From Nautilus pompilius (Eukaryota; Mollusca; Cephalopoda; Nautilida; Nautilidae), in NCBI GenBank assembly GCA_018389105.1, contig JACATO010002451.1, positions 3,054,501 to 3,118,500 on the forward strand: a DNA stretch of 64,000 nt, written 5' to 3'. Below the pieces are notes generated by a model. It saw only the letters and a program-made list of their open reading frames with translations. It was not told where the DNA came from and did not search any database. Positions 1 to 64,000 of the stretch are shown here, one piece after another. The position numbers were made by a program, and so were the translations under genes. The first letter of the stretch is position 1. Each line of letters starts with the position of its first letter.

Positions 1-1097
1 ATATGGAATCTCATTTTTTGGTGCCAGTTTCATCTTTCAAACAAAGCAATAGCAGTCACCGGTAACAAAGTGTATTAACGCTTATGCGAAAACAAAGCAT
101 GAACTGCTAATTATTAAAATCTGTTATAAGAAATGATATCAGGTGAACTTGATAGCACATGCTCTCAACATGAGCTAAATTGAACATTTAGAGAAATAAT
201 TTGCTGGACCTATAAGAAAAAAGAATGCATTTTAATTAATAACAACATCACAATTAGTGGTTTATATATTCTGAAACATGGTTTATTGGATACATTTTTT
301 TTTGTTGTTGCTGGGATAATGCATTTTTATTAACAATAGAAATAATAAAGAAGATAACAGTGTTTTTGTATTGTGTGACCATAATTTTGAATGTCAGTGT
401 ATGTGAATAATAATTGTGAAGCACAGCAAAGTGCTGGTATAACTTCCGTTTCGATGGCAATTAGAATTGAAGAAATGCTTGACTTTGTCATAATGATGGA
501 ACAATTGAGACTATTTTTTTATGTTCTTAATTTGATTCTACCAATCCTTTTCTACTTGATTGCAAGGAATTCTAACCTCTTTGCGGAAATTCCTGATTGT
601 GGAAATAATTATAACACAAACTTCCTCCAAAAATTATTTCAAAGAAAATATTAGCTAAAAAAAATTAGAGATGTTTCGCTTATTTGGTTCATTTAAGCCT
701 GCTCTTGTCTCGACACCATTATGAAAAGTAGCTGGTAGTAGGCTGTATCAAAGATGGCTACCATGGCTAAATACGTTTATTTTCTGTAATTTATAATCTT
801 TCTAGCTGTATTTTAAAAGATTTGTAAAAAAAAAGTTCTTTGTTAAGGTGACAAATCTTTATTGTGTTTGCTAAAAATTTTTTAAAAATTATTCACTGAT
901 CTTTGACATGATTATTCAAATAAAAAAATGTTTTCTCCCCACTCTCAATATGCTTCATACACTCAGAATTAATTCTATGGCATCTTCCTGTATATTTTTG
1001 AAACATTTTTGTTTTATACTAGAGATGTTCTAATGAAACCCAGCTGGATACAGCAATGCTATTTTAGCTGGCTTTCATTTGAACGTCCCTGATATAT

Positions 1098-1100
<3 letters not shown>

Positions 1101-1133
<33 letters not shown>

Positions 1134-1142
1134 TGTGTGTGC
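1101..1142. repeat. (GT)n microsatellite
   Basis: About 20 GT units with one interruption (GGGT). Confidence 0.95.
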
Positions 1143-2679
1143 TGGCAAAGAAATAAGCCTGACTTAGATTTTTCAAAGATTAAATACAATTTTTCAAAAA
1201 AGTTTCTTAATAATGGTTTGTAATAGGAGTACAAATGATACTGAGTAAGGTGGGTTGGTGTATTAAAGCCAGAGTAGAACAGAAATGACGTTCTAGTTTT
1301 CTTTATTAAAGTCTTTTTTTAAAAAAAGAAAAAACAAAAACATTAATTCAGCAGTTGAAGAAAGTATGGTATCTAGGTTAAATTATTACTCTTATTTATT
1401 TTAGGTCTGGTTTGACCTTTCAGGAGGGGAGAAAGTAAACTTTTCTATCTATTTATATTTGAAAGTAGGTGGAAGTTCAAGGATTAGAACCACCCTAACA
1501 CTATACAATAAGTGTGCTTTTATACTAGCATTTTTGTTTGTTTTTTGTTGCTCAGATGATATCAATCAGGACAGAATTTCAGGCAGCTTCATGCCTTTTA
1601 GAGCACACGTGCAGCAACATTGTTGCCATGTCAACAAAATGGTAGCTTTGCGTGCACACTTCTTAAAGCTGTAGTGTGTGAAATATGAAAAGTTTCTGCC
1701 CACAAATGTTTAAAGAAAACTTTCCCACAATGTAATGGCATGAAAGCTAACAAATCACTTGACACTGCAAAGAAAATATCGCCATAAAAAAACAACTTGC
1801 TAGACACAGATCTGGGACATTACATGTTTACAACAAGTTTTGATTTCTGAACATCTTATCTGCTGTAGTGAAGCTGGATGGTGTACAGAGGATATAAGTG
1901 GTATAGTTAAATCTCAATCCAATGGATTATTTAGTTAGTGTATACTAACATAGCTCATTAACTATTTAAAGGTTCTGTTAGCTTTTTAAAAAAAGTAAAA
2001 TAAGTTAATAATAATTTTACCTGCCCTAAAAACCTTAATAAGGTGGATCTTTGCTGCTAGCATTGCCTCCTGTACAAGCATTCATTTTTAATGTCAGTAT
2101 GGAATACAGCAAGAACACCTGCTGTTCTCATCTCTGAGTGGCATATGGCTGAAGAACTAATTTTCTCTTATATGCAAGCTGCATTACTTCAGTATCTCTA
2201 ATGTATTAATTGAGATATTTCCAGAAACTACATGGGTTTGGCAATGCTATACATCATCTTTCTTTCTCATTTACCATTCAGATGTTTAATTGGATGAATA
2301 ACCAAAGCTGAAACCAAAGAAATTTTTACTAAATAATATAATTTATGCATTCATATACCTCTAATATATGTTTTATGTCATTTAGCTAATAGATTGAAAA
2401 GTATTAATCAAAGTTTGTCTGTAAATGTGAGGTATTAATTAAACTATTTATATAATTTATTTTCTGTACTTACAATTTCTTTTGCTTTCATCTTTATTAT
2501 ATATAAAAAATAGATTCTTATATATATATTTCACTCTTTTACATGACTACCTTAATATATCTTGGAAGATATACATGTAATTTTGAAGTAATGTTAGTTG
2601 GAATGTTCCATGTATCTAGAAGCACTGACCAGAGTTTATCTTTGATTTCTGTTTATTTTTATTTTGTTCTAGTGGTCTC

Positions 2680-3400
2680 AAACATGGCAAATAATATTAA
2701 GGCTTGGACTTTGTTCGGGGGCCACTAATAAACCCAGCACTCCATTCTTTGTGTGTTGTATGTTTTGACAATGTTGCCAGTGTTTTGGATCATTGTCATA
2801 TTGAAATATAAATACAACTGAGTACTAAAGGATTCGTGTGGTGAATAAGAATCTGCTTGTGTCCACCTGCATTCATATTTTTTTCTATTCTTACTAAACC
2901 TCCCAGCACTCATGGCTGAGATACACACACAAACCTGGATAGAACTCCTCCATACTTTACCATAGGTTGCAAACATTTTTTATGCTCTTCAATTCTTTTT
3001 CTTACATTTTGTCTTCTCTTAAATTTAAGTTTGAAATTTTTGATTTATCTGACCAAATGACTTCATTCCATTGTTCTTAAGTCCAGTTCTAGTGTTAAGT
3101 TTCATATTTAGTTGTTTAGTCTTATTCGCTTTATGTAAAAATGTTTTTTTGGACTGCCACCTATCTTTAAAGTCTACTTCATCTCAAAGATGTAGAACCA
3201 TGAACCAGAACCCCCTGAGGATTCTGCCAGATCTTGCTTTATCTCCTTGCTGGATGTGTTCTTATCTCTTAGAGAAGTTATTTTCAGATGCTTGTCGTCT
3301 TTTTTTAGATAATTTTCTGGGTCATCTATACCTTTTCCTAACAGAAACTTAACCAATATTTTTAAATTTCTTGATAATTTCTTCAATGACATATTTCAAA
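2680..3400 (-). mobile_element. Degenerate Tc1-family transposase
   Basis: Read on the minus strand with frameshifts, this shows the Tc1 transposase order. A DNA-binding stretch with SLRDKNTSSKEIKQDLAESS (about 3190-3280) comes first. Then follow KANKTKQLN and NGMKSFGQINQKFQT, the degraded W-SDESKF region near 3060, then CISAMSAG near 2900 and a decayed region in the place of the Q-DN-HT and SPDLNPIE motifs near 2700-2760. Stops and frameshifts break it throughout, so it is a dead copy. I could not find clear terminal inverted repeats. Confidence 0.75.
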
Positions 3401-4791
3401 ATATGTTATACCACTTATTCTGTGTTGGATTTTACACTGTTCATAGAGGAATACTATTTTGTCTATTAGCAGTTAATATTTTTGCCATTTCTTTTAGTTA
3501 TTATTCTGAGAGGAAACAAAACAGGCACCAGTAATTTTGCAAGAATGTTTAAAGACTTTTGCACATGTATATAAGTTCATTTATGTACTGATCACAAAAA
3601 CTAGAAATATTGGAATTTTGACATATTTAATTCTACTTGTAAAGAAGCACACAAAGTAATCGGAAGTTATAGGAAACGGTGTATTCCTTAGCTAAATTAG
3701 TCTTTGGATTTGATTACAACATGATGATATAGAATTGATGACACCATATAGAATTAAGAATTACAGAATGATTGGTATAGTCAGTATTGGGTGAAGCCAC
3801 CTCAGGATTGTATACAGCTGATACATTGTCTGCATATGCTTGAAATTATATGTCTGATCACCCATCTGGTATTGTTTGTCATTCCTAGGCCAAGGCCATG
3901 CCAAGATCATTTAGGTTTTATGGAAGGGGATTCCTCTCACCAGTTCATTGTAGTAATGTTCCTGCTAACACTGTCTTAGCATTATGAATCCTGGAGCTGG
4001 TTGATGATGATGTGAGACTGTCATTTTCTCAGTCTCATTCAGGTACCTCTGACCAGTTGGATACAATGATCACAGACGCTTTCCACTTCCTACATTATTG
4101 CCATAACAATCATGCTGCGTATACATATATTCATAGCACTCACCTGACATTTTCTTACTTGCAACCTACCATCAGAAAGTTCCAAACTGAACCAACTTTC
4201 ACCAAAAGGCATCACTTGCTGCACTGAACCTTTGTTTTACTATTCTAGCCTTGTCCAGGCTGATCGAATATTGCAATGACAATTGCTCAAAGGGAGACTA
4301 ACTGGTACATAATCCTGCTTGTGGAGGATAGTTTCTGATGGGATATTTGGACACCTAAGACTGACTATCAGCAAATGCTGTGCAGGGCCATTCATCTGAT
4401 TAACCATTTATTATGAGCATCTGTAGAACTGGGATGGCCTTTGTTGGGATGTTTGTGACAACAACATTGGTCTAGCAATCAGCTAAAGACTGACCGTGCA
4501 ACTTTGCAATCTGTACTAAAATGATTTAACTGGTATCAATTTTTAACTGGAGCCAGTGCAAGTTGTCTCATTATGTATCTGCAGACTATCCACTGCACAG
4601 ATGATGTCACCTGCATCATATACTCATTTTGTACCCAGAATAGCTCTGATGAGAGAGTCATGTGCTTCATGTGCTTCCTCTATTAGATTTTGGATCTGTG
4701 GATTGACAACATCAGATGGTAATTTACATTTTTGTTACACATTATAATTTAGATGAAATGTACCCTCAACTCCAGTAGCCCTAGATTTTTG

Positions 4792-4839
4792 TGTTTAGTA
4801 TATAAAATTTGATGTTTAGTATATAAAATTTGATGTTTA
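4792..4839. repeat. 21-bp tandem repeat, about 2.3 copies
   Basis: The unit TGTTTAGTATATAAAATTTGA begins at 4792 and 4813, and a partial third copy begins at 4834. Confidence 0.85.
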
Positions 4840-7800
4840 CAATAGGAACCCTTTTACATATATGTGTTTATGTGTGATTTTTTCAGTTATATATTTTTTT
4901 GCTTATAAGGTTCAGTAAAGTATAAATTATATAATTTAGTCAAATTTTCACTAACTTTTTAAGAGAGAATAAGTTTGAAAACTTTGGTTTCTGTCTGGTT
5001 CTATGGTGAAAGAGTTAATTGTACTTTGAAAAGTGTGATCCCTATTTGCCTATCACTGTATGACGCTTGCACATTTATGGAGAGATCATCTTTAGGTTGC
5101 TTCAACAACTTGTATATGACAATAACTATATACATTTATCTGACTACCCAAAGAATCTTCTCACTAATGTTTTACAATTTAGCCTAACTGACAAATCATT
5201 ACCAAACCTCTCCCTTGACAACTAGCTAGAGGTCAGCTGGCAGTTGATTAATATCAAAAAAGTAAATCTCCAGAGTCTGGAAAATTCTGAGGTCATTGAT
5301 AGTGAAGCCTGATTTTGATATCCACAAAAAATAAGTAGTTTTCAAGTTGAGCCTAAACACCCAGCTCTTGGTGCTTGTCTATTTGAGGTTTTTGGGTGCA
5401 GATCAAGTAGACTAAGATAATTAACAGATTTCCTTTAATAAGTGTATGCTTTCTGGTGAGATAGATGTTTGATGTCAAGGGTAATGAATAATAATGAAAA
5501 TCCCGCTTCTCCATGCTGCCTTCTCCTTTTATTAATTCTGTAAGACTTTTTTTCATGCTAGCAAATTGTCAAGGAAATAAATAGCTCTCTAATCCTACTA
5601 AAGCTGTGCTTTTATTGTTGAGAAACATGGCTAATGTTCTTTGGGATACCATTTTGTCTTATAGCAAAGTAGATTGTCTTTGATTGGTTCTTTTAGAAGT
5701 AAGTGTACAAATTACTTTATTTGCACAACACTGGAAAGTCTCTGCATGTGTTTGTTTTTCTTGTGATGGATTATTTGACTGGCAGGGTGGCACACTGGTC
5801 GCTGCCATCCATTTTCAGGCGGTGTGAACCATTACCTTTGTGTCGCTTTGTTCTGCTTTCGCCCAGTACTAAGCAGAAGGGTTCTAGTAGATGGAGGTGC
5901 TACTTTACTGGGTTTCTGTGGCATGCCAAACACCTCAGCATTTAGTAGGCAGGCTGCATTAATATTTTTATAATTAGCCAAGGAGGCTTGATTTGGAGAC
6001 AACATAGGTAATGGGCTACAGAATCAAGAAACATCTCTATGCTTTCTATACAACATAGGTCACTCTAAACATTAGGTTGATTCACCACTTCTAGTAAAGT
6101 GTTTTCTGATAGGTAATTCAAACAGTGTGGCTCACAACTTGAAAAGGGAAAGTTTTGTAGAATTTTTCATATTATTATTATTATTATAGTAATTTTTTAA
6201 AAGGAAAAAACACAGTCCTAAGTAACTAGAGAAAACATCTCTTGAAGAAACTATAATAAGAATATAAGCAAAGATGTAGAGAACCAGTGGTTTTTCCTAG
6301 ATAGTAACAAGCCAGTTAAAGGTGGTTATTATAGTTTATAATTAATTATTTACCACTATAATTCAGCTTTAAGTTTTAACCTGCTGGTGGTGAGACATGC
6401 ACCAAAATGTTTTTGATTGTTGATTTCTTCGGTGGCTTTATCCCTTACCACCATAGTTAATGTTTAGCAGTTCTCTGCGTTGTTGAAACCTGTTCATCAT
6501 TGTGCCCATTTATGTTGGTTTTTCAAACTATCAGAAGGCATTCATTCCTAGCCATATCTTAGTATTTATATAGGATTTTATGAATTCTGGGTAATTAATA
6601 TAGTGACACCTTTGAAGAAAGCTGACATTTGACACTACCACAAACTCCTTAAAGATCCTAGGTGAAGCTAACCATTTATGTTCTATTAAAATCTCCAGAG
6701 CTGTATCAGGTAGAGTTTGTATTTCTCCATAAAGGGCAAAAAGAAAATAAAAGGCTCAACTGAAACCCAGATAAACAAAGAATTGCCATAATTGTATCCG
6801 GCCAGGTTTCATTTAAAAGTACCTTATATATTCACATTAACCAGGTTTATGCATAATATTAAAATGGACTCTGACAGGTTGGATGAGTATTATCATTATT
6901 TATTTACTTTTTTATTTGATTAGAACAACTTTTGAATTTTGTAGAGTCTTAGGCACCATCGACAGAAAGCACTCAACATTTTAGAACAAGTTATCTGTAT
7001 CTCTACATTTTGCTAATTACCCGTGGAATTTCAAGATATTCAGATCAAAAAACAATTACACTTCATTTCTGGTTGTTATTTTACTCTAAATGTCATTAAA
7101 TGGATGATACGAATTTCTGAGAGGGGAAACATAACAGTCAGGAGCACCACATTACTATAAATGAACAAGTACTCTTCCAAAAAAAAACAAATGATGATAC
7201 TACTATGAAGGGACTGCTTTACATTTTCTTGACCCCCTGGAGTACTGTAATTTTTCAGAATCTCCAATAAGGGACCCCTTTAAATGCTACTTTTAAATCT
7301 CTATGAATGATCTATATTTTCACTTTTTTTATGATAGGGTCACTTTACATTTTCTAGATCACTGGAGAGATTTTATTCAGATGATGTATTAAACTAGTGC
7401 AGTTGTATTCTTGCTGTAGTTTTGATAATCAATCATATTTTGCCTTTCTGTGTTAATTCAAAAGACATTTATGTTATAAAGAATTTAGAGAAGATGCGTA
7501 TTCCGGTAAACAGATGTCCACACGACGTTAGCATATGTTACTACTATATTGTTCTGTTTTATTGCTAAAATTAATGATAACCAATTATAAGACTCAGTAT
7601 AGGAAATGGTTAAGCTCTCATATCAAGGAGTCCACCATCTTGTGTTTGTCAACTATTTTGAAGAGAAAGTTAAAGACATTTGCTTTCTCACATAGAGAGC
7701 CTGGTCCTCTGATGTTTCAGAGCATTACTCTTAGAAACTTTATTGTTAATGATTTAAAACTTCTAATTTCGCCTCTCCCACACACCCCCACTTCTCTTTC

Positions 7801-7851
7801 TCTTTCTCACACACACGCTAATGATGATGCTCTGCTCTGTATCTATCACAG

Positions 7852-7953
7852 GCTCTGGGTATGGATTCAGACCAATCAATAAAGGTGCTGGAGGAGCAGG
7901 AAAGGAATTCAGTGAAGCAATCGGTGGCAATATGCCACGAGAACAATTCACAG
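7852..7953 (+). CDS. EXTL3: EXTL3 exon encoding the lead-in to the GT64 domain
   Basis: The acceptor is ATCTATCACAG. Reading begins two bases into a codon and gives [14 protein letters not shown] followed by [17 protein letters not shown]. The final single G joins TT of the next exon to make Val. The donor reads ACAG|GCAAGG, so the intron starts with GC. I found no GT donor that keeps both the frame and the conserved FTVVMLTYE junction. Confidence 0.9.
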
Positions 7954-10900
7954 GCAAGGAAATTGTTAACTATCTGAAATGTGTTTAGCTTATTACTATT
8001 TTTGTTTTTTAGTAGGGATATTGACTACTGCAGAGACAGGCATGAGACATTAGAAATTATGTTAATGTTATAAAACAAAGATTGTTTATTATGCAATGTT
8101 ATAAACAGTACCTGTTATTTGACTCTTAATTAAATAGAAGACAAACGAATCTTTTTTTTTTTTTTGTATTTAGTTAATATTACTTCATGCAATAACAGTC
8201 TGCACAAGTCTTTTTCCTTTTTAAATACACGAATATATGTCTAAGGGAGACAATTCTGACTGTTGAATGATCAGCACAATGGGTATTATTTTGTGAAGGT
8301 CTAACAGTTGTTTTCTGGCTATGAACACGAAGTAACCCTGACTCTTGCTATTATTTCATATTTATATAGCAACAACAGATCACATAAAGCAGTTGTAAAA
8401 TGATAATGATAGGACAGGAAGACCCAGAAAAGCAGAGATTGGGTGAGGGGGAGGGTATTTCAGAATTGGTTCTATATTTATAATGTATAGGTGCTTCTGC
8501 TGTACTTAACCATCTGGCCAATTCTAAAGCCACTAGCATTTTATTGGGGACTTCAGAAAGGGAGTTTGTGATGGTTTTTTCAGCAAATTTCAGAACCCGT
8601 ACAACCTGCAGATTTGATTGTGGTTTTCTTTGCAGGAGAACTGGGGAATTAAGTTTTAAAAATACCAGAAGTTTAAATTTTCTTGAAATCAATGATACAA
8701 GTCATTTGTTGTTTTTTTTAAAGATTTTTTAGAAATTTTAGTTATGTAAATTAGGTCTGTTTGTTTATCTATAGATTTATGCAATTCTTTAGAGCTAAAA
8801 GGGGTCCACCAGGGAGCTAGCTTGATTTAATGACACAAGCTTTCAGTAGATATGTGAGTTGTTAGCTTCAGGTTTGTGACATACTAGGAGTAGATACTTA
8901 GTGTGGGATTAAGGAAACAATGGTGGATAAAGGTCAGATCAAATACAGTGCATAATATAAAACAACTGGAAAAAAGTAGGAGTATAAGTGGCAAAGTAGA
9001 AAAACTAGAATATATACAATAGAGGATCATAATAAAAATTGTTTTATCAAACTTTGACTTGACAGTGGGTCTGGATTATGTGGCTTTCTCACTTCACACC
9101 AAAAGAAGAGGATATATTTGTGTAAAGACTCCAATTCATGATTAAGTTGAGTTGGTAGTTTCTAGCTTTGCAAAAACTAAACTAAACTAAATAAATAAAT
9201 GAATAAATATGTATCCTTCATATGTGGAGACAAATTAAATCTATTTCTTCTATTGTTTTAAAGAAAGTGCATTTAATTTACTTGCCTATCTTGTCGCACA
9301 CTTTCCAGGTTATGGTTAGGAGGGTTGCTGATCCCTATCCATTATAAGATTAGGGATCCAGCTGCTGACTTTCTGAGGAAGTTGCAAGACCACTCCTCAG
9401 AGGAGAGAATTCCCTACCAGAATCCTCCATTTTCAGATGTGGGAGAAAACTCATGGTGGCCTGTTGAAGAAGGTTGAGAGGCCCAGGGAGGTGCACAACA
9501 AGACTGAGCCAATCTCAACAGGGATTTAAACTGAAGCCCTCAACTTTAGTAGTCCAGTAGTTTTAATTTAGTTGCTTAGAATTATTTGTTGTAAAAGAAA
9601 CTAGTAGCTAACAAAAGGAAAATGTATACATAAACATGGGCGAATAAAAGAACCAAACAGTATCTTTGGCTTAACTATCATGGTTCCTTTACTGGTCATT
9701 TATATTGTAATTGTCACTTTAGCAATTGTATTTCTTGTTTCTTTTCCCTGTTCCCACTTTGCCCTTTTCTTGAAGTTGCTATAATTGCTTTTTGGTTAAG
9801 GATGACTTTAGTTTAAGAAAAATATTCAAGCTGTTTTAACCTCTCCCTCTTTTTTTCCTTATTTTAAGATAGACCTGGTTAAGGACTGTTTTCCAAACGT
9901 ATTTTTATGCTGTAAAATCTATAAGTCTGCTTATCATAGTTTAAATGAGGCCTGACAAATTATATAAGAGAACTGATATCTTAGCTTTGATTTGTTTGAA
10001 TTTTAAAAATTAATATTACATTAGCTGCCTCCAAACAGCTGGACCCTTATATAGCCATGGCCAAAAGTTTTGCATTACCTTAGAATTTTCTGAATTTGCA
10101 TAATAACATCAAGGTAACGTATTCATTTGCATACTGCTTTGTAGTTTTTCATGTATTTGATGGAAAAATGACTAAAATATAAAAATGTGATTTCTGAAAA
10201 GACCTTTTAACTCACGACAGACTCAGAATTATTCATGTAGTCATGGGTACAGTGTCGGGCTGTGAGCCAGATTTGAAGAGAGATTTTGCTACATTTCTTG
10301 AGTGATGCAAAACTTTTGGCAATAGCAGCTTTCAAAATATTTTAGGTTGTTTTTTTTTAAAGAGATTTTGCTAAATGGTTGTAGATTTTTTAAAATTAAG
10401 AAACAGGACTCATAAATGTATTGATGATTGATATACTTAGAGAAATGAAAGACTGTTCTTCCTGCTGAACATTCACTTCTGTCTGTTTCAGTTGTGATGT
10501 TGACATACGAACGAGAAACAGTTCTGATTAATGCCTTGCAGCGGCTAAAGGGACTGCCACACTTAAACCGTGTTGTGGTAGTGTGGAACAGCCCCAGACC
10601 ACCATCACTGGACCTTCGATGGCCAGACATCGGAGTTCCAATAAAAGTGAGTAGACATGAAGAAATCTAGTTCCTCAAAGGATGCAGAAAGTCATCTCTG
10701 TTTACTCAAGGCTTTACCAACTTAATATTTAAACTGTTTTACACATTTCCTGGCTCTGAGCATTGCTGAAACTTCTTCAATTTATAATCATGACCCATAG
10801 CCAACACAGTTTCTTAGATTTTTCAGGCACTTGACACCCAGACTAGGTGAATGCAACAACTTAAACCATTTAGTGTATTTTAAATAGTTAAAACCGCATA

Positions 10901-13900
10901 CATTCTAGCAAATCTATTCTGAACTCTTGTCTAATTCATCAGTATCCTTTCTTAAATATGGATTCCATTCCTGTACAGAACATTTATGGTATGGACAAGA
11001 CTTATATAGTGCTACTAACATTTCTTTCATGGTATTTTTGTTTGTTTGTGATATTGTGGTAAATTATTCCAATCATTTTATTAGCTTTGCTAGCAGCTGA
11101 ACTATCTTGTTCTTAACATTGAAGATTTTAAAAAATAATAATTCAGATACTTTTTTTTTTGTTTAGTTTCTGCCATATAACAGTGATTATAATTGACTAT
11201 TTCCTGATTTACATTTCTTATAGTATTTAACTTTGATCAATCTAATAAATCATCCAAGTTCACCTGTATCTTTTTACAGTTTTAGTGTTAAACATTTTAA
11301 TATGTGTATATATAATCTGTGTGTATGCAATAAATCACAAAGACCTTTATTCTCAGCATAAAAACTAAGAAATTTTTTTAAATTGTTTTAAATATATATA
11401 TTTTCATACTAAAGTTTTTTCATTTGGAAGTCAAGGTATTATATTTGATCTATGTTTTACCACAGAGATTGTTTTTGCAGTTGAAAGTTTGGTTAAATCA
11501 GAGTGATCTTTTCTGTGTGTTCTTATACACAGTGAAAGATGATAGAATGTACTTATACAAAGTGGAGAGTTAATATTATTGTTTGGTGGGGGGGGGTTGA
11601 CATTGTTTGTAATTATTGACCAAGAGTATATTTTTAAAAACAGAAACAAGAAAACGTGAAGGTAGTCCTTGTTGATGCTGCTAGCTGTCTCCTGTTGCCT
11701 GTGCAGATATAATTCTAATTAGACCACCATGTTTATTTTATTTTTTGGCTGGTGTGATGAGGGATTATCTGGTTTAATACTAGAACTCACAAATAGATTA
11801 TCCCAGTTTCCAGATTTCAGCCATTTTTAAAATATTTTTGTTTAAGTCACTTGACCAGGAGATCTTCCAGGAGTATTGCTACTACAACTTCTGATTGCAC
11901 ATGGAGTTTAACAAATCACCTGAAAATACCCAACCATACTCCATCCGTGGGCAGTGTAGTTGCTGACTTTCTGTCAGTCAAAAGGAGAAAGAGCATGAGA
12001 AATGGAGAGCATTGTTGATAGATTTAACAAATTGTTCAAAATAAAGTTTAGAAGAAAAAGTACATAATTCAAATTTAACCCTTGTTTTATCAGTATCTAT
12101 CAAATTTGGAGGGGTAGCATTAGCATGTATATAATACTAGGGATGCTCAAATAAAACTCATCTGAAATAGAATTTCCATAATAGTATCCAGCCCACAAGT
12201 TTCATTTGAATGTTCTTTATAATAACCATAATCTTTAGCAGAAGGGGTAAAATCTTATGAGAATCTTTCTAATCAGATATAGGAGGAAATTGGGCTGGAA
12301 AGCTTGTCCAGAACAGTGAGAGAAAACATGGCACTGGCTGATATGATGGCTAAACCAACAACAGATACTTGCTACCTTCCCATTTTACGGGTTAAAAGTA
12401 TTTTTTTGTTTTTGTTGTATAGCTCTTCACAGATCATGGTTTGACTGACTTTTTTTAAAATGGAAATTAAATAGTTGTTCAATCAGAAATATGTAAGCTA
12501 TGTACTCATTCAAAAGCCATCTGCAATCTCTTTTTTGCTTTGGAAGGTGGTGAAGACAAAAAGAAACAGTTTGAACAACCGGTTTTTACCCTTTGATGCC
12601 ATCGAGACTGAATGTATCCTCAGTATTGACGACGATGTTCACCTGAGACATGATGAGATTATATTTGGCTTCAGGTAAGTGCTAGGATCAAAGCTGACCT
12701 ACTGATGGCTAAGGAGCACTTTAATATGTAGGTCATTGCTGCAGGTACTTTTGAATGTCTGGATTGTTTTATGCATTTAGGAGTCAAGTTTTTAAAAAAA
12801 TTAATATAAATTCCATTCTATCTTCATGGTCATCGGAAGTCTAAATAAACTTGACATGACTTCATCTAGTCTTGATCATTGGTTTCTCCACATTATAGAA
12901 AACAGAGGAATAATAATTTATTTATAGTTGAATTAATGGATTAAATATTAGAATTTTCACAGGAAAAACAAACTTGTTGATTTGCCGTACATTATTTATT
13001 ACATTTTAAAGTTGTTTTTGTATGAATAATTTTTAATACTCTGATACTTTCATTCCTTGGCATTTATTTATAAACAGCATATTAGTTTATTTTAATAGTT
13101 ATAAGGAGACGGGAAGTTGTTGTGGAAGTGAGATGGCCATTAGTGTGATTCTTAATTTGATTAATAATATTATTATTAACTTGCATTAAAATTCTACTGG
13201 TTAATGTGGGGTCCATTGGTAGACACTGAACTGCTAAGTTTGAGGGCCTTGAGTTCAAATCCCAGTCAAGATTGGCTCAGCTTGGCATAGCATCCTGACA
13301 TACTTTCTTTTCATTCTACTTTGCCAGCCAGCTCCAAAGGTTTCTTCCCACATATATAAAACAAAGAATTCTAGTAGACATGTGACTAATCTCCCCATCC
13401 TGTTTTTTTCCACTTGGTTTAGAAAATTGAAATTAGGGGGCTTCATGTACTATCATCATGCAAAGTGGTTCTGGAAAAAGGAAGATACACATGGTAGCAC
13501 AATCTAGTCTTGTGGAAACTGGCATAATCTGTGGGCAATGTGAGATTTAATGTAATCAGAAGAAAAGGCTTCCTTCACAGTCAACATAGTTCATAGGGGA
13601 AGTGAGTCCAGCAGTCTTCCAGGCTGTGTGCTAGATAGACTGTGCCAGAGATTGGGACATGACAGTTGACTTGGAAGAGATCTGCAAATACTTGGAGGTA
13701 ATATCTAGCATCAGAGAAAAGCAAGACAATTATATGAGCATCAGCCATGAGCATAAGTTGGCAAAATATGAAGAACTAATAAAAGTTTATTCTCAAGGAT
13801 TCAAAATGAGTTTTGCTTTTGAAGTCTAGGCTTGTAGTTTAGTAGGAGCTCATTGGTGTACAATTTCTTTGAGCAATCAAGTCTGTGATGGCTCAGAACG

Positions 13901-16900
13901 TTTAAGTTATCTGGAACTGTTGAGCAAATATCTTGATGGATATTGGTCAAAAGGGATGACTCTGGCAGTTAGTAATGGGCTACTGAATCTCTTTCAGTAG
14001 CTTTGGAGGGAGGGGAAAGTTTCCAGTCAGACATTAGTAAGGAAAACTGGCAAAACAATGCATCACCATGGAAGACCACATATCTGCAAGGGGACACTCA
14101 GACAGATCAATGTAGTGTAGCTCAGCCCACCTCAAAGGGAATTAAGGGCTGAAACATATGCTTAAAAGTAGGGAATGGTTTAATTCTTGGGAATTTTCTA
14201 TACTTAGCTGTTTTTGTACTAGCAGATTTTCTATATTTTAATAAACTTCATGGCTGTGAAAATATTTTAAATAAAAAATTATATTCAATGATATTATTAT
14301 TAATATACATATATTTTTAATGTACACTTGATTGCTTTCTAGAGCACAAAATTAAAACATTTCAGGATGTGTTTGCTGTAGTTATTCTAAAATCATATAT
14401 CAGAATGAACTGATTGTTCATTTCCTGAAGATGAACTGTCATGGGATTCAGTAAAGTTTCAGTCCTATTTTGGTAACTGGACAGTGTAGAAGTAATGTAT
14501 CTTTAACACAACTTACAAGAATTTCTAAGTTAAACCCAGAGATGTTAGTGAAATGTATCATAAAATATTGGTATTTGTTACATGTTACTTGATCCACCCA
14601 CTTATTATGTAAGGTCCTAATGGAGTTGTCATTCAGTGTATAACAAGTAAACCTTTATGTAAAATTAACATTAAAGTTGTTGATTACCTCAAAGAAGTTT
14701 CTGCTCATGTAAATTAGCACACCAACACAAGGAGAATATAAAACACAACATACATGCGTGGTAGTTTAAATATATAAGATCCATAATATGTAATTTTGAT
14801 AGTATAATGTATGTAGTTTGTAAAAATATGAGAGAAAAAACAGGTGAGATTGATTAATTATGGGAATTTTGTTTAAATTTTTATCCCTGAAATTGTTTAA
14901 TGTTTCTAAACAAATGTCTGCATTCTGTTTTCTTTCAAAATGTCAGTTTCCAGCTTGGATCTATGATGTATTTAATTTATTTTAAAAATGATAATAATAA
15001 TTTTCAACTATTTAGCAAAGCAGATATTCATATATATCTCACAGATTCTATTTCAAAATGAATATAACTGGGATATAAGTTTTAAAAAAAACAACAAATA
15101 AACTTGGTTTTGTCAACTCAAAACTATAGAAAGGTAGATAGCTAAAATGTGGGGAAACTTTTTTTTTTTAATTTACAGAATAACAATGCATACATTTTTA
15201 TCTTCAGGGTGTGGCGAGAAGCTAGGGATCGGATTGTTGGATTTCCTGGACGTTACCATGGATGGCACGGCGATGAGAAGACATGGCACTACAATGCCAG
15301 CCACTCGTGTGAGCTGTCCATGGTTCTAACGGGAGCAGCATTTTTTCACAAAGTAGGTAGCTTTCTTAACTCATTGGCCAACTAAGGCTGCCAAGAGAAG
15401 ATGAGTTGCTAATTTAATTTGGTCAAAACTTTTATTAAAAAAATCAGAGTTCCTACAGTTCTGTATAAAAGTCTGGTTTAATCTGAAGAAGTCTTTCTTC
15501 AGATATTTTTTTTTCAATGACTGAAGAAATATCACTTATGCACAAACTTGCGCATCACACACTTTCATTTGATACGTAGTCTCTTGAGTTTTTTTTTAAA
15601 TCTTGAACTTTACAAGACTATTGATATTCTATTTTTATTGCACAATAACCAACACTGAGAGTTTCACACTGCATAATGCATTGAGCTTTAGGAGTTTATA
15701 AAACTTTGTTAACATGCTTTTGCAAGCCATCCACTGCTTGGCCCATCTTGGAGTTCAGTTTCTCCACTTACACAATTTACCCAGCATCTTACAGTACTTA
15801 TATCAACACCTGAGTGTCCATACACATTTATCATGTGATGGTGAGTCTCATTCGGCAAAATACCCTTCCTTGTGAGAAATTCAATTACTGATCTCTGTTT
15901 AATGTCACTGCTAGCTGCCATTTTGAATTACTGTGGCATGCTTTTCCCTGCTTGGTGAAAACAAGTTTCACAGCAATGGCGGGATATATAAAAGTATCCA
16001 GTATTTGACTTTTCATTGCTACACCAAAATCTTTCCATTTTTTGCATTATAAATAGAAGAAATTATTTTGGGGGGGGTGGGTGTCTTGGTATTTGTATAT
16101 CATTTTTCTACTAAAAGAGTATATTCTTGTCTGTAATTTTAGGCAATAGTTACTATTTGTGATTCGGTTGAGATGAATCAAAATTATCAAATTAATATAC
16201 CAAATAAATAACTAATTTTTCTTATTGATATGTCGAGTTTTTTGAAATGAAAGTATAGAAAAATAAAACATCAGAACTTATCCAAGCACCATCTTTAAGA
16301 AATGAATTCTTTTCAGCACAATGCCCAACCACGACAAGTACAGTTATTTGTGGTCATCTTGCCAGAATTACAGGTCTCAATAAATATGTTTGAAAATTAG
16401 CAAAAGTTTAGATTTTCTGAAATTATCTTGAAATTAAATCTACAGGCACAATTATTAGAGGGTGGAATTTATGGTAGTTATGGAGTAAAATAAATCTGGG
16501 GTTTCTTAAGTATCTTTTTTAATGTTTTGACATTGCTACTAAAGAGAGATAATTATCACCAAATCTTGCATGAAAAAGTTGCTTTTTTTCCTCTCTTCAG
16601 CATCAGTGATGTATGTATAGCTAAGGAGAAAGAAAATTTATGGTAATTATTGAGTAAATTGTTTGGGTGCTTTAAATATCTTTTTAACCGTCTTGACGTT
16701 CTTACTAAAGGGAGATAATCATCTCCAAAACTTTCTCTTAAAAAGTTCTTTTTTCTCTTTATTCAGTATTACTGTTATATGTATAGCTATGTGATGCCTC
16801 AGGCAATTCGCGACAAGGTGGATGAATATATCAACTGCGAGGATATCGCTATGAACTTTCTCGTTTCACATATCACACGAATGCCACCACTTAAGGTATG

Positions 16901-17747
16901 AAGTCTCATTTGTTCTCTAAGTATTTTCTTAACTGTTAAAAGCAGTATCTCATTTGTTTATTATTGTGGAAAGAAGCTGGACTTGACTGAAATGGACCCA
17001 GGTTTGGCATTTAAAAAAAAAAAACAATGTGAATTGTAAAACAGAATAACCATTTTAATGTGATAACATTGACAATGTTGATCTTAGAGTGATTGTTATG
17101 ATATGATGTCTCATCAGCAGGAAGTTGAAAGCAAGGTGATTGATACCTATTGACGTAATAATTAGTTGACACTGTTCAGCACTATCAGTTAGCACAAAAC
17201 TTCAGTTGTCACACCTCAGTGAGGCTTATAGATTTAACAATCATTTCCCTGAAAGCTGAGCCGTTTCAAAGAATTTGAAAGTTGAATTTGTTGGTTTGCA
17301 AATCAAGGATAGAAAATTCAAAAATGAATAAGAATAAACTATTGAAAGAATTTAAACTATTAAAATATATATTATTAATTCTCATTTTAAATATCTGATC
17401 ACCAAATTAAATGATGATGATAATAATGGATATGAGTGAGATATTTGTAGAAAGCTGTATATGTGTAACAGGCTTACAAAAGATTTTTTACATCTATTAA
17501 ACTTTAAATCTTTTTTTTTTTTTGTTTTTTTTCTAAGGTCACTTCCAGATGGACATTTCGCTGTCCAGGATGTCCCCAAGCTTTGTCTGTGGATGAGACA
17601 CATTTTGAAGAACGTCACAACTGCATAAATTTCTTCACACAAGTGTTTGGATACATGCCACTGCTGTATACACAGCACAGATTGGACTCCGTTCTCTTCA
17701 AGACCCGCATACCTCATGACAAACAAAAGTGTTTTCGGTTTATTTGA
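7852..17747 (+). CDS. EXTL3: Exostosin-like 3 (EXTL3), 3' part of gene, six coding exons
   Basis: This is the C-terminal part of an EXTL3-type glycosyltransferase of the GT64 family. In the Golgi, family members add N-acetylglucosamine during initiation and elongation of heparan sulfate. Coding exons are 7852-7953, 10492-10646, 12547-12674, 15208-15352, 16767-16895 and 17538-17747. Joined in phase they give 288 residues and a TGA stop. Visible marks are the opening [18 protein letters not shown], the [13 protein letters not shown] stretch with the DDD metal/UDP-sugar site, [10 protein letters not shown], an NAS glycosylation sequon, [14 protein letters not shown], and the end [11 protein letters not shown]. 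These match my memory of human EXTL3 better than EXT1, EXT2, EXTL1 or EXTL2. The first exon starts in phase 1, so the protein continues upstream; the stem and GT47-like N-terminal half are not in the window. All introns are GT-AG except the first, which is GC-AG. Confidence 0.95.
9290..9560 (-). repeat. tRNA-derived SINE, minus-strand copy
   Basis: Read on the minus strand from about 9560, it shows CTACTAAAGTTGAGGGCTTC, a B-box-like CAGTTTAAATCCC, then GAGATTGGCTCAG. The same series of words occurs on the plus strand at 13195-13460, which makes this a dispersed family. The stretch is more GC-rich than the intron around it. The 5' and 3' ends are estimates. Confidence 0.55.
10060..10320. mobile_element. 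Tc1-type MITE with 16-bp perfect terminal inverted repeats
   Basis: GCCAAAAGTTTTGCAT at 10060-10075 is repeated in inverse as ATGCAAAACTTTTGGC at 10305-10320. The CCAAAAGTTT-type end is characteristic of Tc1-like elements, and TA dinucleotides lie close outside both ends. There is no coding capacity. It sits in the EXTL3 intron only about 170 bp upstream of the 10492 exon. Confidence 0.8.
10492..10646 (+). CDS. EXTL3: EXTL3 exon, start of GT64 domain
   Basis: The acceptor is CTGTTTCAG and the donor AAA|GTGAGT. It encodes [18 protein letters not shown] and then the [18 protein letters not shown] and WPDIGVPIK segments. In GT64 enzymes this is the first beta strand and nucleotide-sugar-binding part of the fold. 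It ends in phase 0. Confidence 0.95.
12547..12674 (+). CDS. EXTL3: EXTL3 exon with the DDD metal-binding motif
   Basis: The acceptor is TTTGGAAG and the donor AG|GTAAGT. It encodes [17 protein letters not shown], then [19 protein letters not shown]. The three aspartates are the DXD-type site that coordinates the metal and UDP-sugar in this family. It ends in phase 2, splitting the Arg codon that starts RVWREARDR. Confidence 0.95.
13195..13460 (+). repeat. tRNA-derived SINE, plus-strand copy
   Basis: It has a pol III A-box-like TTGGTAGACACTG (about 13216) and a B-box-like GAGTTCAAATCCC (about 13250). The tRNA-unrelated body follows (AAGATTGGCTCAGCTTGG and onward). It matches the inverted copy at 9290-9560 over the B-box region and body. 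A weaker tRNA-like stretch with GAATTTGAATCTC occurs near 45212-45285. Confidence 0.6.
15208..15352 (+). CDS. EXTL3: EXTL3 exon, central GT64 domain
   Basis: The acceptor is TTTATCTTCAG and the donor AAA|GTAGGT. It encodes [20 protein letters not shown], a variable [14 protein letters not shown] stretch with an N-glycosylation sequon, and [15 protein letters not shown], which is nearly invariant in the family. Confidence 0.95.
15481..15504. repeat. Perfect 10-bp hairpin
   Basis: ATCTGAAGAA, a 4-base loop, then TTCTTCAGAT. It is intronic, 129 bases after an EXTL3 exon. No function is evident. Confidence 0.7.
15650..15925 (-). mobile_element. Mariner-type N-terminal helix-turn-helix fragment
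   Basis: A minus-strand frame of 70 codons starts [20 protein letters not shown] and continues with [16 protein letters not shown] and LQDGPSSG. This is the HTH_48 type of paired-like DNA-binding domain found at the start of mariner transposases and of GVQW3-like derived genes. No DDD catalytic part follows, so it is a truncated copy inside an EXTL3 intron. Domestication is possible in principle, but there is no sign of a complete gene. Confidence 0.7.
16461..16796 (+). repeat. Tandem duplication of an EXTL3 acceptor and exon start
   Basis: Two diverged copies with an offset of 166 bp. Copy A is about 16461-16630 and copy B about 16627-16796. Shared blocks in order are AATTTATGGTA, AGTATCTTTTT/AATATCTTTTT, a TTGAC(A/G)TT segment, ACTAAAG-GAGATAAT, a polypyrimidine tract, TTCAG, and the first bases of the exon (ATGTATGTATAGCTA versus ATATGTATAGCTA). 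In copy A the reading after the CAG acceptor at 16600 meets TGA at its third codon, so only copy B (exon 16767) is coding. Confidence 0.8.
16767..16895 (+). CDS. EXTL3: EXTL3 exon with the [14 protein letters not shown] motif
   Basis: The acceptor is TTTATTCAG and the donor AAG|GTATGA; the exon has 43 whole codons. It encodes [20 protein letters not shown] followed by [20 protein letters not shown]. The ED pair and surrounding residues belong to the catalytic region of GT64 enzymes. The acceptor and first bases of this exon are duplicated just upstream (see 16461-16796). Confidence 0.95.
17538..17747 (+). CDS. EXTL3: EXTL3 terminal coding exon
   Basis: The acceptor is a long pyrimidine tract ending TTCTAAG. 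The exon encodes [20 protein letters not shown], then [18 protein letters not shown] and [16 protein letters not shown], followed by TGA. The paired cysteines and the C-terminal PHDKxKCFxFI sequence are typical of EXTL3. Confidence 0.96.
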
Positions 17748-17835
17748 GTCATCGTCGCCATCTCACTGTTATGCCACAACCTTTGGTTATAAAAATTACT
17801 CTTTGTTTCATTGTGTGAAAATAAAGGGGAAAAAA
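17748..17835 (+). terminator. EXTL3: EXTL3 proximal 3' UTR with AATAAA signal
   Basis: An AATAAA hexamer lies at 17820-17825, about 73 bases after the stop, followed by an A-run. Further AATAAA copies occur near 20070 and 20403, so longer 3' UTR forms are possible. Which one is used cannot be told from sequence alone. Confidence 0.55.
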
Positions 17836-20800
17836 AAAAAAAGAAATTGTATAAGGTAAATTTTCTTTTTTTTTCAGTTATTGTTGTTGTTTCTTTTTAA
17901 GAGACAAACATGTATTTGCAAGATCTTGGGATGCAGAGCCAGATTACTATAGCAGCAAAACAAAGCATCTAGAGAGTATCAGGTTCATAGCTGTTGTAGC
18001 TGTCATAGTTCTAGATTAGTATGAAGTAAATATGGAGAGGAAAAAAAAAAGAAAACTAATATTTCAGTTTCCTTTTTTAGAACAAAAGATCATTGGACTA
18101 CTACTATTCAAGGAAAACAAAGTGTGTTTTAATTAAAGCATAGGTCATCTTTCAAGTTCCTCTCCCAGATGCACCTATAGATGTTATAAATACATTGTTT
18201 TTGTGGAACAACAGAAAAATACTGTCAGTTTCAGAAATACCAAGTTAAAACTTTAGCCACAGATTGTTTATGTTGCAGATTGACATACATCATAACATGA
18301 GTAAATTGGCCTGCTTCTTTTAAGTTGCGACCAGATTTGTAATGAGAGAATTTGTCCATATCTGTAATTGGCACACACTTTACTGATGTGCTTTACATCT
18401 AAATGTTTCTACATTGATTATTTCAGAGTGTAATATTGTTTTCTCTAATTCCAAAGAACCTCATAATAACAATAAAAAGGCTTTATATGGAAATTGAAAG
18501 AGATTCACATTTAGTATTTGATACGGTAGTACTGAGTATATTCTAATTACAGCACTCTCCCTGTAATAATCCATTTCTAATAATGGCCATATCAGATATT
18601 TCACACATCCAGAAGTCCATAATATAACAAGAAATAATTTATTTAGTGATAATGGATGGCACATTTTTTATGGAAAATCTTGCTATTCTTTTATGTCAAG
18701 AATAGCCATATTTTTTATGGAGAGAGAGACATAAAAAAATATTTATTGAAGAAACAAACAAGAAACTTTAGTACATGAAGGAACACTTTTTTTTTTAGCA
18801 GAACAGAGAAAGGATCAAGGATCCACCACAAAAGTTGTTAGATAAGGCTTCATACTACTTTATAGAAAATATATCAAAAGTCAGTCATTGGTGCATCATA
18901 TGATAAGTGTACATCTGATTGCTGGTGCCACTAGTGTTTTCAGGCATTATCACCTATCTAAAAGTGATCTATTTATTGGTATTTCAGTGAATTAACTAAC
19001 TTCACTGAAGATGGACAAGTCAAAATAAAATAGCATGTTCAGATGGTGAATGAAAAGTAACATCCAGTTTGACTACTGTCATTCTCTGTTCTCTGTAGAC
19101 TTTGAATGGTATTAATTTAAATATTAAGGATGGTGCTAGTTTGTTTGTTTTTTAAGGAGCAATGAAGATACAAGAACAAACATTTAAAGTTAAATGCAGC
19201 ACATTGGAATAATCTATTGTTAAAGTTCATTATTTTTTTATATCTGTTGCATTGTAGGAATAATGCTTTGTTTTTGATAGATATGGTCATCTTCAATAAA
19301 CAGCAGCATTGCTATTCATAACATATGCTATTTCATAATAATGTGTGTTCGTGGGACAGAACTGCAATGTGTGATGCAATGCCTGGTAACTAGCCAAGTG
19401 CTGTGGAAAACTAATATGGACATTCCGATAGAGAAGGGAAGTAATCATTGTGTATTTACGTAATCATCTCCCTTCTCAAAAATTCTTTTTGTAATTATAA
19501 TTCAGTGGAAAAAGAAAAGAAAATGTGGTAATTACCACTATATAATGTTTTAAAACGTATCATTTTTGGACTGCCAAACAGAGTTAGCTATCAACAGGAC
19601 TTACAAAAGTGTTGTTATAGCTTTGTCTTTTAAAATTGTACCAATTCTATCTCACTTTATGTTGATTACTGACCAGTGTATTGTTAAAATTAGTTTTCAT
19701 CTGACATAGACACATTTCTGGTTGGTTCCTACTATTTAACCTAGACACAATGCAGAAGTGTTTAAAAACGACTCCTTTTGTTTTTCATTAAAATTATTTT
19801 TACTTTGTTCTGTCCAGTAGATTATTCATTAACTTTTTTTTTTACATATCATTATTTAAAGTGCAGATAACTCATAGGTTATTGTCTTGATTCTTTTTCT
19901 TTTCATAACCAGTGATTCAGAGAATTGTATATGACTTGAATTTTTTAGTTGAGTCTCAAAATTCTAGAACCAAGTGATCCAAACAAAATTCTAAATCACT
20001 ATTTTTGTACATTTATTTATATGGCACAATTGGTTTTGTAATTTGATGTTTTAAGTGATAATTAGAATAAAATAAAAGTTTTAAAAATTGTGTAGAAAGA
20101 AAACATTTTGGTGTATAAAAATCTTATTTCACTATTTAGAAAATTAAGACAGTAGATGCTAAAGATACAAACAGAGATAAAGAACAAAGTCAGTTTCCTT
20201 CAAGATTTATGGTCCCCAAATTAGTTGTCTGCCTTTGTGCTAACTTTTTTGCCATTTTGTCCATTTTTTTGTTCCAGCCACTTTAATTGTTCAAATATTT
20301 GGTTTTATTCATCTGCATACACACAAAAAATTCTGTTACAGTGTGAAGTATATTTATGAATCTATAAAAATATTATATTGCCATATGTACAGTATACTGA
20401 AAAATAAATAAAGAGAACATATTGTTATTATACTTGAATTATTCATCTGAGAAATGTACAGTTGACCAAATATCATAAGTAATGTTTGTATGATGCCATA
20501 ATATCTCCAACAGCTCTGAGAAGTACCACTAATGTCAATACAAGACGCACAGATCTTGTTTGTTTATTTTAACAGCCAAATAAATGTAGATGGTGCTGTC
20601 TAGTAAGGTGTGGATCAGATTGGCACCAAGTCAGAGTTCACTGAAAATAATTTCAATATAAAACTTTATTATTAATTGTGGAGCTGTGGCAAAAATTACC
20701 AAAAATTCTGCATGTTTAATTTTGTATTTTGACCCAGTGACTAATCAATAATTTTAATCATTTTCTTTCTTTAATCACTCAAGGGACCCTTTGACACACA

Positions 20801-22600
20801 CACAAAGAGCCCCCAATTAAGATGACAAATACAATAGCTCTTCTGGAGGCTGTTGCAAAGGGAGCCCATAGTATTATTGATGCTAACAATAAAATGCCTG
20901 CCTCCATATAAAAAACTAGGAGGATAATGGCAAACAACATTATGAAAAAGTATGTTGGGCAAGTCCATTTTCCAAAATAAAATTAGTGAAACTAGAACTT
21001 GCCATATCTGACTCATGGCAAAGGTTTGAGAGAGAAAGAAGCTAAAAGTTATTAAACTATTCAGTTGGATTTTCTACTGCTGCATTACAGGGAGGGAACA
21101 TTTTCTTAATTACCATCAGATAAAAGCTTGTTTGGTCTGCTTTTCACATTCCTTACTTGCTGGCTTTAGTTCTTTCTTTGTTATCCTAAAGAAAGGACTA
21201 CCATCTTAGGACCTTTTAAAACCATTGTTTTTGTTAACTGCATGGTATAATAAAACACAACATTGATCCTGTAATACCAGTTTTCATGAAAATATCCTTC
21301 AGTTGGGTTTTTTTGGTATATTTCAAAAATAGAAGCGATGACTGAAATAGGTGAGTGACATTAATTTCATCAGATTTTTTCCCCTTTATTGTTAGCTCAT
21401 CGATCATGATCACCTGATACTAAGTCAGCTTTTGCATGTCATTGCTAGATTCCTGAACCCATAGAAAGAGTGGGGGGGGGGACAGACTACGAAAAACGGG
21501 ACTCCATCTGTCACTGAAGAAACACAGACTACTAGTTCGGATCTCAGGAGGAAACAACAACTACCATTGCTAAAATTTTAAATATTCAGAATATTGTTAC
21601 AGTTTGTGCCTGTGAACATTCCTACCCCCCCATTTTCAGCATGGCAAATTCACATAAAGTGAGGTTAGGGTGTCACTTAGTCCATGGCAAGGTGCCATAG
21701 TCATGTTGTCAAGGACTCCCCCACACTCCTAGCGGAGCACAGTATCAAGGGGCTGGGGACATGAAATCGCAGTCATGTGCTGCTTGGTTTTCTCTATAGG
21801 CTGCCCTTCAATCACAAGTCTTACCTAATCCCCGGAAACAAGAAAGGCAGCACCACCTGATGATGAGACGGCCATTTGGGGTTTTCCTTGCATGATGAAA
21901 TCTCGGATATAACCACCGAGTCATTATGGAACCTCTCAGACAGCAGATCAAGAAGCTGCCATGGAGCAGGTAAGTCTCGAAGCTGGTCATAGGAAGCTCC
22001 ACGCACGTTTCATTCAGGACGGTTGACTATACAAAGGGGAAGTAACCCAGTCGCGGGGGGCGGGGGATAGTAGAACTGGGATTTATCTATAACTTTTTAA
22101 GGGTAATACGGACGTGAGTCTCTTTTTTCTTGGAATATATTGGGAAAATGTCAACAAAAAAAAAGGACATGGAGTTTTCTAGAAGACTTTACAAGGTTCG
22201 TTTTTTCGTATAGAGAGAGAGGGACAGAATCACAAAGCTAAACAATAGCATAATAATTAATATAACCCTATAAATTTTATTACATTTTTCTAAAACAGGA
22301 AGTCTGGGAGTTAAATTATTGTAGAATGTCGGCAAGTGTCTATCACAGTTATGTCCCTTACTTCGGGTACTCCATGGCTGGACGTATTTGTCCTCCATTA
22401 CGTGAAGTTGCAAATTGCAGAATTCTAAAGCAGGCACCCGGTTTTTACCGGATTACTCTTATACGTTGCTGAGAATCCAATAACAAGTCAAAAATATTAT
22501 TTTGTCAATTAAAATAATTTATTTTCATAAAATCCTCTGGTTTTTACAATCTGAATGCAACACTGTTGATTCTTACACACACTTTTCATATATTAAAAAA
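17836..22600. other. EXTL3 distal 3' UTR and intergenic space
   Basis: AT-rich sequence with alternative polyadenylation hexamers near 20070 and 20403. Past about 21450 the composition becomes more mixed. Around 21960-21975 a GAGCAG|GTAAGT word looks like a splice donor, but I could attach no coding exon to it. No recognised gene. Confidence 0.5.
19431..19477. repeat. Short palindromic AGAAGGGA element
   Basis: GAGAAGGGA at 19431-19439 faces TCCCTTCTC at 19469-19477. Its AGGGA-(A/G)(A/T)-TAAT sequence resembles the palindrome at 47906-47957 and the GGGAGATAAT words at 16540-16720. This suggests a small dispersed palindrome family. Confidence 0.5.
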
Positions 22601-23089
22601 TCTATAAAATCACGTGTTGGTCCGGCCTGCTCCCACGTGATCAAGAATTGGTGGCGCGTGTGTGATTCGTCTATGTAAATCCACATAATATTTGTCCCGC
22701 ATACATTAAATAACATTAAAAATTACAGTCCACAACATGAAACATGGAAATTGGTTATTTCATTGCAACAGCTGAATTTAACTATCTGCTTCACACCGAA
22801 TTAGATAAACCCGATGACGTCATGGCGGCGGCGGGGACTAAAGGACGCCATGGGGGATAATGGACGCGGCGATGAGCAGGCAGGGGCAGCAACATCACAC
22901 CACCCGGAATAATCTGGACAACTTGGCCGTTACTGACGTAGTACACGAGGGTGTTACAAAGAAATAAAGTCGGTATTTCCACGGGTGGACGAGCACTTGA
23001 AGTCGCCACCTCGTTCTGGCGTCGCACACTCGTGGTGCTAACGAGCAGGTTAGCAACATGGCCGCGCAGGGGTACGGGCAGGTGGTCGG

Positions 23090-23129
23090 GTACCGGACGC
23101 CTCGCAAGTGTAGCACGACAATGCGAGAC

Positions 23130-23162
<33 letters not shown>

Positions 23163-23440
23163 CCACACCCCAACACACACACACACACACACCCGCCCGC
23201 TCTTTGCAGTCCGGATCTTGCGCCACCCGATTTTCGCGGACTCCTGAAAGATGCTTTCCAAGGTCGGAAATTTTGTCAGTGATCTCGATGTCCACCAGGC
23301 GGCGGAACTGTGGCTTACACAGCAGCCAAAAATATCTACCAGATTTCTATTCTAAAAAAAAAAAAACGTGGATCATTGGACTACAGGTGTTGCAAAAAAG
23401 GTTGGATCAATGTAGAGAAGCGATGCAGCCCGGTAAAAGA
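23090..23440 (+). mobile_element. Mariner transposase relic interrupted by a CA repeat
   Basis: On the plus strand, HDNARPR (about 23117-23137) is followed by a CA-repeat tract. Then come CSPDLAPPDF (about 23206), LKDAFQGRKF, and in another frame DLDVHQAAELWLTQQPKI (about 23285-23335). HDNARPH and SPDLAPxDF are catalytic-core signatures of mariner transposases, and the ELW-xQPK stretch is the usual C-terminal part. Frameshifts make it inactive. Confidence 0.75.
23134..23192. repeat. (CA)n microsatellite, interrupted
   Basis: Two CA runs separated by CCCACACCCCAA, lying within the mariner relic. Confidence 0.95.
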
Positions 23441-24265
23441 TCACTTGTTTATGGATTGCCTTTACTCTCTGTAACGCTCTTTTATATATGCTTCAGAAAC
23501 TTCAAATTTGTGGTTAATTCGTAGATCACCGACACTTGGAACCCCGACAAGCTGCGAAATTGGACTTAGTGATCGCAAGTTGTGGTGGAAGGAAAATTGT
23601 ACCAAAAAGTAGAGGAGTGTAAAGTTAAGTAGCTGCATAACTATCGGCCAACATTCCCAGGACCAGGTGATGCCAATCTAAAAAGTGAATACCGGTGAGG
23701 TACGCAGATGTCTAATTACATTAACTCGACAAAAGAATCAACCCTTTTGGTCGGGGGAGAAAAGTGTTCTGGGTAATGAGGGGTGAGAGACATCGGTTAA
23801 GTACCAAACTGGCGCTCGCTCCTCGAAATTCAATTTTCAGTCTTCATCTTGCTACTGTTGCTTTCCCCGACTACTCAGTTATTTATACCAGCTTTTCCCT
23901 TTTTTTTTTTTAAAGAAAAGGGCATTTACGATTGACGAACATAAAACATAATTACAGTATTAGGGGCGTCCAAACTATTACATTACTTTTATATTTTTAA
24001 AGAAAATATTGATTGATCATTGTGTGCTGCATTGTATCACTGGAATTTTAACTCAGTAAAGCCAACTGAGCCTTGCTCTGGTATTCATCGGCCGCTATAC
24101 TGAGATATCCTTAACTTGATAGTCTTTTCTTATATTTATCGAATGATAAGGTCGTCGTGACCTTTAATCAGTGCTCACTTTCCGATATGGTTTTGACTGA
24201 AGATTATTTTAACAAAAGGAATACATAAATGATAAATCACAGACAAACAACGCTTAGCATAGCTT

Positions 24266-24268
<3 letters not shown>

Positions 24269-24303
<35 letters not shown>
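24269..24303. repeat. (CT)n microsatellite
   Basis: About 17 CT units without interruption. Confidence 0.95.
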
Positions 24304-24308
<5 letters not shown>

Positions 24309-25107
24309 TAAATATATTGTATGAGAATATTGAAAATTTCTCTAAATTATTCCAAAAATATAAGTTATACAGAAAGAAAGAGAGGTATATTAAAAATCAA
24401 CTCAGTCTTTCTCCCTCAATAATAAATTACATGTGAACCAGCCACCAACAAAAGAAATGCTTCCATTAATAAACTCGAATTAAATTACTCTAACAAACTT
24501 TACTTGGTCTAAGATTTTGAAGTAAATCCAAACATCGTAAAATTTTTAAATTTTAAATTTTTTTTCATGCTTACTGATTTTTGTATTAAAATTATCTTAA
24601 CAAAATTTAAAATATGCTCTCCACTTTTATGAAATGGTTTTAATGTTAAAATTAATAATCACAATTATCAAATGCTTGTAATTCATTAATCGAATAGTTC
24701 CATAGCGATTCTTCGGAGATTACTCCGTGCGATCTTATGTGTTTGATACTTTCTGAAGTAAAGCCCATATAAATACCATGTTGGACATGATTTCATGCAC
24801 TTTTAACTTTGTATGAACAATTTATCTTCTACAGTTTCCCAAATACATTTTTCCTTTATGGTGGTCTTCATAAAGACTGTCTGGTCCGCGGGGTTAACTC
24901 TTATTTAACCACGATTTTGTGGTGAAGATGGTTCCATCACCAATAAGTAATAATCTGATAGTTCCGAGATTATCTTTTTGTATGGTGCGAATTTGGGATA
25001 CTAGACATCGGGGCCGAAATTCTATGCACTATCCACTACATTGGGTTTTTTTGTAGTGAGGCTAATTAAATCACAATGAACAGCATGAAACTAAACGGGA
25101 ACATTGT

Positions 25108-25124
25108 CCACCAGATGGCAGCGG
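25108..25124 (+). promoter_or_regulatory. CTCF-like motif
   Basis: CCACCAGATGGCAGCGG agrees with the core CTCF consensus CCASYAGRKGGCRS known from vertebrates. It lies about 400 bp beyond the TMEM205 stop codon. This is a motif match only. Confidence 0.45.
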
Positions 25125-25528
25125 CAAGAAATGTTTGCGTCATTGATCATCTTCAGGCAGTGATAAAAGCAAGGTTTCATGAATACTGGAACTATGAGGT
25201 ACAGAAAAATCTGACTCGGCCTCATTATACACAACTATGACGCAAAAAAAGAGTAGTTTGTGGTTTTCTCGACAGAAGAGCTACGCTGTTCGAGAGGTGT
25301 TTTAAAATTTTACGCTACATGTTTGAGCTCTGAAAAGTTTCAATTTACCGAAATTAACGATAGATGTAAGTTATTACAAAAAAAAATTTTTTTAAAACCG
25401 CTGGCAATAGCCCGTCGAGATATATGCTAGCGATTTGACGGTTAAAGGGCCAATGAATTTTACCTCTTGGTTGTGTATCTCTCTGCTCTTAGCCACTTTT
25501 TCAACAAGTGCTAAAAACTGGTAGTGCA

Positions 25529-25828
25529 CTATATGACAGTGTAGCTAACCAACAGTTTCTGAGACAAATAATACAAGTACACCGTGTTCATCGCCATTAT
25601 TGCCATGTTGGTCAATGAGCACAAGCAATGACATTGGCGGAACAAATTCTGGATTCTGGCAAATTCCGGGTTTTTCTTCAGATCTTCTAAATTGACCGGA
25701 CCTACGAGGAACGCAATTCCTCCCTGGCGTTCCAATTGGAATTTTCTCTCCATGCATCTGACCGTCATAGGAGCAATTTTCTGGATGCCAGCCATTGCAA
25801 GAAGAACATTTAGTAAAAGAACCAGCAG
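25529..25828 (-). CDS. TMEM205: TMEM205-like terminal exon
   Basis: The acceptor is TTACTTTACAG. It begins LLVLLLNVLLAMAGIQKIAP, which fits the family segment before the conserved VEKE region. It ends in the hydrophobic MNTVYLYYLSQKLLVSYTVI and a stop. The exon is 99 codons. Confidence 0.87.
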   Translation of the reverse strand: MLVLLLNVLLAMAGIQKIAPMTVRCMERKFQLERQGGIAFLVGPVNLEDLKKNPEFARIQNLFRQCHCLCSLTNMAIMAMNTVYLYYLSQKLLVSYTVI

Positions 25829-28800
25829 CTGTAAAGTAATAATGAGATTATCAATAGTTCGTTTAAAAAGGACATATTTCTAGAAAAGTGTAAAGAAGAA
25901 ACGTTTGCAGCTTTGTCTGAAGCCAGAACGAGCCTCATTGTGTAGTAACTTGCGCTCCATAGAAATCTACTTAGTGTGAGATTTTCTGCTGTTTTGTGGA
26001 TGCTGAATATATACTTGGGTACGTGGGTTATTACAATGTTAGATACTGTTAATATATAGTAGGTTCATCAGTCTAAAAAAGATGTGAACTTAAGTGGCCA
26101 TAAAGCTAGATATTTAAAAATTAAAATATTTTAATAAAGTCCAGGTGTTCAGAAACACTAATTTGTTTTGTTCTGAGGGAGCTATTGAACCGTAAGTAAG
26201 ATCCAGCATTGAAACATACCTATGCTATTAATCTATTTGTTCTGAAGCACCCGTAATGTCTACCTGATCTGGAGCTACAGAACCAGGGATTACACTAATA
26301 ATTTTAAGACAGTATACATAAAAATAATTTTTAACAGCAATGAACCTATAATAATAGCTCATTTTTTGTAAGGAACCAAATGTACCTGGACTTACAATGA
26401 TAAGTTTTGAACAGTAAGATACCTCTGGGATCAAGGTTTTTAATAGCATTGAAAAGGCCATCATTTAAAAAATTCCGAAACCTTTTAACACAGGGAGGGT
26501 GTCTTTTGCTAGAAAAGTGTTTATTTGATCCATAACTTGTTTTTTTTTATGTGGCGAATTTATTTTTGAAGTTAAGGATTCTGAATAATTACCAACATAC
26601 GATTTTATTACTTCTGTTGCAGTCTGACATTAACTGCTTCAGATAAGATGTCAAAGGGTCAGCATTTTTATAGTTAATGTTTTCATTATGCCGCCCAGTC
26701 CAAGCAGAATTATGTCCTGTTTCGATTGTCATTTATTGACATACCTGTTGTAAATGCTGTCTGTAGAAATGTGCTGACCAATTTAAATACACAAAGGTGA
26801 CCAATACCGTTGTAGACGACACCAGACTGATGAGAAAGAAGAGAGGGAAAATCCTGCTTTGTAACCGACCAAACATGATCCTCGGTAATGTGTAATACAT
26901 GAGCAAGCCTAAAAACAAAATAAAAATGGCTTCCTTAATTACATATGTTTATTTTAATTTATTATCCAGTCAGTCTCACAAAATAGTAACACAACGCATT
27001 TATAATTCTTCTGACTGCTCTATGTGATTGGTCTCTATAATATGTAGAATTACTCATGAAGAAGAACCATGCATAAACGGATAATAAACATCTGTTTGTG
27101 GTTCATGGTATTATGTTTCATTATTTTGCTATAATTGACTGGTTGGCCCTGTAATGCACCAAATCTAACAGTAGGTGGAAAATTAGGAAATCCTCTGAGT
27201 TATCCTTACTTCTGTCTATAAGGTAATTGCATGAGAGCAACATGTATGGATACTAGCAGGCATAAAAAGAAAAAAACAACAAAGAATGTGTACTTATCTA
27301 CCCACTTTGCTTAATGAGAGATTTATTACTAAGAATTTTTTTTAAAACCAGATGTCCGGCATGACAGAAGTTTTCATCATAAGCATAACTTTTCAGATTT
27401 GGGACTGACAAAATATTTCGTTGGTTTATTTAGTAACAGAGGGTAATTAACCAGCTAACAAAAGTTATTATAAAATGGAGTATGGTGACATCAAATAATT
27501 ACGAATAATGATCGAAAGACTAATCGGTATGTTTCAAGCCCATTTCATTTAAAAGGCTATAAATTTATGGAAAAATTTTGATTGAGAGAAATAAATATTC
27601 ATATTAACCCTTGTGGACAACATATTTTGTGATAATGAAGATCAACTGGTTGCCTTTAAGTCTTCATCACTATTAAGCTGATTTGTAAAACTTAGTTTTT
27701 GAAAGTCAGCTCATTTATTGGAGTAGAGTAGTCAAACAGAAATTCCTAAAAAGATAAAACTGAATACAATAGATTTTGGAGACATTTATGAATAAATCTA
27801 AGTATATACAGATGTAGACATGCTATAAAATACCGGCTGAAATTTAATTTTGATTTTCACTGTCTTTCTGTGGTTCTCTATGCAGCAACGCAGTCACTGT
27901 AGATACATTTCATCACTGAAAGCTCTTAGCAAACATTCTTTATGCACCTTTTACTGAATTGTTTTGATCTCGGACATTTAGCTGGGATTTCTCGTCCCAT
28001 CTCTCGCTGGCTTTCAGCTTCTCGTTGAAAGCTGAAAGAAGAAATTTCTGAAGCCGTGGGAGCATTGACGCGTCTATGAAAGCCATGGATTTACCAATTC
28101 TTCAGTAAGGGCACGCATGAATATTGAATATTCACCTTGTGGATTTCTTGCCTGATGCCCAGTCAGGATTTTTTTATAATCCATACAAGTGATGATACCT
28201 AGCAACATCAAAAAGATTGGGAAAAATTTTCAGTTTGTATGTGTAAGAAAACCAAATTATCCAAAGCATTAACACAATTCTTTGTTTCGTCGTAACATTC
28301 GAGGATCGCTGATTTGTCATCATTTTCAGAAATGTCGTCTCTTTCATGATGCAGGCCCAACAATAGGTATACAGATATTCATACCTTCAGAACGTAGGAG
28401 ACAAACGTATAATTTTTCTGAAAATCAAAAATAGAGTTGTAGAGGTTCCGGTGTCCGCTGGACAGAAATCTATTTGGTATAAATGACTTATTATATCGAA
28501 TAGTACCGACCATTTCCAAGTCATTTTCATGAAGAGTTACTAGTAAATCTGTGAAGTAATTGTCACAAGAGTCATATTCCATTTATTGTCATTGCGTGGC
28601 TGTCAATTGCAGAACTTTCTGCCGTATCAAGCCGTATTATACATGTTTTGCGTCTTTGCCTGTCTATGGCTTAAAGAAGGTAGAATGTTTTTTCGCATCG
28701 TGTATCGAGAATATCTTTATTCCATCTTTTTCTGGCTTGGAAGACATTTTCTAAGAGGACATCGTCGGCGGTAAGGAATTGGTTGTTCATCGATTGCTAG

Positions 28801-30849
28801 GTACTCATTGAGGACTGTAGTGACGCAGAAGAAGTGGTTAAGTTCTTCAAAGACCTCCAAAATGGTGCACTTCTGCACCTTTCAGCACGTCTTTGTCATC
28901 AAAGCGAACAAAAGGCATGCTAGAACCTAAAGGCGACGAAGATCCATAGTTGCTCTAAAAGTAAGTAATCTATACTTTCGATTCCATATAGATTGGTAAC
29001 TGAAATGGTTGGCTTTCAAATGTTCGTCTGCAAGAAGCAATCCAATAAAGACTTATCTAAACAAAATCAGTTATATTTCATGGTTTGACTATATTCTTCT
29101 AGGCTTACATTCTTACAGCTTCTTAGTGTTCGCCACATTGAGCTGGATGGTTTTGTCGTTGATGAAAAAGTCATAAGCTTATAGTGGTTGACTCTTGAAT
29201 GCGCACAACACCAAGACATATTATATTGTGCTGTTTTTGATTTGGATGTAGACAGTGGATTCTTCTTTCAGACTGTCCTATTCCTTCAAATGTAGGAGTC
29301 TGGACCATTTCTTCTTCATAGTCACTGCCTTCAGCATCTGAAGCTTCTGACTACTTTGTCAACGTCTTCTGAATCAGCCTCTTCGGACAAGAAAGCATAT
29401 TCATCGTTTGTGTCATCGTCATCGTCTATATATTTGAGTTATTTCAGCAAAACATGAAACACGTTTCGTTGAGCCATGTTGAGGTTCTCCTCAAACATCT
29501 TATATATAACCTATTCTAGAAGTTTTCAGAAAATTTTATATAAGAACATTCAAGAGTAAGAATATCATAGTATGAGAAGAAAGTTATGGATTATTCTAAG
29601 CATTTTTCGCAAGAATACTTAGAATATTCTGATCTGTTTAAACATGTTCTGGAATATTGTGGAAGGTTCCAGTACATTTTATGACATTGTTAGATACTCC
29701 ACGAAATTAAGTCTGTATGACCACTTTATGGAATATTCTAGAATATCGCGGAATTATATTCAGGATACTTATACTAGGAGGGTGTCGTAAAAAGAAGTAA
29801 GAAGAATAAGTTGTTGTTCAGTTCTCATGCTAGATATCACTACAGCAAGCCTTTCATTCTTAAAGAAAACACATGAGAGCAAAGAATACGGGTCATATGA
29901 GGACAAGATTATACAATTGAAAATTGCCTACTGTATATGACAGACCGAAGTTGTCCACTTAAGGGTTAGAAACTTTTTTGTTTGTTTCCTCTTCTCAGTC
30001 AACCGCGACAAACTCAGTGAAAGGAAACTTGAGAGACTTTTGCTACTCTTGATGACCAATCACATTTTTATTTTGGAGAGTTGAGGGATCATTAATGAAG
30101 TTCTCATAGTGGAAAGTATTTACTATTTTTTGGTTCATTTTATTATTTTTTTGCTACCCTAGAAGCACCACTCATGAGCTTCAGCTCGACTCAGAGATAG
30201 GAAACCAAAAGGGGCAGTTAGAACTCGCTGCTGGTAACAGCAGCAGCTAACGCGGCGGATTCGCCAGTTCTACACACGAAATATTAATTCTCAAATGAAA
30301 CTGCTGTTAAATTTTCCTTGAAAGCGAAACATTTAAAAGTTTTTCGCATTATTTATTTATTGTTACTTGCTCAACATTTCTTGAAGATGGCAAGAAGTTT
30401 CTCTTATTTGATTCTTTTCATTGATACGCATCTAATGAAAGGAGGCATTGTTCAAAATAGTGCAATCTAGACCAGTTTTCTTAAAAAAATTGATGATGAC
30501 GTAATAAGAATATATGCAGGTGTATAATTCTTTTAATTTATTAAAATTGTGTGGACTAGTTTAACTGTCCGCGACTGTTAGCTCCACTGATAATTCTCTC
30601 CGTCTACGGGTTAAATTACCAAGCTCCCTGCCATTAGAAGTGCATCTTCCTTGGCTGCACAGAAGGTAGATGAAAGAGTGAATGTTGAAAAGGTGGCTTA
30701 CCTGATACAAATGTAACCCACAGCTGAGATCCGAAATGAAATGCAAAGCTGGCAAGATGCACAAACTTCACGGTACTGCAAAATATTTCGTGCCTAGAGT
30801 CTAGATACAAGAAACATCCAAATGTGACTAGAACTGCAACAGCAGCCAT
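25529..30849 (-). CDS. TMEM205: TMEM205-like membrane protein, three exons, complete
   Basis: Exons on the minus strand are 30849-30702, 26908-26745 and 25828-25529. Joined in phase they give 203 residues; human TMEM205 has 189. The protein is a small multi-pass membrane protein of the DUF4149 type. Family motifs visible are KFVHLASFAFHFGSQLWVTF with VSG (exon 1), MFGRLQSRIFPLFF (exon 2), and MERKFQLERQGG, then NPEFARIQNLFRQCHCLCSL in the family's conserved xxLRxxFxxxHGxSSL region (exon 3). Four hydrophobic segments can be seen: near the N-terminus, in exon 2, at the exon 2/3 junction (LLVLLLNVLLAMAG) and at the C-terminus. The human protein has been linked to cisplatin resistance and vesicle traffic; its molecular activity is unclear. 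Intron 1 (3.8 kb) holds a piggyBac relic. Confidence 0.85.
26745..26908 (-). CDS. TMEM205: TMEM205-like exon 2
   Basis: The acceptor is TTGTTTTTAG and the donor CAG|GTATGT. It encodes LLMYYTLPRIMFGRLQSRIF and the second membrane span, ending HLQQ in phase 0. Confidence 0.88.
27608..29965 (-). mobile_element. piggyBac relic with both terminal repeats and TTAA-like flanks
   Basis: The left end is TTAA (27604-27607) followed by CCCTTGTGGACAAC. The right end, read on the minus strand, is CTAA then CCCTTAAGTGGACAAC (29965-29950). So the 14-16 bp inverted repeats differ by a 2-base indel, and one TTAA flank has a single change. The length of 2358 bp is normal for an autonomous piggyBac. Minus-strand coding remnants run in order: an ATG at 29477 (MAQRNVF), an acidic N-terminus (YIDDDDDTNDEYAF), then ECDSCDNYFTDLL-like and VGTIRYNKSFIP with SIFDFQKNYTFVSYV (about 28580-28380), then HQARNPQGEYSIF near 28150. 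A Cys-rich tail, CPRSKQ with CIKNVC and MKC, is at about 27975-27885. Many stops and frameshifts show it is dead. It sits in TMEM205 intron 1. Confidence 0.88.
29500..29745 (-). promoter_or_regulatory. Heat-shock-element array and TATA word upstream of the piggyBac transposase
   Basis: Alternating GAA/TTC pentamers with 2-base spacing occur five times upstream of the transposase ATG (29477). Positions are 29731-29743 (GAA-TTC-GAA, perfect), 29647-29669 (TTC-GAA-TTG-GAA-TTC, five units, four perfect), 29622-29629 (GAA-TTC), 29544-29556 (GAA-TTC-GAG) and 29514-29531 (TTC-GAA-TTT-GAA). A TATA word (TTATATATAA on the minus strand, about 29501-29510) follows on the promoter-proximal side. The spacing rule is that of binding sites for heat-shock factor trimers. 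Confidence 0.7.
30702..30849 (-). CDS. TMEM205: TMEM205-like exon 1
   Basis: ATG at 30849 opens MAAVAVLVTFGCFLYLD, followed by STVKFVHLASFAFHF and LWVTFVS, and ends one base into a Gly codon. The donor is TCAG|GTAAGC. An AG with a short pyrimidine stretch just upstream could be the acceptor of a noncoding exon, so the start exon may be the second exon. Confidence 0.8.
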
Positions 30850-31234
30850 TCTCTGAGGTTGTGGAAGCCTGATAGAAGAGGATTATTCAAGTCACGTTAT
30901 AGTTTTTGGCGCAGATTAATAGTCTTCCTAACTGAGATCTAAAGTTATGAGCCAACCGCAGGAAAACACTGTTGTCCACTCATTTTTAAAATTTAAATGG
31001 AAATGCATTATTTCAGTAAAGAAATAATATAAATCAGATGAACCGTTTATCAGAACATATATAAGCTATTAATTGTGATGTTGTTACCAGTTCAAATTAT
31101 TTTTTTTATCAAAATACCATCTTTTATGTGAATAACTACTGCACACATTTTGGGCATCTGTTCGGTAATATTAAAAAAAAATATTGCCTCGAAAGTAAAC
31201 CATAATTCCATAGTTGGTTGGTATTTGTTGGGAA

Positions 31235-31772
31235 CTCCTCACGCGTTCAGTAGGGTTTACATCTAGGGACTGAAAGGGGATAAGCCATGTCCCTTTTAAA
31301 CAAGGTACTGCCTGTTCGGCTTTGCGGCGTGCTCCAGGTGATCGTCTCTTTGCAGTACAAACCCATCAACTATCAAGCGATGTTTTGATAGAATTGCATG
31401 ACATGCAGCGGAATATTGTGGTGCCTCCTTCTCTTGTGAGAATCCCAATCGTTTTATCGAGGAAGCAGCCAAACCACCCATCGTGCTTAGTGGTAGGGCG
31501 AGCTTTTTTCTAACATAGCTTAAAAACCAAATCCTTCGAAGCTGTTCGCGCCTGACCACAACACATCACGCCTCGGCGCACTTCTGATACCGATGGACAC
31601 AAGGACATTCCGCTTTCAGTATGAACTAAATCTAGCATGCGAAAAGCTTCGTGACAACAGCTAATGGTTTACGGGTTCCGATACGCGGTTTATCGAGTTT
31701 TTCATTCTGCTTCTCTTTTGCTGGGTAAATAACAACGCTTTCGGTCAGTAGGTTTATAATTTTGAACGCCAT
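31235..31772 (-). mobile_element. Degenerate Tc1-family transposase
   Basis: Read on the minus strand from about 31772, the pieces are NLLTESVVIYPAKEKQNEKL and DKPRIGTRKPLAVVTKLFAC. Then, after frame changes, comes KHRLIVDGFVLQRDDHLEHA (about 31390-31330), which sits where Tc1 proteins have RFILQQDNDPKHT. A GHGLSPFSP region near 31265 follows, where SPDLNPIE is expected. The second catalytic Asp region is altered and several stops are present, so the copy is inactive. Confidence 0.7.
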
Positions 31773-31799
31773 GGTATGTGCGCGTGTGATTAACCATAT

Positions 31800-34290
31800 A
31801 AACGTCAGAGCCGATCACATTAGGAAATAATGTGGAATTCGTTTTCATAATCACTTAGAAAGGAGATTTATATAACTTGTGAAATTATCGTGAAAAGAAA
31901 AACTAGTACAAACATTAGAATTTTCGAGGCAGCTAGAGTATCTCTTGAGATGTTGTCTTTCATAGTCTGGAAATATGAATGAACATATTTGAAAGAAAAA
32001 AAAAGATTCTCGCAACTTACACTGCATAATTAAGTTGAACAAATGGTGGCAATCCGAACTGATTGCATTTACATCGAAAATTACTTTTCCCGTTGTTTCT
32101 CTTGCATTCTGCGACAGAATATCTTTGTAAAGAACACCTTCATGAGGTTTCTAATTATGTTAATTTTTTTCAACCAACAACAACAGCACATGCAAAAAAA
32201 AGCTAAAGAATAATAATTTAAATTAAAATATACCTCGTTTTCTGGTTAATTTTCATTTTTCTTTGATGATGAGCGCCTAGAATAAATGTTTGCAGCATCC
32301 GGTCTAATATATACTGTCTGTGCTCGTCCCTTTAGGCACTGAATTCATGGGAAGGAAGACCCATGCTCTAAGACTGACGCGGACAAAGCTATAAATCAGT
32401 ATTTGAAGGACAATCACAGATGGATGGGATTTTCTGAAGTGTTATTGTTCCATTTGAAATAAAGTATGCTAGCGGGGGAAAACAACAACACCGCGACACT
32501 AGATGCAACAGTTAAAACCCAGGAATTAATAATAAATAGTGAAAGCTGCGAAAGAAGCTCTGGAGTAGTTTTCATGACTCTAAAGCGAGCTGGCAGGTGA
32601 CTCGTTTTATCGCGATACATCGCTTTCTTTTTGTTTATATACATATCTTTTATGAAGGTTAATAATCAATGTTACTAAACAATAATTATTGTTAGCAGTC
32701 TGTAATATATCCGCAAAAAAGATATTTGTACTTCTGCGGAAGTCGACCGCGCTAGCCGGTGAAGAAAACTAATAGTAAATGCGACACAGAGTAAAGCAAT
32801 TAAAACACGAGAACTGATAATAAAGTAATTACAGTTCGTTAGCCGAAAGCGGACGATTGCAGTGACATGCAGAACTCTAAAGCGAGCCAGAGTCCACTCA
32901 AAATGTACAAAAATTGTATTGAGATGAGAACATTTGTTAATTGTAACAAATGAATAATGAACAGTGATATCAGACTAATTTAACTACATCCTCAGCTAAC
33001 TGGGGACTAAATACTTGGCCTCGTAATTACGAGGTCTAGTTATTGAAACGAAACAGGTATAGCTTCTGCCCCCAAGTACCGACTCGGAAACGGACAGGTA
33101 TCATTATTATTATTATCATCATTATTATTATAATAAACAGCATCTGAAACATCCCAGCTATAGTTTTGATATACGCAGCGGATTAAATGGAAATCGGGCA
33201 GAGAAGGATGAGAAACTCGTCCCAACTGTCTTATTTTGAGACAGGTAGTGGCAGGGGACCGGACACCTAACTACACCTTCACTCAGACCGCTACTTTACG
33301 TAACGACCGTGGCTCTTTGAAAGCCGATAACGTTGATAACACCCTGTTCCCATTGTATTTATCATTTCCGAAACATCTGGTGGCAGGTTTGTACGCACAT
33401 TTCAACAACCACCTGACAAAAGGGTGACACTTTGTTGATCCAATGTACGCACCACATTGGACTTATCGAGTAAAGTCGCATTTACTACGTTTCGAAGTCT
33501 CCATGTTTAATGGCGTGCAGACTAAAAGGTAAGACAAAGAACATTTCGCCTGTTACCAGCGACGCTACCAAAAAAAAACAACAACAAACAAAAGTGAAAA
33601 GGTGAGAGAGAATAGGAAATTGGAAGGTACTTCTTCGGGTCGGTCTCAGGACACTAAAGATTTGAAATCTCGAATTAGGAAGGGAAAAATGCAGATAAAC
33701 GAATAGAACCGAAATTGGTGCAAGCCGAGGAGTCCTATTGAAGCTAAGCAGATAAGTCAAGAACATACTCGAAACGTTTCATGATGTTTTGAGCAGCACA
33801 TAATGTTTCCGTGGATTACAAATGAAAAGCAGGCTGCGACCAGTATATTCATTGTGCTTTGCATAAACAGAAGCTACAAGCCATTGAAACTGCAGTAGGG
33901 AAGAGAGCTGAAGTACAAAAAATGTGGAGCGCACTGTTTTCTGTAAAGGTAGAACAGAAGTTTATCAACTTGCAGAAGTGTACCGCTGCACTGCTAATAT
34001 CTCACTTCTCGTTCTAGACAATTCTGCTATGAAAAGCTGTCTGGAAATCTCTCTAAAAAAACATCAGTTTTGTACCTTGTTCAGGTAAATTATGAAAAGA
34101 TGTACTTACCAAATCTTTTTGAAAGTCGTGTAAATGACCTGAAAGAAATACTGAAAACCTGTGTTGGACTTAATCTTGTAGCAGACAGAGTGACAGATGC
34201 TGAAGGCTGCTAATGGGAAGGGAGTTTGGAACCTAGATCTTTTAATAAATTGTTTGTTTATAGATAATACACTTCAGAACTAGGTTAAAC
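31800..34290. other. Intergenic, repeat-rich, no gene recognised
   Basis: Mixed composition with no convincing long frames. It includes a diverged direct repeat pair (32470-32890). Several 60-90 codon frames here show no family resemblance and are probably chance. Confidence 0.5.
32470..32890 (+). repeat. Diverged direct repeat pair, period about 285 bp
   Basis: Copy 1 (about 32480-32600) and copy 2 (about 32770-32890) share in order GCGACAC-AGA, CA-TTAAAAC-C, GAAYTRATAATAAA, and ACTCTAAAGCGAGC. The end words ACTCTAAAGCGAGCTGGCAG and ACTCTAAAGCGAGCCAGAG are the clearest match. Confidence 0.55.
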
Positions 34291-34299
34291 AGTGATGGA

Positions 34300-35130
34300 A
34301 ACGGTTCAGAAATAAGGAATTTCTTTTGATAAAATATTGCTTTTGTCAGTGACAATGCCGCACATATGACCAAAACCGGGAGTTTTGGTCTCAGAGTGCT
34401 TTAGCGATATCTGGAAAAGCAAACAAACTTGTCATTGCCGGAAAAATGAAAAGTATCTGCTATACCGCCTCCACCGGTAATCACAATGTAGGACAGCTGT
34501 TTCACGTTGTCCATTCCATGCCAGCCACCTCCAGGATTACGTAGGTTTCTTTGAAGAATCTGATCGAAACTTCGGCAGTTTAAGATGTGGTCAACTTACG
34601 CGGATCAGCATAAATAAAACCATCTGCTGCAACAGTAGAACCGTTTGCTCCAAGAATAATGCCAACCTCCACTGCTTAGGAAAACCAGAAATCAGATCAT
34701 TAAGTTGGCAAGTGATTCGGTCGATTTTTTCAGCTGGAAAATATCTTCCAAGGACGCAATTTGACAACTTGTTAGCCAAGAAAACTCTCATAAAGATAGA
34801 ATCGAAGCTCACACGACTGGTTCTGTACGCTTTTGACATCTCGCTGCCACCCCAATCAAGACAAAAATCTTGACATTGTATCACTAAATGTATTCCACGT
34901 GATTTCCAAGTTTAGAGACAACACCTTGGCGAAAGCCGGATTCAGCTGTAATTGCTTTGAAGGTCTGTCAGGGCCTGTTAACAGCGCGGACTGCAAGAAT
35001 TCCTGTTTTCCTAAGATGCTGACAGAGATGGAATCAAAGTGACAACTTTGCACAGTGTACAACCTGCCATTTCGGAATCGTGTAAGACTACAAACATTTT
35101 GTATTTTAAAGGAACAGTTACACTTGTCAT
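34300..35130 (+). mobile_element. Possible degenerate hAT-like transposase
   Basis: A short motif, SDNAAHMTKTG (about 34347-34380), resembles the conserved SDNAAYM segment of hAT transposases. Later fragments (DNTLAKAGFSCNCFEGL near 34920) do not match anything I can name. Many stops are present. The assignment rests on one short motif. Confidence 0.3.
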
Positions 35131-36649
35131 TCAACAGTGTTTATATTACTGGTTATAATGCGCCATTTAAGAGCTGCTTTGCATGTTGATGTAAAAAAAA
35201 AAACAAACAACTACATAACCTCCCTTTAGTGAATTATCGTTCCTGCCCCGCACTCCGGCCGTAAATCTTACTACAAATGACCGTGAAAGATCCATGTCTG
35301 TTAATTTCCCAGATAATGTCGATCTTAATTCTCATCGTATTTAGCAAAAGTAAATAAGATTCCTGTTTGTTGCTATCCAAAGCAACACTTTCCGTAGGCA
35401 TCTATCGTTCTCTCTTCTTCAAAGATCAACGACTATTTTTTCATCTGCGCCTTGTAGCAGCCTGGACTACGGAATATATATCGTCGGGTACATTCATTAA
35501 TGGAGGTTTGCCTAATTAATGCAAGAACCCCACTTCAAATTGTATGACTTATTTTACTCATTGTGATATTATTCTGTATCAGTAATTAATCTTGCTGCTG
35601 TTGCTAAATTCACCAATATTTACTATTTTCACAGTCGTTTTTATATGAAGAATGCCACTCGTGCGCAATACGATGGCGTAAATTATCTCCAATGACAACA
35701 GTCAAGGTAATAACTTTGCTGCATCAGCATCACTTGTCTTTAGGTTACAACCCGATTTTTTTCCTCTCTCTTTTTTTATTTTTTACAGTGATTCCGTGAT
35801 GAAGTCTGTTTAGCTGCTATATTTCTGTTCTTCCGGCCGTCAGTCTGTTCTGTTAAGACAAGCTGTGACTTATCACGATCGACACGACCCGAACCCTGGC
35901 GGTCAAAGGAAGCATTGTCACAGTAATGAACTGCACATATGGTTTGGGTGGGGTTGAGAGGAGTTACACACGGAACTTCCACTACACTTAACCAGAAAAC
36001 CCCTCGTGAACTCTTCATTTTGAAGTATGGGAGGAAACCCGCCAGGTTTGGGTACCTCCCTGGCATGGTTTCTTCACAATCTGGTCTCGTGGACTGGTGT
36101 GTATGAGATGTAGGATATATTACACAGGCCTGCAATGGAGAAATTGTCCGAAAACTAATAGCTGATTCTTATAGATTTTTGGGTGCCGTTTCAGTAAAAA
36201 TAGTTTAAAAATTCCATCACGTACCACTCTTCTACAAACTCAAATTTTTGATTTCAATATCTACAGAATCACTGTATTAAGCTTCCAAACAAAAAATAAA
36301 TCATAATTAATTTTTCTTTTTTTTAACTTTTTTGGTGCCCCCTCTCCACACTCCCTACTCGGACTCAGTTGCAATTAGATCTTTGTGAGAGAAGGTTCTG
36401 TCATAACCAGTGCACTTTTCCAGACCTGTCATTTCTGCAGAAGTTTACTTTCTTCTCCTTTTTCCTTAGTGGTTTTCTTCTGTTTATAAGTGTACTAAAT
36501 GGCTAAAAGGGGTTGTCTTAGTGCACTTGATAACTTTTGTTACATTTGTGGGAACTTTGTAGTGAAGAAACATTACAGACTTTGTTAAGAAAGTGTATTA
36601 TGCGTATTTTGGTGTGAAACTTGGTGACCAGGATAGGTCCTGGACCCCC

Positions 36650-38145
36650 ACATAATGTGTGGAAGAACTCCGACAAGGTAAGAAAAAGTCTTTCCGTTTT
36701 GGGATCCCTATGATCTGGAGGGAACCTCGACATCACAGTGATGACTGTTACTTTTGTTCGTGTAACTTACAGGGGTTCAATCTAAAAAATAAGAAAGAAA
36801 TTTTCTATCCGAACCTCTCGTCAGCAATACGCCCTGTACCTCATGGCCCAGGTATACCAGTACCTTTACCTCCAGAAAAACTAGAGGACACGCCTGAAGA
36901 CTGAAAAAGAAGGCCAAGATTCTGATGAGGACTTTCACGATGTTTCAGGCAGCAGCGAGCCCCAACTTTTTTCACAGCTTGAATTGAATGACTTAGTCAG
37001 AAACTTGGATCTTCCTAAAGATGCAGCAGAACTGTTAGGCTCTAGGTTATAGGAAAAGAACTTGTTGTCCCCTGGTACCTCTTTCTCAAGGTTTAGAAAT
37101 AGAGAAAAATATTTCATTCCCTTTTCTAATGAAGGTGACCTGGTTTATTGTAGCGATGTCCTTGGACTGATGGAGATACAGTATGACGTGAATGAGTGGG
37201 AGCTCTTTATTGACTCATCAAAAAGAAGCCTCAAAGCAGTGCTTCTCCACAATGGCAGCAAGTACGCTTCAGTACCAGTAGGGCATTCTGTGTATCTGAA
37301 AGAATGCCACGAGAATTTAACCTTAATTCTCACCGAACTGAAATACAAGGATCATGGATGGACTGCGGCGATCTGAAAGTAATTTCCATGCTTCTTGGAC
37401 AGCAGGGAGGATACACCAAGTACCCCTGCTTCTTGTGTGAATGGGACAGCCGGGATAGGGGCCAACACTGGATCAAAAAGGAGTGGCCGTGTAGGGTAGA
37501 ATTAGAACCTGGAAGCAAAAATGTAGTACGGGAAAGTTTAGTTGATCCAATTTAAGTCCTCTTGCCTCCACTTCATATCAAGCCTGGACCAATGAAACCA
37601 TTTGTAAAGGCTCTGTCAAAAGAAGGAGAGTGTTTTAAATACCGGCGCAACAAGTTTCTGGAACTGTCAGAAGCAAAAGTGAAAGGTGTTTTCGTCCTTC
37701 CAGATATTCGGAAACTTCTGAAAGATGATCATGATGTGTTTGAAACAAAAATGGAAACAGTTGAAAAAGAGGTCTGGAAAACTTTCAAAGAAGTTGTACA
37801 GAAATTTCTTGGGAACTATAAGGATCCCAACTTTAAGTGTATTGTGGAAAACATGCTGATGAAATTCAAAGACTTGGGTTGTTCGATGAGCTTGAAGGTG
37901 CACTTCCTGAATTCTCATTTATACTTCCCCGAAAATCTTGGTGCTGTTAGTGAAGAGTAGGGGGAAATATTTCATCAAGATATCAAGGAGATGGAACGCA
38001 GATACCAGAGTAGGTGGAACGTCGACATGATTGTGGATTCTTGTTGGATGCTGCACAGAGAAGAGCCGCAAGCTGCCTACAAGAGAAAAAGTACCAAAAG
38101 GAGCTTTGAGGGAAAACGGAAAAGGCAGTATGGGGACTTGTAAAG
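36650..38145 (+). pseudogene. Broken copy of a multi-copy zinc-finger-like ORF family, probably mobile
   Basis: A long, mostly open plus-strand frame can be followed through several breaks: a frameshift near 36903, a TAG near 37050, frameshifts near 37320-37370, a TAA near 37553 and a TAG near 37958. Recognisable pieces are MIWREPRHHSDDCYFCSCN, YPNLSSAIRPVPHGPGIPVP, then IQYDVNEWELFIDSSKRSLK, YTKYPCFLCEWDSRDRGQHW, HIKPGPMKPFVKAL, and near the end YQSRWNVDMIVDSCWMLHRE with KRKSTKRSFEGKRKRQ. I have a memory of similar repeated uncharacterised proteins in arthropods and cnidarians. I do not know the transposon class or function. CxxC pairs in CYFC and CFLC suggest zinc binding. Confidence 0.6.
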
Positions 38146-38149
38146 GTAA

Positions 38150-38424
38150 ATGTTGAGAACGTTTTTCTATCAATAATTTTGTAAATGAAACTATTTAAAA
38201 AATTTTTTTTGCAAATAAATGTTTCAGCCAGAATACGTATTAATAATCTCTTTTCCCATATTTCATATTTTCGGATTCACTTTGTGAAAAATCCTTACGT
38301 GATAGAGAAAAATAGTGATCATATTTGAAATCAGCACACCAAATAACGTAAAAATCAGTTATAACATTGCAGACAGTTTTCAACGACCCAAATTTTTCAG
38401 GCCTGTGTTATTGGTAGCCCCTAA

Positions 38425-38456
<32 letters not shown>

Positions 38457-41100
38457 AAAACCCTTACTTGGCATTAAAACCCATGTGTTTTGTACCCCTA
38501 ATCTAGCGTTCAGAAGAATAAGTTTGTAATGGAGAAGATAAACTTTTTGTCCGACAGCATCTCCCAAGTAAATGTCTTGGCTGATGATGTCACGGTGGCG
38601 ATCTTCAACGTGTCTATATGAATTTAAAAGTCTGGCACAAATTTGATGACACCTGAACTGAAATCTGTCCTAAATTTTTCACAGTTCATCATGGTAATTT
38701 TAGAAACAGGTACATCAGCCAACTCGACATAAAAGGGACAAAGCACCGGAAGATAAATTTTAAAAAAATTTCTTTTATCATTGTATTCCTACCAAAAATA
38801 TTTATTATTGTTGTTGTTGTGAAGGTCAGACATGATGTTCAGCAGCGCTCACTGTACCGTGCCTCTCTCTGGTCAGATGTCAGAGAAAATGGTAATCAGA
38901 TTTCTTCGGAAACCCCAAACGGATTTTAAAAAAAGATGAAGTAGAATCTTTTCCTGCAGATAACTTCCTGTTATCCGGAGACTTTAAATCTATCCTCCAT
39001 TCTAAATAGCCAGGATCTGGTTATTAAATATAGGGCCTTCTGTGTGGTCCGGTGCAACTGCAGACATTGAATCCATACAGATGGGTTGAGATCTAAATAT
39101 TCCGTAGTTAAATAGCATAGCCACCTTTCTGATAGGCGCAGTGTAACTACTAGGACAAACCGTGTGTATATTAGAAATAATCTGTCTTCTCCTTTAGGAT
39201 GTAATCCATGAGATTCTCTCCTGGAATGATCATTCACAAGTAAAATTAGCCGTTAGCTTTGGTTAGTGAGGGGCGGTTGTAAGTTAAACAACTAAGTTCT
39301 AACAGATTATGTTGATGCTATCGAAGGTATAGGAGAACGCAAAAATTCTTGATTTTGCGGACCCCTCGCACGGTGGAACGAGAGAGGTGTTGCACTACCT
39401 GAGATAATCGGTGTAACTTTATATATAAGACAGCAATCCTAATATGCTGCATCACCTTGGCACTGTGAGTGTTAGTGGAACTTCTAACAGAAATACCTCA
39501 GTTTGTGATCTTAAAGAAGAGATCCTAAATTCATACAGCTCAGATGTGGATAGGATCGATGCCATTGAACAGGAGCTATAGAAATAAACCAAAGAAAAGA
39601 AAGGGCCCACAGGGATAGAGGGGTGGGCTGGGGAAAGCTAGGACTAGCTATAAAATCATGCACGGCCTAAAAATGGCCAGAGAAATTCAGCAGTATCCGA
39701 AACTGAGCAGTAGTTTGGAGATGCGTCACCGATAAAAATTATGGGTATTTATTTTTTCCCTAAATAAGTGAACTAATGTAGATAACAGTAACTGGCAGCA
39801 GCCATTTGAACAGCTTAAAACTGAAGGGCTGCCATGACAAGGAAACTGTATCGGATGAGCTAATTAGTCAGGATCCTGTTGAGTCTGCGAGGTCGTCGAA
39901 GACCAGATGATTGACTTTATCTGGCAAAGGTGAAAACACCTGATAAATAAACTGGCCGTTTGTTCCCGGGGGACCTCGAAGAAACAGCCTTCACGGAGAA
40001 CTGTTGGATTCTGGGATAATAATCACCCCCCTCTAAAGTCACAACGCAAAATATTGATAGAATTTCGGTTCCATTGCTTAAAAGATAAAACTTTTAAATA
40101 TGAAGCAATCCAGAAGACCATTTCCATTGGATTACCTCCTGAAATTCTCGTAAAAGAAAAAAAGAAAGGAGGGGGTTGTGTTAAAAATCACACTTTCGAA
40201 GTGCGCCAAAACAACGTACACGACGTTCTCCCTACCAGAGCTAATATGCACAAGTGGAAGTTGATAAACTATGCAGAATCTTAGACGATCGGTGCCTTAT
40301 GCCCGTTTTGGTCCAATCCCGTCGAGCTGGTGTGCTCCAAGATTATTTATATTCCACAGAAATCATGAACTGAGTGTGCACGCTCTCAACAAACCCAGCG
40401 CCCTCTGACGAGGAACTTTCCGGACTGATGATTAATTAATAATATGTTCCAACACCGACCGAAACTTACTCTAATTCTGCGCATTTAAGAGAGCTCACAC
40501 GGTCTCCCTCTCCTTTCGTAAGGCGAGAGAAGAAAAACAAAACTACAAGCCAATCATTTATTTATTTTTCAGGATAAGTTTGAATTGTTTTCTCACGACA
40601 CGAAATGCATTTCTTTCTAATTTTCTTCGTTGATTTTTCATTCAGAATATCGGATGTAAACCATCGATGTTCGAGGAACCGAAGAAAGAAGAGAGTTAAT
40701 CTCGTTCTTTCTTGATTAAGGAACAAGGAAAGAGTGAACTGAAACGAGCACCTGGCTAACACGTGACAATACGAGCTTTCAAAGAAAAAAAAAATTGTTC
40801 ATTAACTTCAACGGCTACGACGGCCGAACATGGAACCGATCTAGCTACGCCTCTTAAGTTTTAATATATCAAACCCCCCTCCCCATCCCCAAAAAGGCCC
40901 CTGGGGTGAGGCAAGATTGTTTTATTTGTTTTTAATAGCAATGCGCATTCCTGCTGCTGTCATATTATTGATGTTTATTGTCATCTCCATCTTGATAGTA
41001 CCGAGGAACGCTGGCGGTTTCCATTTACCCAGATCTTTGTTGTTCTAGATTCCTGTACTCGACACCTTTCTTTCCAGTCAGGGACAAACAGAGAAGGTGT
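38150..41100. other. Intergenic, no gene recognised
   Basis: Mixed composition. A 76-codon plus frame at 40054-40284 (EFRFHCLKDKTFKYEAIQKT) faintly recalls LINE ORF1 proteins but is too weak to call. No other supported feature apart from the microsatellite. Confidence 0.45.
38425..38456. repeat. (GT)n(TA)n microsatellite
   Basis: A GT run followed directly by a TA run. Confidence 0.95.
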
Positions 41101-41129
41101 AGACAGACTCTCGTGGTTTCCTCTTCGCC

Positions 41130-41260
41130 TGCTGACATCACCACCAGGGGGCGGGCCGGTGACGTCATGCGGAGGCGGGCCAAAAATAGCGCGTGACGTC
41201 ACCGCGGCGCTCCGTATAAGCGCGCGTTCGCGGCCCCCGGTCGGTGTCCCTCTGTTGATT
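41130..41260 (+). promoter_or_regulatory. CREBL2: CREBL2 promoter: two perfect CREs, TATA-like word, CTCF-like motif
   Basis: Palindromic TGACGTCA occurs at 41160-41167 and 41194-41201, with a related TGACATCA at about 41133-41140. CCACCAGGGGGCGGG (41141-41155) closely matches the CTCF core. TATAAG at 41215-41220 lies 14 bases after the second CRE. The region up to about 41650 is CpG-rich, unlike its flanks, and the next plus-strand gene is the CREBL2-like one. The transcription start and first noncoding exon are inferred, not seen; CAG|GTGGGT at about 41630 is one candidate donor. Confidence 0.6.
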
Positions 41261-41659
41261 CACACCACAGCGATGTATTTCACTAATGACCGATCAAGGC
41301 GGGAATAAAATAACCGACGCGACAGAAGAGGAAACTGAAATAAAGGTCAGGCGAAACTTTCTTATCGCCCCCCCCTCCTCACCTCTGTTGATGGCGTCTT
41401 AAAGATCGAGACTAATTAATGGCCGCCGGTGACGTGCGCGATGGCAGACGAGATTAATATACCTCTCGGAGACAGTAAAAAGCGCCGTTTGTGAGGCACC
41501 CGCTCGTCACAGGTTGTAGGTTACTAAGTCGGCCGTTCGTACAAGGGAGCCATTATACGCGCGACAGTCTATTTATAGCGGGGTATATATGTATATACTG
41601 GGGTGGTTGGGCGGCCATCTGCCATTCTGCAGGTGGGTCCGGACAAAGAGAGGATCTCA

Positions 41660-43793
41660 CGTTTTAATGTAACAACGATAGCGCTGTTCCCTACCTGGAA
41701 ATAAACAACAACAGGACGGACTTCTTGTGTTCAGTAGGGTAAATGGCCGCGTAGACTGGGCCCCTCAAGGCCCGGACAAAAAAAAAAAAAAAAAAACCCT
41801 ACCGACAGTATTATCATTTCTGAAACGGGGTTTGTTTTTATTTTATTATTATTATCCCTGTTCGGCTTTGTGTCCTGGAAAAGGAAAGGTCCACGCTTAA
41901 ATATTTGCAAAATATCCCGAAGTTTCTTCCTCAGAAAAGTCTCTCTGAGGACGACCGCTTAGCTCAAAGAAAAACAGAAACAAGACTGCGCAGCTGAGAG
42001 CAGGCCAGGCCAGCTGGATCCCGTCCCCGTCCCTCGGTTACTTCTGTTCGGTGATGATGCCCGCCACGACCCTTTTCTTGCATACTTGTAATATCGAAAT
42101 GGGACGTATGGGGGTATCCAAGGCCGTTTCTGTGTTTTAAATGTGCTAGCGCAGGAAACTACCATAAACAACTCTATGTAGAGTCCCCTCTGTGGCAGGA
42201 GGGGTGTAGGCACGCAAATACTCTTATTATTGTTGTTGTTGTTATTATTATTGTTAACCATTCCTGTTCTTCAACTGTACTTATGTAATTTTTAAAAAAA
42301 CTCAGCTGATATACGTAAATTATATATTTGTTATTAAAGCCCAACATTACTATGGACCGAATTCGTTTCTACCCGCCTCACCAGCCAACCTACATACTTT
42401 ACTATATTCAGGAGTGGCGGCGGTTCCTTCAGTGAGAATTAAAATAAATAAAACTAAAGTTATAATTTGCCTTGGTTCCACAAATATATTAACGTCACCG
42501 ACCACCACAAGGAGCGAATATTAACATAATGAGCAGTCTTTCCGACATTAATAATGCTTTATTAAAATGTTTAATTCAAATTTCCAGTCAGTCAGTAAAT
42601 AAATCAGGCCTTTCGTTCTGTATGTATGAGATAAAATGTCTGCCAAAAACGAGAGACTGTAGTATTAGTGTTATAATCAGGTAGTGGAATGTCTGTCAAA
42701 GGTGAACAAGAACAAAGCCCTTTCCATTGAGGTCCAATAAAAAGGGAAAACTGGTTTTAAAACAAAGTAGCTTTTACCAAAAAAGAAAAAAAGTCTCTAA
42801 TCTCAGATTTAGAAAAGTATGTCAGGCAGATACCACTGAAGAACCTCTTCCTCATATCTGTGTGCAGATGATTCTTATTCTTATACTCACGACCCTTTGA
42901 TGTATGATGTGCCAAAGGTGTGAAAACAAAGTTTCTTTTAAAACTTCAATATTGCTCTTGAGAAAACATCTGTAGACCCAGGTGAGCAAAAGAAGCCACT
43001 TTAATCTTTCTTGAAATTACATGTATTACTGATTGTTCTCTAAACCTTTGAGATGCTCGCTCAGATATCTTCCTGTAATGTGGGGAACAAAAAACAACAT
43101 AACCATTTTCACACAGGCTAAGTATTGTATTTTTCTGCAATCATTAGTGTCTACAACTGGCGACACAGGTTGCATAGTACTATGATTACTATTAACAAGT
43201 GTTGCCATTCCTTGTCACTACTATCAAATCTCTGGGAGAGAGCCCACACCAATGGACTGACACAGAAAATTGGGAAAAAATCACAAGTAAGCCATTTGCC
43301 TGCCAAACTCATATTTGGTGACACGACAAGAAAACTGCTATTAAAAACTGATAAAACTTTAATCAGAAACTTTTTGGGGGGGTTAATGGAGTTTCAAAAA
43401 AACAAATTGTTTTATCACTTAAAATTAGCTAAAGAAAGAGTATATTTGAATCTCAGTTGATGCATGGAGATGTCAATGCACTATAGCTTCCTATAACTTT
43501 TTAAAGCAGAATTAAAAAATTAAAGAGCAGGTTCTGTCAGCTTTATGAACTACTTCCATTACTCGTTATGCTTCCATCACCACTGCTTATATTCTGTAAT
43601 GATTATGAAAACTCCAGTGCATAAAAAGAAAAAAACAGAAAACCTCCAGTGGCTGCTGTCTGTATGACTTTATTAGATAAGGTGTGTAGATTTAGTAAAA
43701 GGGTTATATTTCTTTTTCATTTTATCCAAGACCTTAACTTTCAGAATAACAGTTAAGGCTTAGGTTGTAATAATCTTTATTTTTAAATTTCAG
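41660..43793 (+). other. Presumed first intron of CREBL2
   Basis: AT-rich beyond 41800, with an A-run at 41780 and ATT repeats near 42220-42255. Two frames of 60-110 codons around 42946-43460 show no family resemblance. No exon recognised. Confidence 0.5.
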
Positions 43794-43997
43794 AAGATGT
43801 CTGGTGAGCGGCCAGTGAAACGAGCTGGTCGTCGAGGACGAAAGCCATCCAAAATTGACACAAAAGCTCGGCTGGAACGGAGCAGACAGAGTGCCCGAGA
43901 ATGTCGGGCAAGGAAAAAGCTGAGATATCAGTACCTGGAAGAACTGGTTGTCCTTCGGGAGCGATCTATATTGTCTTTGAGAGGAGAACTGGAGAAG
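43794..43997 (+). CDS. CREBL2: CREBL2 bZIP exon
   Basis: The acceptor is TTTTTAAATTTCAG and the donor GAGAAG|GTAAAC. The ATG is the second codon-sized triplet of the exon (43797). The start MSGERPVKRAGRRGRKPSKI corresponds to the human N-terminus, so translation from this ATG is plausible, although an upstream exon could add residues. Confidence 0.92.
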
Positions 43998-46900
43998 GTA
44001 AACACATTTATTCTATTTATTCCTCAATTATTTAATAATTTGACAGCAACTCTGAATGATAGAAGCACAACTGTGTTTTGGAATAAAAATTAAGTTAGAA
44101 TGACTCCCTTTTTCAACAAATTAAATATCTAAATAAATTCATTAAAACAACTTCAGATTCATGCAGTAAAGTCCACAAAAATATTAGTATATTAGACCAA
44201 AAGATAATGAAACAGGAGTGTAAATATTATGTGATTGGAACTCCTGAGCCTGCTAGTCAAATGATGTGACATAAAAAAATGAAGATGTTCAGTAATTTAC
44301 TCAGCTATGACTAAATTTTGAGTGTGGAATTATGGGACTTTTTCCATAATAAGCAATGAGTTGCAGAGTTGTCAACTCTTGTATCAGAGTAGTAAGAACC
44401 AGGGTTCTTGGGTTACAAATCATGGTCAGTTGGCTTCAGGGTAAAGCCCTGGTGAAATGCCAAAGTGGGCAGAGAAGGGAAATGATTTCTGATATTTTTG
44501 ACACTAATGTTACATGTTTTTACTGTTTATTTGCTAGTATTCAGAAACATCTTCACAAACCATACTAAAATAAAAGGAATAAAATAAAATAGAGCAAACA
44601 TTATGCAAATGACAAACAGCATTTGTTTTATGGATATCAAGAAACAACAAACCATGTTAAGTTAGAATATCAAATTTTCACTTCTTGTGGAATCTATTAT
44701 GTTTTCTTGATGAGTAGATTCAGACTTGGCCATTTTAATGATAAGGAGAGACATCGTCATGCCATTCATTGGCCGGCTGTACCTGTTCAGTCTTGTTCTC
44801 TCCTAACCATATTAAACACACTTTTCACTAGCATTGGAATGAGGGGTTACTAGGACAAGTTTTGCTCTCTGAAGGTTCTTCAAACCTGTCAGATCACCAC
44901 ATGATGATGGCTGTCATCTAAGGGTTGAATTTGTAAAAAGAGGAGCATGCTGCTATGGAGAGATTTCACCTTCAAGAGTTCAAAGGGTGCTAGTTTATCT
45001 TTTGTTAGTCATCCAACAAACAGGTTCTCATCTGGCAAATGATTCTCTATTGACTAAAAATTAACATCTGTAGCTACTGGGTGACCTTTGGCCTCCACTT
45101 TGACAAACTTTTCAACAACTTTCTCAGAATTTAATTAATTTGAAAATAAACAGAAAAAATTGCAGAGATCTTTGCATTGAAGAAATATGTTGAAAGTGGG
45201 GAACTCAGGTGGTACTGATTGGTAAAACATAAGGTACACTTCAGTCATGAGGTTTTAAAAAAATGAATTTGAATCTCTTGAGTATTGGATGGCCCTTGCC
45301 AGCAGTTTTTGACTAACTTTTGCTGACATCAAATAATTCCAAGTTTATGACATTGTTCTTACAAGGCTGATCCATTTTCACCACCTATTCATAACCAACT
45401 ACACAAAAGGCATTAAAGGCAGTTTATCTCCATGTAGATTTGTCAAACGAGTAGAACGTATTTATGCAGAAGTCTTCTACATCAGAATTTGCTATTGGAA
45501 GGAATCTGAAGCTTTGCAAGTCAATTTGTTCATAAGATGACAAGATTAAAGTAGCATAGTTCAACTTATTGCACCATTCATTTTTGAATTTCTCTTGCCA
45601 AAATTAGCACTAGTGTCATACAAAGTTTTTCTATTGATTTACAAATGCACAAAAAAATAGTTAATTTTTGAAAATTTTGATACTTCATAGATTACCATGT
45701 TGTTGTTTTTTTGCAGTTTTGTTTTCTTTTTGACTGGAGAGCTTTGGCATTGCAAATGTGTTCAAGAGGTATTCCAAATTGAAATTTTACTGAAAAATAT
45801 ATAATGGAGTAAATTAAACTAGTTTATTTACAGACTTGACTTTAAGAGAAAGGTGAAAGAAGAGTTAGAATCTTTTGACTTTTAATGAAACTTGGAATGT
45901 GTTTCTGAGAGTTTCTAATTAAAATCACAGATTTTGTCTAAAATGCCAACTTAATCTTTGTAGTTGGACAAGATGGAAGAATAAACAGGTGTATACTACA
46001 GTGTTACAGCTAGGTTTTCAAACGGGCATGGTAAATATTATAAAACAGGGCACATTGCGTGCAGTCACGGTGCGGAAGCATGGTATTGTGGGCACATTTA
46101 TTTGCATTAATGACAAGACAAATTTGATAAATAACAGTTTAATACTAGTATGATGTAGGTGTTAAGTGAAGTATTACTAACTTATGCAATCATACAAACC
46201 TACAAGTTCACATTTATTTGCAACAAAGTCAATGCACGTATATATACATTTACAAGTTCTCATAATATAATGAAATGCAATAGCTTTAATTGACGACCTT
46301 GAATTAGGCTAGATTGTATGTTAAAACGTTGAAGAAAAATACTCTTAAGACTGCCGCTCTTTTGTTAGGTCTTTTGTGTACTCGTGCTATGCTTCGAAGC
46401 GTAAACTAAATGGCATATAATGCGCACGCGCACAAGTTACAACTCCGCAGAGCGGCTGGAAAATTCCCGCCAGGGGACGCTCAAAAAGTTCTGCATGCGG
46501 CGGTTGTATACCTGTACAAAAAGGAAAATCGGGCTTTGTGTTTTGCACCATTTGGGGCATGGCATTGTAAATTTAGGGCATGTCATTGTACAAAGAGGCA
46601 TGGCGTGGCGCCATGCTAAAAAGGGCTAGCTGGAACTCTGTACTATATCTTTCAGGAATATTATTTATCAGGTGTACTTTTAAGCTTATTTCTAACAATT
46701 GGAAATGGAGGTGCTTGGTGTGAATCTGCTTTTCATCTATGATTTCTGTGATGGCAAATGGTGAACCGTGATAAGATAAATCAGAGTTTGGCTACAGGTG
46801 AACTGCATTGGAAAAGAAGCTATAGAACTTCCAATGGTAATTCAGTTTGTCAAAAACAGATAATCTTTTATACCAGTTGTCTTTTCTTTAATTCTATTAA

Positions 46901-49900
46901 ACAAAATACATTAAAAAATGTCCAAGTATTAAAAATATTGACCACAGATGATGTTTAAAGGATCCTTTAAAATGGTTCTTTAGGAGTATACCTGTGTGCA
47001 TCTTTTTTATTTATGCAAAATGTGAAAATGAGCTAGTAATTAGTAATTAAGACATGACTGAAGCTTTGTGGTTGGAATTTTTTGTATGAAAGGAAGGATG
47101 GGTGAGAAATGGATTTTAACTAACTTGAATTCTTCTAAGAAAGTTGAGAGGAATGATAGTTAAATATTTTTGGAAGAAAAAAAGGCATCAACCAAAAATT
47201 ACTGTCAGATCTTATTTAATTTCTGTATTTGCATGTTAACAAGTGTACCAGGGACTCACGTTCAAATGAAATCTGGCTGGAATAGCATTGCTATCCATAA
47301 TATTATTTGGCTCCTGATTTTACTTGGACATTTGTCCCTAGTATTAAATGCATAATGAGTTTCACACTGGTGCAGTAAGTTAGGTGGATGAGGAAAGGTA
47401 ATAGTAGAATCCGCTTTATTTGAGACAAAAAGATAGGTTTTAGGCTAGATTTGTTATATTTGGTGAGGACTTTTAGATTCAAGTACAATTTACCTATTCT
47501 ACCCTGAGTTCTCTATCAGACCTGTTGAACTAATGATAGTTTAGAGAGATTTATCATTATTCTCATGACTAGATGCAAAATAATTTTCAAACTCAGATTA
47601 CCTCCCACAAATGCTACATAAGAAAGCTTATTTTCCAACATTATATATATATATGATTTGTCTTGTCCTGATGTTAAGTAAATCTTTTATAATAATAATA
47701 AAGCAGGTTTTTTTCCACATCTATCTAAAAGTATGTCACCACTAAAATTGAAAGTAAGTAGAAAAAATAGTAAATAATTAGAAATTATGTTACTAATATG
47801 GATTGATATTTGATTTGATGTTGACTAAAAAATTTTTGCTTTTAAAAAAACCAATTATATTGTGCTTAATTTTAATAACAATTTTTAAAAAGAAAATAAA
47901 TTTTATAAGGGAGATAAACTATTTTCAGACACTTAAACGATTAAGTTATCTCCCTTACACAAGGGAATTTAGAGTAGGCATTGAACTGAACAACTTTCCT
48001 CAAGACTATAAACTTAAAAAAAAAATCAAATGTAAATGAGATTAGAGTGACTGAGTTGTGATTTGTATCTAAGGAAATGCTTAGGTGTCATTCTTTAAAA
48101 TGCATGGGCTGTTTGTTCAACACTTTTTTTTTATTGTTTCTCTGCACAATTTCAATAATTATGATTTGTCAGACCTATACCAGTTTTTTTTTTTTTTTAA
48201 AAGAATGCACTTGCATACAAATGTAGTGACTGGTTTGAGTTCTTCTGACTTCATTATTGTCATCTCAAAAATCTGAATGTAAACAAATTTTTCAAGCTTT
48301 AGCTATTATGTGATATAGGTATACTATTTCTTGCTGTAGGATGAGTTATTATACCGTAAAGTTTTGAAATTTTATGGCTATAAGCTGGCAGTGGATGAAA
48401 TGATATTTTCTTTGCATTAGGAGTAAGCAAACTATTTTTGATGATCTTTGTTTCACTCAGTGTATTACAACATTTTACAGTAATATGATATGTAGAATCA
48501 GCATTCATTAATTTCAGATTTGATATAATGTATTGTATAAATGAATAAATTCAGTAATTTTCAGAAAACAAAATAATTAAAACAGATAGAGAAAATGTAT
48601 TGGTAATATAAAAATTTCATTTTTAATCAGATCTAGAACATTTTGCTATTTGTAGACATGCCCATCCTTATAATTTTTTAAACCATAGGATATAATCAAG
48701 AATTAGTATGTGCATCACCAGATTTTAGTCTAGTTTAAAAACTGAATGTGCAACTTTGGGCAAGCCGAAATCACAAATTGCTATGAAGTTTAGTTTTGAA
48801 TTTGATGATGCATACTAGTGCCTACAGCATACTTAAGTCTATCAACCTTAAAAATGTAATTTCTTTCATTTTACAATCATAAATTTCAAAATATTACAAA
48901 TATGAACTAAATGTATAGCAAAAATATTTTCCATAATTTGTTAGATCCAATAAAAGCTGCCTAATAGCTTTCTTGACTTGGTTATCTTTGTTTAAATTGG
49001 CATAACTGCCAAACTGTCTTGATTTGATGATAACCACTGCATATGTGCCTGACATCACATTTTGCTTTAGAAACTATTACTTCAGACACAAAATATTATT
49101 TACATATAAACTGTATTTTTGTTGTTGTTGTTGTTGTTATAGCAAATTTATTAGTACACAGCAACTACTCTAGGTAAATATTACATTTGTAACTATTATT
49201 TATGTAAAACAATCTTAACATGGATTTTGCATCTTTTTAGAAATAAAGCAATTTCTTTCAACAAACTACAGTTTAAGGATTTACTTTAATTTTGATGCAT
49301 ACTTTTCTTGGAACTGCTTGGACTGTTTACCAAATGTCAGGGCTCAACATTAAATCTAATGTTTGAAAAGAAAAAAAAAATTTAAAAAAACCTAGCAGCT
49401 TAGCAGGGAGGAAGATTATATAAAGCTGATGACTTCAAAGTTTCATCTTGGAAGTAAAAAAAAAAAAAAGCTTGTACAAACAAACTAATTTTGAAATAAT
49501 GTTGTGGATTGTTATGCCATACTAACACTGACAAGTAGTGGGAAGTCAGCTTAGGCTTCAGGATATCAAACTGGATTGAAAACTAGAAGATAAACCACAC
49601 TATCTACAGTTCAAGCCAAACTTAATTTGTCAAAAAATTCCATTAGAAGAAAGGTGAAGTGAAGCGGTTAAGTGTTTTACATTTTAGAAGTTTAAATTGC
49701 CAGTATGTGAGGATTTTCACAAAACATTTGTTGAAATTTTCATAAGTAGTATTCATAGTTTTGCAGTTGTGGCAATTGTGATGTTATCTGTGAGCCTTGG
49801 TTTAGAAATAGTAATAATAAATGAAAACAATGGTAACTTCTTTTTCTTCACAAACTCTCAAATGTGTACTGGTCTTGTTTCTTAAATTTTAACCTGTAGA

Positions 49901-51107
49901 ATCTTCGAGAAGAAAAAAGAAAGATTTCCCTCTTTATACTTCACCTGCTTAACATTGGCTATACTAATGACAATCTGCACTGAAGATGTCATCATTGTCT
50001 TGACAACACTGAAGTTTTGTAATGATTTAATATTCTGAGCTAACAGAGAAAAGAAAGTACAAAATAATAGAGTCAAGATTTGGTTTTCCTTGTCAGTGTT
50101 ACTGAACCAAGTTGGTGACTGAGAACAGATTGAATATATGTAGGTAGTTTAGACAAATTTTTTTTTACTAGTTATTAAAATGAAACAGGGATAAGAAAAA
50201 CATTATTAAATTGATTCACATATCATCAGCAGCATGCATGAAATTTTTTTTTTGGCATGGTGTAAACAATTCTATGAAGTCTCTTTATAAGGAGTGAATT
50301 TTAAAAAAAACAAACAAACAAAACTGATATCTTCATATTCAAAAGCTGGTAAACATCTAAAAGATTGAACTTTGTACTATATCAATAAAAATGAAGTATT
50401 CTCTTTTAAAAAATCTTCCTGCAATTTGATGGTCTAGGCTATTAACAGAGTATGAGGGTTTCTCAAGTAATTCAGTTCCAGGAGTTTTGGAAACATTTTT
50501 TCATAACATTAAGTTTTTTTCCACCCTTTTGTAGATGAAAAGCTACTGCATACAAATGGATGGTGGCTGTTTACCAGCAGGTTTGTTGGATAATTTGTCT
50601 GGTGAACGAGCTTTGTTTGCAAAGAAGCCTATTAGCTCTGGAAATGATTCAGGTTCTCAGGCGGACAGGCATTATAAGCAGACTAAAGGGAACATGTTAT
50701 CACAGAATCTTCATGAACGAGGGTATGCACAAAAACCAGGTGTTAATTCCACAGGTAACTTTTATGCCATTGAAAATCAAAATGGTTCTAAACTTTTTGT
50801 GGAATTGAGCAACGACAATGTAGTCAATGAACTGGATGAACTAATAATGGAAACAGAAATGAAGCAAAACAGTCATTTGCATCCGGAATCATCCACAGTA
50901 AAGATGGCTTTATTGGGAGACAACCATGAAGATGATAGCAATGGGTCTGGAATTCAACGGACAGAAATTTCACATGTGGCATCTTCCAGCAGAGACATGT
51001 TTAAGTATGAAGGGTCATCATCTCAGAATAATTCCAAAGACACGCATCTCAATCTCCCAGTTTTTGCAGATTTACTGGATAGCATGGATGACGATAGTGA
51101 CGATTAA
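43797..51107 (+). CDS. CREBL2: CREBL2-like bZIP factor, long form (257 residues)
   Basis: Two coding exons, 43797-43997 and 50535-51107, join in phase 0. The first carries RRGRKPSKID, the basic region LERSRQSARECRARKKLRYQ, and the start of the zipper (YLEELVVLRERSILSLRGEL). These match vertebrate CREBL2, an atypical bZIP that cooperates with CREB in metabolic gene control. The second opens MKSYCIQMDGGCLPAGLLDN followed by LSGE. This aligns without gaps to the vertebrate segment after the zipper, sharing K, C, M, D, G, P, L, G and E positions. The remaining 165 or so residues are Ser/Asn/Asp-rich with an acidic C-terminus (DLLDSMDDDSDD) and have no counterpart in the 120-residue human protein. 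As in other CREBL2 proteins, the basic region has Ser where most bZIPs have the invariant Asn. Confidence 0.88.
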
Positions 51108-54100
51108 AATAGTAACTGGATGTTGCAGAATTGTTTAATGTTCTAAATAAACTCAAGTCTACTTTTATTAGCTGCTGTCAGTGTCCTTAAACATGAATAT
51201 TAACTAAAATACACCATGAAGAATCTGGTGGAAAAGAAGTTTGATTTAATTTAGCCACATGTAATTTTATTGAGATGTAGTGATAACTGAAATTTTCAGA
51301 TGTGGCTGATTTAATTATATTTGCTTTAAATATCATGTTACTTTTCAATTAAATTGGCTTTCAGTCCTGTATTTTTAAAATTTATTTTGAACTTTTAAAT
51401 ATTTTAAGAGAATTTATAAAATATTTGAAGTTCAAATTAAGGGAAATTAATTTTGTGGTTATTGTAGTTGTCTCCTTTGAATCTCTCTGTTGTTGTTTTA
51501 CTTGTTTGTGCATGTGCTCCTAATCACTCTTGTTTATGTTTTATGTTGCTGTGCTCTGTCTGTGACAAAACACTTTAACAACAGGGAAAACTAAAGGGAG
51601 CTGACGGAGGTTTATGCTTGTGGAAAGCTTTTTAATAATCAACATCTTTGCAAAATTGTTTAGTACATTTGAAATTTTTTATATAAGTAACTAGATGCAC
51701 TAATTTTACTATTATTAAGTAAAAATTTATAATATTAGTATTATTTACAAAAAAAAATATTTAACAATTTTTAAAAATATTAAATATTTGCAAACAATTA
51801 AAAGGAAAAAGTAGTATTTTGCTACATTCTGAACATAGAGAGCTGTTTTACTTGTTAAATAATTACATAATCAAATTTACTTCAATGTACTCAATTTTAT
51901 TTATTTATTTATTTAAAGAAATTAAATTTTTACAATATTTATTTATATGGTTATTCATCAACTTCAAATGTATCTTTTATTATATTTTTGTTGAATCTCT
52001 TGAAGGAAAGATCTTAATTTAGTGTATATCTTTAACCCATTGATGCCAGTTTAAATTATTAGAAAATATACTACCAGCCAAAAGTTTCGAAGAAAACAAA
52101 TATGAGAACAATTATTTTTTTTAAAAATGAGCAGTATAACCAATTTATTTCTCAACATGAAATAATGAAAGTAAGATTTAATATATGGATGCAAAAAAAA
52201 ATACACGTCCATAAACTTTGATTTAAATCTTTGTTTCATCAAAATAACCCTTTTCTTTGCTCTGATAACTACTTTGCAAATTCTGGGGAGTCTATTGAGT
52301 AACTTTGCCAAATATTTGTGTTTTACTGATTTCCATGCTATCTGAAGATATTCCCATAACTGTTGTTTTATGTGGCATCATTTTCACGTTTCTGTCAGGA
52401 TTAACTCATAAGAGTTCAGTGCATGATAAATCAGGTGACTGTTATGGTCAAACCAGGTTCTAGATGAAACCTTTTGCTTTCTACATATTGTCTGCATAAT
52501 TTGGAAGTGTTTTTAAGGTTATTAGCTACAGAATGAACTCTGTATCTATTAGATGATTGCCAAGAATTGCATACATCAATAATTATACAAAGGTCCTCAT
52601 CTACATTAGCTTCAAGTCCTCCCGAAAACCATTATTGTACCCCCTTGTTTAACTGTATCGACAATACACTGTTCTCAAAGCATTCTATGTTTGGCCCCAA
52701 ACATTACAGACTTTGACCCATCAGTCCATAACACTTAATTACAGTCTTCTATAATCCAATCTTTACATAATTTTTTTCCTACTACCATCTTTTCTTTATT
52801 AGAAGGCCTAAGCAGTGTTTTTTTTTTCAAAGTCACAAAATCAGTAGCTCACACCTTTTACTGTTGTTATTTTTGTTTACTTCCAAACTTTTGGCTGGTA
52901 GTGTATGCAAACAAATTCTTTATTTTTGTGTTTAGTGATAATAGAGCCTTCACACGTGTTTACAGTAAATATAAAAATGCTAAACAGGTTTGGTTTCTAT
53001 TTTGTTATTGCTGTTGGTTGTTGCTGTCAAATGTGGCACAATTCAGCGAAAAAAAAAAAAAAAATGGAATTACAAAATGTAGTATATTGTTGATATTTGA
53101 ACATAAATAAAACATTTTTTCCAGAAACTCTAAATAGTCTGTTTATTTGACTAGTATTTTTAACTCCATGTAGCATGCCGTTTTTTTAACCTACCTTATA
53201 CCACCTGTCACAATCCCTATAGCTCAACCTGTGCTGAGTAACACAGACTTGAATGGTAGTGAGATACAAATGCTCTCCAGGTGGAATACAGAGGGTTAAT
53301 CAAAAATAGTAATAATCTTAGTATTTGTACATTATACTAACACGCACCTTCTCAAAAAAACTAATCAACTAATCATCAGTTATTTGTTTTAGGAAAAAAT
53401 TAGGGTTCATATTTAGAATTTATAAATATCCATACAGTACTTTTTCGTTATAAATAGAATAAAAATTGCTGATTGTTTTAAATTTTTACATCCTCTCCAT
53501 ACAAAATATAATTTTATATATTTTTTTATTAATTTATTTTCCTTCTTTTTTAAAGATATCTTCTGGTGGAATAATTTCCAAACTCTGGTTATCTTTTATG
53601 TTTTACAAGAATTTTAACAAAGAGGCTTATAATAAAGTCACATTTAACACAGCTAATGCGTTCCTAAAAAAAATACCGTGTTAAATGAAATGTAATTTCC
53701 CTTAAGAATACATGTAGATAGGTAGAGATGCATACAGGAGAGTGAAAAGAGAGAGAGAGAGAGAGATGAAGAGTAACACAATTAAATATTATGTGAGTGT
53801 AAAATGAATTATATTTTAAAGATAAAATGATATAGCAAAAACAAAATTTTAAAATTTACTTTAAATCCTTTAAGTTTCCACTTTTGTATTGATGGGTGAA
53901 AGTGAGGGAGTACACACCTGCTACTTGTCATCAGTGTTGATGGGATCATCAGTGTTGTCATTGTCAGCCCCTACCATTGAGGTTGAAGGAATGGCAAATT
54001 GATTAGTTTGTTGTTTTTTCATAAAATTTTCAATCAATACCTGTTTAGACTTCAACACTTTTTCTTTATAAAATTGGCAATAACAAAAGATGGCGTAGTT

Positions 54101-57100
54101 AAGATTTAGCTACACTGAGACTTCACTGGTGATCAGAATCATCTTCATCTTCAAAAATATTTATAACTTCATCCAGTAAACTAAATGCTTTGGTCGTTAA
54201 TATGCGTGTGGGTCCTTTGGTTTCATCAGTGCTGCCAGTTTTATTTTCTTCTAGTTGCATAAGTTTTTCTCTGTGCAAATCTAGTAACTCTGGCACATCT
54301 TCCTCTTCTACCTCATCAAGGCCTGTTTTTTTGGCTAAAGAACAATTGCAGCCTTAATCTTGGAGACGTTCTCAATGACCTTGAATCATACTGGCCATAA
54401 TTTGTGCAATGCAGCATTCATATGTGAAGGTTTCACATTTTGCCAGGCCTCACTGTTGTCAATTACCTTTTTTATATTAAAATTTTGCCAAAGCTGCTTT
54501 ATTGTTGGTTTTCCTTCACTGTCGGTGTCATGAATTAACTTGTCAAAAGTGCAGTGTAAATAATGAGCTTTAAAAGCCACAATGGCACTTTGATCCACAG
54601 ACTGGATTAATAAGGTTGTATTTTAAGGCAAGAATAGGACTTTGTTATTTTCTGAATCAATTCACTATGTTTGGTGGATGGCAGGGAGCTGTGTTTAAGA
54701 TTTGTAACACTTTGAATGCTATATTTTCTCGTTCACAATAATCTTTCATTTCACTATGTAAATAAACTAAAATATTCCATGAAAATGCAGTATGTAATCC
54801 AACCCTTTTTGTTAGAATGCCAGTAAACAGCAAGATCTTCCTTTGAATGCCCTTTCAAAACTCTAGGGGTTCATACATGATAAACCATTAAGGGTTTAAG
54901 TTTCAAGTCTTGTGCATTGTCTCCTAGAAGGAGAGGGCATCTATCTTTGGCCTCTTTAAAACTGGTGGACTTTTTGTCATCTTTAGAAATGTAAATTCTG
55001 TTCAGCAGCATCTTCCAATATAATCTCATTTTGTCTACATTGACCACCTACTTAGGGCTATAACTTGTGCCAACAACTTAGGGAAACTTTCTGCAGCTTT
55101 GGTATCAGTAGTGGCTGCTTTGCCCATCCCTTTTTATGTTATGCAAATTAAAACGTTTCTTGAAACTGAAAAACCATCCCTGACTTGCTTGAAAGAGTTT
55201 CACTTCACTGTCACTTTCATTTATCTTTAAAGATTCATACAAACTTAGTGCTTTGCACTTAATCATGTAAACTTTATGGCACATTTTACTGCGTGTGATG
55301 CTCAATCCAAATACCCAAAAGTCTTTCCATTGTTTCCATAATGTTAGGCCTACTACAGCTGGCTTTGGTGGCACTCACTGTGTGGCTCTCAGACCACTTT
55401 ACGGCATTAGTACAAATAGTTCTGCACGTTGATTTGTTTAGCCCAAGAGCGCACGAGATATCCACTTTTCTCGAAACATTCAATAACTTGTGATTTTAGT
55501 TCCGGTTTCTTTTTTGTTGGAGAAGCACTGCGATTATCATATTTCCTTTGATGAGGGATGGCATCAAAATTTTGTGATATAAACTCAAACACAACACCAC
55601 AGAAAGAGTTTTAGCTGAGATGATGACCAGCTTACGTTCCCAGCGAAACACGGTCCTTCTCATATACAGAATCATGTTATGAAACACCGCTGTGTAAAGT
55701 GAAATGTATCCCCTAATGAAATCATTTTAAATGGAATCTTAAAAAGACATCTTTTCTATAAAATAAAGAGTTATTGTTTGTGGGGGGTGGTAAAATTAAT
55801 ATGGATTGATTTGTGGATTTTACCCAAATTTAGAAAACTAGCGTGTTTACAAATGGGCATTAACACAAATAGGAGAACTTAATGTAGTGACAGCATGATG
55901 CTATTATGGCTCATGCAAGATCATCCCAGATTTGACGGTCAGATTGTTTTATTATTTTTGATAAATCAGTATTGCTGCTATTCGGATTCTGCACTTATTA
56001 AGACCCCCTTTACCCAAGCTTAAAAATAGGAATCCAAATGTTTCCATTAAAGGGTCATTAACAGTTGTCAGCACAAGACCTTTCAATTTAATGATGTTAT
56101 AAGTTTTGGGGGGGATTTGGAATTTACTCAGGATGTTGCTGCTTTCATTAAACCATTCTGTCATTTTCTAAAATAGCCGCCATATAGGTAAACAGTGGTA
56201 GACTATTTAAAAAACATCAGTAAAACAAAGAAGTATGTTGAAAAACAATTTCTTATTGCGCTAATGCTAGATGAACACACTCATTAACTTTTCTAAGGAC
56301 TGATGTGCTATTTACTGCAATAGTTTGGAATTTGAAGATGCATTTTAACCAAATAATTTTTTTACTAAATTTTCAGGTTACCAAAATTAAAGTGTAAAAG
56401 ACTGTTGGAAGTGCTCTTTAGTTAAAGACTTGTCATCTTTCTGTTGCTTTATATTCTTATCAAAAGTTCTCATTCAGAAATCTGAACACTCGAAGTTTGC
56501 AAATCTGCATATCTTTGAAAATAATCCCAAAAACATCCAGAGGAAGAAAAATAAAAAAAAACAAGCTTTAATTTATTGGAATATGGAGCTCATGACTTTC
56601 AACAACTACTATATGAGATTCTTGGATGGTTGAAGTGATTCAGGTGTGTGGTCTGTTTGTGAGATAATTGTAGTAGTGCAGTGTGCAGCAGCATCTATTT
56701 GTAAGCCAGTACTATGAAGTAACTGTAATAGAGAATGTCCTGTTATAAACCATGTTTATATTGAATTTATGCATGTTGGACATGTTTTCATCTGTGGTCA
56801 GTATTTATTAAATACTGTTGTGGCCATTCACTAATACAAAATAGTAAAACAGCACCCTAAGTTATAACTGTTTTGTCCAAAGAGAACCTTGCTGTTTGAC
56901 TTTAGGTTTGTTTGTTTTGTTATGATTAAAGGAATTCAAGATTTCTTTTCTTTTTTCTTTTACATGGTAAAAGTTTAATTTTTCATTTTGTTTGTTTTTG
57001 TATTCCTATTCATTTGTTGTTCTTCACCTGCAGTCTACCCGTGTGTGCTGACCCAAGGATAGTGTTGTATTTTAATAGGTGTCAGTAAATGATCAACACT

Positions 57101-57398
57101 TGTATGCTGCCAAGACTGCAAATTTTGTTTGACGGACAGAATTTTATTTTAAACTTTTATGATTTATTTTCTACTTATATACAATGTGTGTGAAGGGATA
57201 TTTCCTTATTGTAAATGTAATTATTTACGTGCTAAAATAGTATTTTTTGTGTATATTTTTGTTTTAATTTGTTCTTGACATCCTTCGCATGCATAGGTAC
57301 TATAGATTATTTGGTGAAGAGTGAAAAAGTTTATGAATAATATGCAGGTATTTATCTCTTTTGATGGCCAAACATTTCACACAGATTTAAAACAAATA

Positions 57399-57436
<38 letters not shown>

Positions 57437-60400
57437 GGGAAAAAGTTATTATTTTTTTAATGATGTTCACTTATTTATTTTTTTTTTTAAATATGGGATG
57501 TGAGTAAATTCTGTTTTCTCACAAGTGGAGCGGATGGGATATCTCAGAATGATGTTTAATCAAATCTGTTCAATAAAGTTCCATTTTTCTGATTAATATT
57601 TTGAACAGTAATGAAATAGTCATTACCATGCTTTATACTGTTACAGATATGATTAAATTTATCTAGTTTTTAATGCATCAAGGATATCTCTTGGGTAGGT
57701 GAGCAGAGAGAGAAGGGGGATTTAGAAATGTATTTTATGCTAAAAAAGAAAAGAACATTTCTGTTTGACCCTCATTTTTCTTTTGCTCTGTTTAACTTTT
57801 ATTAATCTTATTCAGGAGTCAGATTTGAAAACCCCAATTTACCACTATAATGCAAGTTCAATTTGGTATCTGAAGAGCCTTATATACATTTTTTCCCTTC
57901 AAGCCATCTGTGAAGTGGTAAACTGAATGAATGGGGACAAGTTTTTCCTTAAGCTGTTGGCTTGATGAGAGATCTTAGTCCAAAGAACACTTCCAACAGT
58001 CTTCTATGCTTTAATTTTAGTAACCTGGAGCTGGTTAAAAGTAAGAAAAACAAAGTGCCAGCACAAGCTCAGAAGAAAGCAGGGAGACTGATAACCTGAA
58101 CATTGATGGGCTTGTTATGCAGGAAGAAAAGGGGAAATATGCAAATTTAGAGAACAAAAATAGAATTAAAAATAAGGTACTCATAAACTCTGATCCTGAG
58201 ACTTTTAACAAATAGACTAAGTTGACTAAATTCCTGTTATCCAAATAAAATTTATGACTCAGATGTAAAGGAGAGGACTAAGTGCTGCCTTTCAAACAGA
58301 TGGAATTAATCATGGAAACTCAGAACTCATTGAATCTGCTGGTGGTGGTTTTTCTTATTTCCATATTTTTCCAGTATAATCTTGTATCCCAGACTACTTG
58401 ATGTAAATGTACATATTGTGAATAAAGAGTTTATTCAAACTTTTCATTTGTTTCTGAGCTACTTATGCAAGTATGTACAGCTATGACTTCTATGGCCACA
58501 ATTTTTGCAAGCAATGTTTGTTTTTGCTGAATTGTTGTAGAATAATCAGAAAGAAAATTCTGACTCATTTTTTCCAGGAAGATCACATGGTACCTGCCAC
58601 CGCACACTCACTCATTGCCTAGGAGTTTTTTTGGAAAAGGTAATGATAGAACTAACAGCAAAAAAAATTTAATTAGTAAGGTGGTGTCTTCAGAGCAAAT
58701 GCTAAACATCTTGCCACTTATTGGTCTATCCAGATAAAAAATATTAGAGAGACTACGTGATTACATCAACTAAAATGCTAGACTCAACTGTGGTAAGCTT
58801 TTAATGTATAGAAAAGAAAGCCAATTCCTGATACTCGTATTTAACAATTACAAAAAAAAAAACAATAACCCACTACTGTGAATCTAACAGTTTTGCAAAT
58901 GCATGGAGCTGTGCAAGACTGATATTTTCTAAAATAACTTGCATGTGAACAGACATTTGGTTTTTTCTAACTTTTTCCCCTCTCTTGGCACAATTTGAAT
59001 TCATTTTACTCGTTTCTCTTTTTAATGCTAAAAGACAGCAAGCCGACCAATATTTAACATTAGTCGGAAGCTGTTCAGAATAACTGCTAGCAGACTATTA
59101 CATGTCCGTAAAGTTACTATACAGTTTACAAGTTACGGTCGTTGTTCAATGCCGGTACGATGACATTTCTCAGTTTCCAGGTACCTTTCTCCTGTACAGT
59201 TCGTCGAATAACTGTGGACCACAATTCCATCGACGATATTCCTGCCCAGACATTATTCCAGCTGGTTCAATTGACTGATCGAAACTAAACTGTATAGTAA
59301 CTTTACGGACACCTATAGAGGTTTTTTTTTTCAGGTTTAGCTAATATCCCCATCTGCAGGATGGTGGTTCTGCTGGTTTATGTTATCACCATTTTTAAAA
59401 TTTGAGAGAAATCTCTTAAAAACGAAAAAAAAAAGGTATTATGTTAGCATAAAGTCTGCATCTAGTAATGAGCAAGTACTTGCTTGGCAATGTTGAAAAT
59501 GTGTATGCTGGCATTGTCTGTATCTTTCCATGAGCACTTAGCACATACTGGTGATGGAAACTTGATACTTCCTAAACTCTTATTGTATACTTAGGGGTGT
59601 TCAGATCTTCAGGAAACTGGAGATCAAAGAAACAGGTCTGTTGTGAACACAGGTAGGTCTAGGACAGATTTTTAGTGGGGGGGGGACCCTTTATTCCAAG
59701 GGCCTATTACTTAATCTACAAAATTACACAATATTAATTTTTTTTCATAATTGTAATTACTCTTTATTTAACAACAACAATTATTATGTCTACAAAAACG
59801 TTCTACAGAATAAAAGGAATGTTTCTTGGTTTTATATATTTGATAAAAAAAATGAATTAGAAGAACAACTTTAATTTAAAATAATTGTAACTGATTCTCA
59901 TAATTTTCTAAACAAATATATCTACATTAAATTCATGGAAAAAATTTTGAATAACCTGAATTTTAAATACTGATCAGTACATGTAGTGACCAAAAATTGA
60001 TATTTTTATTTATTTATTAAAAAAGTGTGTGATGTGTTTAAATAGTTTGTTTAAAATCTAATGAGCCATATTTTAAGTATACTGTTAAAACAAATACAAC
60101 ACTTGTCAAAAAAAAAGGGAATGAATATAAGCATTTGATGCCTGCATTATTTTTGATTGTAGTTTCAATCTTTTTTTGAATAACACACATTTTAGTAAGA
60201 TAATATTTAATACGGTAATTTACTTTATTATAGGGATTTACAACAGTGGAGAGGCTTAAATGATTGACATGAATGAGTTCCTATCAGCTAAGAACATAGC
60301 TAAATGTGTAGCTCTTTGATAGGACAAATACCTATCAAATTTTAGCCTCTCCCTATGCCCATTAATAAAAATTGAGAATCTTTTGTACACAAATTGTATA

Positions 60401-61508
60401 AATAAATAAGTCGCAGTATAATCTGTTTGCTTTATTTTTTTCTTAATATAAATTTGTACTTAATTGCTGATGGTAACTGCCATAATATTAATACCTGCAT
60501 CTGGCTGATGTTACAAGCAATGTTCAGCAAAATAAAAACAAGTTTTAAAGATTTAACATTATTATTATTACGATAAATACAATACAAATTGGTGGGCTAA
60601 CCCTATTTATAGATAGACAAATATAATTTAGTATGTCCTTTAGCTAGCATTGTCAAACAAAACGACGATGCTGGACAATAATGGTAAGATGTTAGAAACA
60701 AATTTGGCCGTCAAAAGAGAGTGTAGTTGCTGCCTCAAGTGTTTTCAGGGGAGTGATTAATGGAGTATCATTGGTTATCTTTTGAATCTGTTTTGCAATG
60801 AGTTGGCATTTTTTTGGTACCATAGATGCATATGATGTCTTGTTTCCCCCTCCCATGCTTTTATCTGCTCTCTCACGGTTTTCCACTGCTATTTTATAAC
60901 AAGCATATTTGAGGTTGCTGGACAAAAGCTTTCTACCCTCACAATGGTGAAGCAGCTGACCAACAACTTGACTGTTGCACAATCAACTGAAACACTAACC
61001 AAGAGTGGTTATGCGGCGGCATACCACTGAATAGGAGTCTATTCAGAAAATAGTGGTTACTTGTGTTTTTGCCTAGTTGGGTTTATCGAGATATAAAAAG
61101 AAAAAAATTAAAATATTACATTAAAAAAAAATCAGAAAAAAGCTTCTAAAAGGTTAGAGATTAAAAAAAAGAATTAAAGTTTTAAAGAGAGGTTAGATAA
61201 AATATCAAATAACTAAACATTAAAAAATGTTTAAGTACTTTATAAATTTCTACTTACCTTCTCTTATGTACTATTTTATATTTGTCTGCACATGATTTAC
61301 ATTTGGAATTATGCACTTTAAAACTAGGTTGTTTATCTTTCTCTAGCAGTTTTGTCTTTTGCTTTGCAGTAAGAGTTTATTGAAAAATAATATATCTAAA
61401 ATATTGTTTCAGATACGCAGTCAATGCAAAGAGGTTGATAGTGGAAATATGTCACCGGAAATTAAAGAAGAGATTCTGAATTCTACTGGACCAGAGGATG
61501 TGGGTTAA
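43797..61508 (+). CDS. CREBL2: CREBL2-like bZIP factor, alternative short form (98 residues)
   Basis: Exon 43797-43997 also joins in phase 0 to 61413-61508. That exon (acceptor ATTGTTTCAG) encodes IRSQCKEVDSGNMSPEIKEE, then ILNSTGPEDVG and TAA. It aligns to the same vertebrate CREBL2 segment as the long-form exon, with Cys, Asp, Gly and EIK at matching positions. It resembles the human sequence in the SPEIK part more closely than the long-form exon does. The product would be 67 plus 31 residues, close to the vertebrate length. That the two exons are alternatives is inferred from homology, phase and order; there is no transcript evidence here. Confidence 0.75.
46400..46640. other. GC-rich intronic island with short internal repeats
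   Basis: Composition is unlike the surrounding intron. It includes GCGCACGCGCAC, a CTCF-like CCGCCAGGGGACGCT (46467-46481, one core mismatch), and repeats of GGCATG-CATTGTA near 46555-46600. No conserved protein is recognisable. It could be a repeat insertion or an internal promoter. Confidence 0.35.
47906..47957. repeat. 52-bp palindrome with perfect 12-bp arms
   Basis: TAAGGGAGATAA at 47906-47917 faces TTATCTCCCTTA at 47946-47957. It is probably a tiny palindromic MITE. Related words occur at 19431-19477 and 16540-16720. I recall AGGGAGATAA-type repeats as common in mollusc genomes. Confidence 0.6.
50535..51107 (+). CDS. CREBL2: CREBL2 terminal exon A (long tail)
   Basis: The acceptor is CACCCTTTTGTAG. 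It is open for 190 codons to TAA. An AATAAA at 51146-51151, 39 bases after the stop, would allow polyadenylation. The tail includes ELSNDNVVNELDELIMETEM and HEDDSNGSG. Base and amino-acid use look like real coding sequence. Confidence 0.88.
   Translation: MKSYCIQMDGGCLPAGLLDNLSGERALFAKKPISSGNDSGSQADRHYKQTKGNMLSQNLHERGYAQKPGVNSTGNFYAIENQNGSKLFVELSNDNVVNELDELIMETEMKQNSHLHPESSTVKMALLGDNHEDDSNGSGIQRTEISHVASSSRDMFKYEGSSSQNNSKDTHLNLPVFADLLDSMDDDSDD
52069..52903 (-). mobile_element. Tc1-like element, non-autonomous, with TA target duplication
   Basis: The ends TACTACCAGCCAAAAGTTT and, inverted, CACTACCAGCCAAAAGTTT form repeats of about 28 bp, with TA flanks at 52067-52068 and 52904-52905. The 835-bp body on the minus strand keeps a short Tc1 C-terminal piece (LLNRLPRICKVVIRAKKR near 52300-52250). 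This resembles the end of Tc1 proteins before the stop. The catalytic part is largely missing. Confidence 0.85.
53642..53686. repeat. Subterminal hairpin of the Tigger-like element
   Basis: Perfect 9-bp arms ATTTAACAC and GTGTTAAAT flank a 27-base loop containing GCGTTCC. The sequence GAAATGTAATTTCCC follows. This arrangement is common at the ends of Tigger elements. Confidence 0.65.
53749..53767. repeat. (GA)n microsatellite
   Basis: About nine GA units, inside the Tigger-like element. Confidence 0.9.
57402..57433. repeat. (CT)n microsatellite
   Basis: About 16 uninterrupted CT units. Confidence 0.95.
58400..58445 (+). terminator. Candidate polyadenylation site with Pumilio-type word
   Basis: TGTACATA (the UGUANAUA Pumilio-site form) lies just before GTGAATAAAGAG, and a T-rich stretch follows. 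It has the form of an mRNA 3' end on the plus strand. If it belongs to CREBL2 exon A, the 3' UTR would exceed 7 kb and include transposons. This is uncertain. Confidence 0.3.
59101..59313. mobile_element. Mariner-type MITE, 213 bp, with TA target duplication
   Basis: The inverted ends share TGTCCGTAAAGTTACTATAC followed by AGTTTA. TA flanks are at 59099-59100 and 59314-59315. Only about two of the first 28 positions differ between the ends, so it is relatively young compared with its neighbours. It has no coding capacity. Confidence 0.88.
59316..61412 (+). other. Interval before CREBL2 terminal exon B
   Basis: AT-rich. A 96-codon minus frame at 60692-60982 is open but shows no family resemblance. 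Nothing else supported. Confidence 0.5.
61413..61508 (+). CDS. CREBL2: CREBL2 terminal exon B (short tail)
   Basis: A polypyrimidine tract and CAG at 61410-61412 precede 31 codons and TAA, in the phase required by the 43997 donor. It lies 10.3 kb downstream of terminal exon A. AATAAA words follow near 63133 and 63561; neither can be chosen on sequence alone. Confidence 0.75.
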   Translation: MRSQCKEVDSGNMSPEIKEEILNSTGPEDVG

Positions 61509-62070
61509 AGCATGGTGAAGAACAAATTTATTAGTGACATAAGACATGAACTGAAAACAGTGGATTGTGTATAAAAAGTGGGATTATCTTGTTGATTTTC
61601 TTTTTTATGTTTACATATGTGTTTTTGTTTATGAGATGCAAATGGCTACTGCTGACTCTTCTGTTGTGTGCGTGTGGTTGCTTTCTACAAAATCCGGTGT
61701 TAAAATTGTAAGAATATTTTTATATGCATTTTAAAGTTTTTCAGCTGTAGCTCCAATGGTGAGTAAATTGTTTGTTTTCAACTATTCTATTAAGAAAGAT
61801 GTACAGTGAATATCCCATTATCTCAGAAAAATGGTAAATGTTTTCCTAATCTTAGTAGCATACACGGTTGTGTAAACTCACTTTTCAAGCCAACATAAAA
61901 TGTAGATCTATATAACCATTAAAATGAAAATCACCATATTAAAACTTTGGTTAGACATCTAGAATATGCAGTCCAGGTTTGGTGTCCTTACCGTATTAGT
62001 GATGTTGATGCACTTTGAATGGAATAATTTGTATGTTTGTGGAGGGGGGATTTAAAGGGTAAGAACAGGT
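61509..62070 (+). other. CREBL2 exon B 3' UTR region
   Basis: Presumed 3' UTR of the short form. No AATAAA seen in the first 500 bases, so the UTR may run into or beyond the hAT relic. Confidence 0.4.
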
Positions 62071-62925
62071 ATGTATTTGAGGAAGAAACTGAGCTCAAAG
62101 ATGCAAAAAATTTTACATTTATCAAGGTATTTGGTGCTGAATATGGGGATTTGCACCTCCATTCAGAAGTACAGTTGGTATCTTTTGCATTTCTTTTCCC
62201 TGAGAAGAGATCCTCTTATTTCTTGAAAAGAAAATGGGCAACACCAACCATTTTAAAGAGCATTTGGAAGACTTAGTTTCTTTGCTCATTGGTTTTCCTA
62301 ACAGATACAACTGCTTACCTCAATGTACTTGATCTCCGACTACAGGGTAAAGATCGGAATATATCTACAGTATTCTTATGGGCAACACTGATGCATTTCA
62401 CAAAAACTAGAATTGCTTAATGCATCCCTTCAGAAGAATGATATCATATCATGCCTCAAATTTTCAATTGAGACTGATGTTGATTTTCATACTTCAAATA
62501 TACTGTAAGGTATCTCAGCAGAGTTCATGGCCAGATTTATGGATTTTGAGGGTTCAGATCTAGTACTCAACTGTTTGATAATCTGATGGAAGTGCCAGTT
62601 GAGCCGCAAGTCCTAGGTCTTCAGCCATACCTGTGTGAACTGCAGATTGAGCCTTATCTTCCCAAGAAGAATGAAATACATGAAAGCTGCTGGAAATTTG
62701 TTCCAAAGGATCACTTCCCAACTTGAAGGATTTTGCTTTGAAGATGTGTTCTGTTCAGAGGCATCTTCATTTGTGAAAGTGCATTTTTTATCATGAAAAA
62801 TATAAAACAAAATGTTGCAACAAAATTGTAAATGACACATTGGAACTTTGCCTTCAACTGGCCACCACAAAATCTGATGTGGACGCTGGAGATTTAGCAG
62901 CAAAAGTTTTGGTTTGCTGAGATTA
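62070..62925 (+). mobile_element. Degenerate hAT transposase, C-terminal half (ZBED5/GTF2IRD2-like)
   Basis: Plus-strand fragments in family order are EYGDLHLHSEVQLVS (about 62140) and LCSLVFLTDTTAYLNVLDLR with LQGKDRNIS (about 62283-62362). Then PLEVPVEPQVLGLQPYLCELQ and KFVPKDHFPT follow, and the dimerisation region CESAFFIMKNIKQNVATK (in a shifted frame) with LATTKSDVDAGDLAAK (about 62860-62910). These match the order in hAT proteins of the GTF2IRD2/ZBED5/SCAND3 type (YGD-HTEVRWLS, FL-DITAHLN-LN-KLQGKD, then the CEQLFS-MN-NK region). Frameshifts and stops throughout. Confidence 0.8.
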
Positions 62926-64000
62926 CTGTTTGAAATCTTTTATGTTGCATCTATTTAATATGAATATTCTGTTTTGTTGTTTTTTACTTGTAGCCTTGAG
63001 TAATTTTTGCTTTCAAGCACTAATGTCTTTGCTTTTGTCCATATCTGGTAGGCTGAATGCAAATGTGCTTGTCCAAGTTCTATAGTGCTGCAGGGATCAT
63101 CTGTTACATCATCTAAATGAATACATAGGTCCTAATAAAGTGGCTAACCAGTGTATACATAAATCAAACCTGAAATATGTACATTTCTGTCAGATAATTC
63201 ATTTATAGTAGTAAAATTAGTATGGCAGATCTCTTTCTCTCTCTTTATATATATACACACACGCACACACTACACTGTCAGGAAACTAAAATGGGAATTA
63301 AAAATGTACTTTTCAAATTTTAACCCTGAACTGATTAATACTTTGTTGTTAATAGTCCAGGGAGGTAATTTGTATTGATCAATAGACAGTGGAATCTTAA
63401 TGGGTCTTTTGTTTTTTTCCATAAATGCCTATTTGTTAAAGAAAAAAATGTAGTAAGTGCATGAATCAATGCTGTAATCAGTTAAGTATTGAAGATCGAA
63501 ATGTAACAAGTTATTTAACATGTCCAAAGGTGACTATAATCTAACAGCATCTACCTGTAATAAAAAGTTATGATAAAGATTTTTTTCTATAGAAATTTCT
63601 TTAAAATATCAATATTTGTGGCACTTTTATAAAACTAGTTTTGAGAAGTTTGTGGTGTCAAAATAAATTGGTAAATTATATTTGGTTTCAAATCTCAATC
63701 AATGAAACACTACTGCAACATGGCTAATGACTCTGATGGCTTTCTAGTGATTCATCAGAGAAGGTTAGCAGATATAAATCTTCATTTTTATTGATGTGTG
63801 AGATAACAAAGTGTTCATGTTGTCTGTCTGTCTGGCATTTATTATGGAGTTGTTGATAGCTGCTGATGGTTTGCAGTGAGAAAAGATGTGTTGAGCTGCC
63901 ATTACCTGTGTCAAAAGGCTCTAGAACTTCATTTTTAGACAAAAGGAGAGTCCAGCAGAACCCATGTGATGAGCTAGTGAAGAAACCATGCCAAGGAGGT
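62926..64000. other. Terminal stretch, no gene recognised
   Basis: AT-rich with a short CT/TA/CA-rich tract at 63230-63270 and AATAAA words near 63133 and 63561. A 72-codon minus frame at 63724-63942 resembles nothing known to me. Confidence 0.5.

Follow-up and report, generated by a model that had tools for sequence, protein, structure and literature searches.

A clustered, non-random array of heat-shock-element words at the putative promoter of a decayed piggyBac element

A TMEM205-like gene has in its first coding intron the remnant of a piggyBac transposon, which carries, beside the start of the transposase, an array of heat-shock-element (HSE) words; this array is real and non-random. 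We interpret the block as probably representing what is left of the transposase promoter, in which at least four multi-unit HSEs would have been placed around a TATA word and driven by the host heat-shock factor (HSF). The analysis covers one stretch of 64,000 nucleotides of Nautilus pompilius DNA (the window), and all positions are given in window coordinates.

A piggyBac remnant within a TMEM205-like gene

The host gene and the element comprise the following features.
30702..30849, minus strand: first coding exon of the TMEM205-like host gene, from its ATG, with donor GTAAGC after it
26745..26908, minus strand: second coding exon of the same gene, with acceptor TTTTTAG before it and donor GTATGT after it (splice sites placed by eye)
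27608..29965, minus strand: piggyBac element remnant, 2358 bp, with the transposase reading on the minus strand (delimited from ends, flanks and transposase pieces)
27608..27621, plus strand: left terminal inverted repeat, CCCTTGTGGACAAC, matching the right end except for a 2-base AA
29950..29965, minus strand: right terminal inverted repeat, CCCTTAAGTGGACAAC
28379..28582, minus strand: transposase piece with CDNYFT, aligned to the chain stretch CDNWFT (PDB 6x67, residues 344-407)

The element sits in the first coding intron, on the same strand as the gene, of which exon 1 ends at 30702. When joined and translated, the host exons match DUF4149 in Pfam (E 5.5e-19). The first-pass annotation had placed the insertion in a TMEM205 intron, and the position between these two exons bears this out; the name TMEM205 for a DUF4149 gene follows the annotation and the usual naming of that family.

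Short terminal inverted repeats starting with CCC, a trait of the piggyBac superfamily, are present at both ends, which can be written as CCCTT(AA)GTGGACAAC. The left end reads TTAA-CCCTTGTGGACAAC at 27604-27621 and the right end, as read in the window, GTTGTCCACTTAAGGG-TTAG at 29950-29969. The flanks are therefore TTAA (27604-27607) on the left and TTAG (29966-29969) on the right, the latter apparently a decayed TTAA, consistent with one later change.

The identification as piggyBac made in the first-pass annotation is upheld by the transposase piece at 28379-28582, which matches the solved transposase chain 6x67 with a whole-sequence E of 3.6e-4 (0.0042 for the stretch alone). The chain in 6x67 and 6x68 is the Trichoplusia ni piggyBac transposase. 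A second piece, read in a different frame, has a weak match to residues 261-287 of 6x67 (E 0.34), over IDEQ; this match lies earlier in the chain, in the correct order, and an unrelated growth factor ranks above it (E 0.27). The search of solved structures returned no piggyBac match for a third piece, and no piggyBac model was matched in the Pfam search of the transposase pieces. The element thus appears to belong to the piggyBac superfamily by virtue of a piggyBac-type transposase, an assignment carried by one good piece. This copy is dead: its reading frame is frameshifted and interrupted by numerous stops, and the two pieces that match the transposase are not in the same frame.

Comparison of the element with the rest of the window by blastn gave two 20-base matches only (E 0.43), which we do not count as further copies. 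A scan of the window for the terminal repeat found, besides the right end, one site with 3 mismatches, where 3.3 matches are expected by chance. No relatives of the element were found in a phage collection; in a collection of viral contigs, 13 pattern matches were obtained, none of which was confirmed, and a second search of it found none. A collection of genome contigs yielded a single 14-residue match in a Prevotella MAG, taken as chance.

Elsewhere in the window, the ORF at 43764-44093 (plus strand) encodes a bZIP domain (Pfam, E 9.9e-6) and resembles CREBL2; like the TMEM205-like gene, it points to an animal genome. The stop-to-stop ORF at 37556-37960 (plus strand, 134 aa) has sub-threshold Pfam matches only. 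An 87-aa ORF at 31296-31559 (minus strand) looked mariner-like by eye and was set aside, being unsupported in Pfam and among solved structures.

The array consists of multi-unit HSE words

HSEs are defined by the alternation and the spacing of GAA and TTC. A motif scan of the 64-kb window found alternating GAA/TTC pentamers with 2-base gaps (a 5-base period) clustered at 29514-29753, as follows (all without strand).
29514..29531: HSE cluster 1, TTC GAA TTT GAA, 11/12 letters
29544..29556: HSE cluster 2, GAA TTC GAG, 8/9 letters
29647..29669: HSE cluster 3, TTC GAA TTG GAA TTC, 14/15 letters
29731..29753: HSE cluster 4, GAA TTC GAA TCG GAA, 13/15 letters, the first three units (29731-29743) being perfect
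29579..29629: weak HSE-like stretches, at 29579-29596 (10/12 letters) and 29622-29629 (two perfect units)

A unit with 2 of 3 letters at 29726-29728 is in register with cluster 4. The perfect site at 29731-29743 reads GAAnnTTCTAGAA, the consensus for animal HSF. The first-pass annotation had counted five clusters within about 230 bp; the clustering stands, but the count becomes four clear clusters and two weak stretches. The five-unit array it described at 29647-29669 is present, with one mismatch.

Because the spacer bases between the words differ (TA, GT, CA, GG, TG, AA, CG), the arrays are more than plain reiterations of a single 10-bp unit. A tandem repeat of one unit was likewise discarded: Tandem Repeats Finder gives none within the array, the nearest row (29787-29810) lying outside it. 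The true binder might be a transcription factor other than HSF that recognizes a related word, such as the TEAD-type GGAAT, since TGGAATATT occurs at both 29650-29658 and 29729-29737. We give this very little credence, as factors of this kind do not need four to five units in strict 5-base alternation.

The array exceeds chance expectation

We counted three-unit positions at a threshold of at least 8/9 letters and four-unit positions at a threshold of at least 11/12, with overlapping positions counted alike in all controls. The whole window (34.7% G+C) contains 44 three-unit positions, 9 of which fall in the block 29480-29800, where they form four clusters within 250 bp. All four of the four-unit positions in the window lie in this block, in three clusters.

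We made 20000 dinucleotide shuffles of the 321-bp segment. They averaged 0.16 three-unit positions and never exceeded 5, where the segment has nine; for four-unit positions they never exceeded 2, where the segment has four. The best five-unit score of the segment was equalled by 1 of 20000 segment shuffles. The perfect three-unit site, pointed out in the first-pass annotation, is indeed perfect but unremarkable when taken singly: the window has three, and because 135 of 20000 segment shuffles contain one, such a site is not evidence by itself. The other two perfect words of the window, at 49899-49911 and 50705-50717, are unremarkable at the background rate.

Since the region had been picked from the window, we also compared the densest 250 bp window-wide, which allows for that choice. 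The densest 250 bp of the window holds 9 three-unit positions, against a maximum of 6 both in 1000 shuffled windows and in 1000 windows from an order-4 Markov model trained on the real window. For four-unit positions, the real window has 4 in 250 bp; the Markov windows had no more than 3, a number that 4 of the 1000 attained. Once the block is masked, 35 three-unit positions remain, compared to 28.7 (SD 5.8) in shuffled whole windows, and the HSE background of the window is therefore near chance.

The signal is specific in both period and word. Among periods 3-12 in the segment, only period 5 gives four-unit arrays with at least 11/12 letters; period 6 gives one four-unit array at 10/12 letters and two three-unit matches. 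Among 32 trinucleotide/reverse-complement pairs at period 5, only GAA/TTC gives four-unit arrays (at least 11/12) in the segment. A summed-occupancy score was less discriminating, with 250-bp stretches near 49.7 kb reaching 15.6 as against 16.0 at the HSE block; this score can be dominated by one perfect site. Chance in AT-rich DNA, which the first-pass annotation had called unlikely and had proposed to check by scanning shuffled sequence, is excluded as the origin of the array by the segment shuffles, the window shuffles and the order-4 Markov model.

A possible internal duplication

The stretch 29512-29626 aligns with 29655-29767 with a score of 48, which was reached by 0 of 2000 shuffled pairs (again 0 of 2000 under a second scoring), and two of the three direct-repeat pairs found have a common offset of 142-143 bp. 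The promoter region may thus contain a decayed internal duplication, possibly linking the clusters; if real, it would make them fewer independent events than they appear. The same alignment and shared offset would also fit a copy-specific accident, in which internal duplication multiplied an AT-rich palindromic stretch and left functionless HSE look-alikes. With the HSE words masked, however, the duplication score is attained in 323 of 5000 masked shuffles. Most of the likeness therefore comes from the HSE words themselves and the case for a duplication is weak; a duplication also leaves the 5-base periodicity inside each unit unexplained. We regard such an accident as very doubtful.

Setting aside 14 gap columns, the two copies agree in 30 of 43 columns within HSE words and in 46 of 64 columns in the rest. 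Agreement is no higher inside the HSE words than outside them, which gives no sign of selection on the words since the duplication, and we accordingly do not claim a present function for them.

The array lies at the putative transposase promoter

Two kinds of landmark define the putative promoter.
29475..29498, minus strand: candidate transposase start codons, ATG 29496-29498 and in-frame ATG 29475-29477
29532..29543, minus strand: TATA-like word, TTATATAAAATT, a likely core promoter

The frame reaches a stop 12 codons past the second ATG (29475-29477), and a second TATA-like word, at 29499-29509, adjoins the ATG. Supposing that the TATA word at 29532-29543 was used, transcription would start near 29513. 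The expected start is then preceded by clear clusters 2-4, at distances of about 30 to 240 bp. Cluster 1 (29514-29531) is located between the likely TATA word and the start/ATG rather than upstream of both. Having one HSE cluster downstream of the likely TATA word would be unusual, and we count it against a promoter. The first-pass annotation had described a TATA word between the array and the ATG; the word is present at 29532-29543, but cluster 1 lies between it and the ATG. The block is located within 27608-29965, in agreement with the earlier placement of the array inside the element's own ends and by the transposase start. HSEs of at least three units are therefore present beyond chance at what the TATA word and the start codon suggest to be the promoter of the element.

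Nine strong three-unit scores fall in 29480-29760, one in the coding part, and none in either 27606-27900 or 29760-29971. The earlier statement that HSEs occur only on the promoter side is thus nearly right, the far end having none and the coding part one. This distribution bears on whether the GAA/TTC arrays served, rather than as a promoter switch, as subterminal sites bound by the transposase itself or by a host protein used in transposition. piggyBac elements require subterminal sequence in addition to their short terminal repeats, and such regions often contain repeats; the arrays also lie no more than 460 bp from one end. Yet there are no strong sites at the other end (27606-27900), and the spacing is exactly HSE-like with variable spacer letters. 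The presence of HSE sites on the transcription-start side and their absence from the other end favors a promoter over end-binding sites, and we hold the latter to be unlikely.

The element or an ancestor of its family might instead have taken over its promoter from a heat-shock gene of the host, making the array host-derived. A TATA word together with several multi-unit HSEs in 250 bp is reminiscent of hsp70-type promoters. The block is, however, enclosed by the ends of the element and adjoins the start of the transposase, and promoter capture seems a rather improbable origin.

Discussion

On the reading that we prefer, that of an HSF-driven transposase promoter, the ancestral promoter would have carried multi-unit HSEs over roughly the 240 bp that precede the start expected from the TATA word. 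In the intact ancestor, trimers of host HSF would bind the GAA/TTC pentamers during heat or protein stress; this binding would raise transcription of the transposase, and transposition would thereby be coupled to stress. We infer HSF binding, heat induction and the family-wide, rather than copy-only, presence of the block from one dead copy. More tentatively, the array may have been a heat switch at the level of the family, either evolved or captured, such that heat stress was followed by bursts of the family, whose copies brought ready-made HSEs into introns and promoters of the host.

Transposons switched on by heat have been described in a few groups. A search of the open-access literature, by titles and abstract openings, found no HSE-driven piggyBac among the matches listed. 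If the heat-switch reading is true, piggyBac, a widespread superfamily and a transgenesis vector, would join the transposons that answer to stress, and would offer a testable case of transposons distributing heat-responsive sites. This reading also makes a simple prediction for younger copies in the same genome.

The element resembles Trichoplusia ni piggyBac (6x67/6x68) in that its transposase pieces align and its ends start with CCC beside TTAA; it differs in being too decayed for placement in a subfamily. ONSEN is an LTR element with HSEs. This Arabidopsis retrotransposon is activated by heat stress (PMC8376061), and differs from the remnant in being a plant retrotransposon for which activation is shown. 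In Cryptococcus, LTR retrotransposons contain putative HSEs in the LTR, one in TCN12 and two in TCN3, which have been proposed as the reason for greater mobility at 37 C (PMC12810828). These share with the piggyBac remnant putative HSEs within the element itself, whereas they are fungal LTR elements with fewer sites and with measured mobility. Finally, Helitrons of Caenorhabditis carry HSEs that are bound by HSF-1, and both nearby genes and the Helitrons' own transposase mRNA are upregulated on heat shock (PMC6927752). Their HSE-like motifs run on as tandem overlapping sites (PMC6927752), and the group repeats in a subsequent survey that Helitrons of Caenorhabditis carry HSEs bound by HSF-1 (PMC8896005). 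The Helitrons are rolling-circle elements with binding and expression shown, in contrast to the cut-and-paste piggyBac described here, which is one decayed copy known from sequence alone; what the two have in common is a DNA transposon bearing HSEs.
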